64,000 bases of DNA from Athalassotoga saccharophila (GTDB taxonomy: Bacteria > Thermotogota > Thermotogae > Mesoaciditogales > Mesoaciditogaceae). Positions 1 to 64,000 of this stretch are shown here, one piece after another (position 1 is the stretch's first letter; every line of letters starts with the position of its first letter). The notes under the pieces are model-generated. The model saw only the letters and a list, made by a program, of their open reading frames with translations. It was not told the origin of the DNA and did not search any database. The stretch is from positions 954,708-1,018,707 of the forward strand of contig NZ_AP019551.1 in the NCBI RefSeq assembly GCF_009936215.1, read 5' to 3'. A program made the translations under genes and the position numbers.

Positions 1-24
1 AGCGGCGGCTTCTACTTCAAATAT

Positions 25-100
25 TGGTGGGCCATACAGGATTCGAACCTGCGGCCTACTGATTAAGAGTCAGTTGCTCTACCAGCTGAGCTAATGGCCC
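25..100 (-). tRNA. tRNA-Lys (anticodon CTT), CCA encoded
   Basis: A complete 76-nt cloverleaf reads on the minus strand: acceptor GGGCCAT pairs with ATGGCCC, D stem GCTC/GAGC, anticodon stem ACTGA/TCAGT with loop CTCTTAA, T arm with TTCGAAT, discriminator A and encoded CCA at 25-27. The CTT anticodon decodes AAG lysine codons. It is transcribed from its own strong promoter, divergently from the membrane protein gene at 212. Confidence 0.97.
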
Positions 101-118
101 CGATTTTTACCAAAATGT

Positions 119-146
119 ATTATATCACATAATATCTTTTTGTCAA
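119..146 (-). promoter_or_regulatory. Sigma-70-type promoter of tRNA-Lys
   Basis: On the minus strand TTGACA (146-141) and TATAAT (124-119) are separated by 16 bp. Both are perfect consensus hexamers. The predicted start is near 112, about 12 nt before the mature tRNA 5' end. Confidence 0.85.
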
Positions 147-172
147 CACGTGGCTATTCATTTAGTTTTGTT

Positions 173-183
173 TGGTATATAAT
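173..183 (+). promoter_or_regulatory. Probable extended -10 promoter for the gene at 212
   Basis: TGG followed by TATATAAT gives an extended -10 element with a poor -35. A purine-rich ribosome site (GAGAGGAAG) lies directly before the ATG at 212. Confidence 0.5.
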
Positions 184-211
184 TGTTTAAAGTAGAGATC
201 GAGAGGAAGAA

Positions 212-1252
212 ATGAAACGTATAATCATATACATTATATTCCTTGGCGTGGTATCGTCAGTTACCTTGTATTTTTTAAGCACATTCAGCGGCGGGATAGA
301 GTGGTCAAAGGTCCTTAATTTCTTTTTTGGAAACGCATGGGGAAGTATAGGCATTTTAAGTTTGATGATCTCTTGGCTTATGGATACACTTATAACCTAT
401 CTCATGATCTTGAAAATAACTAATGTTAAGTTCTCACTTTTGAAATCCTTTAACATGTCTGTGATAGGAATCTTCTTCAACAAACTTTCACCGGCCTCAA
501 CTGGCGGAAGTGTTTTTCAAATAGCGTATCTCAAAAACAACGGAATAAATCTTGGAACTTCGATTTCTGTGACAGAACTTAGATACGTGGTAAAACAAAG
601 TGCGATGGTATTTTTGGCCGCTTTTGGATTTATAGACGCCATTCCCATCATAAGCAGAAATGAAGTCGTATTTATCCTATCGTTGATAGGTTTTTTGATT
701 TCCGTTGGAGGAATTTTGATCCTTGTACTTGCGAATATAAGTGTTAAATCAAGGAATTACATGATCAAAATAGTTAAATGGTTTATAAATCTTTTAAGGT
801 TCAGTAAAAGATTGAGTCCAAAAATTCCCGATCTGAATTCAAAGGTAGAAAAAGAATTTCAAAATTACACCGAGAGCCTTAGATTGATCTCGAGAAATTG
901 GAAGTTGGTTATAGCGGTCTTCTTTCTTGCATTAGTATCAGCACTTGCCCATCTTTTTTTGGCATTCGCGGCCGTTCAATCATTTGGAATTTTTGAAAAT
1001 ATCCCAAAGGGAATGATAGATGTTTTATCGCTTCAGGCGATAGCGACGATGGTGATCTTTTTTTCTCCAACGCCCGGATCTTCCGGCATCGCTGAAAGCG
1101 GATTTTTTCTTTTTTTCTCTACCTTAATACCGTCAAAATTTCTCGGGACCGTAACTCTCGAATGGAGAATTTTAAGTTACTTTGTCCCTCTTACGATAAG
1201 CGGAATAATATTTTTATCAATTTCTTTGTCGAGGATGGTGAAAAAAAGGTGA
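212..1252 (+). CDS. Lysylphosphatidylglycerol synthase/flippase-like integral membrane protein (UPF0104-type)
   Basis: This 346-residue protein has about eight hydrophobic segments. It carries two hallmarks of the LPG-synthase transmembrane/UPF0104 family: the early loop N-K-L-S-P-A-S-T-G-G near residues 90-99 and the late loop F-F-S-P-T-P-G-S-S-G-I-A-E-S near residue 285. Family members sit in the cytoplasmic membrane and are linked to moving or modifying lipids or lipid-linked sugars. Only the membrane domain is present, with no soluble synthase domain, so aminoacyl-lipid synthesis is not expected. The substrate is unknown. A second small membrane gene is translationally coupled at the 3' end. 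Confidence 0.8.
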   Translation: MKRIIIYIIFLGVVSSVTLYFLSTFSGGIEWSKVLNFFFGNAWGSIGILSLMISWLMDTLITYLMILKITNVKFSLLKSFNMSVIGIFFNKLSPASTGGSVFQIAYLKNNGINLGTSISVTELRYVVKQSAMVFLAAFGFIDAIPIISRNEVVFILSLIGFLISVGGILILVLANISVKSRNYMIKIVKWFINLLRFSKRLSPKIPDLNSKVEKEFQNYTESLRLISRNWKLVIAVFFLALVSALAHLFLAFAAVQSFGIFENIPKGMIDVLSLQAIATMVIFFSPTPGSSGIAESGFFLFFSTLIPSKFLGTVTLEWRILSYFVPLTISGIIFLSISLSRMVKKR

Positions 1253-1569
1253 GAATAATTTACTCTATTGTTATCCTTTTAGGAATAACGCTCGGATTCA
1301 TTTCTTTGTTAATGATTCCTAAATCTCCATTTGTACCGTTTAATTGGTACGGCCTTGTGATATTCATATCTGCGGGAATTTTCTTTGTCTTTTCTCTGAA
1401 ATTCCAAAAAATAGGACCTTATATCCTATTTTTTATAGGAATATTCGCGATGATAAACACTTACTTTTATTTCCGCCAATGCTCACAGATAAAGGGAATG
1501 GAACTTTTCGGAGGGTTTTTCATCTCTCTTGCGCCAATTTTTACCTCTAAAAAAACAAAAAAGGCGTGA
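1249..1569 (+). CDS. Small four-helix membrane protein of unknown function
   Basis: The chosen start is the GTG at 1249, which overlaps the upstream TGA (GTGA) and has a ribosome site (GAGGATGG) about ten bases before it. An earlier in-frame ATG at 1162 would add about 29 polar residues and a 91-nt overlap, so I rejected it. The resulting 106-residue protein has about four hydrophobic helices (starting V-R-I-I-Y-S-I-V) and a lysine-rich C-terminus (TSKKTKKA), which suggests a cytoplasmic tail. I do not recognise a family. The overlap suggests co-translation with the flippase-like protein, perhaps as a partner. Its stop codon lies inside the terminator palindrome. Confidence 0.7.
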   Translation: MRIIYSIVILLGITLGFISLLMIPKSPFVPFNWYGLVIFISAGIFFVFSLKFQKIGPYILFFIGIFAMINTYFYFRQCSQIKGMELFGGFFISLAPIFTSKKTKKA

Positions 1570-1582
1570 TCACGCCTTTTTT
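1557..1582. terminator. Bidirectional intrinsic terminator
   Basis: A perfect 26-bp palindrome: six A, GGCGTGA/TCACGCC, six T. A U-tract forms on either strand, so it can end both the 212-1569 unit and the convergent lipoprotein gene. Confidence 0.9.
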
Positions 1583-1594
1583 GTCTCGATGTCT

Positions 1595-4500
1595 TTAATA
1601 AATTACCTTTATTCCTCTACCTTCTAATTTGTTCACATTTGAGGCAAAGTCAGGTGATGAAGTAACCTGATTCCCGCTTATATCAACGATCGATCCGATC
1701 TTCAAATACATGTCATTTATTATTGCGTTCATTGAATTTATCTTGTTCGAAGAAAGATCAACTCTTAATAGGTATTTCATCGTTCCGAGAGGTGATGTAT
1801 CCGAGATTTTGTTTGAAGATAACTCTAATATCCATAGATCCGGTGCCGTCGAGACTATTGTGAAGTCAGACACGTCATTCGAATTGAGCATGAGCCATAT
1901 AAGATGAAGCATGCTGTTAAAGGAAGGCGTGTATTTGAGATTTATCCTGTTGAAGTTGAGATTAAGTATCTCGAGATTCGAAAGACTCAACAACGGAGAA
2001 ATGTCAGAAATGTTGTTTATTTCGAGATCAAGGAATTTTAAATTGTTAAGATTTTGCAACGGAGTAAGGTTGCTTATCATATTCGCTCCCGCATTTAACC
2101 ATTCGAGATTCTTCAAATTCGCCAGTGGACTTATATCCTTTATCATGTTCGAGTAAAGGAAGAGTTCTCTCAATCCAGTTAAACTTGCCAGGGGAGTTAT
2201 ATTCGTGAGTCTGTTAAAGCCGAGATCGAGAGATCTTAGAGATGAAAATTTGGACACAAAGGTTATTTGTGAACTGTCAAGGTTGAATCCGCTCATTCCA
2301 AGGTTGTGAAGTTGGGTCCAGTTCTCAATGAACTTCAATTGAGAGAAAGGAATCGGGTTATAACTTATATCGAGACTTAAAATAGATTGACCAAGGTCCT
2401 CTATCGGTGTTACATCGCTTATATGATTCGAACTTAAATCGAGAGATTCCAGATTCTTTAAGTTCTTTATCGCATTTATATTCTCGATATCATTCGAGGA
2501 GAGATTAAGCATTTTCAAAGAGGTAAGAGAGGCAAGAGGTGTTATGTCTGAAATTTCGTTGTGTGAAAGATCGAGACTTATCAAAGAAGTCATGGTCGAA
2601 AGAGCGCTTATATCCTTTATATGGTTGTAACTGAGATCGATCGATTTTAATTTTAATCCCTTCAAAGGTGATATATCGCTTATGTTGTTTCCAACAAGAT
2701 CAAGCGTTGCAAGATTGGTCAGATACTCTATTCCATCAAGGTTAGAAAGCATATTAGAATTCGAAGGCCAGTTATTCTTTATTTCAGTTATTTTCGAAAG
2801 TTCTGATTCGTAAAGAGGTCCTTCGGGAATATTGAGAATTGATCTGACTATGGATTCAAGTTGAGGATTGTTAAAAGTTACCTGCTTTCCCATGTTAACG
2901 GTGAAGGTAGCAACTTTTGAGGCTGTTGAAAGACCGCTTGCATTGCTTGTAACGACTATCCATGAATAGATTCCGGTGGGTAACTTTCCGAGATCAAGAT
3001 GTGTCTGCGTTGAGGATCCTATCTTTTTTATCCATTCGCCCATTCTTTCAAGGTAAAGTTCGTAAGTTCCGCCCGTAGATTCCCACGTCATTGTTACTTG
3101 AGTTGAGGTCGAAAGATCGGTTACTTTCGGTGAAATGGGAATGGCCGGAGATGGGTTGTATTCGAATTTTCCTATATCAGGCTTGATTACGGTCAGGGCC
3201 GATATGAATTTCCAAAGGTTATTTTCGTTAAGGTAATTTTCGAGTTTTATCATTCCAAGATTTCTGGCAAAGTAAAATTCTCTCTTAAGGTTATTGAGTA
3301 TCAAATCGACCTTTAGAACATCGTTGTACGTTTTGGTGCCAACAGAGAGAGAAAGGTAAGAAGAACTTCTCTCGTAAGAGGTACCCTGTGGGGACTTTAA
3401 AATGGCAGTGCCAGTTGCGTTTCCGATATTAGCGTTGTCTATCAAAGGTATTCCCCTGTAAAAGACAGTGGATCCAGCCTTCGTAACTTCAAATGAAAGG
3501 CTTTCCATCTGGCGCGGTTCTCCTTTGTAAGCCTGAGGAATAAGAATTTCATAATTGACGATAGTGGCATTCGTACTCGAAACTGTCAATCGAGACATTA
3601 TATCTTCTTTGATCGTGAAAGATGAAGAATTGGTTTGCTTTCCAAGGTTAAACCAGTGAGAATTGAAGAAATCTTCAAAAGCCCTTTGGACTGGATTAAT
3701 GGAAAGAGTATCAACAAGCGGGACTCCCGCCGAGATCTCAACTTGGTTGACCTGTTCTTTAAGAGGAAAGTAAGATCCAAATGCGCTCGTCATCTGAGAG
3801 ACTATATTCGAAAAGTCAGAATATCCCCATTTGTTGAATGCTCTTAACTTGAAAGTGTAGAGTGTTGATGATAAAAGATTCGTTGCCATGTAAGTTGTCA
3901 GAGAGGCAGGAAGGGTCTTTACAACGGAGGATTGGTTAGTGGACTGGTAGATTTCAAGTCCAGTTATATTTTTTGGATTCTTCCAAGAAAGGTTTATCGA
4001 GTTAGTAGAAAAATCCGTAACGCTCAAATTCGATGGTGGGAGTGGAGGAAGTCCATTGGTCATTTGAACAACAACGTTAGAAAATTGGGAATTTCCTCCC
4101 TTGTTCGATGCAATGATTTTGTAAGAGTAAGTGGTCTCGGGAGTAAGATTTTTGTCTGAATAATTGGAAATGTTTCCCTGCAATGTAGTTAATTGTGCAA
4201 ATGCACTATTCTTGATTGCCCTGTAAATGGTGAAATTATCGACTTTTTGACTTTCAGACCAGGAAAGGGAGATTGTATTCGTTGAAAAATTCGTTACGTT
4301 AAGTACCGGAGCCTGAGGGGGAAGCATCAAAGTCGTTGCAGAAGCAACGTTGGAAGGATTTGAAAGGCCGTACTGATTCTTTGCCTTTACCTGATAGAAA
4401 TACGTTGTTGAAGGATTAAGGCCTTTGTCCGTGTAACTCGTAGACTGTACGGTTGCCACTTCGGCAAAATTCCCGTTAGACAAACTTCTGTAAACGACAA

Positions 4501-4666
4501 AAGTCTTTGCCGTGCTATTCCACGTTAATTGAATCGAATTAGAACTCAATGCAGTTGCACTTAGATCTTTTGGTGCAGGTGCAACGAACATGGCACAACC
4601 TGCCAAAATCATAGCAATGGCAAGGACCGAAACTAATATTGCACCCCACAAACTTACCCTTTTCAA
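1595..4666 (-). CDS. Secreted lipoprotein with fibronectin type III repeats and an internalin-type leucine-rich repeat domain
   Basis: The protein has 1023 residues. Start: TTG at 4666 with ribosome site GGGGAGG about seven bases upstream; no better start is seen. A lipoprotein signal peptide ends in lipobox L-A-G-C (Cys24). Three Fn3-like domains follow at about 30-115, 117-205 and 209-297, with alternating patterns such as S-I-x-L-x-W and T-x-Y-x-Y-x-V-x-A. About 300-510 is an unrecognised domain. A fourth Fn3-like unit lies near 515-590. The C-terminal ~400 residues hold about 16-18 leucine-rich repeats of 22 residues of the form L-x-x-L-x-L-x-x-N-x-I-x-D-I-S-P-L. Such proteins sit outside the cytoplasmic membrane and bind proteins or glycans. 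The ligand is unknown. Confidence 0.85.
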   Translation of the reverse strand: MKRVSLWGAILVSVLAIAMILAGCAMFVAPAPKDLSATALSSNSIQLTWNSTAKTFVVYRSLSNGNFAEVATVQSTSYTDKGLNPSTTYFYQVKAKNQYGLSNPSNVASATTLMLPPQAPVLNVTNFSTNTISLSWSESQKVDNFTIYRAIKNSAFAQLTTLQGNISNYSDKNLTPETTYSYKIIASNKGGNSQFSNVVVQMTNGLPPLPPSNLSVTDFSTNSINLSWKNPKNITGLEIYQSTNQSSVVKTLPASLTTYMATNLLSSTLYTFKLRAFNKWGYSDFSNIVSQMTSAFGSYFPLKEQVNQVEISAGVPLVDTLSINPVQRAFEDFFNSHWFNLGKQTNSSSFTIKEDIMSRLTVSSTNATIVNYEILIPQAYKGEPRQMESLSFEVTKAGSTVFYRGIPLIDNANIGNATGTAILKSPQGTSYERSSSYLSLSVGTKTYNDVLKVDLILNNLKREFYFARNLGMIKLENYLNENNLWKFISALTVIKPDIGKFEYNPSPAIPISPKVTDLSTSTQVTMTWESTGGTYELYLERMGEWIKKIGSSTQTHLDLGKLPTGIYSWIVVTSNASGLSTASKVATFTVNMGKQVTFNNPQLESIVRSILNIPEGPLYESELSKITEIKNNWPSNSNMLSNLDGIEYLTNLATLDLVGNNISDISPLKGLKLKSIDLSYNHIKDISALSTMTSLISLDLSHNEISDITPLASLTSLKMLNLSSNDIENINAIKNLKNLESLDLSSNHISDVTPIEDLGQSILSLDISYNPIPFSQLKFIENWTQLHNLGMSGFNLDSSQITFVSKFSSLRSLDLGFNRLTNITPLASLTGLRELFLYSNMIKDISPLANLKNLEWLNAGANMISNLTPLQNLNNLKFLDLEINNISDISPLLSLSNLEILNLNFNRINLKYTPSFNSMLHLIWLMLNSNDVSDFTIVSTAPDLWILELSSNKISDTSPLGTMKYLLRVDLSSNKINSMNAIINDMYLKIGSIVDISGNQVTSSPDFASNVNKLEGRGIKVIY

Positions 4667-4698
4667 TTTGATTCCTCCCCGGTCTTAGAATTCAAATT

Positions 4699-4727
4699 AT
4701 TCTATCATTTTTAAGGAAAATAGTCAA
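4699..4727 (-). promoter_or_regulatory. Promoter of the Fn3/LRR lipoprotein gene
   Basis: Minus strand TTGACT (4727-4722), 17-bp spacer, TAGAAT (4704-4699). The gene thus has its own promoter rather than depending on aro read-through. Confidence 0.75.
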
Positions 4728-4733
4728 ATACCA

Positions 4734-4760
4734 GATCAAAGATCTGAAAGATCTTTGATC
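4734..4760. terminator. Perfect 12-bp dyad across the aroKB stop codon
   Basis: GATCAAAGATCT, three-base loop, AGATCTTTGATC. The stem lies within the last codons and stop of aroKB. No U-tract follows on the minus strand, so it may be a weak terminator, an RNA-stabilising hairpin or a protein-binding dyad. Confidence 0.5.
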
Positions 4761-6178
4761 CAGATCTTTTCAAGGCGGGATCGACCTATCTCTTCAAGGA
4801 CGGGAATTATCAAAAAATCATTTTCTCTTTTTTTATCAGATTTTATCCAACTTTTCCAATTCGGGACCTCTTCGATCTTCAAATCAAGTGCGTCTAAGAA
4901 ATTCCTTATTCTTTGATTGAAGGCGGGAGAAAAAAGTTTCGATTCAATTATCATTCCCAAAGCGACGGCCCTTCCATGAGATATAGCGTTATTCGAGGCG
5001 CTTTCTATGCCATGGCCGACGGTATGACCGAAATTAAGAATGTGCCTTAATTCTTTGTCTTGAGGATCTTTAAATGTTATTTCGAGTTTATCCATGACAG
5101 ATCTTCTTATTATTTCATCAATAACCCTTAGATTTTTCAATTTTATCTTTTCAACTTTCTCTTCCATGTATTCAAAGAGAACTTTATCGTACACTATTCC
5201 GATCTTTGCGCTTTCGACGATTCCTTCCATGAATCTTTCATATTCGAGGCTTAACGCGTAAATTGGATCTATCAAAACGTCCGGTTTCCCAAATGATCCT
5301 ATCAAATTCTTTACTCCATTGAAGTTTATCGCGAATTTGCCTCCTACAGAGGCATCGACCATCCCCAAAAATGTTGTTGGAATAAGTTCAAAATTCATAC
5401 CTCTCATATAAGTTATACATGCGAATCCGGCCATATCTGTCAGGGTACCTCCCCCTGCAATTCTAACTTTAGAATTCCTGTTCAATTCCTTCGAATGAAA
5501 AAGATTCCAAATTCTTTGAACGTGTTGTAAATCTTTTGCGCCCTCACCATCGTCAAATTCGATTCCATCGAAGTCCCATATATTTTTGAAATTCTTTGAA
5601 ACAATCGAAAGATCAACCCCGTCCAATTTTTTGCCATGAAAAATTTCAACGTGCTGGTAAAGATCGAATTCGTCTATTTTCTCAAAGCCAACCAATTTGG
5701 CAACTATCTTTGCCATGATCTCTTCAACGTCGTGATAATTTGCATCAATGATCTCGAAATTCTCATAAATTGCCTTACGCCTTTCGAATCTTTTAAGAAA
5801 TCCTTCTTTTCCCTCCTTCACAAGAGGTCTGTCGCTTTGACTCACTCTTTTCCAGAGGATTTCGGGATCGACTTTGAGATAAAAGGTCTTCATGCTTTTT
5901 AGAATTTCAAGATTTTTCCTATTCTCTACGATCCCTCCTCCGGTTGAGATAACGATTCCTTCTTTTTTAGATACATCTTCTAAGATCTTTGTTTCTTGGG
6001 ATCTGAAATTTTCTTCTCCGTACCTTTTAAAATAATCTTCAATCTTTCCGTTAACCCTTTCAAATTCCGAATCAAGATCAACGTATTCCATCCCCAAAAC
6101 CTGCGCGATTCTTTTTCCAACGGTGCTCTTGCCACAGCCCATCATTCCAACAAGGGCTATTCTATTTTTGAAATTCAT
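4736..6178 (-). CDS. aroKB: Bifunctional shikimate kinase / 3-dehydroquinate synthase
   Basis: This 480-residue fusion carries out two shikimate-pathway steps. The N-terminal ~165 residues are shikimate kinase, with P-loop G-M-M-G-C-G-K-S-T at 11-19 and the shikimate-site S-T-G-G-G. The C-terminal part is the NAD- and zinc-dependent 3-dehydroquinate synthase: G-G-G-T-L-T-D near 243, the P-T-T-F-L-G-M-V-D-A-S-V-G-G-K motif, and metal ligands in H-I-L-N-F-G-H-T-V-G-H and S-H-G-R-A. The kinase-synthase order of the fusion is known from Thermotoga. It is the last gene of aroF-A-C-KB and overlaps aroC by 17 nt. aroE and aroD/aroQ are not in the window. Confidence 0.96.
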   Translation of the reverse strand: MNFKNRIALVGMMGCGKSTVGKRIAQVLGMEYVDLDSEFERVNGKIEDYFKRYGEENFRSQETKILEDVSKKEGIVISTGGGIVENRKNLEILKSMKTFYLKVDPEILWKRVSQSDRPLVKEGKEGFLKRFERRKAIYENFEIIDANYHDVEEIMAKIVAKLVGFEKIDEFDLYQHVEIFHGKKLDGVDLSIVSKNFKNIWDFDGIEFDDGEGAKDLQHVQRIWNLFHSKELNRNSKVRIAGGGTLTDMAGFACITYMRGMNFELIPTTFLGMVDASVGGKFAINFNGVKNLIGSFGKPDVLIDPIYALSLEYERFMEGIVESAKIGIVYDKVLFEYMEEKVEKIKLKNLRVIDEIIRRSVMDKLEITFKDPQDKELRHILNFGHTVGHGIESASNNAISHGRAVALGMIIESKLFSPAFNQRIRNFLDALDLKIEEVPNWKSWIKSDKKRENDFLIIPVLEEIGRSRLEKIWIKDLSDL

Positions 6179-7259
6179 CTATTCTCCTCCTGTAAGAAGA
6201 AAAATTGCCCTTTAGGTCTTCAAATGTAAATCCGCCAAATGAATCGATCAACTCATTCATAACGGCTGTCGCCACAACGGCCGTTGCGACGATGACAATG
6301 GCTCCAACAACGCATGTATCGGATCTTACGTAAGTTGTCTCACTCTCTTTCATGGTATCAAGGTCAACACTTTTAACGCCCTTTTTTTGAGTTGAAATGG
6401 GTTTGGCTATTAGATGAATGACGATATCCTGACCGTTTGTCATTCCTCCTTCTATTCCTCCGGCGTGATTTGTTTTTCTTCTTAATCCTTCGAAGATACT
6501 GTCTACTCCTTCATATCCCTTAACCTTCCATATATCCTCATCTCCAAAAATAACTCCCTTTACAGATGGAATATCAAAAAGCGCCCTGCCGATAACAGAT
6601 GTCAACCTTCTTTGTCTTTGCGTAAAAGTTCCTATTCCGGCGGGCATTCCCTTGACAATGACTGTAACCTTGCCACCAAGCGTGTACCCACCTTTGTAAG
6701 CCTCATTTATCATCTCGATCATCTTTTCTTCGGCCTTCTTATCGGGACATAACAATGGATGTTTACCTATCTCTGGCTCGTTATCGGCCATCAAATTCGT
6801 TTCTATCCCTCCAATGCCCTTTGTAAACCCGTAGACCTTTATCCCCAGACTCTCAAGGAATTGGCTGGCGAATTCGCCAATTGCGACATCCATTACAGTT
6901 CTTCTTGCGCTTGCCCTTTCGGTTATAATTCTTGTATCGTCAAAGTCGAATTTCATCATGCCTCCAAGATCGGCATGACCGGGTCGCGGTATAGAGGTTC
7001 TCTCATTTGGGGGCGTTAACGATCTGTTTGGTATAAAAAAAGTTATCGGTGATCCGGTAGTTTCTCCATTCCATAAACCTGTCTTTATCTCGACCTTGTC
7101 ATCTTCTATTTTCATTCTATCCCCACGACCGAAAACGGATTGCCTTAGCCTCAATCTGCTGTTTATCCTTTCAACGTCTATCTTAAAATGAGATGGGAAT
7201 CCCTCAATTATTCCGTAAAAACCATATCCGTGAGATTCTCCAGAGGTCATTATTTTCAT
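6162..7259 (-). CDS. aroC: Chorismate synthase
   Basis: The 365-residue protein matches the family length. It converts 5-enolpyruvylshikimate 3-phosphate to chorismate using reduced flavin. Signatures are G-E-S-H-G near the N-terminus, R-P-G-H-A-D-L-G and R-A-S-A-R-R-T (FMN and substrate binding), and the G-G-I-E-G-G-M-T-N-G segment. It overlaps aroA by 4 nt and aroKB by 17 nt, so translation is probably coupled through the whole aro operon. Confidence 0.97.
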   Translation of the reverse strand: MKIMTSGESHGYGFYGIIEGFPSHFKIDVERINSRLRLRQSVFGRGDRMKIEDDKVEIKTGLWNGETTGSPITFFIPNRSLTPPNERTSIPRPGHADLGGMMKFDFDDTRIITERASARRTVMDVAIGEFASQFLESLGIKVYGFTKGIGGIETNLMADNEPEIGKHPLLCPDKKAEEKMIEMINEAYKGGYTLGGKVTVIVKGMPAGIGTFTQRQRRLTSVIGRALFDIPSVKGVIFGDEDIWKVKGYEGVDSIFEGLRRKTNHAGGIEGGMTNGQDIVIHLIAKPISTQKKGVKSVDLDTMKESETTYVRSDTCVVGAIVIVATAVVATAVMNELIDSFGGFTFEDLKGNFSSYRRRIDEFQK

Positions 7260-8509
7260 CTTTCCACCTTCTCCAAATCTTCAAAAAATGACGGATAACT
7301 TATCGAAACCACTTTTGGATCTGTCAGTTCAACGCCATTTCCGCATAATCCCGCAATGGCTGCCATCATCGCTATTCTATGATCACCGTAAGGATCTATC
7401 TTGGCACCTTCTAATTTGGATCCTTCAACTTCAAACCCATCTTCAAATTCTTCTATATGAACGCCCATCTTGGAGAGAACGGAAACTATGGCCTTTATTC
7501 TGTCTGACTCTTTCTTTCTTAACTCAGACGCGCCCCTTACCACTGTTCTACCCTTTGCAAATACTCCCAAAAGGGCAATAAGAGGTATTTCGTCTATAAC
7601 AGACGGGATCTCTTCGTCAAGTACTTCGGTCCCCTCCAAATTAGAACTTTCGACGTGCAAGTCTCCGTAAGGCTCAAAATCGTTTTTAACGTTTCTTATT
7701 TCAATCTTTGCCCCCATTCTTTTTAAGACATTTAAAAATCCAGTCCTCGTTTCATTCAATCCAACATCTTTTATATCCAAAATGGCATTTCGATGACACA
7801 CGCCTAACGTTACAAAAAAGGCGGCCGAAGAAAAATCTCCGACAACCCTTGATTTGAATGATGGGATTATCGAAGGTTTTATCTCTATCAAATTTCCCTT
7901 CTTTATAGTTATTCCGAAGGCATTCAAAAATCTCTCGGTATGATCTCGGCTTGTAATTGGCTCTGTATAAGTTGAAACTCCATCACCGGCAGTCGCAGCG
8001 ATTATAAATGCACTTTTGACTTGGGCACTTGCGACCTTTGATCTGTAATTCGCGTGTTTTACGATGCCACCTCTTACGGAAATTGGAAGATTAGACGCTT
8101 CATTCCTTCCATCAAAGATCGATCCAAGCAGGGATAAAGGCTCTACAACTCTATCCATAGGTCTCGAAGAAAGAGATTCGTCTCCGTATATCACGGAAAA
8201 TAAAGGAAGTCTCGAAAGAAAACCAAGTCCCAATCTTGCCGTTGTTCCAGAGTTTCCGCAGAATATCGGCGAAATTGGCTCCGAAATTTTTTCCATTCGT
8301 ATAGAGAGTTTTCCTTTATTGTATTCAACGTCTGATCCAACGTTTTTGACAAGATCTAAAGTTCTCAAAGTATCATCGGCCATCAAAGGATTTTCGATCT
8401 CGCATCTGTCTTTCGCCATGGCGGCAAAGAAGATCATCCTGTGCGTTATAGATTTATCAGGCGGGACTTTGATCTCTCCCCTTATACTTTTTGCAGGCTG
8501 TATTTTCAT
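7256..8509 (-). CDS. aroA: 3-phosphoshikimate 1-carboxyvinyltransferase (EPSP synthase)
   Basis: The protein has 417 residues, typical for the family. It joins phosphoenolpyruvate to shikimate 3-phosphate. Visible motifs are P-P-D-K-S-I-T-H-R at residues 16-24 (phosphate and PEP binding), G-N-S-G-T-T-A-R-L near 83 (PEP loop), the R-D-H-T-E-R segment, L-R-x-K-E-S-D-R-I near 340, and D-P-Y-G-D-H-R-I-A-M near 375. It overlaps both neighbours by 4 nt (aroF upstream, aroC downstream). Confidence 0.97.
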   Translation of the reverse strand: MKIQPAKSIRGEIKVPPDKSITHRMIFFAAMAKDRCEIENPLMADDTLRTLDLVKNVGSDVEYNKGKLSIRMEKISEPISPIFCGNSGTTARLGLGFLSRLPLFSVIYGDESLSSRPMDRVVEPLSLLGSIFDGRNEASNLPISVRGGIVKHANYRSKVASAQVKSAFIIAATAGDGVSTYTEPITSRDHTERFLNAFGITIKKGNLIEIKPSIIPSFKSRVVGDFSSAAFFVTLGVCHRNAILDIKDVGLNETRTGFLNVLKRMGAKIEIRNVKNDFEPYGDLHVESSNLEGTEVLDEEIPSVIDEIPLIALLGVFAKGRTVVRGASELRKKESDRIKAIVSVLSKMGVHIEEFEDGFEVEGSKLEGAKIDPYGDHRIAMMAAIAGLCGNGVELTDPKVVSISYPSFFEDLEKVER

Positions 8510-9513
8510 ATTTCCTCCATCACCCTGATCAATTCCATTGATGAGTCGTAGGTTTTATAAAACTCTTCAAAATTAAGGCTTTGCTGGCCATCTGAAAGTG
8601 CCTTTTCTGGATTTTCGTGAACTTCGATCATCACTCCATCGGCGCCCGCGGCAACAACTGCTTTGGAAAGAGGTGGAATTAGATCTCGCCTGCCGGTTGC
8701 GTGGCTTAGATCCACTATAATTGGAAGGTGTGAAAGTATTTTTACAAGTGGAACGGCGGCGATATCGAGAGTGTTTCTTGTGTACTTTTCGAAAGTCCTT
8801 ATGCCCCTCTCACACAATATTATCTTTGAATTTCCATGATAGTAAAGATACTCGGCGGCCAAAAGCCATTCCTCTATCGTTGACATGAATCCACGCTTTA
8901 AAATGACCGGTTTCGTTGAATGGCCCACTTTTTCGAGTAATCTGTAATTTTGCATGTTTCTTGTTCCTATCTGGATAACATCGACGTATTCCTCAAATAA
9001 AGGAAGATCCTCTGGAGACATCATTTCGCTTACGACCTTCATGTTGTATTGATCCCCAACTTCCCGAAGAATTTTTAGTCCTTCAACGCCAAGGCCCTGA
9101 AATGAATACGGGGAAGTTCTTGGCTTAAATGCACCTCCTCTTAAGAATTTAACTCCAAGATTTGACAAAAACTCGGCCTCTCTTTGCATTTGATCTCTCG
9201 ATTCTACGGCACATGGACCGGCTATGAATTGAAATCTATCTCCTATCTTTTCATCACCGCATTCGATAACTGTCTTTTCCGGATGAAATTCTCTCGAGAC
9301 GAGTTTAAATGGCTTTAGGACGGGAATAACCTCTTCTACGCAATTTAAGGCTTCAAAGGCTTCTCTCCTTTCGTAAACCTTTTCGCCTATTATTCCGACG
9401 ATCGTCTTTTCTGCACCTTTTGAGATATTCGTCTCAAAATTGAAACTCTTTGCAAGTTCCACAACCCTTCTCAAATCTTCCTCAGACGCCTTCGCTTTCA
9501 TCACTATTATCAT
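8506..9513 (-). CDS. aroF: 3-deoxy-7-phosphoheptulonate (DAHP) synthase, type Ibeta with N-terminal regulatory domain
   Basis: The enzyme condenses phosphoenolpyruvate and erythrose 4-phosphate, the first committed aromatic step. The first ~65 residues form a ferredoxin-like/ACT-type domain, as in the Thermotoga maritima enzyme where it mediates Tyr/Phe feedback. The TIM-barrel domain carries G-P-C-A-V-E-S, R-G-G-A-F-K-P-R-T-S-P-Y, V-I-L-K-R-G and V-D-L-S-H-A-T-G-R-R metal and phosphate motifs. It opens the aro operon behind an attenuator whose leader peptide contains Tyr-Trp-Tyr-Tyr, so both enzyme activity and transcription probably respond to aromatic amino acids. Start ATG at 9513 with AAGGAGG. 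Confidence 0.96.
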   Translation of the reverse strand: MIIVMKAKASEEDLRRVVELAKSFNFETNISKGAEKTIVGIIGEKVYERREAFEALNCVEEVIPVLKPFKLVSREFHPEKTVIECGDEKIGDRFQFIAGPCAVESRDQMQREAEFLSNLGVKFLRGGAFKPRTSPYSFQGLGVEGLKILREVGDQYNMKVVSEMMSPEDLPLFEEYVDVIQIGTRNMQNYRLLEKVGHSTKPVILKRGFMSTIEEWLLAAEYLYYHGNSKIILCERGIRTFEKYTRNTLDIAAVPLVKILSHLPIIVDLSHATGRRDLIPPLSKAVVAAGADGVMIEVHENPEKALSDGQQSLNFEEFYKTYDSSMELIRVMEEI

Positions 9514-9526
9514 TCGATGACCTCCT

Positions 9527-9601
9527 TAAAAAAATTTCGGGGACCTTTTAAGTCCCCGATTTATGATATGCTAAATTACGGCCTGCACACCATAAACCGG
9601 G
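9527..9601 (-). promoter_or_regulatory. Transcription attenuator before aroF
   Basis: On the minus strand a terminator stem CGGGGAC/GTCCCCG (9558-9538) is followed by a U-rich run (to about 9527). An alternative pairing competes: CCCGGTTTATG (9601-9591, inside the leader ORF) can pair over 11 bases, one of them G-U, with CATAAATCGGG (9565-9555), which overlaps the 5' arm of the terminator. A ribosome stalled at the Tyr/Trp codons would leave the first segment free and favour the antiterminator. A ribosome reading through would mask it and allow termination. Confidence 0.85.
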
Positions 9602-9644
9602 CGCATCCGTAATACCAGTAATTTCCTGAAAGTAGAACCGTCAT
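9576..9644 (-). CDS. aro operon leader peptide (22 residues, Tyr-Trp-Tyr-Tyr)
   Basis: ATG at 9644 has ribosome site GGAGG seven bases upstream. The peptide contains GNYWYYGCARF and stops with TAA at 9576. Four consecutive aromatic codons (TAC TGG TAT TAC) lie two codons before the antiterminator segment. A Phe codon follows five codons after the run. The placement is that of a stalling peptide. Confidence 0.85.
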   Translation of the reverse strand: MTVLLSGNYWYYGCARFMVCRP

Positions 9645-9673
9645 CTGATACCTCCACGATACATATTGAAATT

Positions 9674-9682
9674 ATTTTACCA
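9674..9682 (-). promoter_or_regulatory. Probable extended -10 promoter of the aro operon
   Basis: Minus strand TGG-TAAAAT (9682-9674), with a possible -35 TTGGCA at 9704-9699 (19-bp spacer). The predicted start near 9667 is about 23 nt before the leader ATG. No terminator is seen between trpG and this site, so trp read-through into aro is also possible. Confidence 0.55.
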
Positions 9683-9743
9683 TAAAATGTTTTTAAAATG
9701 CCAAATACCACGTTTTGATATTAAAAATTAAATTTATAGCAAA

Positions 9744-10313
9744 TTAATTGTCATTTATTTTAATAAAATTCTCTATCATTTGCTTTCCGAAATCCGTCAT
9801 TATCGATTCGGGATGAAATTGAAGGCCATAAATTGGGTAATTTCTATGACGTATACCCATTATCGTTCCATCATCTGTTTGAGCGGTTATAACAAGATCT
9901 GGCGGAAGCGTTGATCTTTCTACCACAAGAGAATGATATCTCATGCCCGTCAGAGGATTCTTAAGGCCTTTGAAAATTCCCTTCTCGTCATGTATTATTG
10001 TTGAGGTCTTTCCATGCTTTATTTCTGGTGCGCTTACTATCTTTCCTCCGTACGCGTAACCTATAACCTGATGACCAAGGCATATACCAAGGATGGGAAT
10101 GTCATGAACACTTTTGACAAGTTCGGGACACACGCCGGCATTTTCAGGTCTTCCCGGACCCGGAGAGATTATTATCTTCTCGGGATGCATCTTTTTTATC
10201 TCTTCAACGCTTAAAAGATCATTTCTAATTATTTCGACATCTTCCTTTATCTCGCCGACGTACTGGTAAATGTTATAGGTAAAAGAATCGTAATTGTCTA
10301 TTATAAGGATCAT
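9744..10313 (-). CDS. trpG: Anthranilate synthase component II (glutamine amidotransferase)
   Basis: The protein has 189 residues and is a stand-alone class I amidotransferase. It supplies ammonia from glutamine to TrpE. Motifs: I-S-P-G-P-G-R-P, the nucleophile elbow G-I-C-L-G-H-Q (Cys near 78), and F-H-P-E-S carrying the catalytic His and Glu. In some Thermotogota TrpG is fused to TrpD. Here it is separate and lies at the end of the operon. The ATG at 10313 directly abuts trpE. Confidence 0.96.
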   Translation of the reverse strand: MILIIDNYDSFTYNIYQYVGEIKEDVEIIRNDLLSVEEIKKMHPEKIIISPGPGRPENAGVCPELVKSVHDIPILGICLGHQVIGYAYGGKIVSAPEIKHGKTSTIIHDEKGIFKGLKNPLTGMRYHSLVVERSTLPPDLVITAQTDDGTIMGIRHRNYPIYGLQFHPESIMTDFGKQMIENFIKINDN

Positions 10314-11729
10314 TCATATCGCCTCCTGGAGGGCTTTCAATTTGTTCAATGTTTCATAATATTCACGGTGAGGATCAGAGTCGTAGACTATTCCGGCCCC
10401 GCCCTGAATGTATGCCTTTTGATCTTTGAAAAGTATCGTTCTTATGGCAATGCACATGTCCATATTACCGCTAAAAGAAAAGTATCCAACGGATCCGGCA
10501 TAGAAAGATCTTCTGATATTTTCAAGTTCTTCTATTATCTCCATTGCTCTTATCTTTGGTGCGCCCGAGACGGTCCCTGCGGGCAGGCAGGAGATAAGCG
10601 CGTCAAATGGGGTAAATGAACTTTTCAACTTCCCGCTAACCGTTGAAACTATATGCATGACATGCGAGTACATCTCTATTTCCATGAACTTTTCAACTTT
10701 AACGGATCCAAATTCGCTTATCTTTCCTATATCATTTCTTCCCAAATCCACAAGCATAAGATGCTCGGCCCTTTCTTTTTCATCTTTTATAAGTTCTAAT
10801 GCAAGACTTTTATCCTCATTTTCATTTCTCCCGCGTGGCCTTGTTCCTGCTATCGGGTTTGTCATTATACGCCCGTTAAAAACGCTTACTAAACTTTCTG
10901 GAGAAGAACCTGCCATTTGAAAATCTCCAAAATCTATAAAAAACAGATAAGGAGAAGGATTTATAGACCTCAGACGCCTGTAGACTTCAAAAGGTTCAGA
11001 AGAATTCTCGACAGAAAGTCTTTGAGAAAGTACAACCTGAAAGATATCGCCCGATCTTATGTAAGATTTGGCCTTCTCGACTATTTTACAAAATTCCTCT
11101 TCGGTGAAATTGGATTTGAATTCTTTCTTTTGTGTGGGTGGAAGGTCGTGTATTTCAACCTTTTTAATATCCTCTGCGATTTTTTCAAATTCTTCAAGAC
11201 TTTCATTGTAAGAATCTTTTTCGAATATATTTTTGACGATGAAGATCTTGTGCGTTAGATGATCGAAGGTTATGAAGTTCTTATAAAACATAAGGTATGA
11301 ATCTGGAATTTTAAGTTCATCTGGATTTGTCTCGGGTATTTTCTCGTACTGCCTTATCACATCGTATCCCACGTATCCGACTGCTCCGCCGGTAAAAGGC
11401 ACTTTCAAATCGAGATTATCGTAGTTCATCTTAAAAAGATTTTTTGCATAGTCGAGAATTCTGCCATTTTCTTTTTTTGAATTGTAAATTTCGATCTCAT
11501 TTCCCCGTCCACCGATCTTAAGGTATGGATCTGCACCTATGAAAGAATATCTTCCATTTCTTCCCTGTTCGGCACTTTCGAGGAGAAATTTGTGCTTTCC
11601 CTTCAGAGAGTAAAAGATGCCTATTGGGGTGATCTCGTCTCCATTTATCTCTGCAAAGAATGGGAAAACTTTATTTTGATCTTTTAAATCCTCGAATTTT
11701 TCTCTGGTAAGATTAACCTTTATTTTCAT
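10314..11729 (-). CDS. trpE: Anthranilate synthase component I
   Basis: This 471-residue chorismate-binding enzyme makes anthranilate with TrpG. The N-terminal L-L-E-S-A-E near residue 50 corresponds to the tryptophan feedback site, and P-S-P-Y-L-F-F-I near 250 is the second half of that pocket. C-terminal motifs M-A-G-S-S-P-E, R-P-R-G-R, E-H-L-M-L-V-D-L-G-R-N-D and A-G-T-V-S-G-A-P-K form the active site. It overlaps trpA by 17 nt. The sixth position in the operon is unusual, since trpE normally leads. Confidence 0.96.
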   Translation of the reverse strand: MKIKVNLTREKFEDLKDQNKVFPFFAEINGDEITPIGIFYSLKGKHKFLLESAEQGRNGRYSFIGADPYLKIGGRGNEIEIYNSKKENGRILDYAKNLFKMNYDNLDLKVPFTGGAVGYVGYDVIRQYEKIPETNPDELKIPDSYLMFYKNFITFDHLTHKIFIVKNIFEKDSYNESLEEFEKIAEDIKKVEIHDLPPTQKKEFKSNFTEEEFCKIVEKAKSYIRSGDIFQVVLSQRLSVENSSEPFEVYRRLRSINPSPYLFFIDFGDFQMAGSSPESLVSVFNGRIMTNPIAGTRPRGRNENEDKSLALELIKDEKERAEHLMLVDLGRNDIGKISEFGSVKVEKFMEIEMYSHVMHIVSTVSGKLKSSFTPFDALISCLPAGTVSGAPKIRAMEIIEELENIRRSFYAGSVGYFSFSGNMDMCIAIRTILFKDQKAYIQGGAGIVYDSDPHREYYETLNKLKALQEAI

Positions 11730-12507
11730 CCAAGAGCGCTCCTTTCATCTCTTTTACGAATTCCTTAACCTTTTGATCATCCCTGCTCTTTGAAATGAGA
11801 TCCACTATTGCACTTCCAACTACCACACCTTCACATAGATCTTTAACATCTTTCACGATCGAAGGATTAGAAATTCCAAAGCCCAAAGCCCTCGGAAGAG
11901 GCGTGAATTGTTTTACCGTTTCCATGTAAGTTTTTAAATCAGTCGAAATTCTTTCTCTCATTCCCGTTACACCGTTAAGAGAGACACAGTAAACGAATGT
12001 ATCGGCAATTTCGACTATTCGCTTTATCCTTTCTTTTGACGTTGGAGCCACAAGGGGTATTAAAGAGATATCCGTGCCGCGCAATTTCAAAGACAATTCT
12101 TCTCTTTCTTCTATTGGCAGATCTGGAATTATAAATCCATCGATGCCGGCCATCAAAGATTCGGAAATAAACCTTTCAATGCCATATTTGAAGATAGAGT
12201 TGTAATAGGCAAGAAAGGCAAGAGGTATATCGCTTTTTGATCTTACATCTTTAACGCAATTCATTATGTCCTTTATTTTAGTTCCTTTTTTCAAAGATCT
12301 CGCAGATGAGTTTTGAATAACCGGGCCATCGGCAAGTGGATCAGAATACGGAATTCCTATCTCTACGATGTCTGCACCGCCATTTTCCATCGCAAAAATC
12401 ATATCGGCAGTTGTCTTGATATCTGGATCTCCAGCGGTTATGAAGGTTATAAGGGCTTTTTCGTTGTGCGATTTTAGAAGATCGAATTTTTTCTTTATCC
12501 TATTCAT
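11713..12507 (-). CDS. trpA: Tryptophan synthase alpha chain
   Basis: The 264-residue TIM barrel cleaves indole-3-glycerol phosphate. Catalytic Glu lies in [15 protein letters not shown] and the second acid in G-F-I-I-P-D-L-P. The phosphate loop G-F-G-I-S and the tail G-V-V-V-G-S-A-I-V are present. It overlaps trpB by 4 nt, as usual for the alpha2beta2 complex. Confidence 0.97.
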
Positions 12508-13679
12508 AATTCCACCCTCATTATCTTCGACATTATGTCTATATCTTTATCTCCACGGCCAGAGAGATTAACGACGATTATCTTATCTTTCTCCATAGAT
12601 GGCGCAATTTTTGCGGCGTAAGCGATGGCATGGGCGCTTTCAAGGGCGGGTATTATGCCTTCCAATTTGGAAAGCATCATGAAAGCCTCTACAGATTCTT
12701 CATCTGTGGCGTAAACATATTTTGCCCTGCCGCTTTCTTTAAGATAGGCATGTTCCGGTCCAACACCCGGATAATCGAGTCCTGCCGAGATGGAATAAAC
12801 CGGCAATATCTGTCCCTCATCATCTTGAAGCACGTAAGTCATCATACCGTGAATTACCCCAATCGATCCACCCTGAAACGTTGCGGCATGCTTTCCACTT
12901 TCTATTCCCTTCCCTCCGGCCTCAACTCCTATCAAGGAGACCTCCTTTTCTTCGATGAACGGAAAGAAAATTCCCATTGAATTGCTTCCACCCCCAACAC
13001 ATGCTACGACGTAATCTGGATATCTTCCTTCCTTTTCGAGTATCTGTGCTTTTGTCTCATCTCCTATCACCCTTTGAAAATCCCTGACGATCGTGGGATA
13101 CGGATGGGGGCCGACCACGGATCCCATAACGTAAAATGTCGTATCAACGTTGGTTACCCAGTCTCTTATCGCTTCGTTGATGGCATCCTTTAGGGTGCCT
13201 GTACCCGATTCGACAGATCTTACATTGGCTCCGAGTAATTTCATTTTGAAAACATTCAAAGATTGTCTCTGAATATCTTCACGTCCCATGAAAATTTCAC
13301 ACTCAAGGCCAAATTTTGCCGCAACTGTTGCCGTTGCAACGCCGTGCTGGCCGGCACCCGTTTCTGCTATTATCCTTTTTTTGCCCATCCTTTTTGCAAG
13401 CAGGACCTGACCTATGACGTTATTTATTTTGTGTGCGCCTGTATGGTTTAAATCCTCCCTTTTGAGGTATATCTTTGCGCCTCCAAGTGCCTTTGTCAAA
13501 TTCTCGGCAAAATAAAGCGGTGTGGGCCGACCAGAATATTCTTTTAGATAATATCTGTATTCATCCATAAAAGATTTATCGGACATAGCTTTTTCAAATT
13601 CTTCCTCAAGATCCGTTAAGGCGTTCATAAGTGTTTCCGGTACATACTGTCCTCCAAATTTTCCAAAACGTCCATTCAT
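12504..13679 (-). CDS. trpB: Tryptophan synthase beta chain
   Basis: The protein has 391 residues, the length of the TrpB1 type that pairs with TrpA. It joins indole and serine with pyridoxal phosphate. The PLP lysine is in [11 protein letters not shown] near residue 83, [10 protein letters not shown] is the substrate loop, and G-G-G-S-N-S-M-G binds the cofactor phosphate. Overlaps of 4 nt on both sides indicate coupled translation. Confidence 0.97.
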
Positions 13680-14281
13680 TTTCTCACCTTCTCCACAAAT
13701 AACCTCATTTTTTCAAAATCTTTGTACCCATCTGTCTCAATTCCACTTGAAACATCAACACCGTAAGGTCTCAAAATTTCGATGGCTTTTTCAACGTTCA
13801 AATGATTTAGTCCTCCAGCGAGAATGAAGGGTTTATTCAAAGTTATATTGGAAATTGAATTCCAATCGAAAGGTATTCCACTTCCTCCGGGAAGGCCCAC
13901 AACGAAGGTGTCAAGCAATATTTTGTCTGCTCTTTGGAAGATAAAATTCTCATTTCCCTTTATCCTTACGGCTTTCCATATTTCCACATCCAGAAGTGAC
14001 TTTAAAGTATCAACGTATTCATCGGTCTCCTTGCCGTGAAGTTGGACAATGTCGAGGTGCAGGGAATTAACTATTTCCGCTACAAAATCTATCTCTTCAT
14101 TCACAAAGACACCGACACGTTTGATTTCGGGATCTAAATTTTCGATTAGCACCCTTGCCGAGTCTTTATCTACGATCCTTTTGCTCTTTGAAAAGACAAA
14201 ACCTGCATAATCTATCTTCAAAATATTGACATAGCGGATATCTTCAATTCTTCTTAGACCACAGAATTTTATCTTAACCAT
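13676..14281 (-). CDS. trpF: Phosphoribosylanthranilate isomerase
   Basis: This 201-residue TIM barrel carries out the third tryptophan-specific step. K-F-C-G-L at the N-terminus carries the catalytic Cys; the acid is in L-L-D-T; G-L-N-H-L-N-V and D-V-S-S-G-I-E-T form the phosphate site. It abuts trpC without a gap and overlaps trpB by 4 nt. Confidence 0.95.
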
Positions 14282-15043
14282 TTAAATTTTCCTCGCTTCC
14301 TCGACGAATTTTTTTACATCGTCTTCATACATTCTCATCAAAGTCTCGCCGATAAGAACGGCATTGACGCCGAGAGATTTCACGTATCTAATATCCTCTA
14401 AATCCCTTATACCGCTTTCTGAAACGATTATCTTCTTATCATCGATGTATTTCATAAGGCGTTCCGTGGTTTTTAAATCGACAGAAAAATCTTTCAAATT
14501 CCTGTTGTTAATGCCTATGATTTCACAACCACAATCAAGAGCCATTCGCATCTCTTCGTAAGTGTGGACCTCGACGAGGGGATAAAGTCCGATCGAAGTT
14601 GCAAGAGTGTAAAATTCTTCAAGTTTTTTCCCGAGAATGGCCACAATAAGCAGGATGGCATCTGATCCTATCGCAAGGGACTCAAAGATTTGGTAAGTAT
14701 CGACTATGAAATCTTTTCTCAGGACAGGCTTCGTGCATGAATCTTTGACGATCTTTACGTACCGATCCTCACCGTTGAAATACTTATCCTCTGTAAGTAC
14801 CGATATGGCATCCACACCGGAATTTTCATATATCTGTGCCTGAAGGGCAGGATCAACAGATCTTATAAACCCTTTCGATGGGGATGATTGCTTGATCTCT
14901 GCGATCAAAGAGAATGAAGAAGAGATTGATGACTTGAAATCTCTCCTTTCACCATTTGTAACCTTGATCTTTTCAAGAGGCATCGATTTCTTTTTCTTTT
15001 CTACCAGAGAGATTTTGTAATTCACGATTTCGTCCAAGATCAT
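14282..15043 (-). CDS. trpC: Indole-3-glycerol phosphate synthase
   Basis: The protein has 253 residues and is monofunctional. It closes the indole ring. Signatures are [11 protein letters not shown] near residue 50, V-L-R-K-D-F-I catalytic lysine, E-V-H-T, G-I-N-N-R-N-L and V-S-E-S-G-I. It overlaps trpD by 4 nt. Confidence 0.96.
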
Positions 15044-16050
15044 ACCTTGCTCCTCGAAAAGTCGATGATTTCATTGAGTTTTTTCAAAGCAAGGCCGGAA
15101 TCTAAAATCTCAGATGCCATCGAAAGACCCGCTTTCATGTCCCTTGCTACTTTTCCCACGTAAAGGGCGGCGGCAGAATTTATAAGTACGATTTCTCTTT
15201 TGGGTCCTCTTTTTCCTTCAAAAATGGATCTTATTGTTGTTGCATTCTCGAGGGGATCTCCTCCTTTTATATCCTCTATACCTGCGTAAGAGATACCGAA
15301 ATCCCTTGGATCGATCGTGTAATCTTTTATAATTCCTTCTTTTAACTCGGAGACGTAGGTTTTTCCAGTTATCGTTATTTCATCAAGGCCGTCGGATCCG
15401 TGAACGACCATCGCCCTTTCTATCCCAAGGTTTTTTAGCACTTCAGCGATCAAATGCACTATCTTTCCATCATATACACCGATCAATTGACCTTTGATCC
15501 CAACGGGATTTGTAAGGGGACCAAGTAGATTAAAAACAGTCCTCACACCGAGATCACGCCTAACGGGGGCGATATTTTTCATCGCAAGATGGTATTTCTG
15601 AGCGAAGAAAAACGCAAATCCCGTATTTTCAATAGATCTTTTCGCCATTTCGAAATCTTCCTCGATATCAATACCAAGGCTGTTCAAAACATCGGCGCTA
15701 CCGCTCTTACTCGAAACTGCCTTATTACCATGTTTTGCAACCTTGATCCCCGCCGCCGCGGCAACAAAGGCAACGGCCGTAGATATGTTGAAGGTTTTTC
15801 CGCCATCTCCTCCAGTTCCACACGTGTCTATAACGTATCCATCGATGTTAAAGACTCTATCCATTTCTCTTATTGCGTCGACAAAACCGGTTATTTCATC
15901 TACGCTTTCTCCCTTCATTCTCAAAGCGATTAGAAAACCTCCAGCCTTGATCGGTGAGATTCCATTCATCATTTCGATCATGCTTTCTTTGGCTTCACGA
16001 CGGCTAAGATCATAACCTTCGACGACCTTTGAAATCGACTCGTTGATCAT
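15040..16050 (-). CDS. trpD: Anthranilate phosphoribosyltransferase, first structural gene of the trp operon
   Basis: I place the start at the ATG at 16050, eight bases after AAGGAGGTG, giving 336 residues (family about 340). A longer frame reaching 16137 would run through the attenuator hairpin and is not credible. The enzyme transfers ribose 5-phosphate from PRPP to anthranilate. [14 protein letters not shown] binds [19 protein letters not shown] is the anthranilate/Mg site, and R-R-D-L-G-V-R-T follows. The operon order is trpD-C-F-B-A-E-G, a circular permutation of trpE-G-D-C-F-B-A. Confidence 0.96.
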
Positions 16051-16065
16051 TCTTCCACCTCCTTG

Positions 16066-16151
16066 TATAAAAAAATCGGGGATCTTTTTGAAGATCCCCG
16101 ATGCTGAATACCATTTATGGCAAAATGATACCCTCACCCTTCAGCATCGGG
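16066..16151 (-). promoter_or_regulatory. Transcription attenuator before trpD
   Basis: On the minus strand a perfect 12-bp stem (16102-16091 with 16086-16075) and a U-rich run down to about 16069 form an intrinsic terminator. CCCGATGCTGAA (16151-16140) is exactly complementary to TTCAGCATCGGG (16108-16097), which includes the 5' arm of the terminator, so antiterminator and terminator exclude each other. The leader stop codon TGA (16143-16141) lies inside the first antiterminator arm. A ribosome that reaches the stop therefore masks it. Confidence 0.92.
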
Positions 16152-16206
16152 TGCGGTACCACCACCAATTGTTGTTCAAAAATGACTTTAAATTTAAATT
16201 ACTCAT
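16141..16206 (-). CDS. trpL: trp leader peptide (21 residues with Trp-Trp-Trp)
   Basis: ATG at 16206 follows ribosome site AAGGTGAT. The peptide ends NNNWWWYRTRC and stops at TGA 16141. The three tandem TGG codons (16167-16159) lie just before the antiterminator arm. With scarce charged tRNA-Trp, ribosomes stall there and expose the arm. Confidence 0.92.
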   Translation of the reverse strand: MSNLNLKSFLNNNWWWYRTRC

Positions 16207-16224
16207 TTTATCACCTTGTTAAAA

Positions 16225-16253
16225 AATATACCACAAAAAGATGACAATGTCAA
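16225..16253 (-). promoter_or_regulatory. trp operon promoter
   Basis: Minus strand TTGACA (16253-16248), 17-bp spacer, TATATT (16230-16225). The -35 lies within 10 bp of the recN stop codon. The predicted start near 16218 leaves a short leader. Confidence 0.88.
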
Positions 16254-16258
16254 TCTTT

Positions 16259-17785
16259 TCATTCGAAGATCTTTCCAAACATCTCTTTTATCTCTTTTTT
16301 TCTCTCCTCTCCGTTTATTTCTTTTATTATCGAATAAGTTGAATCCAGAGACTGGTATTTTTCTATTTTAAAATGTTTATCTGCGACGGCTGCAATCTGC
16401 GGCATATGTGTTATCACTATTATCTGTGTATTTTGAGACATTTCTTTCATCTTGTTCGCAATTGAATCGGCAGTTCTCTGCCCTATTCCGCTTTCTATCT
16501 CATCGAAGACAATCGTAGAAACGGGCAAAGTTCCGCTTAAGGCCGATTCGATCGCAAGGTAGAATCTCGACATTTCCCCGCCGGATGCTATTTTGGCTAA
16601 AGGTAGCGGAGGCATTCCGGGGTTTATTGAACCCAAAAATTCTATTCTGTCCTTTCCATTCGGCGTAAAGGAAGTTTCTTCGTGAAGGAATGAAAGGGAG
16701 GCATTTGGCATCGCAAGGTCTTTTAGGTTTTCATTTACGGCCTTTACAAGATTTTGCGCTGCCTCTTCTCTCATCTCTTTTATCCGTTCGGCTATCTTTT
16801 CCATTTTCTTTACCGTCGAATCGAATTTATCTCCCGCGTTTTTGATTTCAGACTCGGTGAGTTCGAGTCTTTTGTACCTCTCTTTCAATTCTTCGAGGTG
16901 TTTTTTCACCTCTTCGAAGGTCGGACCATACCTGCGCCTTAATTTTTCCATTTCCCCTATTCTCTCTTCGAGTTCTAAAAACCTTTCTTCATCAAACTCA
17001 AGGGAGTCGACATATCCAAGAAATGATTTCTTGAATTCCTCGATAAGCACAGAGATCTCTTCGAAACTTTCTGAAAATTTTCCATCCATTTTGTGAATCT
17101 CTTTTAATTTTTGCATGATCATTTCAATTGAGAATTCAAGTCCATGATCTCCTGAGATAAGATAATCGAGTTCTTTAGATATTTTCAATATCTCTTCGAT
17201 GTTTGCCATTCTTCTGTATTCTTCCTTCATATTTTCATACTCTTCATCAGTCACAAAAAATCTTTCTATCCCTTCGATCTCATTTGAAATTTCTTCAATC
17301 TGAGATCTTATCTTTTCAGGTTCATTTTCCTTCAGAAGTTTAGAAAGTTCGATGTAATTATCGAAGAGTATCTTGTAATTTTTAATCTCTTCCTTCAAAG
17401 AAGGGAAGAAAATATCGACAAAATGCGTGTGGGTTTGAGGGTTTCTTAAAATCTGCGAAACTCCTTGATCGTGAATATCTATCCATCTTTGAACCTGATC
17501 TTTCAATTGTGCGAGGGTAACCATCGATCCATTTATTCTCGCGCTTGTCCGGGAAGGACCTATTTTCAAATTAACCACGAATTCTCCTTCTTCGACTATA
17601 AAACGTGCCTCGACCTCGGCAGAACCTTTTAATTCATTTTTCTCACCCAAAAGCGATTTCAAAATAGAAAGGAAAAGTGACTTTCCAGAGCCACTTTCCC
17701 CCGTTATCACATTCATTTTGTCAGAAAATTCTATTTCAATCTCATCGAAGAGGATGAAATTCTTTGCTCGAAGTTCTGAGATCAC
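16259..17785 (-). CDS. recN: DNA repair protein RecN (compact form)
   Basis: This SMC-like ATPase takes part in double-strand-break repair. Walker A G-E-S-G-S-G-K-S lies at about 29-36, two coiled-coil arms cover about 135-340, and the C-terminal A-S-G-G-E-M-S-R-F signature and V-F-D-E-I-E-S-G-I-G Walker B/D-loop lie near 400-435, followed by the H-loop I-T-H-M-P-Q. At 508 residues it is a little shorter than the usual ~550, mostly in the arms. The gene sits 3 bp after the amidohydrolase gene, and its 3' end abuts the trp promoter. Confidence 0.92.
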   Translation of the reverse strand: MISELRAKNFILFDEIEIEFSDKMNVITGESGSGKSLFLSILKSLLGEKNELKGSAEVEARFIVEEGEFVVNLKIGPSRTSARINGSMVTLAQLKDQVQRWIDIHDQGVSQILRNPQTHTHFVDIFFPSLKEEIKNYKILFDNYIELSKLLKENEPEKIRSQIEEISNEIEGIERFFVTDEEYENMKEEYRRMANIEEILKISKELDYLISGDHGLEFSIEMIMQKLKEIHKMDGKFSESFEEISVLIEEFKKSFLGYVDSLEFDEERFLELEERIGEMEKLRRRYGPTFEEVKKHLEELKERYKRLELTESEIKNAGDKFDSTVKKMEKIAERIKEMREEAAQNLVKAVNENLKDLAMPNASLSFLHEETSFTPNGKDRIEFLGSINPGMPPLPLAKIASGGEMSRFYLAIESALSGTLPVSTIVFDEIESGIGQRTADSIANKMKEMSQNTQIIVITHMPQIAAVADKHFKIEKYQSLDSTYSIIKEINGEERKKEIKEMFGKIFE

Positions 17786-17788
17786 CGA

Positions 17789-18949
17789 TTATCCTCCGCT
17801 ACACAATTTTCCTTCTATGTAAACACCCTCAACTTTTGATCTGGCATCGAATGGATGACCGCTCCATATCACAAGGTCTGCATCCTTTCCCTCTTCAATG
17901 GACCCTACCCTGTCTGAAATGCCAAGTATTCTGGCGGGATTTATCGTAAGCATCTTTAGCAAATCCTCTTCCTTCGCACCATACCTTAGAGCACTCGCGG
18001 CCTGAATAGACGCATACTCGAGAGGAATTACCGGATGATCGCACATGAGAGCCGTCAAAACTCCCTTCTCATTCAATATCTTTATCGAATCCATAGTCAT
18101 ATCTTTTAACTCTCTTTTCGTCCTGAAGGTCATCAAAGGCCCTACAACTACGGGTATCCCTTTCTCTTTTAAATAATCGGCTATCTTGTACCCTTCTGTC
18201 CCGTGCTCTATGACGAATCTAAATCCAAATTCCTCCGCTATCCTTGTTGCAGTCAATATGTCATCGTAACGATGGGCATGAATTCTGGCCGGAATCTCTC
18301 CTTTAAGGACTTTTTCTCCCGCTTCGAGTTTGAGATCCCTTTCTGTGAATGGTCTGCCATCCTTCTGTGCGATCTCCTTCTTTTTCATGTAATCCTGTAC
18401 TCTCGTAAAATAAGATCTTATGACAGATGCCACTCCCAAACGTGTCGATGGAGTCTTTTTTTGATCGCCGTAAACCCTTTTTGGGTTTTCACCGAAGGCC
18501 ATCTTCAATCCCGCGGGCTCTTTGACTATCATCTCATTTACTATCTTTGATTTGAACTTTATTATCGCTCCTTGCCCTCCGATTGGATTCGCACTTCCGG
18601 GCACTATCATTACCGTTGTGACTCCGCCACTGAGTGCCCTGTCTATGGCATCATCTTCAGGGTTGAATCCATCAATGGCTTTAACGTCTGCAGTTACAGG
18701 GTCAGTCCATTCATTGCCATCTGATGACACTGGCTCATTTACCCCTTCTTCCCATAATCCTATGTGGGAATGGGCATCTATGAAGCCGGGAATCAAATAT
18801 TTTCCCTCGAGGTCTATTACCTCTGTATCTTTGTCCTTTTTTATCGATTCACCAATTTTGTATATTTTGGAATCTTTGACAAGCACGTCTCCTTTGAATG
18901 GTTTGGACGTAATTGGAAAAACATTCGCGTTTTTGAAAAGTAATTTCAT
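17789..18949 (-). CDS. Amidohydrolase of the imidazolonepropionase/dihydroorotase-like superfamily
   Basis: I use the ATG at 18949, just after the stop of the peroxiredoxin gene, with GGGATGAT as ribosome site. This gives 386 residues. Metal ligands of the amidohydrolase fold are visible: G-F-I-D-A-H-S-H near residue 56, the R-I-H-A-H-R strand, V-I-E-H-G-T-E-G, and the late Asp in A-L-M-C-D-H-P-V. The C-terminal N-P-A-R-I-L-G-I-S-D-R-V-G-S-I-E-x-G-K-D-A-D-L-V is the small beta domain common to the family. The substrate cannot be deduced. The enzyme is cytoplasmic, without a signal peptide. Confidence 0.85.
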   Translation of the reverse strand: MKLLFKNANVFPITSKPFKGDVLVKDSKIYKIGESIKKDKDTEVIDLEGKYLIPGFIDAHSHIGLWEEGVNEPVSSDGNEWTDPVTADVKAIDGFNPEDDAIDRALSGGVTTVMIVPGSANPIGGQGAIIKFKSKIVNEMIVKEPAGLKMAFGENPKRVYGDQKKTPSTRLGVASVIRSYFTRVQDYMKKKEIAQKDGRPFTERDLKLEAGEKVLKGEIPARIHAHRYDDILTATRIAEEFGFRFVIEHGTEGYKIADYLKEKGIPVVVGPLMTFRTKRELKDMTMDSIKILNEKGVLTALMCDHPVIPLEYASIQAASALRYGAKEEDLLKMLTINPARILGISDRVGSIEEGKDADLVIWSGHPFDARSKVEGVYIEGKLCSGG

Positions 18950-18953
18950 TTTA

Positions 18954-19421
18954 TCATCCCAGTTTTGATAAAACATTTTCTATTTCCGCGTAATTGGGCT
19001 CTTTGCCCGGATCTTCAGATACCCAAGCGTAGGCTATCTTTCCGTTTTTATCGACAACAAAGACAGATCTTTTTGCGACAGAATAGCCCTTAATTCCAAC
19101 GAAATTTTCATGAAGTCCACCGTAGGTCTTTGAAACCTTCCTTTCAAAATCACACAGAATTGGAAAATTGATCATGTTCTGCTGTGCGAAGGCTTTATTC
19201 GCGAATGGACCATCAACACTTATACCTATTACTTGCGCGTTGAATTTGTTAAACTTTGAAAGGCTGTCTCGCAATGTGCACATCTCTTTTTGACACACGC
19301 TTGTGAATGCGCCGGGATAAAATGCAAGAATCACATTCTTTCCTGCGAATTCTTTCAGGGATCTCATTTTCAAATCGGTATCGTAAAGTTCAAAGTCGAC
19401 GGCTTTGTCTCCCAATTTCAT
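18954..19421 (-). CDS. Peroxiredoxin
   Basis: The 155-residue thioredoxin-fold peroxidase reduces hydroperoxides. The active-site segment F-Y-P-G-A-F-T-S-V-C contains the peroxidatic cysteine near residue 43 with the conserved Pro and Thr. A second Cys (K-E-M-C) lies five residues later and a third in L-C-D-F. Length and layout suit the AhpE/BCP-like branch, and I cannot name the reductant. It precedes the amidohydrolase gene by 4 bp and probably protects oxygen-sensitive enzymes in this anaerobe. Confidence 0.88.
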   Translation of the reverse strand: MKLGDKAVDFELYDTDLKMRSLKEFAGKNVILAFYPGAFTSVCQKEMCTLRDSLSKFNKFNAQVIGISVDGPFANKAFAQQNMINFPILCDFERKVSKTYGGLHENFVGIKGYSVAKRSVFVVDKNGKIAYAWVSEDPGKEPNYAEIENVLSKLG

Positions 19422-19432
19422 TTGGACACCTC

Positions 19433-20425
19433 CTACTTTGAAAAATCTTTTGCCGTTCTGTACATCATCTCTATTTTATCAGATATTTCAACAAAAATAC
19501 TAACGATCTTTGGATCGAACTGGGTACCCGCATTTTTCATGAGTTCTCCTATCGATTCCTGAATACTTTTCTCAGATTTGTAAGGTCTTTTTGAAACCAT
19601 GGCATCAAAAGAATCAACGACTGTGACAATTCTTGCCTCTAAAGGTATCTCTTCGCCTTTTATACCCGTTGGATAGCCTTTGCCGTCGTACCTTTCATGG
19701 TGAAATAGCGCTATGTTTTTTGCGAATATCAACACATCATCATTTCCATCGAGTATTTCAGATCCTATAGTCGTGTGTGTTTTCATTATTTTCCATTCTT
19801 CTTCATCGAGAGGACCATTCTTAAAAAGAATTTGATCGGGTATTCCTATCTTTCCTATATCATGCAAGGGGGCAGTCATACGCACTTTGAATATGTCCTC
19901 CACCTTCAATCCGATCCTCTCGGCCACAAGCATCGAAAGTTCTCCGACTCTTTGAGTATGACCGTGGGTCTCGTTGTCTCTTATCGAGGCTATTTTATCG
20001 AGTTTTTGAAGTAGTTCTATAGAGAAATTTTCGGATCTTTTTATCTTAGAATAAAATTCATCTATCGTCGAAAAGAAAAGGTCGAATCTTCCCGATTGAT
20101 CTTTTGAGAGGTCTGGAAATGCAGAAAAAAATTTTATCTTAAAAGACAGATCGGCAAAGTCCACCGGTTCTTCAAGTACAATATCGGCCATCTTTTTTAA
20201 ATCGTCTGATATTGACTTCCTTGGTACTATAAGGATGAAAAGGTTTTTGATCCGCTTTCTTAGGTTTTTGAGTTTTTCGATATCGGAATTGTTGAAAACG
20301 CAAAAGATGAACACGTCCCTTGAATCCCTTACCTTTTCATCCTCAGACAAAGGAAAACCATTCATTTTTGACTTGATGACTTGCTTTAAAAATTCATCCT
20401 CGCATATTATCTTTATCTCACTCAA
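19433..20425 (-). CDS. HD-GYP domain protein with degenerate receiver-like N-terminus
   Basis: Residues ~130-330 form an HD-GYP phosphodiesterase domain, a family that hydrolyses cyclic di-GMP. It shows H-T-Q-R-V, H-D-I-G-K-I-G-I-P-D, H-T-T-I-G, F-H-H-E-R-Y-D-G-K-G-Y-P-x-G and V-D-S-F-D-A-M. Residues 1-110 resemble a response-regulator fold (I-I-P-R-K near the usual switch lysine), but I see no convincing phosphoacceptor Asp. TTG at 20425 overlaps the oraE stop (TTGA), so it is translated with the ornithine enzymes. Its role there is unclear. Confidence 0.85.
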   Translation of the reverse strand: MSEIKIICEDEFLKQVIKSKMNGFPLSEDEKVRDSRDVFIFCVFNNSDIEKLKNLRKRIKNLFILIVPRKSISDDLKKMADIVLEEPVDFADLSFKIKFFSAFPDLSKDQSGRFDLFFSTIDEFYSKIKRSENFSIELLQKLDKIASIRDNETHGHTQRVGELSMLVAERIGLKVEDIFKVRMTAPLHDIGKIGIPDQILFKNGPLDEEEWKIMKTHTTIGSEILDGNDDVLIFAKNIALFHHERYDGKGYPTGIKGEEIPLEARIVTVVDSFDAMVSKRPYKSEKSIQESIGELMKNAGTQFDPKIVSIFVEISDKIEMMYRTAKDFSK

Positions 20426-22593
20426 CGATACCCTCGCCTTCTGAGTTCTCTTACAAGGAAACTCGCGACGTCTGCACCATGTGTTCCCCTTCCAAACCCA
20501 GCGTCCATGCCGGCCGATTTCGCAAGATCATTTGTTATCTGTGTACCTCCAGCAACTAAAATAAGTTTATCCCTTACACCTTTTTCTATTGAAAGATCGT
20601 TCAATTTCTTCATGTTGTGGATATGCACATCGTTGTGTGTTATTATCATCGATGCTAAGACAGCCACAGAGTTCGTTTCGACTGCGGCATCTATTAACTT
20701 TTCGACGGGCACACTTGTCCCAAGATAGATGTACTTTATGCCATATTTTTCTATTCCTCCATGTTTTATATCGAGTATCTCTCTCAACCCAACAGAATGT
20801 TCGTCGTTACCCACAGTACCTGCCACAACGCTAACCGGATATCTTTTGAAAAAGTCTATTATCTCTTCATCCGGTAATTGATCTATCTTCTCTGGCAATT
20901 TAATATCCTTAATTTTTATCGAGAATGGGACTCTTCCTTTTATCTCAACATAGGTCCCTTCGGCGGGATGAAGGACGGTCTTATGGATCACATTTATATC
21001 TGTAAGGCCAAACTTTTTCGCCGTTTCTATTGCCGCGGCTTCTGCAAGGTCTGGAGAGGTTGGAAAGGTCATGTCGATCTGCACAACGCCATCATTCAAC
21101 CACTCAACTTCCGGCCTTATTTCGTCTTTTTCGATTTTTTGTAATCTCAAATTGACATTGTCACTTTCATCGAGTTCATCTATGTATTTTATCTTTTCTG
21201 GTTTACAAAGTGTGCATCCGCCTATCAAATCACATGGCTTCTCTATTCCGGATGGAAGGTTGTTATATCCAAAATGTTCGCAGACAGGCGCCATGTAATC
21301 TTTGTCTCTGGGCACTACTGTGCCGGCCGCGATCTCTCCATCTTTCTTTCTTTTTATCCCATCCCCAATTCTTTCGGGATAATAACCATTGTCAACGAAA
21401 AATCCCCTTTCCACGGCTTCAAAATACCCTCCAACCTCTATTATTTCCTCGAGCATGAGAATTGCCCTCATCTTTAATTCTCTTACCTTTTCATTTATTT
21501 TTTCTCTGTCTATTTTGACGTACTCTGTAAGTCCATCCAAGGCTATAAGGGCATGCTTGGCAGTCTCAACCCCGCGGATCGAGTTTATGTGCCATGGCAC
21601 ATTTCTTCCCTCGTCTGGCGTTATAGTAGACTGAAGATGGGCACCCGTTAGCCTTGTTATGAATGCGTCTATCATGTGCATTCTCGTTGCGTCGAAGAGA
21701 TCCGATTCTATGTACTTTGTATTCATCTGGGCACGAAATCTGTAGCCTTTAAAGAGTTCTCTGACGGCAACGGCATAAGGCAAATTTATTCTCATGGTTG
21801 GCGTTGGCGCTGCCGTTGGCGGAACCGTAGATAGCGCTATATTCTCAGGCTTCATTCCCACTTTGACCGAATAAAGTGAATTTATACCGTGCTGGACGAG
21901 TAATTCTGGCATAACCTTCCACGATACCCTTGCCGAGGCATTTGCGTTATGGGCCCCGTCTATCTGAAGCATATTTGCCCATGCCATTATGCGTTTTGCA
22001 ACTGCCGCATCGACAAAAGATCTCACGGGGTTTATTCCCCTGTACAGAACGTTGTATTGTGGATCCTGATGCGCACCATTGACTCCTTCTTCCGCAAAAA
22101 GAACGGCTATTTCTGGACCTGCTACACCGCTAACGTAGGAATGGAGATTTATAGGTCTGCCAACTTCTTCCTCTATCATGTCGAGAGCCTTTCGAGTTGC
22201 CCTCAATTGTTTTCTCGTTATTGGTATCCCGCCTATTCCTTCGGGTGTTCCTTCCATAAGACCGTCTATGTGCGATTGCCCAAGAGTTCTTATAACCATT
22301 ATGTGATCGGCTCCATGCCAGGCGGCCATTCTCATCCTTCTTATATCATCTTCAAATCTTCCAGATGCTATCTCACTCGTTATGACAAGATCGGGTTGAG
22401 GATCTATGTTGTCAAAATAATGTGCGGCGGGAAGTGGGATAGAATTTTTCAAAGGTTCGCTTATCTGTCTGTATTCGTATCCATCCATCTTCCCATAGTA
22501 CGGCTTCCTCCAGGTCCATCCACGTCTTTTTGGTCTGTAATGTTCGAGATCTTTGAGTATTTCATTTATGTCTATCTTATTGTTAACGTCCAT
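20422..22593 (-). CDS. oraE: D-ornithine 4,5-aminomutase, large subunit (B12- and PLP-dependent)
   Basis: The enzyme moves the terminal amino group of D-ornithine to give 2,4-diaminopentanoate. I start at ATG 22593, nine bases after GGAG, giving 723 residues; a TTG 15 nt upstream is less likely. The N-terminal TIM barrel includes G-Q-S-H-I-D-G-L-M-E-G. The C-terminal Rossmann domain carries the base-off cobalamin motif D-E-H-S-V-G (His near 599) and a lysine 11 residues later (D-I-K-H), the same spacing as His618 and the PLP lysine 629 of the Clostridium sticklandii enzyme as I recall them. A tail motif G-F-G-R-G-T-H-G is also present. It overlaps oraS. Confidence 0.95.
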   Translation of the reverse strand: MDVNNKIDINEILKDLEHYRPKRRGWTWRKPYYGKMDGYEYRQISEPLKNSIPLPAAHYFDNIDPQPDLVITSEIASGRFEDDIRRMRMAAWHGADHIMVIRTLGQSHIDGLMEGTPEGIGGIPITRKQLRATRKALDMIEEEVGRPINLHSYVSGVAGPEIAVLFAEEGVNGAHQDPQYNVLYRGINPVRSFVDAAVAKRIMAWANMLQIDGAHNANASARVSWKVMPELLVQHGINSLYSVKVGMKPENIALSTVPPTAAPTPTMRINLPYAVAVRELFKGYRFRAQMNTKYIESDLFDATRMHMIDAFITRLTGAHLQSTITPDEGRNVPWHINSIRGVETAKHALIALDGLTEYVKIDREKINEKVRELKMRAILMLEEIIEVGGYFEAVERGFFVDNGYYPERIGDGIKRKKDGEIAAGTVVPRDKDYMAPVCEHFGYNNLPSGIEKPCDLIGGCTLCKPEKIKYIDELDESDNVNLRLQKIEKDEIRPEVEWLNDGVVQIDMTFPTSPDLAEAAAIETAKKFGLTDINVIHKTVLHPAEGTYVEIKGRVPFSIKIKDIKLPEKIDQLPDEEIIDFFKRYPVSVVAGTVGNDEHSVGLREILDIKHGGIEKYGIKYIYLGTSVPVEKLIDAAVETNSVAVLASMIITHNDVHIHNMKKLNDLSIEKGVRDKLILVAGGTQITNDLAKSAGMDAGFGRGTHGADVASFLVRELRRRGYR

Positions 22594-22954
22594 TTTTATC
22601 AACTCCAAAAAGGGATCTTACCTCGTCCCAGTGATCCTCTTTTACGAGCAACTGACCGGCGTCAAGGTAATCCATCTTTTTTGCCTTTGCAAATCTGTAA
22701 ACCACATTTCCAGCACCTTTACCGAGCAAGTTTTGCTCGAAGATCTTGTCAACGAGATTTTTGGCAGTTATGCTATCGAATCCCATCCTCAACAATACCG
22801 ATCTCTCGATAGAAGGAGATGTATGTGTCCTTGCAAGTTCTACCAGAGGATCAACGACCTGTTCGACAAGTTCCCAGAACCTTCTGTCGAGTTCCTCATC
22901 GCTTAAGTTTTTAAGATGTGCGCTTCTCTCCTCAAAATCATCTGATCTTGTCAT
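22583..22954 (-). CDS. oraS: D-ornithine 4,5-aminomutase, small subunit
   Basis: This 123-residue protein has the composition and length of OraS: an acidic helical N-terminus (S-D-D-F-E-E-R-S-A-H-L), P-S-I-E-R-S-V-L-L-R-M-G-F, then G-A-G-N-V-V-Y-R-F-A-K. The small subunit stabilises OraE in a heterotetramer. It overlaps ortB by 4 nt upstream and oraE by 11 nt downstream, supporting stoichiometric translation. Confidence 0.93.
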   Translation of the reverse strand: MTRSDDFEERSAHLKNLSDEELDRRFWELVEQVVDPLVELARTHTSPSIERSVLLRMGFDSITAKNLVDKIFEQNLLGKGAGNVVYRFAKAKKMDYLDAGQLLVKEDHWDEVRSLFGVDKNGR

Positions 22955-24348
22955 TTTAACACCTCTAATCTCTCTTTTACCTCTTCAAATGTCGATTTGG
23001 TGTCTTTGGCCATGAATTCGATTTCTGTATCTGAAAAATCTTTTTTATCGTATATTTTGATGGCCTCTTTCACATATGATCTCTTTAAACTCTCGAGAGG
23101 ATATTCTATGACGCCTATCTGATCTATGCTTTCTGGTATCGCTATAACCTTCCCGGGTACATCTTCTTTAAGGGAATCACCATTCTTAACCGTTATTCCC
23201 ATCTTCTTGGCGAAGGTAAGTTGTGCGCTTGGCAATTTTCCTGCCCCCGTGTATTCCGTTTCCTGGACGACCAAAATCTCATCTTCATTCATTTCTTTGG
23301 CAATCGCTATCGCGGCCGCAAGGGAGGTATTCCCTGCCGGTCCTCTCATCATGCCCTCAACCTGTGCAAGTGCCTCGGTGGTGAAAAAAACCTCTCCCTG
23401 AGTTACAAGGACGTACCTGTCAAGATATCTAAGAGATCTTGCCGCATTTCTTGGTACATCTACCCTATCCGGGTAGGCCGCGAATGGTATTCCGAATCCC
23501 GTATGGCCAGTCGTAAAGGACTTCCTGTTGAAGTCGTGATCGCTTGCCATGTGAAGGCCTCTTAAGTCCACGCTTGCTCCTATGACCTTTGTTTCAACGG
23601 CACCGGCCATCTTCAATCCTCTCGCCGTACCCGTAACATTTCCTCCCCCTGCGTGCGTGATCACAACTGCATCTGGAAATTTTCCGAATCTTTCCTTAAC
23701 CTGCATTGCAACTTCGTATCCGAGGGTTTCAACTCCTGCAATTCCAAATGGAGTGTAAAGTGACGCATCAAAAAAGCCTGTTTCATCAAGTAACTTCAGC
23801 GTGTAATAAAAAAGTTCCGGCCCAACAGTTAACTGGACGACCTCCGCTCCGTAGGCTTCACATGCGCGTCCTTTCTCGAGGATCTCGGGCTGTCCTATGT
23901 GTTTACTATCAAAGGTTTCCTGAACTATTATCGCCCTTAGATTGTATTTTGCTGCCTGTGAGGCAACTGCCGCTCCGTAATTGCCAGAAGTGGCCGCTAT
24001 GACGCCTTTGTACCCATGCGTTTTTGCATGGTAGACTGATACCGATGCCCTTCTGTCTTTGAAACTTCCAGAAGGATTGGCGGATTCGTCTTTTAAAAAT
24101 ATCCTTGCTCCCTTTCCCTTTTTAGAATACATTCTTACAAGTTTGGTGAGATTTTTAAGTTCGACAAGAGGTGTATTCCCAACCTGCGTTTCTGACTGTA
24201 TTTTTTTTATCTCATCGAATGTGTAAGAAACCTCTTTCATCATTCTTTCGTAGTCAAAGGCTATTCCTTCGATCTCGAACTTTGAATAATCTATTCCAAC
24301 GGCCTTTTTTATTATCTCATTCTTCCTTTTTATGATCTCCTCGTACAT
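22951..24348 (-). CDS. ortB: 2-amino-4-oxopentanoate thiolase, beta subunit (PLP)
   Basis: This 465-residue fold-type II PLP protein looks like a threonine synthase. G-N-T-P-L-V-E-L, S-F-K-D-R-R-A-S with the PLP lysine near residue 118, and T-S-G-N-Y-G-A-A are visible, and T-H-A-G-G-G-N-V is the phosphate loop. Together with OrtA it cleaves 2-amino-4-oxopentanoate with CoA to alanine and acetyl-CoA. Its position between ortA and oraS separates it from an ordinary threonine synthase. Confidence 0.94.
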   Translation of the reverse strand: MYEEIIKRKNEIIKKAVGIDYSKFEIEGIAFDYERMMKEVSYTFDEIKKIQSETQVGNTPLVELKNLTKLVRMYSKKGKGARIFLKDESANPSGSFKDRRASVSVYHAKTHGYKGVIAATSGNYGAAVASQAAKYNLRAIIVQETFDSKHIGQPEILEKGRACEAYGAEVVQLTVGPELFYYTLKLLDETGFFDASLYTPFGIAGVETLGYEVAMQVKERFGKFPDAVVITHAGGGNVTGTARGLKMAGAVETKVIGASVDLRGLHMASDHDFNRKSFTTGHTGFGIPFAAYPDRVDVPRNAARSLRYLDRYVLVTQGEVFFTTEALAQVEGMMRGPAGNTSLAAAIAIAKEMNEDEILVVQETEYTGAGKLPSAQLTFAKKMGITVKNGDSLKEDVPGKVIAIPESIDQIGVIEYPLESLKRSYVKEAIKIYDKKDFSDTEIEFMAKDTKSTFEEVKERLEVLK

Positions 24349-24657
24349 TTAAGCGTCCCTCTTTTCGAGTATACTTTTCAAAGTAGGCCCTATCTTCAAA
24401 AGTTCGGGCAAAGGTTCTCCGAAATCATGCGTGTAGCGAGGATTAACCTCGACAAGGATTCCTTCAACCTTTCTTCCGCTTAAAGTTGTTATCTCGACTT
24501 TTTCTCCGATATTCGCATCATGATTCAAAAATCCATTCACCCACATCTCAAGGGGAACCTGCTTTGTATCGTCGGGCAAAGATGGGGCACGATCGGAGGG
24601 ATTAAGAATAACATCGTGAATTTTAACCCATTCTCCTTTTTTTGCCACATCGATCAT
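24349..24657 (-). CDS. ortA: 2-amino-4-oxopentanoate thiolase, alpha subunit
   Basis: The 102-residue protein is typical of OrtA. It has W-V-K-I-H-D-V-I-L, a mid-segment with P-L-E-M-W-V-N-G-F and the conserved-looking V-N-P-R-Y-T-H-D-F-G near the end. OrtA forms the thiolase with OrtB. The gene overlaps ord by 4 nt and directly abuts ortB. Confidence 0.92.
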   Translation of the reverse strand: MIDVAKKGEWVKIHDVILNPSDRAPSLPDDTKQVPLEMWVNGFLNHDANIGEKVEITTLSGRKVEGILVEVNPRYTHDFGEPLPELLKIGPTLKSILEKRDA

Positions 24658-25667
24658 CTCAATTCGTTGATCATTCCATAAGGTATTCGCATATCCTTCA
24701 TAGTCATAAGACCCGGTCTCGATTCTATGACTTTGGGTATCATGTTGGTAGCCATTGCGATTGTGCCCTTTCCGCCGGGGATTTCTGGCTTTATTTCGAG
24801 AGATATATTCGGATCTCCTTCTATTTGAATGAAATCTCCTGTCTTTACTTCTTCGAGTTCAGGGTGGATCTGCTGTGGATGGACAAGTTCAATTTTGACC
24901 TCGCCGTTTACGAATCCACGGCCTATATGTTTGCATCCGGCAACGTAACCGGGCTTGACTTTAACGTACGGGGTTTCACGATATACCTTTGATACGATGG
25001 GTTCTCTTTCTTCTTCTATCTTTTCAACCTTCCACCCAAGGGCATCTCCTATCATGTATATAGACTGCCTAAAGCCGATATGACCGACGATCTTACCGTT
25101 TTTTATGCCATCGTAAAACTCCTCAACGCTTGTTCCGACACCTTGCGTTCTCATAACCTCATTTCCAAATGGTGAAAGATCATTTATGCGCTGGGCTTTT
25201 ATCTTTTTTACATCTAAACACACACCGGTCAGGGACAATATCAAAGTATCGAGAACAAAGCCCGGGTTTATACCGGTTCCAAGAATTGAAACGTTATGTT
25301 TTTTTGCCAAGGAGTCCATTCTGTGCGAAAGTTCGGGATAATCGATCCAAGGGTAGGCCATCTCTTCGGCAAGCGTTATCACGTTGACCGAATTTTCTAC
25401 TGCCAATTTTATCATCGGAAAGACCACAGGAACAAAGGAGGCCGTCGCGATGACTATTAAATCCGGATCAAATTCTGAAATCGCTTTTTGCGGGTCTGAG
25501 GATATCTGAATATCACTTTCGATCCCGAAAGACTTTAAGGATTTTCCCTCGAGATCCTTTCTAAAGGTTTCGATAACTCCAACGAGTTCGAGTTCACGTT
25601 TTTGGAGAATGTTTTTAACGATGCCACTTCCCATGGCACCCATTCCCCATACCATGATTCTGTACAT
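24654..25667 (-). CDS. ord: 2,4-diaminopentanoate dehydrogenase
   Basis: The 337-residue NAD(P)-dependent enzyme converts 2,4-diaminopentanoate to 2-amino-4-oxopentanoate with release of ammonia. The N-terminal Rossmann motif is V-W-G-M-G-A-M-G-S-G. G-T-G-I-N-P-G-F-V-L-D lies near residue 130, and the fold resembles dihydrodipicolinate reductase. It opens the ornithine gene set ord-ortA-ortB-oraS-oraE. Only 13 bp separate it from the upstream gene and no promoter is visible there, so it probably belongs to a longer transcript. Confidence 0.94.
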   Translation of the reverse strand: MYRIMVWGMGAMGSGIVKNILQKRELELVGVIETFRKDLEGKSLKSFGIESDIQISSDPQKAISEFDPDLIVIATASFVPVVFPMIKLAVENSVNVITLAEEMAYPWIDYPELSHRMDSLAKKHNVSILGTGINPGFVLDTLILSLTGVCLDVKKIKAQRINDLSPFGNEVMRTQGVGTSVEEFYDGIKNGKIVGHIGFRQSIYMIGDALGWKVEKIEEEREPIVSKVYRETPYVKVKPGYVAGCKHIGRGFVNGEVKIELVHPQQIHPELEEVKTGDFIQIEGDPNISLEIKPEIPGGKGTIAMATNMIPKVIESRPGLMTMKDMRIPYGMINELR

Positions 25668-25680
25668 TTTATCTTCCTCC

Positions 25681-26913
25681 TCACAAAGATTGAATTTTTT
25701 TATTGTAATCTATGAACTGATTACCAATCTTCGCTATAACTTCAAAATCATAAGTGCCCGTTGATGGAAAGGTGATCGTCTGCCATGATTTAGAATCAAG
25801 AAGCACCCTTGCACCGCCGGGATTCATTATTATGTTGTGAGATCTGTCGTTGTAAAATCTGTAAAGTTCTATATTTTCCTTCTTCACTATAACGGTAAGA
25901 GAGTTAAGCACAACGTACTTCTTGTTAAAAAGATCGTTGTTGACAAGAGATATTGAAAAAGAGGTTGGAACATTTTTATTTACGTATAAAGGAATATCGG
26001 AAATTATCTTTATGCCTGAGATATCGCTGAGATCTGATTTGTTTACAACTGAAATTGAAGACGTCGCGGACAGATCCTCTGATCCAGATATTTCAGCGCT
26101 AAGATAGTAATTGCCCACATTGAGAGGAATGGTTTTGTAATCGTAGATTAAAGCCTGCTGGCCAGATTGAATTGGAAAAATTGAACTTATCGCGATGTTT
26201 TTAGAATTAAGGATTTTTTTATCTGAGGTAAAGATGGTAAATGAGATATTGTTGACATGCAGATTGACGGTATTTGGTGTGTTGTTCTGAACGTAAAGGC
26301 TTAAATCTGCGCTTTGTCCTTCGATGAAGAAATCATTTTGAGAAGTTATTGAGGCAAAGATTACCGAGGAGTATTTGAATGTTTTTTCTATAGAGACTAC
26401 CTTACCATCGAAATTCATGAGTATTTTTGCGGTGTATTCGCCGGGTTGAAGGTTTGAAAGATTTGTGTCTTTTTTCAACTCGTAAAGCAAGATCGTGCTG
26501 TTAGGCCCTATTTCAGATTTTATGACATCTGATGTGTTGAAAACGTAGATCGGTGTTGAATTGCCCGTTATTTTAAGGCTAAAGGAATATATATCAAAAT
26601 TCCTTGAAGAAGACGAGAGATTTGAAAGATAAACATAAAAATTGAGAGGTTCTCCCGAAAGGTAGTTATCTTTTGGAGAGGTAATGTAGATTTGAAAATC
26701 GCCAACTTTTGCAAGTGAATTCACCTTTACCGTATTTGATCCGCTAAAGCCAAAATAAATCAAAAAAATTGCCAAAATTGCGGCAAAATTTATCCCAAGA
26801 ATAAGATTAACCCTTCCGAAAGGTCTTTTTGGCTTTTTGGGATTTTTTTGGCTGTCTATTTTTTCCCACTCTTGGGGGGAATGAGAATAATATTTGTAGC
26901 CATCTGAATTCAT
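25681..26913 (-). CDS. Membrane-anchored protein with three beta-sandwich repeats
   Basis: This 410-residue protein has a short polar N-terminus rich in Lys/Pro, one transmembrane helix at about 37-57 (L-I-L-G-I-N-F-A-A-I-L) and a large exported part. That part holds three similar ~110-residue units starting near 70, 185 and 295. Each has patterns such as Y-x-S-G-E/F-I-E-G, N-N-x-x-x-x-x-x-V and L-x-x-G-x-Y-x-x, like BsuPI or Ig-like adhesion domains. I cannot name a family. It overlaps pilB by 4 nt, hinting at a role in the type IV pilus or cell envelope. Confidence 0.75.
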   Translation of the reverse strand: MNSDGYKYYSHSPQEWEKIDSQKNPKKPKRPFGRVNLILGINFAAILAIFLIYFGFSGSNTVKVNSLAKVGDFQIYITSPKDNYLSGEPLNFYVYLSNLSSSSRNFDIYSFSLKITGNSTPIYVFNTSDVIKSEIGPNSTILLYELKKDTNLSNLQPGEYTAKILMNFDGKVVSIEKTFKYSSVIFASITSQNDFFIEGQSADLSLYVQNNTPNTVNLHVNNISFTIFTSDKKILNSKNIAISSIFPIQSGQQALIYDYKTIPLNVGNYYLSAEISGSEDLSATSSISVVNKSDLSDISGIKIISDIPLYVNKNVPTSFSISLVNNDLFNKKYVVLNSLTVIVKKENIELYRFYNDRSHNIIMNPGGARVLLDSKSWQTITFPSTGTYDFEVIAKIGNQFIDYNKKIQSL

Positions 26914-28583
26914 GCACTCCTCACCACACGGTTAACTTCTTCGTAAGAAGTTATTCCTCTAAGTATCTTCTCTACACCATCTTCGAACATCGTTCTCATG
27001 CCGTCACGTATGGCCGCTTCTCTAAGTTCGTTGTCAGAGGCTCCCCGATAAATAAGTTCTCTCAATTTATTGGTGACTATCATAACCTCATTTATTGCCG
27101 TTCTTCCTTTGTATCCTTCATTGCAATTTCTACAGCCGACTGCCTGATACATGACGGGTTTAATCTCTGGATAAAATGCTTTTGCCACTTTTAATACGTC
27201 TTCATTTACCTTTATTTCGGCCTTACAATCGTTGCAAAGTTTTCTAACAAGTCTTTGTCCGACGACTCCAATGAGCGCAACCCCAAGCATGTGAGAATCT
27301 ATTCCAAGGTTTATGAGCCTCGAAATGGCTGAAGGAGCATCATTTGTGTGAAGCGTGCTAAGAACAAGGTGACCGGTCATCGACGCTTCAACTGCCAACT
27401 GTGCCGTCTCTTTATCTCTTATTTCTCCTATCATTATTATGTCCGGATCCTGGCGAAGAACCGATCTTAAGAATCTGGGATATGTAAGACCTGCTTCGAC
27501 ATTTACCTGACATTGATTTACTCCCTCTATGTTGTACTCAACCGGGTCCTCTATTGTGACTATATTTTTGCTCACGTCCTTTATTTCGTTTATTGCGGCA
27601 ACAAGAGTTGTGGATTTGCCGCTTCCGGTTGGACCTGTTAAAAGAATTATTCCGTAAGGATAATTTATTAGTTCTCTAAATCTTTTGAGATTGTATTCGC
27701 TAAATCCAAGATCTGACACCTTTTGCTCAGAAGAGGAAACCTTCAATATCCTCAAAACAGCCTTTTCACCGTATATGGTTGGCATTGTCGACACACGAAA
27801 GTCGTATTGATCATTTAGATATTTCATGAAAAACTTTCCATCCTGTGGCACTCTCTTTTCGGCAATATCGAGGCCTGACATTATCTTTATTCTCGATATG
27901 ACGGAAGCATGCATAGATTTGGGATAGGATGTAACTTTTCTAAGAACACCATCAACTCTGTACCTTACATTTACACCTTGATGGGTTGGCTCTATGTGTA
28001 TATCGCTCGCATTCTGAACTATCCCATTTTCAACGAGCGTTTTTGCAAGTTTGACCGCAGGCGCCTCTTCGGATTCGACAAATTCTTCTCTTACTTCTTC
28101 TTCTTTTGTAGTTTCAACATTTGAGATTATCTCAGACGTATCGACCTGAGAGCCAAATATATACTGATAAACCGTATCGTATACGTCTTTAGAAACAACG
28201 GCTATCTTTGGATAAAGATTGGTCAGAAATCTTATTTCTCTTACTATCTGAGTGTAGTTCAGAACGTTGTCGGTGGCAAGCCATAGATTATTTCCATCTT
28301 TTCTGTACGGGATTATTCTGTAAGTGTCTATGAGATTTTTTGGTATTAAATTTATTATGTCTGCTGGAATATTGGAGGGAAGATCTTGAATTCTTGGCAA
28401 ATTGTACTGTGCCGCAAGCGCATCTGCAATATCATTCCACGTTACGAAATGATTTTCCACAAGCACTTCCCCAAGCATCTTACCGCTCTTTTGCGATATG
28501 TCAAGAGCCTTATCGAGTGTTTGCTGGGTTATGTACCCCATGGAAACAAGAATCTCGCCTATTTTTTTGTAAGGCGTTGCCAA
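26910..28583 (-). CDS. pilB: Type IV pilus assembly ATPase PilB/GspE
   Basis: The protein has 557 residues. The N-terminal ~150 are a GspE/MshE N domain. The hexameric ATPase core has Walker A G-P-T-G-S-G-K-S-T near 328, an Asp box (I-E-D-P-V-E-Y), Walker B (I-M-I-G-E-I-R-D) and the His box. The zinc tetracysteine is C-N-D-C then C-R-N-C. It powers pilus extension at the cytoplasmic face. Start TTG at 28583 with GGAGGA. The ftsA-ftsZ-pilB order recurs in Thermotogota. The retraction partner pilT lies at 36952. Confidence 0.95.
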   Translation of the reverse strand: MATPYKKIGEILVSMGYITQQTLDKALDISQKSGKMLGEVLVENHFVTWNDIADALAAQYNLPRIQDLPSNIPADIINLIPKNLIDTYRIIPYRKDGNNLWLATDNVLNYTQIVREIRFLTNLYPKIAVVSKDVYDTVYQYIFGSQVDTSEIISNVETTKEEEVREEFVESEEAPAVKLAKTLVENGIVQNASDIHIEPTHQGVNVRYRVDGVLRKVTSYPKSMHASVISRIKIMSGLDIAEKRVPQDGKFFMKYLNDQYDFRVSTMPTIYGEKAVLRILKVSSSEQKVSDLGFSEYNLKRFRELINYPYGIILLTGPTGSGKSTTLVAAINEIKDVSKNIVTIEDPVEYNIEGVNQCQVNVEAGLTYPRFLRSVLRQDPDIIMIGEIRDKETAQLAVEASMTGHLVLSTLHTNDAPSAISRLINLGIDSHMLGVALIGVVGQRLVRKLCNDCKAEIKVNEDVLKVAKAFYPEIKPVMYQAVGCRNCNEGYKGRTAINEVMIVTNKLRELIYRGASDNELREAAIRDGMRTMFEDGVEKILRGITSYEEVNRVVRSA

Positions 28584-28599
28584 AATAAATCCTCCACTC

Positions 28600-29649
28600 T
28601 TACCTTAAGAAATCATCAAGGCCTGACCTGTATATTGCCGGTATATCGCTGTCTGTAAAGAGTAATTTGTCTGCCTCTTCAAATCCAGTCGCTATGAGGG
28701 TAACACGCAATTCATCTTCTGGAACAGAATCGTCTATTATGAGACCGAATTTGACATCTGCTTCCTCGCTGCATCCCTGTCTTATAACGGAAGCCGCCAC
28801 ATGCATTTCTTTCATCGTGACATTCTTGGGAGCGGAGACATTCAAGATGATCGAAGACGCATTTTTAACAGGCTGCTCGAGAAGTTTAGAATCCATAGCC
28901 ATCCTTGCGGCATCTTCTGCCCTGTTCTGACCTTTTCCTATTCCTATTCCAAGCATCGCAGGTCCTGCATTTCTCATTACAGCCTCAACATCTGCAAAGT
29001 CAAGGTTTATGTAGCCTCTCTTTGTTATAAGTTCGGATATTCCCTTGACCCCTTGATGAAGCGTCTCATCGGCCTTGAGAAAAGCCTCCGGTATTGTAGT
29101 ATCCGGTGGAAGTTCTTCGAGCAGTTTGTTGTTTGAAATTCTTATAAGTGTGTCGACATTTGAATGTAATTTTTTGAGACCCTCAGTTGCTATTCTCCAT
29201 CTGTTATTTCCCTCAAAATAAAAAGGCGTCGTCACAATCGCAACCGTTAAGATCTGCATCTCCTTTGCGATCCTCGCTATTACCGGCGTGGCTCCTGTAC
29301 CGGTTCCTCCACCCATACCGCATGTTAGGAAAAGTAAATCGGTACCGTCGAGTATTTCTTGAATTTCGGATTTGCTTTCTTCTGCGGCCTTTTCACCGAT
29401 CTCGGGATATCCTCCCGCTCCGAGTCCTCTTGTTGTCTCGGCACCGAGTTGGATGGTAACGTCGGCCTGACTTGCCTCTAACACCTGCAAATCCGTATTG
29501 GCGGCGACAAAGACAACATCTTTTATGCCAGATTCGATCATCCTCGTTATGGCATTGTTACCGGCTCCACCAACTCCCATGACCTTTATAACTGGAACTC
29601 TTTTTATTTTTCTTTCTTTATTTGTGTCTTCCGTGATCTCAAAAGGCAT
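28600..29649 (-). CDS. ftsZ: Cell division GTPase FtsZ
   Basis: The 349-residue tubulin homologue polymerises into the division ring. G-V-G-G-A-G-N-N-A near residue 26 and the tubulin signature [10 protein letters not shown] near 110 bind GTP. N-L-D-F-A-D-V is the T7 synergy loop. The short linker ends in [14 protein letters not shown], the conserved tail that binds FtsA. Ribosome site AAGGAGGT. It follows ftsA by 24 bp. Confidence 0.97.
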
Positions 29650-29673
29650 TTATTATACCTCCTTCAGGAGAGA

Positions 29674-30969
29674 TCATACCAATTTTTTCAAAAAATCCCA
29701 TAATTTTTTAAATGTTCCATTCTGAACGCTTTCTCCAACCTTTTCTTCTGTTGTCTGCTGGGGATTTTGCACATTTACGGCAGGGGCAGAGGTCTGCTGG
29801 ACAGGCTTAGTTTCTAACCTTCCGTATTTGTAAGCGTATATGTATGATCCAAATAAAGGTCCGTAAGCCGGCACACCCATTACATCTTCTGCTCCCGTAA
29901 CTATGACGTTATTCGATGAGATGTAATTTCCATTTCTTGCGGAGATATTGAAGATCGTTCCAGCGACTGAAGATATACCGGGTATAGATGCTCCTCCTCC
30001 CGTAATTACTATTCCTATAGGATTAAAGGAAGGATTTGCGTTGAGAATCTCATTTAAACTTCTTCTCGAAAGACTTAACATTTCCTTCGCTCTTGCATAT
30101 GCCGTCATGGATATCGATCTTTTCTTAACGCTCTTTTTGGTCTTGCTAAAATCGACAACCTCAACCATATCATTCTCATTTAACTTCTCATAATCCAAAT
30201 TGGAATGATAAAATAAAACCCTCTCTGCTTCCGGATACGAAACTTTAAAGACCGTAGCGATATCTTTTATCATCTTTTCTATGCCAAAAGGAATGAATTT
30301 ATACCCAATGGGCATTCCATCCATGTAAGCGATCATCTTAAATGTCGAATATCCGAAGTCGAGACATATTATTCCCCGGTTCTTTTCATTTTCGGTCAGG
30401 ACGCCTTCTCCGGCAACAAGGCCAGGATGCAATACACTTACGGAATCGAATACGTAACCCTGAAAGAGATTCATCAATTCATTTTTGGGAAGCGGATCCA
30501 TCTTGACCTTAACGATATCGGCATGAATTTTAGAGGTGGCCATGGAGAGAGGATTTATAACCTTTCTTCCGTCATCCAAGGTATAACGCACCGGTATCAC
30601 GTCTATTATGTCCGAACTTTTAACGGCCTCTTTTCTTATTTCTTGAATGTGTACAGGAGAGATCGTCTCGATTTTTGAAAATTCTTTGCTTATCTTGGCA
30701 AGTTCAAGAGAGAAAAAATTCTCCGAAGCCGTCACTACAAGATGTCCGCCAAGCGCTTTTTTCATCAACTGTGTTTGGAGTTCGCCTAAAGCCTCGCCAA
30801 CACTTGCTCTAAGGCTTAGAGCGTCGACTATTTGACCGCCGTACATGCCATTGGATTTGACGCTGGTATAACTTAAGATTTTGAATCCGTCCGCAACTCT
30901 TTCGGCAAATGCAGATTTTATATTGTAAGAACCTATATCAACTACCGTTATTCCCCCTACTTTAGCCAT
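29674..30969 (-). CDS. ftsA: Cell division protein FtsA
   Basis: I start at ATG 30969, because an ATG 21 nt upstream lies on the AAGGAGGTG ribosome site itself. This gives 431 residues. It is an actin-like ATPase: V-V-D-I-G-S-Y-N-I-K at the N-terminus, the phosphate-2 loop C-L-D-F-G-Y-S-T, and I-V-I-T-G-G-G-A-S-I-P-G for adenosine binding. The C-terminal T-F-K-K-L-W-D-F-L-K-K-L-V is the amphipathic helix that tethers FtsZ to the membrane, reached through a Gln/Pro-rich linker. Confidence 0.93.
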   Translation of the reverse strand: MAKVGGITVVDIGSYNIKSAFAERVADGFKILSYTSVKSNGMYGGQIVDALSLRASVGEALGELQTQLMKKALGGHLVVTASENFFSLELAKISKEFSKIETISPVHIQEIRKEAVKSSDIIDVIPVRYTLDDGRKVINPLSMATSKIHADIVKVKMDPLPKNELMNLFQGYVFDSVSVLHPGLVAGEGVLTENEKNRGIICLDFGYSTFKMIAYMDGMPIGYKFIPFGIEKMIKDIATVFKVSYPEAERVLFYHSNLDYEKLNENDMVEVVDFSKTKKSVKKRSISMTAYARAKEMLSLSRRSLNEILNANPSFNPIGIVITGGGASIPGISSVAGTIFNISARNGNYISSNNVIVTGAEDVMGVPAYGPLFGSYIYAYKYGRLETKPVQQTSAPAVNVQNPQQTTEEKVGESVQNGTFKKLWDFLKKLV

Positions 30970-31002
30970 AAAATAGGGCACCTCCTTCATGGAGTTTTAC
31001 AA

Positions 31003-31008
31003 ATTATA
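31003..31008 (-). promoter_or_regulatory. Possible -10 element before ftsA
   Basis: TATAAT on the minus strand 34-39 bp before the ftsA ATG, just after the tmk stop. The -35 would lie in the end of tmk and is not clear. Confidence 0.4.
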
Positions 31009-31027
31009 ACACTTTAAATATAAATTT

Positions 31028-31633
31028 TCATACTTTAAAATTCTCTTTGATTTTTTCGATTATAACACGAAATAATTGATCTTGTTCCATCTTTCCATCT
31101 ACCTTGACAAATCTCGAAGCAGTTGATATCTGATCATACCCTTCTATGACTTTCTTTATGAATTCTATTCCTTCTGATTCAATTCTATCTTTTTTTTCTC
31201 TTTTTCTTTCTTCAAAAACCTTCTCGTCTATCTCTATGTAAAAGGTGAGATCTGGATACACAAGGTCGGTGGCGAATTCGTTTATGAATGTCACGATCTT
31301 CTTTCCAAGTCCTCTTCCAAATCCCTGATAAGCAACGGAAGAATCTATGTACCTGTCCAAAATGACAAATTCTCCAGCCTTTATCCTCGGCTTTATCTCT
31401 TGAGATACAAGTTGGGCCCTCGATGCCGCAAACAGCAAAAATTCAGTCTTTGGATCCATTGGCGAATCTGCGTTGTCGAGGAGAATTCTTCTTATTTCCT
31501 CGCCTATCTTTGTTCCTCCAGGCTCTCTGAAGACAGAACATTTTATTCCCTTTTTTTCAAAGTAATCTTTGAGCATTAAGATCTGTGTCGATTTGCCACA
31601 TCCATCTATTCCTTCAAAGGTTATGAGCGGCAC
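31028..31633 (-). CDS. tmk: Thymidylate kinase
   Basis: The 201-residue kinase makes dTDP from dTMP. F-E-G-I-D-G-C-G-K-S-T is the P-loop, R-E-P-G-G-T the DRX-type nucleotide site, D-R-Y-I-D-S-S-V-A-Y-Q-G the TMP-binding segment, and R-E-K-K-D-R-I-E the lid. GTG start at 31633 after GGAGG. It lies 12 bp after dnaB, so replication genes are grouped. Confidence 0.95.
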   Translation of the reverse strand: MPLITFEGIDGCGKSTQILMLKDYFEKKGIKCSVFREPGGTKIGEEIRRILLDNADSPMDPKTEFLLFAASRAQLVSQEIKPRIKAGEFVILDRYIDSSVAYQGFGRGLGKKIVTFINEFATDLVYPDLTFYIEIDEKVFEERKREKKDRIESEGIEFIKKVIEGYDQISTASRFVKVDGKMEQDQLFRVIIEKIKENFKV

Positions 31634-31645
31634 ATTCCACCTCCA

Positions 31646-33016
31646 TCAATGCATAAAATCTTTTTCCGTAAAAAGTGCGTACTTTGGTAAGAAACTTATT
31701 TTTATACTTCCTATAGGTCCATTTCTTTGTTTCCCTATGATTATTTCTGCCTCTTTTGGATTGTTGGCCTCTTCTTTTTGATCTTTTTCTTCCTCCTTCT
31801 TGGCTTTGTAATAATCTTCTCTGTGAATGAAAAGGACGACATCCGCGTCCTGTTCAATAGCGCCAGATTCTCTTAAATCGCTAAGCCTCGGTCTCTTTTC
31901 ATCTCTTTGCTCAACGGCTCTTGAAAGTTGTGATAGAGCCACGACACAGACATCTAACTCTCTTGCCAAAAGTTTCATCGCCCTTGATATGTCCGATATC
32001 TCCTGCTGTCTGTTGTCTCTCTTGTCTCTCGATCGAATCAATTGAAGATAATCTACAAAGACTATATCGAGGCCAAATTCCTTTTTTATCTTTCTTGCCT
32101 TTGTTCTTATCTTCAAAACATCGACAAGTGGATCATCATCTATTATTATTGGAAGGTCTCTTAACCTGCTCGCAGAATTTGTCAACCTTTTCCAATCATC
32201 CGTTGAGATGGCACCACTCCTTAAACTTTGAAGGTCTACAAATCCATCTGCGCAGAGCATTCTTTGGGCAAGTTGATCTGCACTCATTTCGAGGCTAAAG
32301 ATAGCAACCTTTTTTTGGTAAAGGAAGGCCATATTCTTTGCCATTGTCAATGCCAAAGCCGTCTTTCCCAAAGAAGGTCTTGCGGCTATTATGACAAGAT
32401 CTGACTTATGAAATCCCGCCGTCATCGCATCAAGAGTTCTAAAGCCAGTTGGAAGGCCAGATACGAGAATTCCACTTTCAGGTGATTCTCTTTCTATCTT
32501 TAATTTCTCTATCTTTTCAAAGGTTGAATTTATGATCTCTCTTATAGGCATGTAAGTTCTTGAATTTTCCTCTTCGGCTATTTTGAAGATCATGTTCTCC
32601 GCTTCATTCAATATGTCTTCGGGATCCCTTTGATCGTAGGCCGCATCTATTATCTTTCCAGAAACGGATATTAACTGTCTTAACAATGACTTTTCTTTTA
32701 TTATTTTTGAATAATACTCAACATTTCCAAGAACCGGAACGGAATCGGCAAAGTGAACGATGTTAACCTCTCCTCCGACGAGATCGAGTTGTTTTTTTGC
32801 GTTAAGAAGATCGGTAACGGAAAGCACATCTATAGGTTTGTTGCTCTGAAACAATTCTTCCATGGCCTGAAAGATGAGTTTTGTAGGTGTAAAGTAAAAA
32901 TCATCGTGCTTAAGGATTTCAAAGACCTGATCTGCACTTTCTGGATTTATGAAAATGGCGCCTATTACGGCCTCTTCGGCCTCCTTGCTTTGAGGGATCA
33001 ATTTCAAATTTTCCAT
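31646..33016 (-). CDS. dnaB: Replicative DNA helicase DnaB
   Basis: The protein has 456 residues. The N-terminal domain (P-Q-S-K-E-A-E-E-A-V-I-G) mediates hexamer packing. The RecA-like motor has Walker A A-R-P-S-L-G-K-T-A near 210, Walker B I-V-F-V-D-Y-L-Q-L, and the R-x-x-E-I-S-x-I-S-R-x-M-K and S-Q-L-S-R motifs, followed by D-L-R-E-S-G-A-I-E-Q-D-A-D. No intein is present. It is 9 bp after the Lpt fusion gene. Confidence 0.97.
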   Translation of the reverse strand: MENLKLIPQSKEAEEAVIGAIFINPESADQVFEILKHDDFYFTPTKLIFQAMEELFQSNKPIDVLSVTDLLNAKKQLDLVGGEVNIVHFADSVPVLGNVEYYSKIIKEKSLLRQLISVSGKIIDAAYDQRDPEDILNEAENMIFKIAEEENSRTYMPIREIINSTFEKIEKLKIERESPESGILVSGLPTGFRTLDAMTAGFHKSDLVIIAARPSLGKTALALTMAKNMAFLYQKKVAIFSLEMSADQLAQRMLCADGFVDLQSLRSGAISTDDWKRLTNSASRLRDLPIIIDDDPLVDVLKIRTKARKIKKEFGLDIVFVDYLQLIRSRDKRDNRQQEISDISRAMKLLARELDVCVVALSQLSRAVEQRDEKRPRLSDLRESGAIEQDADVVLFIHREDYYKAKKEEEKDQKEEANNPKEAEIIIGKQRNGPIGSIKISFLPKYALFTEKDFMH

Positions 33017-33025
33017 AAGATCACC

Positions 33026-36000
33026 TCAGAATATAGAAAAATTGAAGTTGTTAGTTACCGGATCGTAAGAGATGTACTTTTCGGGGAATTGAACTATGAA
33101 AAGAGTTAAGGTAAACTGAGAAAAATTAAATCCACTTTGCGTGTTAAACGCGATAGTGCCCTTTAGGCCGAGACATTGAGAACCAGTCGTAAAATTGAGA
33201 TTCATGGATTGAACCTGATAATTCGAAATGTTGCCTTGAGCAGAGATTCCAAGATTCAACTGTGGTATATTTGCCGATAGAGTTATCGGTACGGGCCAGT
33301 TGAAAGAAATGTTTGGAAATATGTTCATCGAAAACTGGGAGGAAAATTGCAAGTTGCTTATAAAACCAAGGTTTCCTATGTTTGCCGTTATCTGATTTGC
33401 AAGGGTTAAGGGAGAGTTCGATGTGTAATTCGTGCCATAGGTGTAAAGCGTCTGGCCCTGATAGGAAAGGCCTCCATAATTCGAATTCAAGGTTATCTGG
33501 GTGTTTATCGGCTTTAGAGAAGGAGAAATTATGGAACTCGTATTTAAAACATTTTTTATATCGAAAAGATTGAACTTTGAAGAAGTTGTAAGAGTGATGT
33601 TCGACCACGGAGAGATGGGATTGTTGAAATCGTAAGTTACCTGACCTTGAGCACTTAAAGGAATTAACGGAAAGGTATAATTAGCCGTCAGACCTATATT
33701 GTTCTGAAAACTGTTTGTGTCAAAGTTCGAAAGGTTTTGACCGGCAACCTGAGTGTAATTGTAAACGGCTGACAGTCCCACACCAAGAAGATTGTAAGAG
33801 GCCTTTGTATTGGTTACAAGCGCCAGTCTGTCTCCGAATTGACTCGCATTCGAAATCGAAAAACCACTCTTGGCGCCGTAAGAAAAATTCAAACCCAGTC
33901 CGTAAAAATTGTAATTAAGCGCATTAAAAGCGTAGGATGCATCCATAAATGTAGAATAAGAGAGAGGTTGATTTGTGCCAGCACTTAAGGCGGCAGAATA
34001 AGATCCGGTTATGGAATTCAAAGTTGAAAATTTGATCGGCCAAGAAAAGTTTCCGGACAAAGAATGGGAGGTCGAAAAAGCATTTCCCGGAATTGAAAAA
34101 CTGCTATTTCCGCTCAAAGTGCCGGTGACATTCACAGGGCCGATCTTTGTGTTTATGTTCTGAATTTGATAGGGCAAGGTGTAACTTTGATTTGATCCCG
34201 AGACTGTCTGGGTAAGTTTTGCGGCCATGCTTCCTCCAAGCACATTTGCCGAAAGTGAAAGGTTTGAATTCTCATTAGATGTATTTCCGCTTATCTGATC
34301 TTGATAGTTGAAAGCGGTATTGAAAAGGTTAAAAAGGGTCTTGGAGACTCCAAATTGAACTAATTGTGACGTTATAAAACCGGCAGTTTGTGTATTCGAA
34401 TAAGAAAAGTAATATGGCACGTTAATGGCGGTACCCGCAAGATCGATTCCGTATGTTGAAGGGCCATTCGTGTAATTGGTGGAATAAACGTCTCCATTCA
34501 AATTCTTTGAAGTTGCGAAATTGAATTTAACGGCCGTGTACCATCCCTGAGATCCGGCGTAATTTATGGAAAATTCCATTGGTTGCTTTCCTCCGGCCAA
34601 AGAATAGTAATACTGAGGAAAGTAAAAGATCGGAATGCCCAAAAGGTACATGACGATGTTGTCGGCTATCAGGTGATCGCCCGGCACAAGGTATATCTTT
34701 GAGGCCGCGAATTCATAATGTGGCGGACTTGCGGTGCAAGTTGTGATGTATCCATTGTATATCGTCGTCGTGCCGGTAGTAGTATCGTAGTAAGCATTCG
34801 ATCCGAAGAAATAAACATTCTGGGGATTACCGGCGGCATTTTTTATGCTTACGCTTCCCCTAAGATCGATGAGAAAAGAGGTATTTTGGTCGAGAATAAC
34901 AGTCATCTGAGAGGCATATATCGTGTTTTTGCCCTGAATGTAGACTACATTGCCAGAAAAGATGGCCTTTACAGCCTGACGTTGATCGTTGAAAAATATC
35001 TCAACGCTCGAGGCCGAGATCGTGTACTGTGAAGAGGTAAGTTTAACTCCTCCGGTATATTCGACCTGAGTTGCGGAGATCAAATTGAGTTCTCCAGCGC
35101 TTATCTTGACCGTATCGCCGAACGCATGACCGGATAGGGTCACAAAAAGCAAAAGAACGATCGCAAATGGCATTATTCTGACAAAGATCTCTTTTATTCT
35201 AAAGATTATCTTGCTGTCGAGCAAGATGAAAAAGACAAGGCCTACAATTCCAAAGAGTATGTCCGGCAGCCATGCCGCAAGGACAGGATCTATCAGCCCG
35301 CTTTTGCCCATAGCGCTTAACCATGCCCCCGAACCTTGATACAAAACGACAAGTACAAAGGTTACTATAGCACTCCACGCCTTGCTTTTTATTCCAAAGA
35401 ACAGAGAAAATGGAACGCCAAAGAAGGCTATTATAAGGGCTCCAAGGGCATTCGCATATCTTGAATAAAGTTCAACTATGAAAGGTTTTGCATCGAGTCC
35501 GAGTTTTTGGAAAAGTTTTATCCTATCGATAAGTTCAGAAGAACTCATCTCTTGAGCGCTCTTTTGAGATCTCAAAAATTGCACTATGTCCTGGTTTATA
35601 TCCAATTTCATGGTATCAAAAGACATGTCAAAGGTTAGGATGTTGTTTTTGAGTGTATAGATTCTTCCATTTATCAAATACCATTTTTCATCTTTGAAAT
35701 AGGCACTTTGGGCGTACGTGACAGTAACTTCATCGCCGGAAAGATGCGTTATCATAACGGATCCGAATTGCTCGGTCTTTGGGTTGAAGTTACTCACGTA
35801 GAAGTAATTGTCTCCGGCTCTAAAAAAAGTATTCGTCTGGATATTCGGGAAGTTCGATCTGTAAACTGACCTTTGAAGATAATTTGAAGCCTGCGCTGTA
35901 AAAGATGGCACAACGTAATTAGATACCAAATACGTGAAAAAACTCAAAATGGCAGAAAGGATCAAAAAAGGTATCACGATGCGCTTTAGATTTATTCCAT

Positions 36001-36274
36001 GAACCTGAAAGGCCATCATTTCCCTGCGGGTGTAAAAATTCGAAAGTACCCAGAAGATAGAAAGTAAAACCCCTACCGGTACCCCCATTCCAACGAATTG
36101 TGGAATGTAATAGTAAAGCAAAACGAACAAGTTCCAAATACTCACATGGTTTTGCACTATTATATCAGATAACTGATACAAAACTTCCACGCTTACGAAG
36201 ATTATAAAAACAATAAGGCCCGCAAAAAATGGAAAGACAAACTCTTTGGCAACGTATTTGTAAAGAGTTTTCAC
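33026..36274 (-). CDS. Fusion of LptF/LptG-type permease with LptA/LptD-type outer-membrane domain
   Basis: One uninterrupted 1082-residue frame. Residues 1-355 match the YjgP/YjgQ permease: two N-terminal helices, a ~150-residue periplasmic part with L-I-N-G-R-I-Y, then more helices. A further hydrophobic stretch at 366-386 (I-V-L-L-L-F-V-T-L-S-G-H-A-F-G) looks like an internal signal peptide. Residues ~387-500 have the OstA/LptA beta pattern. Near 510-560 lies the LptD signature T-T-C-T-A-S-P-P-H-Y ... G-I-P-I-F-Y-F-P-Q. The rest is Asn/Ser/Thr- and aromatic-rich alternating strands ending in Phe, as in outer-membrane barrels. Cleavage after ~386 could yield two proteins. The substrate is unknown. 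GTG start overlaps the phoU stop. Confidence 0.85.
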   Translation of the reverse strand: MKTLYKYVAKEFVFPFFAGLIVFIIFVSVEVLYQLSDIIVQNHVSIWNLFVLLYYYIPQFVGMGVPVGVLLSIFWVLSNFYTRREMMAFQVHGINLKRIVIPFLILSAILSFFTYLVSNYVVPSFTAQASNYLQRSVYRSNFPNIQTNTFFRAGDNYFYVSNFNPKTEQFGSVMITHLSGDEVTVTYAQSAYFKDEKWYLINGRIYTLKNNILTFDMSFDTMKLDINQDIVQFLRSQKSAQEMSSSELIDRIKLFQKLGLDAKPFIVELYSRYANALGALIIAFFGVPFSLFFGIKSKAWSAIVTFVLVVLYQGSGAWLSAMGKSGLIDPVLAAWLPDILFGIVGLVFFILLDSKIIFRIKEIFVRIMPFAIVLLLFVTLSGHAFGDTVKISAGELNLISATQVEYTGGVKLTSSQYTISASSVEIFFNDQRQAVKAIFSGNVVYIQGKNTIYASQMTVILDQNTSFLIDLRGSVSIKNAAGNPQNVYFFGSNAYYDTTTGTTTIYNGYITTCTASPPHYEFAASKIYLVPGDHLIADNIVMYLLGIPIFYFPQYYYSLAGGKQPMEFSINYAGSQGWYTAVKFNFATSKNLNGDVYSTNYTNGPSTYGIDLAGTAINVPYYFSYSNTQTAGFITSQLVQFGVSKTLFNLFNTAFNYQDQISGNTSNENSNLSLSANVLGGSMAAKLTQTVSGSNQSYTLPYQIQNINTKIGPVNVTGTLSGNSSFSIPGNAFSTSHSLSGNFSWPIKFSTLNSITGSYSAALSAGTNQPLSYSTFMDASYAFNALNYNFYGLGLNFSYGAKSGFSISNASQFGDRLALVTNTKASYNLLGVGLSAVYNYTQVAGQNLSNFDTNSFQNNIGLTANYTFPLIPLSAQGQVTYDFNNPISPWSNITLTTSSKFNLFDIKNVLNTSSIISPSLKPINTQITLNSNYGGLSYQGQTLYTYGTNYTSNSPLTLANQITANIGNLGFISNLQFSSQFSMNIFPNISFNWPVPITLSANIPQLNLGISAQGNISNYQVQSMNLNFTTGSQCLGLKGTIAFNTQSGFNFSQFTLTLFIVQFPEKYISYDPVTNNFNFSIF

Positions 36275-36897
36275 GAATTACCTCCCGTTGGATAGAGAAA
36301 AGCGATCTTAAGACATAGATCCGCTATTTCCTCTATGCGCTGCGAAATCATCATCAATCTCAAAGCCCTCGAAACGTTCTTTGGCGATTCCATCATGTAA
36401 AGTTTCAACTCGTCTTCGACCATTTCATAGATTCTATCGACCTCATTTTCACTTTTAACCATCTCGTCAAGCACTTTACCATCGCCGTTCGAATATGTTG
36501 ACATACTCTTTCTTAACAATTCTTCCGTTATCTTTGCCATCTTTGGTAAGTCGATGAGAGGTTTGAGCATCGGTTCCTTAACGAGTTCGACAGTTTGATG
36601 GGAGATCTTTTTCGAATTATCGCCTATCATCTCAAGAAAATTGGCTATCAATATACCATTTCTTATTTCAACAAGAAAACGACCTATCGGAGCATATTCT
36701 CCGATTATGAGAGTGCCTTTTTCAACTATTGCGTCTCTCATCTCGTCTGCCAGTTTATCGTCTTCGATGACCTTTTTTGCGATATCAAGATCTCTGTTTG
36801 TAAGAGCGTAGACGGACTTATCAAAAAGGTCCGTGACAAGGATACTCATCTTCATCAAAGACTCTTTGTACTCTTCAACAACGCTTAAAGGTATCAC
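36271..36897 (-). CDS. phoU: PhoU-family phosphate regulator
   Basis: The 208-residue helical protein has the two PhoU repeats, each with an acidic metal motif (D-x-x-x-D near 51-55, E-x-x-x-D in the second half around S-E-N-E-V-D-R). PhoU links the Pst transporter to phosphate signalling. It is separated from pstSCAB by pilT on the opposite strand. The start is GTG at 36897 after AGGGTGG. Confidence 0.9.
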   Translation of the reverse strand: MIPLSVVEEYKESLMKMSILVTDLFDKSVYALTNRDLDIAKKVIEDDKLADEMRDAIVEKGTLIIGEYAPIGRFLVEIRNGILIANFLEMIGDNSKKISHQTVELVKEPMLKPLIDLPKMAKITEELLRKSMSTYSNGDGKVLDEMVKSENEVDRIYEMVEDELKLYMMESPKNVSRALRLMMISQRIEEIADLCLKIAFLYPTGGNS

Positions 36898-36914
36898 ATG
36901 ACCACCCTTGGTGT

Positions 36915-36923
36915 ATTATATCA
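36915..36923 (-). promoter_or_regulatory. Extended -10 promoter of phoU
   Basis: Minus strand TGA-TATAAT; predicted start near 36908, 11 nt before the GTG. It overlaps the upstream region of divergent pilT. It is the first clear promoter ahead of the long phoU-lptFD-dnaB run. Confidence 0.6.
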
Positions 36924-36951
36924 TTAGAAGATTAATTTTTGGAGGTTAAAG

Positions 36952-37995
36952 ATGAAAGGCCTTAACATAACTGAATTGTTGATCGAAGCGTACAAAATGA
37001 ACGCTTCAGATGTCCATTTGAGTGTTGATATGCCACCGGTCTTTAGAATTTACGGTGATCTTGTTCCACAGATAAAGTATGAACCTTACAAATCAGAAGA
37101 ACTCTTAAAGTTGATAAGTGAACTTTTAAAATCTGTCAACATTCCATTCAACAAAAAAGAAATTGATTTTTCATTTGGGCTTGAAAATGTTGCGAGGGTG
37201 AGGGCAAATGTTTTTTTGGAAAGAGGGAATATAGCGGCAGCCTTCAGAATAATAACCTACAAGATAAGGAATTTCAACGAACTCGGTCTTCCTCCAATAC
37301 TGTCCGAGTTTGCAAATCACGCAAGCGGAATCGTTCTAATAGCAGGGCCGACGGGATCTGGAAAATCAACGACTCTTGCGGCGATGATAGACAAAATAAA
37401 TCAGGAAAGGCCAGTCCACATAATCACTATAGAGGATCCTATCGAATACATCTTTCAGAACAAACAGGCATTGATACATCAAAGACAACTTGGAAATGAT
37501 ACTGATTCCTTTGCAGATGGTCTAAAGTATGCCCTTAGGCAGGATCCAGACGTTATCCTCGTTGGAGAAATGAGAGACATTGAGACGATGAGGCTTGCCT
37601 TGACTGCCGCGGAAACGGGTCACCTTGTCTTTTCAACAATACACACCAATTCGGCGGGATCAGCGCCGGAAAGGATAATAGATGTTTTCCCCGAACATCA
37701 GCAAAAGCAGATCGCAATCCAACTTTCAAATACTCTTGTAGGTATAGCGTACCAGAGGCTTTTACCTTCGGCGAATGGAAAGGGATACGTTCCGATAGTC
37801 GAAATTCTCGTCGGAACTGTCGCCGTTAGAAATTTAATACGCGAAAACAAGTTGCATCAAATAGATTCCATGATAGAGACTGGAAGTAAGTTTGGAATGA
37901 TAACCTTTGACGAAGCTCTAAAGAGGGCGATATCTTTGAATAAAATAAAAAAGAACGACGCGATCCTTTACGCAAAGGATCCATCGAGCCTTTAA
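36952..37995 (+). CDS. pilT: Type IV pilus retraction ATPase PilT
   Basis: The 347-residue hexameric ATPase drives pilus retraction. N-terminal A-S-D-V-H-L-S, Walker A G-P-T-G-S-G-K-S-T near 139, Asp box I-E-D-P-I-E-Y, Walker B V-I-L-V-G-E-M-R-D and the His box A-E-T-G-H-L-V-F-S-T-I-H-T-N are visible. It lacks the zinc tetracysteine of PilB and carries A-I-R-x-L-I-R-E-like V-R-N-L-I-R-E near the C-terminus, which supports PilT over PilB. Ribosome site GGAGG. It stands alone between phoU and pstB. Confidence 0.95.
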   Translation: MKGLNITELLIEAYKMNASDVHLSVDMPPVFRIYGDLVPQIKYEPYKSEELLKLISELLKSVNIPFNKKEIDFSFGLENVARVRANVFLERGNIAAAFRIITYKIRNFNELGLPPILSEFANHASGIVLIAGPTGSGKSTTLAAMIDKINQERPVHIITIEDPIEYIFQNKQALIHQRQLGNDTDSFADGLKYALRQDPDVILVGEMRDIETMRLALTAAETGHLVFSTIHTNSAGSAPERIIDVFPEHQQKQIAIQLSNTLVGIAYQRLLPSANGKGYVPIVEILVGTVAVRNLIRENKLHQIDSMIETGSKFGMITFDEALKRAISLNKIKKNDAILYAKDPSSL

Positions 37996-38015
37996 CGTCC
38001 CTTTAAGCAAGAATT

Positions 38016-38040
38016 CTCCCACTTCTATAAGTGGTGGGAG
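38016..38040. repeat. Imperfect dyad between convergent pilT and pstB
   Basis: CTCC-CACTT-CTAT-AAGTG-GT-GGGAG forms a bulged hairpin next to GAATT. Neither strand has a U-tract after it. It could be a weak terminator, or a terminal hairpin left by an IS200/IS605-type element. No transposase is nearby. Confidence 0.4.
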
Positions 38041-38056
38041 CATGTTACACAAAGGT

Positions 38057-38806
38057 TTATCCGTACGTTCCGGTAAGGTATTCTTCTGTCAATTTTTCTT
38101 TAGGGCTGTTCAAAACCTTTTCCGATTTTCCAAATTCAACGAGTCTTCCCATGTAAAAGAAGGCTATATAATCCGCTATTCTTGCGGCCTGCTGTATGTT
38201 GTGCGTGACTATAATTATTGTTATATCCTTTTTTATATTCTTGAGCACATTCTCAATCTGTTTTGTTGCGATCGGATCCACTGCCGAGGTTGGCTCATCG
38301 AGAAGCAATATTTTTGGACTTACGGCGAGTGCCCTTGCGATGCACAGCCTCTGTTGCTGACCTCCCGAGAGTTTGTAGGCGTTAGTCGAAAGCCTATCCT
38401 TTACCTCTTCGTAAAGAGATGCTGCCATTAAAGACTTGTTTACCTTTTCGTCTAAAATTTTTTTGTCTTTGATTCCGTTTATCTTGAGTCCAAAAGCGAC
38501 ATTTTCGTATATCGATTTGGGAAAGGGGTTAGGCTTTTGAAAGACCATGCCAATCTCTCTTCTTAATTCTTCGACGGGATATTCCATCGCATCACGGCCT
38601 TTGAAGATGATATTTCCGGTTGAGTAAAAGTCATCAAACCTGTCATTCATTCTGTTTATAGTCCTTATAAAGGTTGATTTTCCACACCCGGAAGGTCCTA
38701 TTATTGCCACTATGGATTTCGAAGGAATTTCGATAGAAATAGAGTCTAATATCTTCTTTTGTCCGAAGTAAACAGACAAATCTTCAACCTTTAAATCGAT
38801 ATCCAT
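38057..38806 (-). CDS. pstB: Phosphate ABC transporter ATP-binding protein PstB
   Basis: I take ATG 38806, eight bases after AAGGAG, rather than GTG at 38815, giving 249 residues. Walker A G-P-S-G-C-G-K-S-T, signature L-S-G-G-Q-Q-Q-R-L, Walker B I-L-L-L-D-E-P-T-S-A-V-D and the H-loop V-T-H-N-I-Q are intact. The E-F-G-K-S-E-K-V-L-N-S-P tail is typical of PstB. It is the last gene of pstS-C-A-B. Confidence 0.96.
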   Translation of the reverse strand: MDIDLKVEDLSVYFGQKKILDSISIEIPSKSIVAIIGPSGCGKSTFIRTINRMNDRFDDFYSTGNIIFKGRDAMEYPVEELRREIGMVFQKPNPFPKSIYENVAFGLKINGIKDKKILDEKVNKSLMAASLYEEVKDRLSTNAYKLSGGQQQRLCIARALAVSPKILLLDEPTSAVDPIATKQIENVLKNIKKDITIIIVTHNIQQAARIADYIAFFYMGRLVEFGKSEKVLNSPKEKLTEEYLTGTYG

Positions 38807-38818
38807 CTTAACCACTCC

Positions 38819-39673
38819 TTATACTTTCCTCTTTATCAACCTGAAAATCACAACTGAAATATTCATGAGTGTGATCAGGGTAATGAGAACCAAGGCTATA
38901 CCGTATGCAAAACTGGTACTTGCCTCTATGTTGATACTTGTCGTCATAAGACCATATATAGTGTAGGGAAGAGCCATGAATTGCTGATTTAGGGCTGTTG
39001 GGAAATGTGCGAGATAGAGCGTTGCGCCAGTAAAGAGTACGGGGGCAGTTTCACCGGCTATCCTTGCGCTTGCAAGTATAACACCCGTTAAAACTTTGGG
39101 AAGAGCAACGGGAAAGACCACTAACAGAGCGCTCTGCCATCGTTTCGATCCGAGTGCAAATGATCCTTCCCTTAATTCATTGGGGACATCTCGCATGGCA
39201 TTTTCGGTCGTCACTATTATTATCGGAAGGGCAAGTATCGAGAGCGTAAGGGCCGAACTCAAAATTGAAAATCCAAATCTAAAAAGCACGACGAAAACTG
39301 CCAAACCGAAAAGGCCATGAACCACGGAAGGAACTCCGGCAAGGTTCGCAACCATCATCCTAAGAAAGTTAAACAATTTACCCCTGTTTCTGTACTCCGA
39401 AAGGTATATACCCGAAAGAACGCCTATTGGAACTGCAAAGACAAGGCCGAGGCCGGTGACTATGAAGGTACCCGCTATCGCAGGTCCTATTCCTCCGTGT
39501 GGCATTCCCTTAAAATCGAAGGATGTTATCGAAGTCAAAAAATCCCAGTTCAAAACTCTAAATCCATTAACGAATATGATCACGAAGATCGATCCCATTG
39601 CGATGAGAATTCCAATTGAAATGACAGATAAAATCAAAAAGGCGATCCGTTGCTTTAGCATGCGTTTTACCAT
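38819..39673 (-). CDS. pstA: Phosphate ABC transporter permease PstA
   Basis: The 284-residue inner-membrane protein has six predicted helices. It shows the PstA loop G-M-P-H-G-G-I-G-P-A-I-A-G-T near residue 55 and the ATPase-coupling E-A-A-like loop A-L-G-S-K-R-W-Q-S-A. The start ATG overlaps the pstC stop (TAATG). Confidence 0.95.
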   Translation of the reverse strand: MVKRMLKQRIAFLILSVISIGILIAMGSIFVIIFVNGFRVLNWDFLTSITSFDFKGMPHGGIGPAIAGTFIVTGLGLVFAVPIGVLSGIYLSEYRNRGKLFNFLRMMVANLAGVPSVVHGLFGLAVFVVLFRFGFSILSSALTLSILALPIIIVTTENAMRDVPNELREGSFALGSKRWQSALLVVFPVALPKVLTGVILASARIAGETAPVLFTGATLYLAHFPTALNQQFMALPYTIYGLMTTSINIEASTSFAYGIALVLITLITLMNISVVIFRLIKRKV

Positions 39674-40539
39674 TACTTCATCATCTGCCTTTCATATCTG
39701 AACCTTATCATTTCTCCCGCAACGTTTATAAGAAAGGTTATGACAAAGAGAATTGCCCCTATTCCAAAGAGAGCATAAAAATGGGGAGTACCAACAGGTG
39801 TCTCTCCCATTTCTGCCGCTATTGTCGAAGACAAAACTCTCGCAGGCTGAAAGATGTTAGAAGGAAATATCGCGGCATTTCCTGCAACCATAAGTACTAT
39901 CATCGTCTCCCCAAAAATTCTTCCAAGAGAAAGCATCGTTATCGATGCAAAAGGACCTTTGAGACCGGGTATGACAACCCTTGTTAGAGTTTCAAATTCA
40001 TTTGCCCCCAGAGCCTGAGAACCTTCTTTTTGTTCTGGAGAGAAGGCACTTATAAAATCTTCCATCATCGATGCAGGCATCGGTATTGTGATAAGTGAAA
40101 GCATTATGGCGGCATTTAAAATATTCTGGCCCGTATCCATGTTGAGGACATTTTGAAAGTAAGGCGCCACTATGCTAAGACCAATGAGGCCAAGTATCAC
40201 AGAGGGAATACTTGAAAAGATCTCCAAGAAAGTTTTTAAGATGTAACGAAATTTTTTTGGGACAATGTACGTGATGAAGATAGCAATGACAAAGGCCGAG
40301 GGAATAGTTATAAAGATTGCAAGCGAAGAAATCCACACGGTAGCGTCCAAAAGTGGAAGAATGCCGTAAAATGGAGGGACGGCCGTTGGATACCACAAAG
40401 TACCAAAAAAGAATCCAATAGGCTCAACCGTCTCAAAAAGTGGTATCCAGTTGTAAAACAAAAAGAAGGTGATCGCCACGATTATGGCGATCGAAGTTAG
40501 GCCAGATACGGAGATAAGGCGATCTATCGTACTTTTCAT
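39673..40539 (-). CDS. pstC: Phosphate ABC transporter permease PstC
   Basis: The 288-residue membrane protein has about six helices. It has the PstC feature F-F-F-G-T-L-W-Y-P near residue 44 and the coupling loop Q-A-L-G-A-N-E-F-E-T. It lies 6 bp after pstS and overlaps pstA by one base. Confidence 0.95.
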   Translation of the reverse strand: MKSTIDRLISVSGLTSIAIIVAITFFLFYNWIPLFETVEPIGFFFGTLWYPTAVPPFYGILPLLDATVWISSLAIFITIPSAFVIAIFITYIVPKKFRYILKTFLEIFSSIPSVILGLIGLSIVAPYFQNVLNMDTGQNILNAAIMLSLITIPMPASMMEDFISAFSPEQKEGSQALGANEFETLTRVVIPGLKGPFASITMLSLGRIFGETMIVLMVAGNAAIFPSNIFQPARVLSSTIAAEMGETPVGTPHFYALFGIGAILFVITFLINVAGEMIRFRYERQMMK

Positions 40540-40545
40540 TCTCCC

Positions 40546-41361
40546 CTATTTCACCTCATAAATTGGGACAAATCCAACCTCGGCAACTATTTTTTGTCCT
40601 GCCGGAGAAAGACCAAAATTTATGAACTTGGCAATTTGATTCGATGGAATACCATTTACTATCATGAAAAGTGGCCTTGCAAGCGGATAGGCACCAGACC
40701 TTGCAGCCTCGACATTCGCTTTCATTCCACTTATGGCGACTTCAGAGATATTAGAACCACTCTCAAGGTAGGCAAGGCCTACATACCCGATAGCCCTCTT
40801 GTTGGACGCAACGGCTCTGACAACCTCGGCGTTAGATGCAACTGTCAGTGCTTCCGGCTTTACAAGCATACCCCTCATAACTCTTTCTGCCCACACTTCA
40901 AAGGTACCAGAACTGTTGTCTCTCGTGACAACGACGATGGGCATATCAGGACCTCCAACCTGAGACCAATTCGTTATCTTTCCAGAGTATATCTGCTGAA
41001 GTTGATCAAGGGTGAGATTTCTGACCGGGTTATCCGAATTGACTATCGGTGCTATTGCGTCGTAAGCAACTACTATCGGAAATGGAAAAAGGCCCTTTGA
41101 AACTGCCGATTTGATTTCTGTATCGCTCATCCATCTTGAAGAATCAGCGATATCGGCAACACCATCTAAAAGTGCTTTGATGCCATTTCCAGATCCATTT
41201 CCAACAACGGAAATGTTGACATCAGGATTCATTTTCATATAAGCCTGGGCCCATTGCTGTGCTATGGGAAGAACTGTAGTCGATCCAACTATAGCGATCT
41301 TTGACGCAAAAACCGAAAGCGCAAGCATGGAAAGAACCAACATAACTAAAATCTTTTTCAT
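40546..41361 (-). CDS. pstS: Phosphate-binding protein PstS
   Basis: The 271-residue periplasmic binding protein has a Sec signal peptide with probable cleavage after V-F-A near residue 19, and no lipobox cysteine. The phosphate-binding segments G-S-T-T-V-L-P, G-N-G-S-G-N-G-I-K-A-L and R-D-N-S-S-G-T-F-E are present. It is the first gene of the pst operon. Confidence 0.95.
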   Translation of the reverse strand: MKKILVMLVLSMLALSVFASKIAIVGSTTVLPIAQQWAQAYMKMNPDVNISVVGNGSGNGIKALLDGVADIADSSRWMSDTEIKSAVSKGLFPFPIVVAYDAIAPIVNSDNPVRNLTLDQLQQIYSGKITNWSQVGGPDMPIVVVTRDNSSGTFEVWAERVMRGMLVKPEALTVASNAEVVRAVASNKRAIGYVGLAYLESGSNISEVAISGMKANVEAARSGAYPLARPLFMIVNGIPSNQIAKFINFGLSPAGQKIVAEVGFVPIYEVK

Positions 41362-41377
41362 TTGAAATCCCTCCTTT

Positions 41378-41401
41378 TTCTGACTCTATTCTAAGTCAGA
41401 A
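41378..41401 (-). promoter_or_regulatory. Hairpin in the pstS 5' untranslated region
   Basis: TTCTGACT, eight-base loop, AGTCAGAA; the stem ends a few bases before the AAGGAGGG ribosome site. It may stabilise the mRNA or tune translation. On the basis of sequence alone no function can be assigned. Confidence 0.45.
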
Positions 41402-41402
41402 T

Positions 41403-41420
41403 TTTTATCCCAATTTTATC
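41403..41420 (-). promoter_or_regulatory. GATAAAA direct repeat with 11-bp period upstream of pstS
   Basis: Two copies of GATAAAA on the minus strand start exactly 11 bp apart. Pho boxes of PhoB/PhoP regulators are direct repeats with an 11-bp period, so this is a candidate regulator site. The repeat sequence itself is not a known consensus and could also be a stacked -10-like region. Confidence 0.35.
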
Positions 41421-41610
41421 TGAGATTAAATTCTTTTACGGTACGCAGTAAGAATTGATCGATTCTCAATTTTTACGTGCGAAATCGCTTACAACAGGAT
41501 GGGTTCAAAAAACGAAGGTTAAGCCTTTAAAACCGTCCGAAAACATCGAAATTAAATTCAAAAGACAAATTTCATTCATTTTTTGACTTTGCATTTAAAA
41601 GCACTTTAAG

Positions 41611-41657
41611 TATATATTATGAAAGGTGATTCATCTTTTTTATGAATGATGATTCAT
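41611..41657 (+). promoter_or_regulatory. Promoter and three-half-site operator of the CoA locus
   Basis: A -10 region (TATATTAT within 41611-41620) with possible -35 TTGCAT at 41590-41595 is followed by ATTCAT (41629-41634), ATGAAT (41642-41647) and ATTCAT (41652-41657). The last two form an inverted repeat with a 4-bp centre (ATGAATGATGATTCAT). TGATTCAT occurs twice in direct orientation. The sites cover the expected start and early transcript, as expected for repression by the TetR protein encoded next but one. Confidence 0.65.
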
Positions 41658-41676
41658 ATTACACAGGAGTATGAAG

Positions 41677-42681
41677 ATGACGATAGGCATAGGCGGAATA
41701 GGAGTTTACATTCCAGAAAATTTTTGGGACTCTCAAAAAATATCCGAACTTTCTGATCTTCCAAGGTGGGTCGTCGAAGACAAACTCGGAATAAAGAAAA
41801 AGGTGATGCCCGGCTCAGAAGATCATCCGGCTTTAATGGGTATAAAGGCCGCAAAGAAAGCCATTGAAATGGCAAAATGTGATCCTTCGGAAATAGACGT
41901 TGTGATTTGGAATGGATCGCAACATAAAGATTATCCGATATGGCTTGCAGGCACATACGTCGCAGAAAAGATCGGCGCAAAATACGCGTGGTCTTTTGAC
42001 ATGGAGGCCGAATGTGGAAGCATGATGGTCGGTATGAAGGTCGCAAAAAGTTTGATTTTGTCAGATCAAAAAATAAACACGGTTCTTTTGGTAAGTGGAT
42101 ACAGGAATTGCGATTTTGTCAATTACAAAAATCCAAAGACAAGGTTTATGTACGATCTTGGATCGGGAGGCGCGGCCGTGATCGTAAGAAGAAATGCGCC
42201 AAATACGATCCTTGAGACCGTTACGATCACGGATGGGAGTTTTTCAGAAGATGTCGTCGTCCCTATGGGTGGCACTAAAGAGCCGGTAAATTGCGAAGGG
42301 ATCGCAAACGGTCATGGATATTTGGACGTGATCAATCCCGATTCGATGAAAGAAAAACTCGACGATCTTTCAATGAAAAACTTCGAGAAAGTTATACGCC
42401 TCTCGGTCGAGCAAAGTGGATATACCGTCGATGATATAGATTACCTTGCCATTCTTCACATGAAAAGGTCCGCACACCAAGAGGTTTTGAAGAGATTGAA
42501 TCTTTCGGAGGAAAAGACAATATACCTCGAAAATTACGGTCACATAGGGCAAAACGATCAAATACTTTCTATTTCACTTGCCCTCGATAGTGGAAAGATA
42601 AAAGATGGAGATCTTGTCGTGCTCGTTGGAGCCGGCATTGGGTATATATGGTCTGCAACAACGGTGCTTTGGGGGAGATAA
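41677..42681 (+). CDS. 3-oxoacyl-ACP synthase III-like condensing enzyme (thiolase superfamily)
   Basis: I take the second ATG at 41677, seven bases after AGGAG; the first ATG at 41671 is too close to the ribosome site. The 334-residue protein has the KAS III/HMG-CoA-synthase-type fold. The nucleophile Cys lies in M-E-A-E-C-G-S-M-M near residue 110, and H-I-G-Q-N-D-Q near 287 replaces the usual Asn-x-Gly-Asn motif; a His is at I-L-H-M-K. Fatty-acid KAS III is usually about 310-330 residues, and gene context (CoA-transferase, thiolase, reductase) suggests that acyl-CoA rather than acyl-ACP is used. Substrates are unknown. It opens the operon. Confidence 0.8.
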   Translation: MTIGIGGIGVYIPENFWDSQKISELSDLPRWVVEDKLGIKKKVMPGSEDHPALMGIKAAKKAIEMAKCDPSEIDVVIWNGSQHKDYPIWLAGTYVAEKIGAKYAWSFDMEAECGSMMVGMKVAKSLILSDQKINTVLLVSGYRNCDFVNYKNPKTRFMYDLGSGGAAVIVRRNAPNTILETVTITDGSFSEDVVVPMGGTKEPVNCEGIANGHGYLDVINPDSMKEKLDDLSMKNFEKVIRLSVEQSGYTVDDIDYLAILHMKRSAHQEVLKRLNLSEEKTIYLENYGHIGQNDQILSISLALDSGKIKDGDLVVLVGAGIGYIWSATTVLWGR

Positions 42682-42682
42682 G

Positions 42683-43903
42683 ATGCAAAGAATGCCGGTA
42701 TCTCAAAGGGGAAAGGAAACGTACAAAAAGATAATTCAAAAATCCATCGAATTGTTCAGCGAAAAGGGGTATCAGGAAGTTTCGGCCGCGATGATCTCGA
42801 AAAGTTGTGGCATTGGAAATGCCTCATTTTATCAGTATTTTTCATCCAAAGAGGAGGTACTTTACGAAATAGTAAGAGAACTAACTGAATCGATAAAGGA
42901 AAATGTGAAAAAGTCGATGGATTCAAAGGTTGAAACTCTTGAAGAAAGATTGAAGATATTCATCGAATCACTCACAGACCTTATCGTTAAAGACATAAAC
43001 GCATATACATCCTTTAGAAATGCAGAATTTCTCTTTCCAGAGATCTCAGAAGGACTTTACGAAGAGATATATTCGATCTTATCCTCTGAATTTTTAAAAA
43101 ACAAAGATGAGAACACAAGGAAAGTCTTTTACATCTTCGTCATGGGAATAATAAATTTCGTCGTCAACGAATATACCTTCTGCGAGAATAAAAGAATAGA
43201 TCAAAAAGTCATCGATTCGATCGTTGATCTTATCCTTTACGGTCTTGATCCGGATACTCACAATATCAATAAGGAAGCCTTTCTTTTTCTTCCAAGATCC
43301 GAGGACAAAAAGATCGAATTTCATTCTCAATGGTCTTTGACTCACAGAAAGATACTCAAAGCATCCGAAGATCTTTTTGGTAACAAGGGATATTCTAACT
43401 CAAAGATATCCGAAATAGCGGCTCTTGCCGATGTGGGACTTGGTACATTTTACGTGCACTTCGACTCCAAAATAGAGGCTTTAAGAGAACTTGTAGCCTC
43501 AACACTTGAAGACCTCAAGGCAAATCTAAGAAGATACGTGTGGAGATTCACAGACAGAAGAGATGCTGAAATAGCCGGGTACGCAGGATTCATAGATTTT
43601 TTCAGAGATCACAGGGAGATGTATTCCATAGTAAGGGAAATGGAATTTGTAGATTCCAAAACCGAGATCTTTTACTACTCTGAAATTTCCAGATCTTACA
43701 TAAAACCGCTCGAGAGAGCCTTTAAAAATCATGAGTACAGAGAGTTCGATCCAGCATTGCTTTCCTACATGTTGATGGGAATAGGTCACCAATTAGGACT
43801 TGAATTGTTGATTGGACGTGAATTCGATGAAGATAAATGTATCGATTATTTGAGAATTCTATCCGTATTTCTAATGCATGGCCTTAAAGGGATGGAGGGA
43901 TAA
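42683..43903 (+). CDS. Tandem double TetR-family regulator
   Basis: I start at ATG 42683, after GGGGGAGAT and one base past the upstream stop, giving 406 residues, twice a normal TetR. Residues ~12-58 form one TetR DNA-binding domain (A-A-M-I-S-K-S-C-G-I-G-N-A-S-F-Y-Q-Y-F-S-S-K-E). Residues ~218-265 form a second (I-S-E-I-A-A-L-A-D-V-G-L-G-T-F-Y-V-H-F-D-S-K). Each is followed by ~150 residues of helical ligand/dimer domain. One chain could therefore act as an internal pseudo-dimer. The three-half-site operator at 41629-41657 fits such a protein. Likely ligand: an acyl-CoA or short acid of this locus (inference). Confidence 0.88.
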   Translation: MQRMPVSQRGKETYKKIIQKSIELFSEKGYQEVSAAMISKSCGIGNASFYQYFSSKEEVLYEIVRELTESIKENVKKSMDSKVETLEERLKIFIESLTDLIVKDINAYTSFRNAEFLFPEISEGLYEEIYSILSSEFLKNKDENTRKVFYIFVMGIINFVVNEYTFCENKRIDQKVIDSIVDLILYGLDPDTHNINKEAFLFLPRSEDKKIEFHSQWSLTHRKILKASEDLFGNKGYSNSKISEIAALADVGLGTFYVHFDSKIEALRELVASTLEDLKANLRRYVWRFTDRRDAEIAGYAGFIDFFRDHREMYSIVREMEFVDSKTEIFYYSEISRSYIKPLERAFKNHEYREFDPALLSYMLMGIGHQLGLELLIGREFDEDKCIDYLRILSVFLMHGLKGMEG

Positions 43904-43904
43904 G

Positions 43905-45203
43905 ATGGACTATAAAGAGATTTATAAATCGAAGATCATAGACACAGAGACTCTAATGAAAAAGATTTTAAAGGGCAATAAAACCGTCGTCCTTGGAATG
44001 GCCGCAATGGAGCCACAATCATTTCTTAACAACCTTAAAGACTGTGATTTTGATAATTTACGTATCTTCTCCTGTCTTGATGTTGTCGACTTTCCTGTTC
44101 AAAAGGATCCAAAATTTTCGTCAAAGTTCCTTAATGAATCGTGGTTTTACAGCAACCCTACCCGTGAGGCCGCAAATATGGGCATAGGTACGGTAACATA
44201 CATACCAAACAATTTACATTTAGCAGGTACGGACAAACTTCAAAATGATAAGCCAGACATTTACTGGGGTATAGCCTCTCCTATGGATAAACACGGATAT
44301 CTGACCTTATCGCTGAGCGTCGTTTACGAAAAGGATATGATAGAAAATGTCGATAAAATAGTGCTCGAGGTAAATCCAAATGCACCGAGGACGCATGGGG
44401 ACACGCAAATTCATATCTCCGAAGTCGATCACGTGATAGAGGTTGATTATCCCATTCCAACTATAGTGAATGCAACTCCGACAAAAGAAGACGAACTTAT
44501 AGCCGGATACATAGCAGATCTTATAGAGGATAGTGCCACTCTTCAACTCGGAATTGGAGGCATTCCCAATGCCGTTGCGTCATTCTTGGAACACAAACGT
44601 GATCTTGGAATTCACACAGAAATGCTCACCCAGGGCATGATCGAACTTTTAAACAAAGGGGTAATAACGAATAAGAAAAAGACCCTCTGGCCCGGAAAAA
44701 TGGTCTGTACCTTCGGACTTGGTGAAGAAAGCATGTACGATTTCGTGGATGACAATCCCGGTATTCTCTTTTTGAGAGGCAAATACGTCAACGACCCCTA
44801 CGTTATAGCCCAAAATGACAAAATGGTAAGCATCAACACGGCTTTAATGGTCGATCTGACCGGACAGGTCGCGTCCGAAAGTATAGGATTTAAGCATTAC
44901 AGCGGTACTGGAGGCCAACTTGACACGCACCGGGGCGCCTCAATGGCGAAGAACGGCAAAGGCATAATAGCACTTCACTCTACCGCAAAAGATGGGAAAA
45001 TTTCGAAGATAGTCCCATTTTTGCCGGAAGGCACCGGAGTAACCGTGCCGCGCCAAGATGTTGACTGGGTTGTCACCGAACACGGTGCTGTTCATTTGAA
45101 AGGAAAAAGTCTTCGTGAAAGGGCAAGATTACTCATTTCAATAGCAGATCCGGTATTCAGAGAAGAGTTGAAAAGAATTGCGATATCAAACCATATATAC
45201 TGA
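43905..45203 (+). CDS. Acetyl-CoA hydrolase/transferase family CoA-transferase
   Basis: Start ATG 43905 after GGAGGG, one base past the TetR stop; an earlier frame start overlaps the regulator and is unlikely. The 432-residue protein has the two-domain layout of butyrate:acetate or 4-hydroxybutyrate CoA-transferases. It has an N-terminal segment with A-T-P-T-K-E-D-E, the Q-L-G-I-G-G-I-P-N-A-V loop near 215, and a C-terminal G-T-G-G-Q-L-D-T-H-R-G-A motif followed by T-E-H-G-A-V-H-L-K-G. It swaps CoA between small carboxylic acids. The exact acid cannot be read from sequence. Confidence 0.88.
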   Translation: MDYKEIYKSKIIDTETLMKKILKGNKTVVLGMAAMEPQSFLNNLKDCDFDNLRIFSCLDVVDFPVQKDPKFSSKFLNESWFYSNPTREAANMGIGTVTYIPNNLHLAGTDKLQNDKPDIYWGIASPMDKHGYLTLSLSVVYEKDMIENVDKIVLEVNPNAPRTHGDTQIHISEVDHVIEVDYPIPTIVNATPTKEDELIAGYIADLIEDSATLQLGIGGIPNAVASFLEHKRDLGIHTEMLTQGMIELLNKGVITNKKKTLWPGKMVCTFGLGEESMYDFVDDNPGILFLRGKYVNDPYVIAQNDKMVSINTALMVDLTGQVASESIGFKHYSGTGGQLDTHRGASMAKNGKGIIALHSTAKDGKISKIVPFLPEGTGVTVPRQDVDWVVTEHGAVHLKGKSLRERARLLISIADPVFREELKRIAISNHIY

Positions 45204-45247
45204 TACTTCCAACGATTGAGAATTGTTCATTTGTGAGGAGGTTAAAT

Positions 45248-45979
45248 ATGAGACTAAAAGGGAAGGTAGCACTTATAACGGGAGCGGCAAGTGGAATTGG
45301 ATTGGAGACTTCCAAGTTGTTCATAAAAGAAGGCGCAATCGTTGCCGCGTGTGATTACAATGAGGAATCTTTACAAAGGATGAAGTCCGAGATTGGAGAT
45401 TCTTACAGGATATACAAAATGGACGTTTCGAAACATGACGATGTTAAGACGATAGTCGATAAGATCTTTTCAGATCTTGGACATATCGATATTCTTGTAA
45501 ATAACGCAGGTATAACCAAAGACAACTTTCTTGTCAAAATGCCAGAATCGGATTTCGATGCCGTAATCTCCGTAAACCTTAAGGGAGTCTACAACGTAAC
45601 TCAGGCCGTTGTTCCTTACATGATGAACCAAAGAAGTGGCGTTATATTGAATGCCTCTTCGGTCGTCGGAATATACGGAAATATTGGTCAGACCAATTAC
45701 GCTGCGGCGAAAGCCGGACTGATTGGTATGACCAAAACATGGGCAAAAGAATTCGCAAGATACAACATACGTGCAAATGCAATTGCACCGGGATTTATAA
45801 AGACTCCTATGACAGAGAAGGTTCCAGAAAAGATCATAGATCAGATGAAGGCGAAAACGCCTCTTGGAAGGATGGGAGAGGCCATAGACGTTGCAAATGC
45901 CTATCTGTTTTTGGCCTCAGATGAGGCAAATTACATAACCGGTCAGGTACTCGGCGTTGATGGAGGACTGGTCTTTTAG
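45248..45979 (+). CDS. Short-chain dehydrogenase/reductase (FabG/acetoacetyl-CoA reductase type)
   Basis: Start ATG 45248, six bases after GAGGAGG; 243 residues. Cofactor motif T-G-A-A-S-G-I-G, N-N-A-G-I-T, catalytic Ser in N-A-S-S-V-V-G, Tyr-x-x-x-Lys in Y-A-A-A-K, and P-G-F-I-x-T-P-M are all present. Family members interconvert 3-oxoacyl and 3-hydroxyacyl thioesters. Between a CoA-transferase and a thiolase it most likely acts on CoA esters as a 3-hydroxyacyl-CoA dehydrogenase or acetoacetyl-CoA reductase. Confidence 0.88.
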   Translation: MRLKGKVALITGAASGIGLETSKLFIKEGAIVAACDYNEESLQRMKSEIGDSYRIYKMDVSKHDDVKTIVDKIFSDLGHIDILVNNAGITKDNFLVKMPESDFDAVISVNLKGVYNVTQAVVPYMMNQRSGVILNASSVVGIYGNIGQTNYAAAKAGLIGMTKTWAKEFARYNIRANAIAPGFIKTPMTEKVPEKIIDQMKAKTPLGRMGEAIDVANAYLFLASDEANYITGQVLGVDGGLVF

Positions 45980-45984
45980 AATGG

Positions 45985-46061
45985 ACAATTGATAATTAGA
46001 AATTGAAAATGGAAAATTGTCAATTATAAATTGTCAATTATAAATTATCAATTGTCAATTG
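45985..46061. repeat. Eleven in-phase heptad repeats (NNAATTR)
   Basis: The 77 bp divide exactly into eleven 7-mers: ACAATTG, ATAATTA, GAAATTG, AAAATGG, AAAATTG, TCAATTA, TAAATTG, TCAATTA, TAAATTA, TCAATTG, TCAATTG. Ten of eleven contain AATT at the same phase. It fills the gap between the SDR and thiolase genes and ends about 10 bp before the thiolase ribosome site. Confidence 0.8.
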
Positions 46062-46080
46062 ATTTAAAGGGAGGCATAAG

Positions 46081-47280
46081 ATGAAAATTTACATAATAGG
46101 TGCAAAAAGGACGGCGATAGGTGTTTTTGGTGGAAGTTTAAAGGATATTCCCGCAACAAAACTCGGATCTATCGCTATAAAGGGTGCTATGGAACAGGCG
46201 AAGGTTGATCCAAAAGAAATTAACGAAGTGATCATGGGAAATGTCCTTGTGGCGGGCGAGGGCATGGGCCCCGCAAGACAATCTTCAATATACGCCGGGA
46301 TCCCTGTCGAAATGCCGGCATTTACCGTTAACATGGTTTGCGGAAGCGGAATGAAGGCGATAATGGTTGGTGCAACTGATATTGCAGTTGGAAATGCAGA
46401 TTTGGTCGTTGCTGGCGGTATGGAAAGCATGTCTCAGGCACCATTTTTGCTGAATTACAAGACGAGATTTGGTGCAAAATTCGGAAACATGGAAGTCATC
46501 GATCACATGGTCTACGATGGTCTTACAGATGTTTTCAATCAGGTTCATATGGGAATCACCGCTGAAGAGATCGCAAAACGTTTGAATATAACAAGAGTTG
46601 AACAGGATGAATACGCACTTGAAAGCCAAAGAAGGGCAAGAGAGGCCATATCAAATGGAAAGTTCAAAGACGAGATAATTCCGGTAGAGGTAAAGGACAA
46701 AAAAGAGATTAAGATCTTCGACACAGATGAAGGTCCAAGAGAGACAAATATGGAGGCTTTATCACGGTTGAGACCTGCGTTTAAAGAAGGGGGAACTGTT
46801 ACGGCCGGAAATTCGTCCGGAATAAACGATGGTGCAAGTGCGGTAATTCTCGCAAGTGAAAGGTACCTGGCAACTCACGATGTAAAACCTATAGCCGAGA
46901 TAATCGGATGGGGTCAGGGCGGAGTTGATCCAATCATCATGGGATTGGGCCCTGTGCCGGCAACTGAGAATGCGTTAAAGATGGCACATCTTTCTTTTAA
47001 CGACATCGAATTGATAGAAGGAAATGAAGCCTTCGCAGTTCAAACTCTCGGCGTTATAAAACAGTGGACCGAAAAATACGGTGTTTCAAAAGAACGAATA
47101 CTTGAAAAGACGAATTTGAACGGCGGGGCAATAGCACTCGGTCATCCAATTGGGTGCTCTGGAAACAGAATAACCGTGACGCTTTTGTACGAAATGATGA
47201 AGAAAAAGGCCGAATTAGGTCTTGCAACACTTTGCATAGGTGGTGGAATGGGCACTGCTGTCGTGATAAAAAAAGTTTGA
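46081..47280 (+). CDS. Acetyl-CoA C-acetyltransferase (thiolase)
   Basis: The 399-residue thiolase interconverts two acetyl-CoA and acetoacetyl-CoA. Nucleophile Cys lies in N-M-V-C-G-S-G-M-K-A near 88, His in N-E-A-F-A-V near 348-type segment, G-G-A-I-A-L-G-H-P-I-G-C-S-G and the second Cys in L-C-I-G-G-G-M-G. It has all catalytic residues of the degradative/biosynthetic short-chain class. In this locus it can cleave acetoacetyl-CoA made by the CoA-transferase and reductase. Ribosome site GGGAGG. Confidence 0.95.
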   Translation: MKIYIIGAKRTAIGVFGGSLKDIPATKLGSIAIKGAMEQAKVDPKEINEVIMGNVLVAGEGMGPARQSSIYAGIPVEMPAFTVNMVCGSGMKAIMVGATDIAVGNADLVVAGGMESMSQAPFLLNYKTRFGAKFGNMEVIDHMVYDGLTDVFNQVHMGITAEEIAKRLNITRVEQDEYALESQRRAREAISNGKFKDEIIPVEVKDKKEIKIFDTDEGPRETNMEALSRLRPAFKEGGTVTAGNSSGINDGASAVILASERYLATHDVKPIAEIIGWGQGGVDPIIMGLGPVPATENALKMAHLSFNDIELIEGNEAFAVQTLGVIKQWTEKYGVSKERILEKTNLNGGAIALGHPIGCSGNRITVTLLYEMMKKKAELGLATLCIGGGMGTAVVIKKV

Positions 47281-47300
47281 TTTTGAAAGGGGATTGTGGT

Positions 47301-48479
47301 ATGAAGAAATTTTTTGTTTTTTCAGTTATTTTGGGGTTACTTTTGACTTTTGCCTTCGCAGCAGACTCATCATCTTTTGGAGTTTACCCTGACAAAGTCG
47401 TTATCGGGACATTTCAGGCATTGTCGGGACCATATGCCATAATCGGGCAGGGTATGCTCAAAGGCATGAAAGCCTACTTCAACTGGATAAACGATCAGGG
47501 TGGAATCAACGGAAGAAAGATCGATCTTTTGGTCTACGATGATCAACTCAATCCGGCCTTAACCGTTACCGATGTGAAAAGAATGGTCGAGCAGGACCAT
47601 GTCTTTGCGGTCGTTGGTGGTCTCGGGACACCGGGATGTCTTGCCGTGATGGGCTATCTTAACGATAACGGTGTGCCGTTCGTTTATCAGGGAAGCGGTG
47701 CACCACAGTTATCAAATCCTCCAAAAGAGTACGTATTTCCGGTTCAGCCAAACTACGATTTAGAAGGACATTTGATAGCAAGATTTCTCGTCCAAAATCA
47801 GCATAAATCGAAGATAGCGGTCATGTATATGAACAACGATATAGGTCAGCAGGAACTCGACGGCATTCAAAAGCAACTTGCCGATTTCAACATGAAGCCA
47901 TACATGACGATAGCATATAATCCAACAAGTGCGGATTTCAGTTCGGATATAATCAAACTCATGTCCGCAAATCCCGACTCTTTAGTTATCGCAGGTCTTA
48001 TCACTGACACGATAAGAATTGTGACACAGATCAAACAGTATGGTATGAACATACCAATTGTGACGATATATCCGAATGCCGATCCGGCATTCATACAACT
48101 TGGAGGCAAGGCCGTTGAAGGCGTTATTCTCACTGGATGGGTGCCGATACCGACGAAAGACAATCCAGACTTTACCACAAAATTCGATCAATACCTCAAA
48201 ATATACCAAAAATCGTATCCAAATGAGATCCCAAGTTCTTACGCGGCTGCGGGCTTTATAGCCGCTGAAGTCTTTTCGCACGCACTTGAACTTGCCGGTC
48301 CGAATCCCACAAGAGACGGAATTGTAAATGCACTCGATACTTTTGACAACTGGAATGGAATTCTTGCCCAGGGAATAACCTTCACGCCAACGGACAGGGA
48401 AGGAAAGACATCAATGTATTTCATGAAGATAGAAAACGGTACCTTTGTACCTATATCAGGGTGGATAACTTTGAAATGA
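47301..48479 (+). CDS. livK: Branched-chain-amino-acid-type ABC transporter substrate-binding protein
   Basis: Start ATG 47301 after AAAGGGGA, giving 392 residues; the frame extends upstream into the thiolase gene but without a credible start. A Sec signal peptide ends near residue 20 (T-F-A-F-A, then A-D-S). The mature protein has the LivJ/LivK fold: V-I-G-T-F-Q-A-L-S-G-P-Y-A, G-G-I-N-G-R-K-I-D-L-L-V-Y-D-D and an A-V-V-G-G-L-G-T-P hinge. Members of this family also bind amides, short acids or aromatic acids. Given the CoA genes next to it, an organic acid is as likely as leucine. Confidence 0.9.
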   Translation: MKKFFVFSVILGLLLTFAFAADSSSFGVYPDKVVIGTFQALSGPYAIIGQGMLKGMKAYFNWINDQGGINGRKIDLLVYDDQLNPALTVTDVKRMVEQDHVFAVVGGLGTPGCLAVMGYLNDNGVPFVYQGSGAPQLSNPPKEYVFPVQPNYDLEGHLIARFLVQNQHKSKIAVMYMNNDIGQQELDGIQKQLADFNMKPYMTIAYNPTSADFSSDIIKLMSANPDSLVIAGLITDTIRIVTQIKQYGMNIPIVTIYPNADPAFIQLGGKAVEGVILTGWVPIPTKDNPDFTTKFDQYLKIYQKSYPNEIPSSYAAAGFIAAEVFSHALELAGPNPTRDGIVNALDTFDNWNGILAQGITFTPTDREGKTSMYFMKIENGTFVPISGWITLK

Positions 48480-49246
48480 TTCTATCGATAAAAGCGCTTT
48501 CGGTAAAATTCAAGGGATTGATAGCGGTCAACAATTTTTCAATGGATGTTGAAAAGGAAAGCTTTCATTCCTTAATAGGACCGAATGGGGCAGGAAAGAC
48601 CACCGTTGTAAATGCCTTAACGAGGGTTGTGCCATCGACCGGCACAGCCTTCTTTGAAGGCTTTGATCTTTTGAAAATGCCGCCTCACAGGATAATAAAT
48701 GTCGGTGTGGCAAGAACTTTTCAAAATTTAGAACTTTTTAAAAATTTAACAGTTATGGCTAACCTTTTCATAGGTACAATACACAAGATAAATTACAATT
48801 TCCTTGATGAGGTCTTCAATACGAGATCTTACAAATCTGAGCAGTCAAAAACTTTACAGAGCATAATAGAAATTGCCGAGATGCTCGGCATAAAAAGATA
48901 TTTGAATATGCCCGTTTCATCTCTTCCTTATGGCACGCAAAAACTCGTTGAAATAGGGCGGGCCGTGATATCAAGACCGAAATTACTGATTTTAGATGAA
49001 CCTTTTGCGGGTTTAAACGATCAGGAATCCGAAAAACTAAAAGAAGAAATTTTGAGAATAAAAGGTCTTTACGCGATCACGATCCTCATGATAGAGCATG
49101 ACATGAAAATCGTTATGTCTGTCTCGAACAAGATAACTGTCATGAATTTTGGTGAAAAAATAGCCGAGGGAAGTCCATCCGAAATAATTCAGAATAGAAA
49201 GGTGGCTGAAGCCTATCTTGGAGACAGATCATATTTTAGAAGTTGA
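48476..49246 (+). CDS. livG: Liv-type ABC transporter ATP-binding protein LivG
   Basis: Start ATG 48476 overlaps the substrate-binding protein stop (ATGA); 256 residues. Walker A is G-P-N-G-A-G-K-T-T. The signature is degenerate: S-S-L-P-Y-G-T-Q-K-L replaces L-S-G-G-Q, which is normal for LivG. Walker B is L-L-I-L-D-E-P-F-A-G-L-N, and the H-loop is I-E-H-D-M-K. V-A-R-T-F-Q-N-L-E-L-F is typical of the LivG Q-loop. Confidence 0.94.
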   Translation: MILSIKALSVKFKGLIAVNNFSMDVEKESFHSLIGPNGAGKTTVVNALTRVVPSTGTAFFEGFDLLKMPPHRIINVGVARTFQNLELFKNLTVMANLFIGTIHKINYNFLDEVFNTRSYKSEQSKTLQSIIEIAEMLGIKRYLNMPVSSLPYGTQKLVEIGRAVISRPKLLILDEPFAGLNDQESEKLKEEILRIKGLYAITILMIEHDMKIVMSVSNKITVMNFGEKIAEGSPSEIIQNRKVAEAYLGDRSYFRS

Positions 49247-49934
49247 AAATCTTACCGTTAAGTATGGACCGATAGAAGCAGTAAAAGGGACAAACTTTTT
49301 CGTCGGTAATCAAGAGGTGGTTTCGATACTCGGCGCAAATGGCGCAGGAAAGAGTTCAACCCTGAAAGCACTTGCAGGTTTAATTCCGCATGAAGGCAGG
49401 GTAACATTTCTATCGAAAGACATATCCAGAACGGAACCTTACATAATACCGTATTTGGGCCTTACACTCTGTCCCGAAAGAAGAGGCATCTTCCCGGATT
49501 TAAGTGTCGAGGATAACCTTTTGTTAGGCGCTTACACGATAAGGAAAAACAAAAATTTGATAAAGGAAAATATCAGAAAAGTTTACGTGCTTTTTCAAAG
49601 ATTGGAAGAGAGAAAAAGACAACTTGCGGGAACACTTTCTGGAGGAGAGCAGCAGATGCTCGCGATAGGACGGGCTTTGATGAATGATCCCAAACTTTTA
49701 ATGTTGGACGAGCCTTCTTTGGGTCTTTCACCGAAATTAGTCGATTTCATCTTTGATTCGCTCAAAACGATAAATAAATCCGGTACAGCGATATTGCTTG
49801 TGGAGCAAAATGCCATGATAGCGATGGAAATATCTACCAGGATCTACGTCATGCAAAACGGAAAGTTTGCAATCTCTGGAAATACGAAAGATATCGATTT
49901 TCAGAATTTAAAAATGAAATACTTAGGGGTGTGA
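49218..49934 (+). CDS. livF: Liv-type ABC transporter ATP-binding protein LivF
   Basis: The 238-residue ATPase has Walker A G-A-N-G-A-G-K-S-S, signature L-S-G-G-E-Q-Q-M-L, Walker B L-M-L-D-E-P-S-L-G-L-S-P and L-V-E-Q-N in the H-loop position, which distinguishes LivF from LivG. The only start I can support is TTG at 49218, overlapping livG by 29 nt with a weak AGGTGG. A start slightly downstream is possible. Confidence 0.92.
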   Translation: METDHILEVENLTVKYGPIEAVKGTNFFVGNQEVVSILGANGAGKSSTLKALAGLIPHEGRVTFLSKDISRTEPYIIPYLGLTLCPERRGIFPDLSVEDNLLLGAYTIRKNKNLIKENIRKVYVLFQRLEERKRQLAGTLSGGEQQMLAIGRALMNDPKLLMLDEPSLGLSPKLVDFIFDSLKTINKSGTAILLVEQNAMIAMEISTRIYVMQNGKFAISGNTKDIDFQNLKMKYLGV

Positions 49935-49935
49935 A

Positions 49936-50817
49936 ATGGTATTTCAACAAATAATTGCCGGCATAATAACGGGCTCTCTTTATGCGATAGTGGCACTTGG
50001 ACTTGTCATAGCATACAAGGTAACCGGAGTTATGAATTTCGCTTACGGATACATGGGGATGATCTCGGCTTATATTTTCTTTACATGCTTTTCCATGGTA
50101 GGTATGAATTACATTTTATCGTTCTTTATCGCCATCGCATTTGGATCTTTTGTCGGTTATGCAGTCGAACGCGGGCTTTTAAGGCCTGTAAGAAATATCT
50201 CTCCGGCCTCTATGGTGATAATAACACTGGGCCTGCTTTTGGTACTTGAGGGTGTCGCACTTCAGATATGGGGAAATAATTACCAGCAAATACCAAATCT
50301 TTTAAATGGCCTTCCTTTGATATTGAGATTCAATGGTGGCATCATAGTCATACCTCAGCAAAATCTTTTGATTTTGGGAGTTGTGACGGCCGTCATAATC
50401 GCACTCATTTTGTATTTGAACCTCACATTTCAGGGAAAGGCCATGAGGGCAGTTGCTCAAAATGAGGAGATCGCAAAACTTATGGGTATAAATTCAAGCC
50501 TTATGATGTCGATTTCGTGGATCATTTCCGGATCGATAGGCGCGCTTGCGGCATTACTTGTCGCTCCTCAAACCTTCGTTTATCCGGATATGATGCTAAA
50601 TCTTCAAATAATGGGCTTTACCGCCGCAGTCCTTGGTGGATTTGAAAGTATCCCCGGCTCGATAATAGGCGGTATATCGATAGGCATTATTGAGAACCTT
50701 GTAGGGACTTACATATCCACAAACCTCAAGACGACCTTTTCGCTTGCGATAATAGTCGCCATTCTTATCGTCAAGCCAGAAGGATTGCTCGGAAGCGCAA
50801 AAGCGAGGAGAGTTTAG
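49936..50817 (+). CDS. livH: Liv-type ABC transporter permease LivH
   Basis: The 293-residue membrane protein has about eight helices. Q-Q-I-I-A-G-I-I-T-G-S-L-Y-A-I-V-A-L-G at the N-terminus and the coupling segment A-V-A-Q-N-E-E-I-A-K-L-M-G-I-N are family signatures, followed by A-A-V-L-G-G-F-E-S-I-P-G. One base separates it from livF and it shares one base with livM. Confidence 0.94.
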   Translation: MVFQQIIAGIITGSLYAIVALGLVIAYKVTGVMNFAYGYMGMISAYIFFTCFSMVGMNYILSFFIAIAFGSFVGYAVERGLLRPVRNISPASMVIITLGLLLVLEGVALQIWGNNYQQIPNLLNGLPLILRFNGGIIVIPQQNLLILGVVTAVIIALILYLNLTFQGKAMRAVAQNEEIAKLMGINSSLMMSISWIISGSIGALAALLVAPQTFVYPDMMLNLQIMGFTAAVLGGFESIPGSIIGGISIGIIENLVGTYISTNLKTTFSLAIIVAILIVKPEGLLGSAKARRV

Positions 50818-51740
50818 TGAAAAAATATCTCTATTTTATACCTTTTGTGCTTGTTCCTCTGCCATTTGCTGGGTATCCTTTTTTGCTTTCCATCTTCGTC
50901 TTGATAGGCATATACACAATAGCGGCCATAGGGATGGATGTACTGACAACATGGGCGGGCCAGATCTCGATAGGTAACGCGGCATTCTTCGCGGTTGGCG
51001 CTTACACATCGGCAATTTTAGTCGTGAATTTTCATGTGCCATTTTTGATCGCTTTTTTGATCTCAGGCCTTTTTGCCCTGATAATAGGTATCGTGGTAGG
51101 ACTTCCGGCTCTTAGAGTTTCCGGCTTTTACCTTGCGGTCGTGACGATGGCCTTCGGTATAGCCGTCCAACAAATCATAGGCGTGTTTCAAATAACGGGT
51201 GGATACAACGGCATAAGAAACATACCTGTACCATCTTTTTGGATCTTTAAAGCATCACCACTTTACCAGTATTACATAGTGCTAACGATAATATTTTTGA
51301 TCTTCATTGTACTTTCAAGAATTTCATTTTCAAAAAGCGGACTTGCGCTCTTTGCAATGAGAGATAGCGAGATAGCGGCAAGATCCTTCGGAATTAATTT
51401 GCTCAAATACAAACTCGCAGCCTTTGGATCGAGTGCCGCTTTAACCGGTCTTGCCGGTAGCCTTTATGCATCGGCCATAGGGTTTATATCTCCATCGCAG
51501 TTCGATCTGACACTTTCGCTTGATCTTCTCGCGATGGTCATAGTCGGAGGCGCGGGAAGCGTGATGGGTGTTATGATAGGTGCGGCCTTCTTTGTGGGGT
51601 TACCGTTTTTACTTTCTGGTTATAACATTTCGATAACGATAATTCAGGGTGCTGTCCTTATTTTGATCCTTTTATTTTTACCAAAAGGGCTTTTACAAAT
51701 CTTTAAAATCAAGGATCTTTTCAAGAAGAAAGTGACTTAA
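50817..51740 (+). CDS. livM: Liv-type ABC transporter permease LivM
   Basis: The start is GTG at 50817 sharing its G with the livH TAG. The 307-residue protein has about nine helices. Signatures are G-Q-I-S-I-G-N-A-A-F-F-A-V-G-A-Y, L-R-V-S-G-F-Y-L-A-V-V-T, and the coupling segment A-M-R-D-S-E-I-A-A-R-S-F-G-I-N. It completes the importer set K-G-F-H-M. Confidence 0.94.
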   Translation: MKKYLYFIPFVLVPLPFAGYPFLLSIFVLIGIYTIAAIGMDVLTTWAGQISIGNAAFFAVGAYTSAILVVNFHVPFLIAFLISGLFALIIGIVVGLPALRVSGFYLAVVTMAFGIAVQQIIGVFQITGGYNGIRNIPVPSFWIFKASPLYQYYIVLTIIFLIFIVLSRISFSKSGLALFAMRDSEIAARSFGINLLKYKLAAFGSSAALTGLAGSLYASAIGFISPSQFDLTLSLDLLAMVIVGGAGSVMGVMIGAAFFVGLPFLLSGYNISITIIQGAVLILILLFLPKGLLQIFKIKDLFKKKVT

Positions 51741-51769
51741 GTATATTCTCTCAATCTGGACACTAAGGA

Positions 51770-51868
51770 ATGGACTGGCTATGGCCAATGGCACCGGGCT
51801 ACGAGCCACGCGCTAATAGATTGATAGAAGAAGGAGGATTTAAATGTTTGTTCAAATCGAAAATGTGA
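51770..51868 (+). CDS. Possible 32-residue small ORF overlapping the first hydrolase gene
   Basis: Between livM and the hydrolase an ATG at 51770 opens a 33-codon frame whose peptide begins MDWLWPMAPGYEPRANR. Its G+C-richer codons differ from the neighbours, and it overlaps the hydrolase start. AAGGA directly abuts its ATG, so translation initiation would be poor. It might be a regulatory upstream peptide or chance. The 103-bp gap otherwise holds only the AAGGAGG of the next gene. Confidence 0.2.
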   Translation: MDWLWPMAPGYEPRANRLIEEGGFKCLFKSKM

Positions 51869-52599
51869 GAATTTTTTACGAGATGGATGGAGATGGAATT
51901 CCCGTTGTTTACGTCCACGGAAATTTTGCGTCATCGAAATGGTTCGAAGAGGTTATGAAAATCGACGGGATAAGGACGTATGCGCTTGACATGCCCAACT
52001 TTGGAAATTCAGATAGGATAGATTCGATTTCGATAGAAGTATACGCAAATTATCTATGGAAATTCATCGAATCGCTAAAAATTTCAAGACCAATCCTTGT
52101 AGGCCATTCACTTGGCGGTGCCGTAACTTTGAAATGTGTCGTAGATCATGATGCATTTTCTGGATTGATTCTTGTCGATCCAGCACCGGCAGATGGTTTA
52201 AAGACGGCTGAAAACCTTTATTCTGTACTTGAAAGTTTCAAAGATCATCCCGAATTGCTTGAGTTTTCCCTCGCAAGTACCATGCCGGCAAGGAAAGAGA
52301 AGGCAAAAGCGTTAGTTAACGATGCGTTGAAAATGAATCCTAAAGCCTTTAGCGGGAATGCGCGTGCGCTTGAAAGGTACGATTACTCCCAAAATCTGAG
52401 AGATATAAAAGTACCGGTGAAAATTCTATGGGGAAGTTTGGATCCGATAGTCCCAAAAGAGAGCCTCGAAAAAATGGCAAGGATGATCCCGAACTGTCAA
52501 TTTGAAGTGCTGGATGGCATCGGTCATAGCGTTATCGTTGAAAGCCCGAAAAAGTTCATTGAAATAATGGTGAAATTCAAAGATGCCCTACACGAATAA
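51844..52599 (+). CDS. Alpha/beta hydrolase
   Basis: The 251-residue cytoplasmic enzyme has oxyanion loop V-H-G-N-F, nucleophile elbow G-H-S-L-G-G near residue 89, acid in W-G-S-L-D-P and His in G-I-G-H-S. The catalytic triad of the family is thus complete. The four-helix cap region spans about 115-180. The substrate is unknown. Adjacency to the CoA locus suggests an ester, lactone or beta-diketone whose product feeds it. Good AAGGAGG ribosome site. Confidence 0.88.
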   Translation: MFVQIENVRIFYEMDGDGIPVVYVHGNFASSKWFEEVMKIDGIRTYALDMPNFGNSDRIDSISIEVYANYLWKFIESLKISRPILVGHSLGGAVTLKCVVDHDAFSGLILVDPAPADGLKTAENLYSVLESFKDHPELLEFSLASTMPARKEKAKALVNDALKMNPKAFSGNARALERYDYSQNLRDIKVPVKILWGSLDPIVPKESLEKMARMIPNCQFEVLDGIGHSVIVESPKKFIEIMVKFKDALHE

Positions 52600-53371
52600 C
52601 GGAATACATTACGAATGCAATGGCCATGGAGATCCTCTTGTATTGCTTAACGGTATAATGATGTCAACCGTAAGTTGGTCGTACCATGTTGAAAGACTAA
52701 AAAATGATTTTAACGTTATAACCTTTGATTTCAAAGATCAGGGGAAATCAAGCCGTGAAGATAAAGACTATCACATATTTGACAGATCAAATGACCTTTT
52801 AGATCTAATGAAATATTTAAAGATCGAAAGCGCTCATATTGTTGGCGTTTCTTACGGTGCACATGTGGCAGAGTATTTTGCGGCAAAATTCCCATCGAAA
52901 GTTAAAGGTCTTGTTCTATCAAATGCAACCTTTAAAGTTAAAAATCATCTAAGAGAAATAGGAAAAAGTTGGGAATATTCCGCGAATACTTATGATCCTG
53001 AACTTTTGTTCAGAGTCTCCTTTCCATTTATTTACTCAAGAACATTCTACGATTCTAATCCTGAATGGATAGAAAAACGTATAAAAATCTCTTCATCGTC
53101 AACTACGAAAGAATGGATGGATGGATTCATAAGACTTTCGAAATCTTCTCGCGATTTCGATCTTTCAAAGGAGATAAGACAAATAAAGTCTCCTACCCTT
53201 GTCATATCTGCATCGGAAGATTTGCTTATTCCTTCTAACGAGATGAAAGAAATGTCTTTCTTGATCGAAAATTCAAAATTTTTGAAAGTAAAAAATACGG
53301 GTCATGCTTTTTTTCTTGAAAGACCAGAATTGTTCTGTAAAATAATCAAGAAATTTCTAAAATCAGTGTAG
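52583..53371 (+). CDS. Alpha/beta hydrolase
   Basis: The 262-residue enzyme has elbow G-V-S-Y-G-A-H (Ser near 92), acid in S-A-S-E-D-L-L and His in N-T-G-H-A-F-F. It overlaps the first hydrolase gene by 17 nt. The two differ clearly outside the motifs, so they are paralogues with different substrates rather than a recent duplication. It ends just before the -10 element of the transporter gene. Confidence 0.87.
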   Translation: MPYTNNGIHYECNGHGDPLVLLNGIMMSTVSWSYHVERLKNDFNVITFDFKDQGKSSREDKDYHIFDRSNDLLDLMKYLKIESAHIVGVSYGAHVAEYFAAKFPSKVKGLVLSNATFKVKNHLREIGKSWEYSANTYDPELLFRVSFPFIYSRTFYDSNPEWIEKRIKISSSSTTKEWMDGFIRLSKSSRDFDLSKEIRQIKSPTLVISASEDLLIPSNEMKEMSFLIENSKFLKVKNTGHAFFLERPELFCKIIKKFLKSV

Positions 53372-53377
53372 TATAAT
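53372..53377 (+). promoter_or_regulatory. -10 element for a probably leaderless MFS transcript
   Basis: TATAAT at 53372-53377 starts directly after the hydrolase stop codon, and six bases later is the GTG start at 53384. The expected transcription start coincides with the start codon and no ribosome site is visible. Confidence 0.5.
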
Positions 53378-53383
53378 AATTTC

Positions 53384-54910
53384 GTGCAGAAAAAAATCAA
53401 ATATGGAATTTTAACTGCTGTTTTGGTAGGTGTTTTCGTTTCTGGAATGGATCAAAATGTTGTTGGAACTGCGATGCCACGAATAATAGCAGATTTAGGT
53501 GGTATGGATCTTTATTCGTGGGTATTTACAGCGTACATGTTATCGTCGACGATCTTCATTCCGATCTTTGGAAAACTTTCCGATATCTTTGGAAGAAAAT
53601 ACTTTTACATGACAGGCATAAGTATCTTCATAATTTTCTCATTTTTCTCTGGCCTTTCTCCAACGATGTACTGGTTAATTGCCTCGAGGGCATTGCAAGG
53701 TGTAGGTGCTGCGATGATGACATCGCTTGGACCTGTAATAATAGGAGATATTTTCACGACAAAAGAACGTGGAAAGTATCAGGGAGTATTTGGAGCGGTA
53801 TTTGCAGTATCGAGCATCATAGGACCTCTCATAGGAGGTTTTTTAACGGATAACGTCAACTGGCACTGGGTCTTTTACGTGAATATCCCGATTGGAATGG
53901 TGGCCATAATTTTAACGTATATCTTTATTCCAAAAAATCTCGGATCAAATGTCCTTAACGTTAAAGTTGATTACCTCGGATCATTTTTCATAGGAATTTC
54001 GATCTTCTCATTTCTTTTGGGTACATCTTACGCCTCAATAGACAATTCATGGACAGAAAAGAAAGTTGTAGTGCTTTTCATAATCTCGGCAATAATGATC
54101 TTAATTTTTTATATCGTAGAAAGAAGGGTACCAGAGCCTATATTCGAATTAAAACTTTTTAGAAATAAGATCTTTTCTTTGTCGAGCATCATAAATTTCA
54201 TAACCGGCTTTACCCTTTTTGCACTTCTTGTGTACATACCTTTATTTTTTCAGGCAGCCCAAGGACAGAGTGCCATGAATTCTGGACTTATATTGATGCC
54301 GGCAATGGTTACCGGTGGAATAGCAAGTATCCTCGGAGGTTTTTACATTTCAAAGACCGGAAGATACAAATTTGCTTTCATTTTAAGTGCCGCAATATCT
54401 TCCTACGGTCTTTACAGGATGATTTCCCTGACATCTACATCTCCGGTTCTCGAAATAAACATAGACATGATGATCGCTGGATTTGGTGCGGGTGTTAGCA
54501 TGGGTATGATGTTTGTGGTGATTCAAGGCACAGTTGAAAAGAGATATTCGGGAATCGCTCTATCATCGATAACATTCTTCAGGAATATAGGCGGAACAAT
54601 AGGAACGGCAGTTCTTGGCACTGTCGTTAACGATTATTACATTTCTCAACTGCAAAAAATACCGAAGATAGTGAATCTTATTCTTCCAAAAGATCTCCTC
54701 TCTTTTATGAATAATCCACAATTTTTGATGAACAAATCTGACATTCTCTCAAAAGTTCCTCCAACTTTCAAAGCCGTTTTGAATGGCATATTCGCAGATA
54801 TGGCCATGTACCTTGCGAAGGCGATAGATAGGGCCTTCTTTCTTTCTATGATAATGGCTATAATCGCCCTAATACTTGCCATTCTACTTCCGAGACAAAA
54901 AATATCGTGA
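53384..54910 (+). CDS. MFS transporter, DHA2 (14-helix drug:H+ antiporter) family
   Basis: The 508-residue membrane protein has about 14 hydrophobic helices. Family motifs: D-Q-N-V-V-G-T-A-M-P-R-I in helix 1, G-K-L-S-D-I-F-G-R-K (motif A), and G-P-L-I-G-G (motif C of exporters). It probably exports a toxic compound or a product of the preceding genes. GTG start without ribosome site (see the -10 at 53372). An in-frame ATG exists only later in helix 1, which supports the GTG. Confidence 0.9.
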   Translation: MQKKIKYGILTAVLVGVFVSGMDQNVVGTAMPRIIADLGGMDLYSWVFTAYMLSSTIFIPIFGKLSDIFGRKYFYMTGISIFIIFSFFSGLSPTMYWLIASRALQGVGAAMMTSLGPVIIGDIFTTKERGKYQGVFGAVFAVSSIIGPLIGGFLTDNVNWHWVFYVNIPIGMVAIILTYIFIPKNLGSNVLNVKVDYLGSFFIGISIFSFLLGTSYASIDNSWTEKKVVVLFIISAIMILIFYIVERRVPEPIFELKLFRNKIFSLSSIINFITGFTLFALLVYIPLFFQAAQGQSAMNSGLILMPAMVTGGIASILGGFYISKTGRYKFAFILSAAISSYGLYRMISLTSTSPVLEINIDMMIAGFGAGVSMGMMFVVIQGTVEKRYSGIALSSITFFRNIGGTIGTAVLGTVVNDYYISQLQKIPKIVNLILPKDLLSFMNNPQFLMNKSDILSKVPPTFKAVLNGIFADMAMYLAKAIDRAFFLSMIMAIIALILAILLPRQKIS

Positions 54911-54922
54911 AGTGTACGATTT

Positions 54923-54950
54923 TTGAAATTTAAATTTTGTGGTATATAAT
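54923..54950 (+). promoter_or_regulatory. Promoter of the 5'-nucleotidase gene
   Basis: TTGAAA (54923-54928), 16-bp spacer, TATAAT (54945-54950). Confidence 0.7.
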
Positions 54951-54981
54951 AAACTCACAAAAAGATAGGAGGGGATTTCTT

Positions 54982-56742
54982 ATGAAAGGTTTGGCCGTTT
55001 TGTTAGTACTTTCGGTTTTTCTCTTTTCAATCGTTGGTGCCTACACTTTAACTATTCTCGAGACAACCGATCTTCACGGTCACATCTATCCAGTCGATTA
55101 CTCGAACAATGCTACCACGAATTACGGACTTGCCCGTCTTGCGACTTTGATTCAAAAGATCAAAGCACAAAATCCAAATGTATTGCTTTTTGATGATGGA
55201 GATCTTATTCAAGGATCGCCTCTCGAGTATTACCACGCCGCGATAGATAATTCGGGAATTGACCCGATGATAGCCGTCATGAATTACCTTGGATACGATG
55301 CTATGACCCTTGGAAATCACGAATTCAACTACGGACAGTCTGTTCTGAGAAAAGCCATAAGCGAGGCTAAATTCCCAATCACTTCTGCGAACATAGTCAA
55401 TTCTGAAACTATGAAGCCAGAATACGGTAACGGTTATGTCATATTCAACATGAAGGATGGTCCAAAGGTGGGTTACATAGCGTTAACGACGAAGTACATA
55501 CCAAATTGGGAAGAGCCAAGCCACATAAAAGGCCTTGAATTCCTTGATGCCGTTGAAACTGCACAGAAATACGTTGATCTTTTAAAATCTCAGGGTGTAG
55601 ATGTGATAATAATTGGCTATCACGGAGGCCTTGAAAGAAATCCTTCAAATGGTCAACCAACTGAAGAATTGACCGGAGAAAATGAAGGATATGCCATAGC
55701 AACGCAGGTGAAAGGAATTTCCGCCCTTTTGCTTGGTCACCAGCATCTATCATACGCTCTGAAGATGGGAAATCTTCCAGTCGTAATGGCCTCCTACTGG
55801 GGAAGGGCTCTTGGAAAGATAACGCTAAACCTTGACAATTCAAACGGTAAATGGGTTGTAGTATCAAGCGAGGCTACTTTAATCTCCGCAAATAACGTAA
55901 CGCCTGATGCAACCGTTATGAAACTCGTTCAGAAAGATGAGAACGCAACCCAAAAATGGCTCGATCAGCCATTGGGACAATCCCTCGGAGACTTTTACGT
56001 ATCAAATCCTATGTACGCAAGGATGAGAGACAATCCTTTGATTCAGTTTGTAAATACCGTTCAGATGTACTATACGGGCGCGAAGATCTCCTCGACTGCT
56101 TTGTTTAACGATGATGTGCGCGGATGGAAAAAAGGACCTGTCACGATGAGAGACGTCATGGCCGTTTACATATATCCGAATACTCTCAACGTGATAGAGG
56201 TCAGCGGAAAGGATCTAAAGGATGCCCTTGAACAAAGTGCTTCATATTTCACCTTTGACAACGGTAAGGTCGGAGTTTCAAAGATGCCAGGATACAATTA
56301 CGACATGTACGAAGGTATATCTTACATAATAGATCTCACAAAACCTGTCGGAGGTAGAATCGTATGGCTTGCCTACGATGGAAAGCCTATTTCTTACTCT
56401 GCAACTTACGATGTGGTACTGAACAATTATAGGTCAGGTGGCGGTGGCAATTACATGATGTTCAAGGGAAAGCCAGTCGTTAAATCCGTCATGATGGAAG
56501 TCTCTGAATTGATGGCCGATTACATAAGAAATAACGGGTACATCTGTCCCGCCGTTGATCAAAACTGGGAGGTTATCACAAGGCCATTCGAAGATTTGTT
56601 CCAAGAATATGTTGTCTCGAATGGTGAAACTCTCCAGAGCATAGCGATGAAGTTCAATACGACTGTTCAAACTATAGCGGGATTGAATGCTCTAAAAGGA
56701 GATCCATTACCCGGTAGCACGATAATAGTACCAAAGATGTAA
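54982..56742 (+). CDS. Secreted 5'-nucleotidase/2',3'-cyclic phosphodiesterase with C-terminal LysM
   Basis: Start ATG 54982 after AGGAGGGG; 586 residues. A signal peptide ends near residue 20 (S-I-V-G-A). The metallophosphatase domain has D-L-H-G-H, D-G-D-L-I-Q-G-S-P, G-N-H-E-F, H-G-G and G-H-Q-H, the full dimetal site. The 5'-nucleotidase C-domain has F-N-D-D-V-R and N-N-Y-R-S-G-G-G. The last ~45 residues are a LysM repeat (Y-V-V-S-N-G-E-T-L-Q-S-I-A ... I-V-P), which would hold the enzyme on peptidoglycan. It likely releases phosphate and nucleosides from external nucleotides. Confidence 0.93.
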   Translation: MKGLAVLLVLSVFLFSIVGAYTLTILETTDLHGHIYPVDYSNNATTNYGLARLATLIQKIKAQNPNVLLFDDGDLIQGSPLEYYHAAIDNSGIDPMIAVMNYLGYDAMTLGNHEFNYGQSVLRKAISEAKFPITSANIVNSETMKPEYGNGYVIFNMKDGPKVGYIALTTKYIPNWEEPSHIKGLEFLDAVETAQKYVDLLKSQGVDVIIIGYHGGLERNPSNGQPTEELTGENEGYAIATQVKGISALLLGHQHLSYALKMGNLPVVMASYWGRALGKITLNLDNSNGKWVVVSSEATLISANNVTPDATVMKLVQKDENATQKWLDQPLGQSLGDFYVSNPMYARMRDNPLIQFVNTVQMYYTGAKISSTALFNDDVRGWKKGPVTMRDVMAVYIYPNTLNVIEVSGKDLKDALEQSASYFTFDNGKVGVSKMPGYNYDMYEGISYIIDLTKPVGGRIVWLAYDGKPISYSATYDVVLNNYRSGGGGNYMMFKGKPVVKSVMMEVSELMADYIRNNGYICPAVDQNWEVITRPFEDLFQEYVVSNGETLQSIAMKFNTTVQTIAGLNALKGDPLPGSTIIVPKM

Positions 56743-56747
56743 GATTC

Positions 56748-56773
56748 AAAAAGGCGGGAAGTCCCGCCTTTTT
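56748..56773 (+). terminator. Intrinsic terminator after the 5'-nucleotidase gene
   Basis: GGCGGGA (56753-56759), two-base loop, TCCCGCC (56762-56768), then TTTTT; five A precede the stem. Confidence 0.9.
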
Positions 56774-56785
56774 AAAATAAAAATT

Positions 56786-56801
56786 TGTGACAAAAATCAC
56801 A
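56786..56801 (+). promoter_or_regulatory. CRP-type operator upstream of hcp
   Basis: TGTGA-CAAAAA-TCACA is a perfect dyad with the spacing of CRP/FNR-family sites. The likely -10 (TAAAAT, 56824-56829) puts the dyad centre about 42 bp before the start of transcription, the class II activator position. The Crp/Fnr gene just downstream of hcp is the obvious candidate regulator. Confidence 0.8.
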
Positions 56802-56856
56802 GTTATTTTAATCGAAAGGGGGGTAAAATATATGTGAAATCGAGGAGGTGTTACGA

Positions 56857-58524
56857 ATGTTTTGTTATCAGTGTGAAGAAACACTTAATGGGAAGGGCTG
56901 TACAAAGGTTGGCGTGTGCGGCAAAAAAGATGATGTTGCAACCTTACAGGATCTACTTATATATACTCTGAAAGGTATATCTTTCTGGGCTTCGAGATCG
57001 AGAAAATTAGGTCTCGTCGATGAAAAGGCCGATCTTGCAATCATAAAAGGGCTTTTTGCAACGGTGACAAATGTCAATTTCGATCCCTCAAGATTCGTAG
57101 AATACATAAAAGAAGATCTCGAAATAAGAGACAATCTAAAGGAAAAATTTCTTAACGCTTACAAAAAAAGATATTCAAAGGATTTCAAAGAGGACATTCC
57201 AGATTGTGCCAACTGGAAGTTGAAGGATTTTTCAAAAGAAACTCTTCTTTCAAAAGGTGCGGATGTCGGGATTCTTTCAGATAAGATAGACGAAGATGTC
57301 AGATCGCTAAGGGAATTCATGATAATAAGCCTTAAAGGTATGGCCGCCTATATGGATCACGCCTACATCCTTGGCTTCAAAGATGATGAACTGTTTGCAT
57401 TCGTCGAAGAGGCTTTAGACGCAAGCGTAAGGATAAAGGATGTCAACACGATGTTCGACTACGTCGTAAGGACCGGGAAGGTCGGTCTCAAGGCGATGGA
57501 ATTGCTTGATAGGGCAAATACTTCCCATTATGGGAACCCAGAGCCCACAATGGTGAATATAGGAGTAAGGCCCGGACCTGCGATACTTATAAGTGGACAT
57601 GATCTAAAGGATCTCGAAGATCTGCTCGATCAAACGAAAGGAACAGGTGTTAACGTCTACACGCACGGAGAAATGCTGCCGGCAAATGCGTATCCGTACT
57701 TCAAAAGATACGATAATCTTGTTGGAAATTACGGAAATTCATGGTGGATGCAAAACAAAGAATTTGAAAGTTTCAACGGCCCGATAATAATGACGACAAA
57801 TTGCTTAACGCCACCTTCTGAAAGTTATAAATGGCGTGTCTTTACAACGGGCCTTGTTGGATGGCCGGAAGTCAAACACATACCAGACAGAACAGGTAAT
57901 CAAAAAGATTTCTCCGCCGTGATAAAAATGGCACTTGAAATTGGCAAAGGTCCTACTCAGATCGAGAGCGGGAAGATTCCGATAGGATATGCAAGGAATA
58001 CCGTCCTTGAGATGGCAGACACGATTACACAGATGGTAAGAGATGGAAAGATAAAGAGATTTTTCGTCCTTTCAGGGTGCGATGGAAGGTTTAAATCGCG
58101 CGAATATTACACAACGCTTGCGACAAAACTTCCAAAAGATACCGTAATTCTTACATCCGGATGCGCAAAATACAGATACAACAAACTCGATCTTGGACAG
58201 ATAGAAGGGCTTCCAAGGATTTTGGACGCAGGTCAATGTAACGATTCATATACATGGATAGCAACGGCTTCCAAACTTGCTGAAATCTTTGGAGCCGAAA
58301 GCGTCAATGATCTTCCAATTTCATTTGATCTTGCATGGTACGAACAAAAGGCCGCATTCATTTTGAATGTCCTGCTTTCTCTCGGCGTTAAAAATATACG
58401 TTTAGGTCCAACATTGCCAGCCTTTGTTTCGCCGAATATCCTGAATGTGCTCGTCGAAAAGTTCCAGATAAAGCCAAATGGTAATGTTGATACCGACCTT
58501 GAAATGATGATGCAGGGGAAATGA
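56857..58524 (+). CDS. hcp: Hybrid cluster protein (hydroxylamine reductase)
   Basis: Start ATG 56857 after GAGGAGGTG; 555 residues. Four N-terminal cysteines (Cys3, Cys6, Cys15, Cys21 in F-C-Y-Q-C-E ... G-C-T-K-V-G-V-C) bind an iron-sulfur cluster. The hybrid 4Fe-2O-2S cluster ligands appear as G-H-D-L, H-G-E-M-L-P, T-T-N-C-L, G-C-D-G, G-C-A-K-Y and G-Q-C-N-D. Hcp handles nitric oxide and hydroxylamine under anaerobic nitrosative stress. Single-gene transcript with its own CRP-type site. Confidence 0.96.
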   Translation: MFCYQCEETLNGKGCTKVGVCGKKDDVATLQDLLIYTLKGISFWASRSRKLGLVDEKADLAIIKGLFATVTNVNFDPSRFVEYIKEDLEIRDNLKEKFLNAYKKRYSKDFKEDIPDCANWKLKDFSKETLLSKGADVGILSDKIDEDVRSLREFMIISLKGMAAYMDHAYILGFKDDELFAFVEEALDASVRIKDVNTMFDYVVRTGKVGLKAMELLDRANTSHYGNPEPTMVNIGVRPGPAILISGHDLKDLEDLLDQTKGTGVNVYTHGEMLPANAYPYFKRYDNLVGNYGNSWWMQNKEFESFNGPIIMTTNCLTPPSESYKWRVFTTGLVGWPEVKHIPDRTGNQKDFSAVIKMALEIGKGPTQIESGKIPIGYARNTVLEMADTITQMVRDGKIKRFFVLSGCDGRFKSREYYTTLATKLPKDTVILTSGCAKYRYNKLDLGQIEGLPRILDAGQCNDSYTWIATASKLAEIFGAESVNDLPISFDLAWYEQKAAFILNVLLSLGVKNIRLGPTLPAFVSPNILNVLVEKFQIKPNGNVDTDLEMMMQGK

Positions 58525-58546
58525 GAAGGGCTTTAGCCCTTCTCAT
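58521..58546. terminator. Shared hairpin between convergent hcp and the Crp/Fnr gene
   Basis: ATGAGAAGGGC, four-base loop, GCCCTTCTCAT. Both stop codons lie within the stem. A short GTTTT follows on the plus strand only, so termination is stronger for hcp. Confidence 0.7.
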
Positions 58547-59232
58547 GTTTTCATGGCCATCTCTTTCAATTTATCGATATCGAGTATCGTTACGTGATCT
58601 TTACTCAATGAGATAAGGTTTTGGTCTTTAAAATACCTCAAAGTTCTTTCCACATTTTCTCTCGAAAGGTTAAGCATATTTCCCATCATTTCTCTGTTCA
58701 TATCGAGAGTTATTTTGATATTTTTCCCATCTTTTGTTCCATTCGAATGGGCAAGATCTAAAAGGAAGAAGGCCATCTTTATGATTGAATTACCTATTAT
58801 TAGATTTTCAAAACGCTGAGATAGGTAAGAAAGGCGAGAAGTTAGGTTTTTTATAATTTCTACTGCCATTTGATTGTCATTCATCAAAAGCACTTCAAAT
58901 TTATTCACATCGATCTCAAGAACTCTTGAATTGTCCATAGCATCAGAACTTGCAGGATAAGATTTTTCCTTCTTAAACAGCAAAGATTCGGCGAATAATT
59001 CCCCGGGCTTTAGTATTTTGATAACGAATTCCTTTCCAGATGTGCTCAATTTGAAAATCTTTATTTTACCGCTTAAAACCATGTAGATCTTTTTCCCTTC
59101 TTCGCCTTCGAAAAAAAGCGTCTCACCTTTTTTGACCGTTACAATTCGAGAAATGCCGATCAACTTTCCAATCATTTCGGCATTGAAGTTGGAAAAGTAC
59201 TCGGATTTTTGAATTATCGTTGATACGTCCAT
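58543..59232 (-). CDS. Crp/Fnr-family transcription regulator
   Basis: The 229-residue protein has an N-terminal cyclic-nucleotide-type beta-roll (K-K-G-E-T-L-F-F-E-G-E-E-G-K, then G-E-L-F-A-E-S) and a C-terminal winged helix. The recognition helix reads S-R-E-N-V-E-R-T, matching the R-E-x-x-x-R pattern by which CRP reads TGTGA. The pocket lacks the full cAMP signature (R-S-S is K-S-Y-P-A-S-S), so the ligand is uncertain. No FNR-type N-terminal cysteines are present; a heme or other NO sensor, as in HcpR proteins, is possible. It is convergent with hcp. Confidence 0.88.
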   Translation of the reverse strand: MDVSTIIQKSEYFSNFNAEMIGKLIGISRIVTVKKGETLFFEGEEGKKIYMVLSGKIKIFKLSTSGKEFVIKILKPGELFAESLLFKKEKSYPASSDAMDNSRVLEIDVNKFEVLLMNDNQMAVEIIKNLTSRLSYLSQRFENLIIGNSIIKMAFFLLDLAHSNGTKDGKNIKITLDMNREMMGNMLNLSRENVERTLRYFKDQNLISLSKDHVTILDIDKLKEMAMKT

Positions 59233-59247
59233 TAAACCTCACCTTTT

Positions 59248-59265
59248 AGATCTTATCATAGATCT
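59248..59265 (-). promoter_or_regulatory. AGATCT-N6-AGATCT dyad before the Crp/Fnr gene
   Basis: An 18-bp dyad covers the likely -10 (TATGAT on the minus strand). It differs from the TGTGA site, so it would serve another regulator or none. Confidence 0.35.
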
Positions 59266-59285
59266 GGAAAATGCCACATCCTCGA

Positions 59286-59313
59286 TTGAATTGGATTACA
59301 TCTATGATATAAT
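59286..59313 (+). promoter_or_regulatory. Promoter of the sat operon
   Basis: TTGAAT (59286-59291), 16-bp spacer, TGA-extended TATAAT (59308-59313). Confidence 0.75.
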
Positions 59314-59344
59314 TTTTTTGCTTATCTAAATGATCGGAGGATTT

Positions 59345-60493
59345 ATGATACAACCCCACGGAGGTAAACTCGTCGATCTTGTGGTCGGCGATCAAGAAAG
59401 AGATCAAATCATGAGTAGATCTCTTTTTAAAATAAAGGTCGGCGATTACAAATTAAGGGATTTAGAGAACATAGCGATAGGAGTCTTTAGCCCCCTCGAG
59501 GGATTTATGAATGAAAGGGATTATTCGAGTGTCCTCGATAACATGAGATTGTCTTCTGGTTTGATATGGACAATACCCGTAACATTGCCTGTTGAAGAGG
59601 ATACATTCAAAAAGTTGAAAGTTGGACAAGAGATTTTCATCTGCGATCATGATGGAAACCCTTATGCTTTTATGAATGTTGAGGACAAATTTTTTCGAAA
59701 TAAATCAAAAGAGGCCAAAAAGGTATTTGGAACGGAAGATATCAAGCATCCCGGCATTGAAAGGCTTTCAAAAGAGAGTGATTTTTTAATCGGCGGAAGG
59801 ATAAAGTTGTTAAGAAGGATGAACCATGGCAAACTTTCGAAGTACATGATAGATCCCGTTGAGACAAGAAGGTTATTCGATGAGAGAGGATGGAAAAGTA
59901 TCGTGGCTTTTCAGACAAGAAATCCCATCCATAGATCTCACGAATACATACAAAAATCGGCTCTTGAGATATGTGATGGCCTTTTTTTGAATCCTCTTGT
60001 TGGAGAGACCAAATCGGATGATCTGCCTGCAGAGATCAGGATGAAAACGTACGAGGTCATGATCGAGAACTACTATCCCAGATCAAGGGTTGTTCTTGGA
60101 ATCTTTACGGCCAACATGTATTACGCCGGACCAAAGGAGGCCGTTTTTCACGCCATATGCAGGAAAAATTACGGATGCACCCATTTCATAGTGGGACGCG
60201 ATCACGCAGGCGTTGGAAATTATTACGGCACTTACGATGCACAAAAGATCTTCGATCTTTTTGATCAAAAGGAGATCGGAATAATTCCTTTGAAATTCGA
60301 GAATGCCTTTTATTGTACCAAATGTCAATCCATGGCAACTAACAAAACCTGTCCGCATCCCGAAGAATTTCACGTGAACTTGAGCGGAACAAAGGTTCGT
60401 GAATTTCTTTCACGCGGAGAGATGCTTCCCGAAACATTTACAAGGCCTGAAATTTCAAAGATACTCGTAGAATATTATGGCAAGAGAAGATAA
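59345..60493 (+). CDS. sat: Sulfate adenylyltransferase (ATP sulfurylase)
   Basis: Start ATG 59345 after CGGAGG; 382 residues, the homo-oligomeric Sat type. It makes adenosine 5'-phosphosulfate from ATP and sulfate. Motifs are F-Q-T-R-N-P-I-H-R-S-H near 195, G-R-D-H-A-G-V-G, and a C-terminal zinc-like C-T-K-C ... C-P-H segment followed by S-G-T-K-V-R-E-F-L. It forms an overlapping operon with a sulfotransferase and APS kinase; no APS or PAPS reductase is present. Confidence 0.95.
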   Translation: MIQPHGGKLVDLVVGDQERDQIMSRSLFKIKVGDYKLRDLENIAIGVFSPLEGFMNERDYSSVLDNMRLSSGLIWTIPVTLPVEEDTFKKLKVGQEIFICDHDGNPYAFMNVEDKFFRNKSKEAKKVFGTEDIKHPGIERLSKESDFLIGGRIKLLRRMNHGKLSKYMIDPVETRRLFDERGWKSIVAFQTRNPIHRSHEYIQKSALEICDGLFLNPLVGETKSDDLPAEIRMKTYEVMIENYYPRSRVVLGIFTANMYYAGPKEAVFHAICRKNYGCTHFIVGRDHAGVGNYYGTYDAQKIFDLFDQKEIGIIPLKFENAFYCTKCQSMATNKTCPHPEEFHVNLSGTKVREFLSRGEMLPETFTRPEISKILVEYYGKRR

Positions 60494-61403
60494 ACTTCCC
60501 AATTTTTTAATAGTAGGTGCCGCCAAAGCGGGAACGACGTCTTTGAGTTATTATCTCAAACAACATCCAGAAATCTATATCTCCCCAGTTAAAGAACCAA
60601 AATTTTTCACCGCCCAATTTTTGAACTTTCCACTTAAGGGCATAGGAGACAATTTAGTCGAAAAACACATAATCAAAACCTTCGATGAATATAAAAAGTT
60701 GTTCAAATGGGCAACACCTCAAAGAAAGGCAATAGGGGAAGCGAGCGTTGACAACCTTTATTACCACGAGGGTGCGATACAACAGATAAAAAAATATCTT
60801 GGAAATCCGAAGATAATAATACTGTTAAGGAATCCGGTCTCTCGAGCCTTTTCAGCCTATACACACCTTGTAAGAGACGGAAGAGAATACCTTTCATTTG
60901 AAGAAGGACTCGAGATGGAAAAACAACGGATGATCGAAAACTGGGAATTCATGTGGTATTATAAAGATGTTGGCCTGTATTACGAACAGGTAAAAGATTA
61001 TCTTGACAATTTTTCGGATGTCAAAATATATTTGACAGAAGACCTTGAAAAAAAGACTTTAGAGGTTGTCAGAGATATATTTCGATTTTTAGAAGTTGAT
61101 GAAACTTTCATTCCAGATACAAGTGTTAAATACAATGTTTCGGGCATTCCAAAAAAGAAAATATACGCCAAAATTTCGAGACATTTAAACACTCTTGGAA
61201 GTTTTCTTGAAAGAGGAGTAAATTACCTTTTTCCAAAAAAAGGAATAAAAGTTGTTGGATTTTTTGAAAAGATAAGGGCTAAAGAGGTTGAGAAGCCTAA
61301 GATGCTTGAAAGCACAAGAAAATCCTTGATCGAATTTTATAAAGCAGATATTTTCAAAACGCAGGATCTGATTGGAAGGGATCTGTCAAATTGGCTGAAG
61401 TGA
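60477..61403 (+). CDS. PAPS-dependent sulfotransferase
   Basis: The 308-residue protein overlaps sat by 17 nt. The 5'-phosphosulfate loop V-G-A-A-K-A-G-T-T-S-L lies near residues 13-23. The 3'-phosphate motif is I-L-L-R-N-P-V-S-R-A-F-S-A-Y near 117. K-E-P-K-F-F is typical of the Sulfotransfer_1/heparan-type family. It has no signal peptide, so it acts in the cytoplasm on a glycan precursor, lipid or small molecule that cannot be named from sequence. The flanking sat and cysC would supply its donor PAPS. Confidence 0.9.
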   Translation: MAREDKLPNFLIVGAAKAGTTSLSYYLKQHPEIYISPVKEPKFFTAQFLNFPLKGIGDNLVEKHIIKTFDEYKKLFKWATPQRKAIGEASVDNLYYHEGAIQQIKKYLGNPKIIILLRNPVSRAFSAYTHLVRDGREYLSFEEGLEMEKQRMIENWEFMWYYKDVGLYYEQVKDYLDNFSDVKIYLTEDLEKKTLEVVRDIFRFLEVDETFIPDTSVKYNVSGIPKKKIYAKISRHLNTLGSFLERGVNYLFPKKGIKVVGFFEKIRAKEVEKPKMLESTRKSLIEFYKADIFKTQDLIGRDLSNWLK

Positions 61404-61933
61404 AATCTGGATTTGTTTTGTGGTTTACCGGGCTTTCCGGATCGGGAAAGACAACACTTTCTAAATCGGTCGAAAACAAACTTAAAAGCATGGGGATTGC
61501 CCACGTCCAAAGTCTCGACGGAGACATAGTCAGAAAAGAACTGACAAAAGACCTTGGATTTTCAAAGGCAGACAGGGACGAGAATATAAGACGTGTGGGT
61601 TTCGTCGCAAAATTGCTCAGTGATAATGGAATACCTACCTTGTGTGCATTCATATCTCCATACAAAGACGTAAGAAATGAGATAAGGCAGAAATGTGTTA
61701 ATTTCATAGAAGTATTCGTCAAATGTCCGATCGAGATTTTGATGGAAAGAGATCCAAAGGGATTGTACAAAAAGGCTTTGAATGGTGAGATCTCGAACTT
61801 TACCGGAGTCAATGATCCATACGAGGAACCTGAAAACCCTGAAATAATCGTGGACACTTCCGTCGAATCTGTTGAAGAATCCACAGAAAAAATCATTTCA
61901 TATCTTGTTGAAAAAGGCTTGATCGTTTTATGA
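61391..61933 (+). CDS. cysC: Adenylylsulfate (APS) kinase
   Basis: The 180-residue kinase phosphorylates APS to PAPS. P-loop G-L-S-G-S-G-K-T-T lies at about 14-22, then L-D-G-D-I-V-R, the R-D-E-N-I-R-R-V-G segment, F-I-S-P-Y and the D-P-K-G-L-Y-K-K lid motif. TTG at 61391 is the most upstream start with a ribosome site (GAAGGG). It overlaps the sulfotransferase gene by 13 nt. GTG at 61400 is an alternative. Confidence 0.93.
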   Translation: MAEVKSGFVLWFTGLSGSGKTTLSKSVENKLKSMGIAHVQSLDGDIVRKELTKDLGFSKADRDENIRRVGFVAKLLSDNGIPTLCAFISPYKDVRNEIRQKCVNFIEVFVKCPIEILMERDPKGLYKKALNGEISNFTGVNDPYEEPENPEIIVDTSVESVEESTEKIISYLVEKGLIVL

Positions 61934-61968
61934 TGTCGTTTTAATTAATTTAAAGAAACGTTATATGT

Positions 61969-61984
61969 CTTTTTAATTAAAAAG
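61969..61984. repeat. AT-rich perfect palindrome after cysC
   Basis: CTTTTTAATTAAAAAG, 16 bp. With no G+C stem it is a poor terminator; it may be an end-of-operon element or protein site. The 160-bp gap 61934-62093 otherwise holds the gdh leader. Confidence 0.4.
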
Positions 61985-62056
61985 TAATTAATATCGCAAA
62001 TCGTGTTCTTTGTTAAATGTCTAATCTTTTCATGTCAAAAGATATAAAATTGATAC

Positions 62057-62072
62057 GATGCTACAAAGCATC
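62057..62072 (+). promoter_or_regulatory. Short hairpin in the gdh leader
   Basis: GATGCT-ACAA-AGCATC ends about five bases before AGAGGAGG. It is probably near the 5' end of the mRNA (weak -10 TAAAAT at 62045-62050) and may protect the transcript. Confidence 0.4.
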
Positions 62073-62093
62073 TAATTAGAGGAGGTCATTCAG

Positions 62094-63359
62094 ATGGAAA
62101 ATGGGAATGGCGGAAGTCTTTTTGCAGATGCCCTCAAACAGTTTGACAGGGCAGCGGATTTGATGAATCTCGATGACGGAATGAGGCAGGTTTTAAAAAG
62201 CCACAAAAGGGAGATAACGGTTAATTTCCCTGTTAAGATGGATGACGGTTCTATACGTGTTTTCACGGGTTACCGTTTCCAGCACAACATAGCGCGCGGT
62301 CCTGCTAAGGGTGGAATAAGGTACCACCAAAATGTCAACGCCGATGAAATAAAAACTCTTTCCTTTCTTATGACATGGAAATGCGCTATAGCGGGAATTC
62401 CTTACGGAGGGGCCAAGGGTGGAGTAAAGGTAAATCCGAATGAACTTTCGGAGGGAGAACTCGAAAGACTTTCGAGAAGATTTTTCTCGGAAATCGCTCC
62501 TTTCATAGGCACCGAGACGGACATACCTGCTCCGGATGTGAACACAAATTCTAAAATAATGGCATGGTACATGGATACATATTCTATGAATGTTGGAAGA
62601 TCCGAACTTGGTATTGTAACTGGAAAACCAGTTGAACTGGGAGGATCTCTCGGAAGAAATGAAGCAACCGGTCGTGGTGTCGCGATAGTTGCTGACGAGG
62701 CATGTAAATATTTTCTTACCGGCGGAGGGGTAAAAGGTAGAACGGTTGCCATCCAGGGCTTTGGAAATGTGGGATCTTACACGGCATTGATACTTGGAAC
62801 TGAATACGGAGCAAAAGTTGTTGCCATAAGTGATATAACCGGAGCCTATTACAATCCAGAAGGTATAAATGTTAAAGAGGCCTTTGATTACGTTACCACT
62901 CACAAAGATTTGAAAGGGTTTAACGGTGGGAAAATCATCTCTAATGATGAATTACTCGCTCTCAACGTTGAAATACTTATTCCTGCAGCCCTTGAAAGAT
63001 CTATAACTGATAAAAATGCAGACAAAGTAAGAGCAAAATTAGTCATAGAAGCGGCAAATAACCCTGTAACTCCTGAAGCAGATGAGATTTTGCGAAAGAA
63101 AGGCATAAGTATAGTTCCCGATTTCCTTACCAATTCTGGCGGAGTTGTTGTTTCTTACTTCGAATGGGTTCAGGGACTTTATTCTTATTTCTGGGATCTT
63201 GAGGATGTAAGAAAGGCACTCACAAAGGTTATGAAAAATTCATTTGCAGATATCATAAAGACCATGGAACAGTACAAGACAGACATGAGAACTGGCGCGT
63301 ACATACTCGCTATAAGCAAGGTCGCAAACGCAACGAAATTGCGCGGTATATATCCATAG
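62094..63359 (+). CDS. gdhA: Glutamate dehydrogenase
   Basis: The 421-residue hexameric enzyme interconverts glutamate and 2-oxoglutarate plus ammonia. P-Y-G-G-A-K-G-G-V near 103 holds the catalytic lysine. G-Y-R-F-Q-H-N is the substrate segment, A-P-D-V-N-T the catalytic Asp and G-F-G-N-V-G the dinucleotide motif. Size and sequence suit the catabolic, dual- or NAD-type thermophile enzyme. It stands alone with a strong GAGGAGG ribosome site. Confidence 0.96.
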   Translation: MENGNGGSLFADALKQFDRAADLMNLDDGMRQVLKSHKREITVNFPVKMDDGSIRVFTGYRFQHNIARGPAKGGIRYHQNVNADEIKTLSFLMTWKCAIAGIPYGGAKGGVKVNPNELSEGELERLSRRFFSEIAPFIGTETDIPAPDVNTNSKIMAWYMDTYSMNVGRSELGIVTGKPVELGGSLGRNEATGRGVAIVADEACKYFLTGGGVKGRTVAIQGFGNVGSYTALILGTEYGAKVVAISDITGAYYNPEGINVKEAFDYVTTHKDLKGFNGGKIISNDELLALNVEILIPAALERSITDKNADKVRAKLVIEAANNPVTPEADEILRKKGISIVPDFLTNSGGVVVSYFEWVQGLYSYFWDLEDVRKALTKVMKNSFADIIKTMEQYKTDMRTGAYILAISKVANATKLRGIYP

Positions 63360-63376
63360 TCATAAGTCGACGAAAA

Positions 63377-63400
63377 GCCGCACTGACGTGCGGCTTTTTT
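63377..63400 (+). terminator. Intrinsic terminator after gdhA
   Basis: GCCGCAC, four-base loop, GTGCGGC (63377-63394), then TTTTTT; AAAA precedes the stem. Confidence 0.92.
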
Positions 63401-63421
63401 CATTCATTTTTGATATCGTTT

Positions 63422-63430
63422 TGGTATAAT
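63422..63430 (+). promoter_or_regulatory. Extended -10 promoter of the final gene
   Basis: TGG-TATAAT, with no good -35 hexamer. Predicted start near 63437, 24 nt before the ATG, with GGGGGTG as ribosome site. Confidence 0.65.
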
Positions 63431-63460
63431 ATCTTTAAGTTCATCATTGGGGGTGTGCTA

Positions 63461-64000
63461 ATGAGCGATACTGTGAAGACGACCGCGATATACGAAAGTG
63501 AAAACCATAAATTTTTCTTTCTCGGATGGGAAGAGAAGGAAGAAGGAGGAGTTGTCCAGACAAACCAGTACTTTGTCATTAATGGGAATGAAGGGACACT
63601 TCTCGATCCCGGAGGTGTTCACGTTTTTCCTCGCGTGCTTGCCAACGTTTCAGAGATTTTGGATGTAGGCAAAATAAAACATATATTCTTCTCCCATCAG
63701 GATCCTGACGTTTCTTCTGGAGTTTCCCTATGGCTTTCTGCCGCTCCGAATGCAAGGGTGCATATATCTGGCCTTTGGACGAGATTCTTACCACACTTTG
63801 GAGTTTACAACCTCTCAAGAATAGATCCGATTCCTGACAAAGGTGGAGAGATAAGACTTTCTTCTGGAAAATCTTTTATCCTTATTCCGGCGCATTTTCT
63901 TCATTCACCGGGACAATTCAATCTTTACGATCCCGTCTCAAAGATACTTTTCTCGGGAGACATAGGCGCCGCGGTCTTTCCGGAAGGCAAAAGATACCCA
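63461..64000 (+). CDS. Metallo-beta-lactamase-fold (ODP/flavodiiron-like) protein, cut by window end
   Basis: The first 180 codons are present and the frame is open at 64000. The fold shows N-G-N-E-G-T-L-L-D-P-G-G, the metal motif S-H-Q-D-P-D near 89, and P-A-H-F-L-H-S-P-G-Q-F near 146 followed by L-F-S-G-D-I-G-A, the pattern of the diiron oxygen-binding (ODP) and flavodiiron proteins. His-x-Asp-Pro-Asp in place of H-x-H-x-D-H is characteristic of the ODP/diiron branch. A flavodoxin or signalling domain might follow outside the window. Role probably in O2 or NO sensing or scavenging. Confidence 0.85.
   Translation, partial: MSDTVKTTAIYESENHKFFFLGWEEKEEGGVVQTNQYFVINGNEGTLLDPGGVHVFPRVLANVSEILDVGKIKHIFFSHQDPDVSSGVSLWLSAAPNARVHISGLWTRFLPHFGVYNLSRIDPIPDKGGEIRLSSGKSFILIPAHFLHSPGQFNLYDPVSKILFSGDIGAAVFPEGKRYP

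Follow-up and report, generated by a model that had tools for sequence, protein, structure and literature searches.

Athalassotoga saccharophila is a hot-spring bacterium of the Thermotogota, family Mesoaciditogaceae. In the window analysed here (the whole stretch of 64,000 nucleotides) its minus strand carries trpD-C-F-B-A-E-G, then a gap, and then aroF, aroA, aroC and a putative aroKB; trpC, F, B, A and aroKB are named by sequence only. The gap preceding aroF contains a leader-peptide gene and the hairpins described below (Table 1). The four aro genes would form the operon under the control of this leader, and aroA (TIGR01356) and aroC (NF003793 and TIGR00033) are assigned by family matches. 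AroF, which catalyses the first step in the synthesis of aromatic amino acids, combines a PF00793 barrel with a PF18152 regulatory domain (E = 5e-22), as in DAHP synthases of the Thermotoga maritima type, and its nearest solved structure is the T. maritima enzyme (1RZM/3PG9). Of the T. maritima residues Ser31 and His29, which we take to be tyrosine ligands, the former is retained and the latter replaced by Asn. Feedback inhibition of AroF is therefore likely, given the regulatory domain, the structural match and the conserved serine; the ACT-like (ferredoxin-like) domain that the initial annotation had expected on the enzyme is indeed present. Directly downstream of the aro operon (1595-4666, minus strand), a 1023-aa protein resembles a lipoprotein with fibronectin-type and then leucine-rich repeats, as read by eye.

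Table 1. Features of the aroF and trp leader regions in the window.
Feature	Position	Strand	Description
Putative aroF-operon promoter	9674..9704	-	TTGGCA, 19-nt spacer, TAAAAT preceded by TG; read from the sequence
Leader ribosome site GGAGG	9651..9655 (9655-9651)	-	6 nt 5' of the ATG at 9644-9642
Leader peptide gene	9576..9644	-	22 codons, MTVLLSGNYWYYGCARFMVCRP, plus TAA 9578-9576; homologues in 10/10 family genomes
Sensor codons Tyr-Trp-Tyr-Tyr	9609..9620 (9620-9609)	-	TAC TGG TAT TAC
Hairpin 1:2, pause / anti-antiterminator	9575..9613	-	9613-9607 with 9581-9575, plus inner pairs
Antiterminator 2:3	9555..9601	-	17 contiguous pairs including G-U, 9601-9585 with 9571-9555
Intrinsic terminator 3:4	9528..9559	-	Arms 9559-9550 and 9546-9537; 7-U tail 9534-9528
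aroF ribosome site AAGGAGG	9527-9521	-	Directly 3' of the U-run; aroF ATG at 9513
aroF	8506..9513	-	DAHP synthase type I-beta with N-terminal ferredoxin-like regulatory domain; PF00793, PF18152, NF006421
aroA, aroC, tentative fused aroKB	4736..8509	-	Abut or overlap one another and aroF
Attenuator of the trp genes	16075..16206	-	Peptide MSNLNLKSFLNNNWWWYRTRC 16206-16141; terminator 16102-16075

Transcription of the leader would start from a putative promoter that is weak and whose spacer exceeds the limit of the consensus scan, so that it is absent from the promoter-scan list. The TTGGCA-19-TAAAAT type of arrangement is repeated in one further genome (G001), and another (G003) has TTGACT-16-TAAAAT. 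The encoded peptide consists of MTVLLSGN, the run YWYY and a GCARFMVCRP tail, and homologues also occur in most leader-bearing Thermotogota. The sequence TAYTGGTAYTAY is found at two places only in the 2.04-Mb genome. The last two Tyr codons lie within the 5' arm of hairpin 1:2. Positions 9559-9555 are common to antiterminator and terminator, the last five bases of the former helix being the first five of the latter. The region thereby shows the hallmarks of an attenuator, namely a ribosome site with a short ORF predicted to be translated, a run of codons for end products of the pathway, and mutually exclusive hairpins. The GGAGG site, the leader peptide, the TAC TGG TAT TAC codons and the U-tailed terminator are all present, as the initial annotation had described; its antiterminator does overlap the terminator, with a length of 17 bp and not 11. 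None of 3000 shuffles produced a helix of 17 bp with the terminator arm (mean 5.3, maximum 14), and the minimum free energy of the leader has a z-score of -3.5. Among the short ORFs of the 64-kb window, only those of the aroF leader and the trp leader combine a ribosome site, three or more aromatic codons in a run and a terminator downstream.

We propose that this leader is a ribosome-mediated transcription attenuator of the aroF operon that senses the charging of tRNA-Tyr and, here, of tRNA-Trp, and we put the probability of this reading at about 0.86. With Tyr and Trp plentiful, the ribosome would pass the YWYY codons, reach the stop codon at 9578 and cover segment 2; the terminator (9559-9537) would then form, and few transcripts would extend into aroF. 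If Tyr or Trp were scarce, the ribosome would stall at TAC TGG TAT TAC and open the 1:2 hairpin. The freed segment 2 (9601-9585) would pair with segment 3 (9571-9555), taking up the 5' arm of the terminator, and aroF would be transcribed. Stalling, the efficiency of termination and the response to each amino acid are thus predicted properties of the leader.

The mechanism was examined in nascent folds, for which the transcript was cut at the point where the 5' arm of the terminator has just been synthesised. In the window leader the predicted sequestration of this arm was 0.61, 0.57, 0.50 and 0.30 for ribosomes stalled at Y, W, Y and Y, and only 0.02 for a ribosome at the stop codon, a stall-versus-stop difference that 20% of shuffled leaders match when the window is taken alone. 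Over the whole set, sequestration was clearly higher on stalling than at the stop codon in 35 of 46 leaders, with the reverse in one, and the mean difference was 0.46 as compared to 0.19 in a control with shuffled spacers. Without a ribosome, the nascent RNA of the window leader is predicted to be half sequestered (0.57), unlike the E. coli trp leader, which is superattenuated. Equilibrium folds of the complete leader favour the terminator in nearly all ribosome states, and in every one for the window; the argument for attenuation therefore needs co-transcriptional folding.

Comparison among relatives reveals that the arrangement is conserved. Every one of the ten family genomes has aroF, as do 59 of the 103 phylum genomes. 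A Tyr-rich aromatic run and both hairpins are kept ahead of aroF in each of the ten family genomes, and none retains the hairpins without the codons, the pattern that had been named beforehand as speaking against attenuation. Phylum-wide, 39 of 57 upstream stretches contain, after a ribosome site, a short ORF whose aromatic run comprises three codons or more (for example YYYY, YYYFWF, YYYYYWF, YYWYF, FWFYY and YYYYY); shuffled stretches gave such a leader in a mean of 2.05 and a maximum of 6 of 57. Since the Tyr codons alternate between TAT and TAC from one leader to another, it is the amino acid that is conserved. In an alignment of the ten family aroF leaders and the trp leader, 94% of the cells of a shared 13-bp antiterminator core are paired and six pairs have changed on both sides; no shuffle reaches this pairing, and sliding the alignment by one column abolishes it. 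For the terminator, 96% of cells are paired and three pairs have changed on both sides; here too no shuffle does as well, and a one-column slide abolishes pairing.

Several leaders depart from this scheme in position or layout. Where aroF lies second behind aroH, the leader precedes aroH in two of the three cases examined closely (G011 and G100; EYYYYFRWGVYP and NGFWFYSYDGTCP). The same check for aroF as second gene of an operon gave no explanation for the leaderless aroF of G013, G037, G045 and G052. In G009 (L010 / L120) the aroF frame is broken by an in-frame TAA and the leader is intact, which may reflect an error in sequencing or decay of the gene. A group of aroF leaders of the Thermotoga-type, f10 and f11 (L012-L018, L020) reads YYYFWF or YYYYWF and has a different layout. 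In the Thermotoga-type leaders segment 3 has two possible partners, segment 2 and the 5' half of the terminator itself. The f10 and f11 leaders appear to be built of five segments, with segment 1, and not segment 2, as the part that a ribosome at the stop codon would block.

Two other kinds of regulation have to be weighed against attenuation by a translating ribosome. T-boxes, TRAP or TyrR control aromatic genes in other bacteria, and the aroF leader might by analogy be a riboswitch, a T-box or a protein-binding attenuator whose ORF is a by-product of RNA structure. An Rfam scan of the whole window, however, matched one tRNA and no leader family (Trp_leader or other) above the gathering score; moreover, the Tyr codons show synonymous variation and for the most part precede the antiterminator, and the identity of the codons follows the pathway content of the genome (see below). 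We therefore regard such a device as the least credible of the explanations considered. Hardly less improbable is an action of the uORF on the translation of aroF (through coupling or through reinitiation) or on the stability of the RNA, with an incidental terminator. Reinitiation after leader peptides has been proposed to be widespread (PMC4833913), and the ribosome site of aroF immediately follows the U-run. Against this stand the strong terminator within the 62 nt between the stop codon of the leader and the start of aroF, and the conservation of both exclusive helices with compensatory changes, which would be superfluous for coupling.

Tyr is the constant element of the run in every lineage, so we asked how the remaining codons relate to the biosynthetic genes, scanning 103 genomes for the markers trpC (PF00218), pheA (PF00800) and tyrA (PF02153). 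As the run we took the largest cluster of aromatic residues with no gap above one residue, choosing the last where clusters tied; this rule was fixed in the script before counting and after the leaders had been seen and the pattern suspected. On this definition 27 of 46 leaders had both Trp in the run and trpC in the genome, none had Trp only, two had trpC only and 17 had neither (Fisher 1e-10). The two exceptions, G002 and G003, are congeners with trp genes and the run YYYY. On an AroF tree, from which G009 was left out because its in-frame stop made a false long branch, the association reached phi = 0.91, a value attained by none of 3000 simulated leader histories and none of 3000 genome histories; several of the codon and pathway changes involve whole operons that possibly moved together, and draft genomes may miss real genes. 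If a Trp at any place in the peptide is counted, the association weakens to a Fisher p of 0.003, owing to a conserved FSW before the Tyr run of the f6 leaders and to a Trp after the run in two f7 leaders. The f6 leaders (L027, L029-L034) carry FSWINA at this place in genomes without trp genes. Phe codons follow pheA more weakly (25/3/6/12, p about 0.005); Trp and Phe codons are intercorrelated, as are trp and pheA, and the two tests are not independent.

Individual genomes illustrate the pattern. A. saccharophila itself has trp genes and tyrA and no PF00800 (pheA) match, and its run contains Trp and no Phe. Two congeners with alignable leaders differ in the same sense, G007 (FEYNFWYYHRTRFMVCEV) having FWYY with trp and phe genes, and G008 (SEYNYGYYQRTRFVVCEV) YGYY with neither. 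In a further alignable pair, NNYYWYFSKTPILVPLF carries YYWYF in a genome with both pathways, whereas NEYYYYYCSTPILVPLR carries YYYYY in genomes lacking both (G071/G073). In these latter genomes (leaders L043 and L059) aroF was probably transferred, since gene and leader are nested within the clade of another family, and the leader would have lost its Trp and Phe codons.

These data bear on a third alternative, in which the attenuator responds to Tyr only and the Trp codon is a tolerated change in the Tyr run without regulatory weight. We consider it unlikely, though clearly less so than the two alternatives above. It would account for the constancy of Tyr in every lineage and for YYYY in G002 and G003 despite their trp genes. 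It also has a precedent in the AroR leader peptide of Corynebacterium glutamicum, which contains Phe-Tyr-Phe and is reported to respond to Phe and not to Tyr (Neshat et al. 2014; PMC11802643). However, a change from Tyr to Trp takes two base changes via a stop or a Cys codon, all genomes with Trp in the run have trp genes (27/27), and no run contains Trp in the genomes without them (17/17). In addition, the Trp codon of the window leader is shared with one sister species in which the upstream peptide has diverged (MTVLLSGN versus MAVRFSEN). The mixed Tyr/Trp sensing suggested in the initial annotation thus gains support from the match of Trp codons to trp genes. Taken across the phylum, we find it reasonably probable that the aroF leaders act as an OR-gate on the aromatic amino acids that a cell makes, with Tyr always, Trp where trp genes are present and Phe usually with pheA, and that the codon set is re-tuned when a pathway is gained, lost or moved.

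The trp genes of the window have an attenuator of their own, whose peptide motif NNNWWWYRTRC is kept in all four congeners. As the trp leader aligns with the aroF leader over both antiterminator and terminator, the two look like duplicates. Using a covariance model built from the family leaders to find further copies, we detected a third one in this genome, outside the window (L225, G000:C1:897603-897701, minus strand), which contains WWWYRPWC and lies ahead of a TrpB2-type gene. A trpB2 leader with WWW also occurs in G004, G005, G006 and G008, four genomes that lack the trp operon and carry no Trp codon in their aroF leaders. Retention of WWW at trpB2 means that the missing Trp codon at aroF does not reflect a general loss of Trp sensing; its absence fits with the inability of DAHP synthase to supply Trp without the trp pathway.

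The mechanism is of a known kind, ribosome-mediated attenuation as in the E. coli trpL and pheL leaders (RF00513 and relatives). Our case differs from these in its codons (Tyr, with Trp, and not Trp or Phe alone), in the regulated gene, which encodes DAHP synthase, in the phylum and in the lack of an Rfam match. Leader peptides that sense several end products are found in E. coli ahead of ilvGMEDA (Leu, Ile, Val) and the thr operon (Thr, Ile), in branched-chain or threonine pathways and not in an aromatic one. We found no report that the codon set of these leaders follows the pathway genes from species to species, and the match seen across Thermotogota leaders is unusual. To our knowledge, few of the leader peptides described so far respond mainly to tyrosine. 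A search of the open literature, which left most subscription journals outside its scope, found no description of a Thermotogota aroF leader; earlier work by Lopatovskaya and colleagues (2010) may cover Thermotogae, so that a previous mention may exist. The nearest described case is the C. glutamicum aroR leader mentioned above, which also attenuates a DAHP-synthase operon with mixed aromatic codons. The likeness drawn here is one of operon and codon type, and the run in our leaders is based on Tyr, here with Trp and no Phe. A uORF upstream of aroF (uORFC-13-1) has been predicted in Acholeplasma only (PMC8632094). It resembles our leader in the predicted combination of a uORF and a terminator before a DAHP-synthase gene and differs in its Phe codons, as against Tyr/Trp here. 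In 1980 a Tyr-tRNA attenuator was put forward as a hypothesis for E. coli aroF (cited in PMC2659441 and PMC8632094). A 2010 survey described leader peptides as known only from Proteobacteria and Actinobacteria and then added Firmicutes (PMC2965389).

Outside the phylum, 80 DAHP-synthase loci yielded seven uORFs with an aromatic run, overall not far above chance. Four leaders from delta-proteobacteria / Syntrophales (L145, L152, L157, L158) look real, judging from a common VCP tail. Long mixed runs such as YFWYFYF, YWFSYFYF and YWFYTYF make them candidate mixed aromatic leaders beyond the Thermotogota.

Overall, aromatic synthesis in this deep-branching and mostly thermophilic phylum appears to be controlled mainly by attenuation, with Tyr as the principal signal. 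The tracking of pathway genes by sensor codons provides a natural experiment on how a leader peptide is re-tuned after genes are lost or transferred. If the proposed OR-gate is true, the leader peptide would be a readable record of biosynthetic capacity, and about 70 bases of DNA might serve as a cheap predictor of aromatic auxotrophy.

Follow-up and report, generated by a model that had tools for sequence, protein, structure and literature searches.

An LptFG-LptD fusion shared by Thermotogota and Bipolaricaulota, a probable polyprotein of an Lpt-type lipid-export pathway

The DNA considered here, referred to as the window, is a stretch of 64,000 nucleotides from the genome of Athalassotoga saccharophila, a member of the Thermotogota. 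Its minus strand, on which all window features described below are located, carries a gene (33026..36274) that begins with GTG, is preceded by a strong Shine-Dalgarno sequence (GGGAGG, 36281..36286) and encodes, in a single frame, a protein of 1082 amino acids in which an LptF/LptG-type permease is joined to LptD. The original prediction had read this frame as a permease followed by an LptD-type barrel, and profile searches agree with it, with PF03739 and PF03968 both scoring over their cut-offs; its domain order and its assignment of the DNA to Thermotogota were also correct. Directly upstream, overlapping the fusion gene by 4 nt, lies a phoU-like gene (36271..36897; named from its own sequence), and directly downstream, after a gap of 9 nt, lies a dnaB-like gene (31646..33016), which adjoins the fusion gene in another genome too (G097, locus L102). 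The dnaB-like gene is followed by a tmk-like gene (the two occupy 31028-33016), and the fusion gene may share its expression with these three neighbors. It is the only LptF/LptG gene in its own genome. Its nearest named relative, from a Mesoaciditoga MAG, is 95% identical. Chimeric assembly, a frameshift artifact and chance were considered as sources of the joined frame and were ruled out, as the single-frame architecture is found again in dozens of genomes, complete single-contig ones among them.

The permease half (residues 1-353; 35216..36274) is composed of transmembrane (TM) helices and a periplasmic jellyroll at about residues 149-224. The LptF_LptG profile PF03739 matches residues 6-349 with 265.7 bits (cut-off 27.9), covering profile positions 1-351 of 353, and in a VIA-align comparison residues 1-353 align with LptG (6mjp_G) at a Z score of 27.6, with 348 residues aligned and an rmsd of 7.9. 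The scores for the LptF and LptG equivalogs TIGR04407 and TIGR04408 (140.5 and 152.4 bits) are below their cut-offs of 230 and 240 bits, respectively. Because both equivalog cut-offs are missed, this half is classified as LptFG-like rather than as LptF or LptG proper. It has the same fold and belongs to the same family as LptF and LptG of the LptB2FG complex, and an LptB partner is present; in contrast to that complex, the genome has a single permease gene, and LptD is attached to the permease C-terminus. One permease gene accompanied by small OstA proteins is also the arrangement in Negativicutes and Halanaerobiales with a single LptF/G (PMC5007114); however, LptD was not found in those organisms and LPS genes are present, whereas the present genome lacks LpxC and has LptD in fused form. 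A different layout was seen in another phylum, where an 864-aa frame contains two LptF_LptG domains in tandem (L212, G320 C4).

The LptD half begins with an LptA-like jellyroll (residues 387-560, the end being approximate; 34595..35116), within which the LptD_N profile PF03968 matches residues 436-506 with 35.2 bits (cut-off 20.4). When residues 387-720 of the family were compared by hhalign with six standalone LptD proteins, including that of Escherichia coli, the probability was 99.85%. The LptD cysteine/aromatic motif, which had been noticed from the start, was located at residues 511-570 (TTC..PHY..IPIFYFPQYYY; 34565..34744). Its C513 is invariant (37/37 rows of the alignment) and is aligned with E. 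coli C173 in the profile alignment, and a second cysteine near the chain end, C1034, is found in 31 of the 37 rows. The two correspond in position to the cysteines of the interdomain disulfide of LptD, C173 and C725 in E. coli.

The rest of the chain (residues 561-1082; 33029..34594) is the outer-membrane barrel, seen in the structure model and ending, as had been proposed, in Phe. The LptD barrel model PF04453 gives no match to the fusion up to E = 1; it is likewise missed, at E 0.01, by an LptD-like protein that stands alone in another phylum (L113). The AlphaFold model, built from a 35-sequence alignment, has a mean pLDDT of 82, with values below 50 only at residues 140-148 and 377-387, the latter in the junction, and it contains both the jellyroll and the barrel after residue 390, which is what structure prediction had been expected to reveal if the original reading was right. 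Its pTM is 0.43, and the placement of the two halves relative to each other is therefore not predicted. The top Foldseek match is LptD (5iv9_A, E 1.7e-22). In VIA-align, residues 386-1082 reach Z scores of 15-20 against full-length LptD chains (19.8 for 9a39; 18.7 for 9ia0, with 555 residues aligned and an rmsd of 10.1), compared with 15.1 for the best unrelated barrel. The half resembles LptD of E. coli and other bacteria in its jellyroll and large barrel, its TTC..P motif and its C173/C725 cysteine positions; it differs from them in being joined to the C-terminus of a permease, in lacking a PF04453 match and in belonging to a genome without LpxC. In Kosmotogaceae/Mesotoga (family f6; L067, L069, L070, L071 and L075), the fusions are 1434-1474 aa long, with an LptD half longer by about 350 residues. 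The model of a Bipolaricaulota fusion (pLDDT 54) was too poor for use.

The two halves are connected by a junction (residues 354-386; 35117..35215) that consists of a positive n-region (KEIFVR), a hydrophobic core and a c-region (SGHAFG) with a signal-peptidase-type site, and the hydrophobic, signal-peptide-like stretch originally described at residues 366-386 is found at that place. Cleavage by signal peptidase I is predicted after G386, between positions 35117 and 35116. Among the family sequences, residue 385 is mostly F, and residue 386 varies but is, in 34 of 36, one of the small residues S, G, A, T and C. The core comprises about 7-12 strongly hydrophobic residues, with a median of 16 residues from the last charge to the site; in the signal peptides of the BamA-like and LptA-like proteins of the same genome (MKKYLVLLVLIISITMVSFS followed by Q and MKKFLPFLLLIAVFSVVSIS followed by D, the cut sites being read by eye), this distance is 17 residues each. 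The junctions of Bipolaricaulota have textbook sites of the AxA-Q type, where the hyphen marks the cut, such as AWA-QE, AFA-QD and AQA-AP. Some TM segments of the permease satisfy the -3/-1 rule as well, and use of this rule as sole proof of a cut was dropped as unspecific. Taken with the positive n-region, the short core and the small -1 residue, the junction has the appearance of a signal peptidase I substrate. The jellyroll begins about 3 residues past the hydrophobic segment.

The fusion, at first treated as a local oddity, is a hallmark of two phyla, Thermotogota and Bipolaricaulota. PF03739 is present in 100 of 103 Thermotogota genomes, and in 87 of the 103 the fusion is intact, its frame being 1000 aa or longer; most shorter PF03739 frames in Thermotogota are interrupted by a frameshift or by the end of a contig. 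At L104/L178 (Marinitoga lauensis), L105 (G043) and L109 (G093), the fusion is disrupted by frameshifts or an in-frame stop, reflecting either assembly error or real decay. The genome scan revealed fused frames of 1046-1164 aa at eight Candidatus Bipolaricaulota loci. When 60 Bipolaricaulota genomes were sampled, PF03739 was found in 56, and in 47 of these its frame is 968 aa or longer; each of the best 12 frames of that sample matches the LptD profile as well (12/12). Among the matches listed, none of 40 loci from other phyla has LptFG and LptD in one frame, and neither do the long frames of G114, G141 and G308. The original prediction was to count as refuted if the fusion proved to be a widespread and already characterized family; widespread it is, while no characterization was found in the literature searched, which covered few subscription papers and contained neither an LptFG-LptD fusion nor an account of Lpt in Thermotogota or Bipolaricaulota, so that an earlier notice is possible.

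In a quick LptFG tree of 95 sequences, Thermotogota and Bipolaricaulota form one clade (SH-aLRT 99), apart from 67 others; because of this common clade, the fusion is likely to have arisen once and to be common to both phyla. In three genomes (G221, G358 and G114), the two are separate genes, with lptFG immediately preceding lptD; loss of the stop codon between them would therefore yield the fusion.

Separate genes are found in two Thermotogota lineages. Among the genomes of this phylum, only G005 has LptF, LptG and LptD each as a gene of its own: it has two permease genes, and LptD, located elsewhere in the genome, starts with MVIKKFKKNQIFHILILIILLIPLMAFT, an ordinary signal peptide. Since its permeases are nested among fused relatives in the quick tree, this arrangement is a secondary split. 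In G053, the permease ends with TGA and, 4 bases further on, an ATG opens the signal peptide MHLRYKSFSPVLFIISLFFIILSGTKVFS; the genome is a draft, and a sequencing error is a possible cause of this break. In both G005 and G053 the break lies just ahead of the signal peptide. G005 also encodes a secreted 603-aa protein of repeated LptA-like jellyroll units (L083:6294-8105, minus strand), perhaps a pre-joined bridge.

Other components of the pathway accompany the fusion. LptB scores over its cut-off in 98 of the 103 Thermotogota genomes, and that of A. saccharophila (G000:C1:926276) reaches 287.4 bits against a cut-off of 240. The same genome has one cluster of bamA-, rsmH-, ftsL- and ftsI-like genes together with lptB (L120:10274-16355), which ties outer-membrane assembly to cell-wall division genes. 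A BamA-like protein is present, with BamA matches below the curated equivalog cut-off, and an LptA-like protein of 212 aa has a signal peptide and a PF03968 match of 33.4 bits. The LptC profile PF06835 gave no match in the A. saccharophila genome and is over its cut-off in 17 of 103 genomes, mostly on the LptA-like protein; in E. coli, the bridge can form without LptC if LptF is altered (PMC9972910). With these genes, Thermotogota have a near-complete Lpt route. Nearly all outer-membrane genes studied other than bamA have been described as missing from Thermotogae (PMC8871954).

LpxC, the product of a key LPS gene, was found in none of 111 genomes (103 Thermotogota and 8 Bipolaricaulota), in agreement with the reported absence of LPS (PMC5007114; PMC6092417). 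Because LpxC is absent from all genomes tested, lipid A is unlikely to be the cargo. An "outer membrane permease", possibly the fusion gene, was noted in an Acetothermia genome that lacks LPS genes (PMC6092417).

Considered together, these features make it probable that the fusion is a polyprotein of the Lpt lipid-export pathway from which LptD is freed by signal peptidase I and which serves a cargo other than lipid A. The permease (residues 1-353) would form a homodimer and associate with LptB, giving the inner-membrane ABC transporter. The hydrophobic segment of the junction would be the retained signal peptide of a once-separate downstream lptD; placed internally, it would start translocation of the remaining chain, and signal peptidase I would cut after about residue 386. 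BamA would fold the freed LptD into the outer membrane, the separate LptA-like jellyroll protein would span the periplasm as the bridge, and the substance carried would be a lipid or a glycolipid other than lipid A. The cytochrome b/c1 polyprotein FbcH of Bradyrhizobium, whose proteins are unrelated to those of the fusion, also unites an inner-membrane and an exported protein in one chain and is cut at an internal signal peptide, as proposed here. The original prediction had left two options, a polyprotein cut by signal peptidase and a continuous chain; the junction features, the AxA-Q sites and the natural splits clearly favor the former. What counts against a cut is the long persistence of the fusion in both phyla, which could mean that the link between the halves is itself of importance.

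The retention of the fusion by nearly every member of both phyla would also suit a chain that stays uncut and acts, as one polypeptide, as a covalent Lpt bridge from permease to barrel. A single chain with an inner-membrane-side domain and an outer-membrane barrel has been proposed for Veillonella MlaD (PMC10665443). However, MlaD contains a long helical spacer and is proposed to remain intact, whereas the fusion has a signal-peptidase-type site and no segment that could cross the periplasm between membrane and jellyroll, and its barrel could therefore extend no more than a few nm beyond the inner membrane. In both phyla, the outer membrane comes away from the cell at the poles (PMC10665443), and a rod-shaped coiled-coil spacer, Omp-alpha, is found in the periplasm (PMC9388160). 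The core of the junction is, moreover, short for a TM helix, and the halves are separate genes in two lineages. Mainly because of the missing spacer, we regard an uncut trans-envelope chain as unlikely. It is similarly doubtful that an uncut or partly cut chain links pump and barrel at zones of close contact, pinning the export of an unknown lipid to the cell cylinder.

There is a small chance that the processing is as proposed and that the system is no Lpt-type lipid exporter, its parts having been recruited for a different cargo such as polysaccharide or protein. The absence of LpxC from every genome and the reported lack of LPS (PMC5007114) would be compatible with this, whereas the retention of LptB, LptFG, the LptA-like protein and LptD as a set favors an ancestral bridge mechanism whose amphipathic cargo has changed. 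It is very improbable that the LptD half arises by internal translation initiation or is freed by another protease: the split genome G053 does have its own start codon at this spot, but a Shine-Dalgarno sequence with a start codon is present in the junction of 9 of 37 sequences, the corresponding counts for control windows being 1-8, and an internal start was rejected, as no conserved ribosome site precedes the LptD half in these 37 sequences.

The permease-LptD fusion is common to Thermotogota and Bipolaricaulota, the two phyla for which polar detachment of the outer membrane has been reported (PMC10665443). If the polyprotein reading is correct, an internal signal peptide joining an inner-membrane and an outer-membrane protein would be an uncommon solution for producing the two ends of a single machine. 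The finding suggests that both phyla export some lipid other than LPS to the cell surface, and it makes the lining of the toga a testable matter, through the genes and lipids of the Lpt route.
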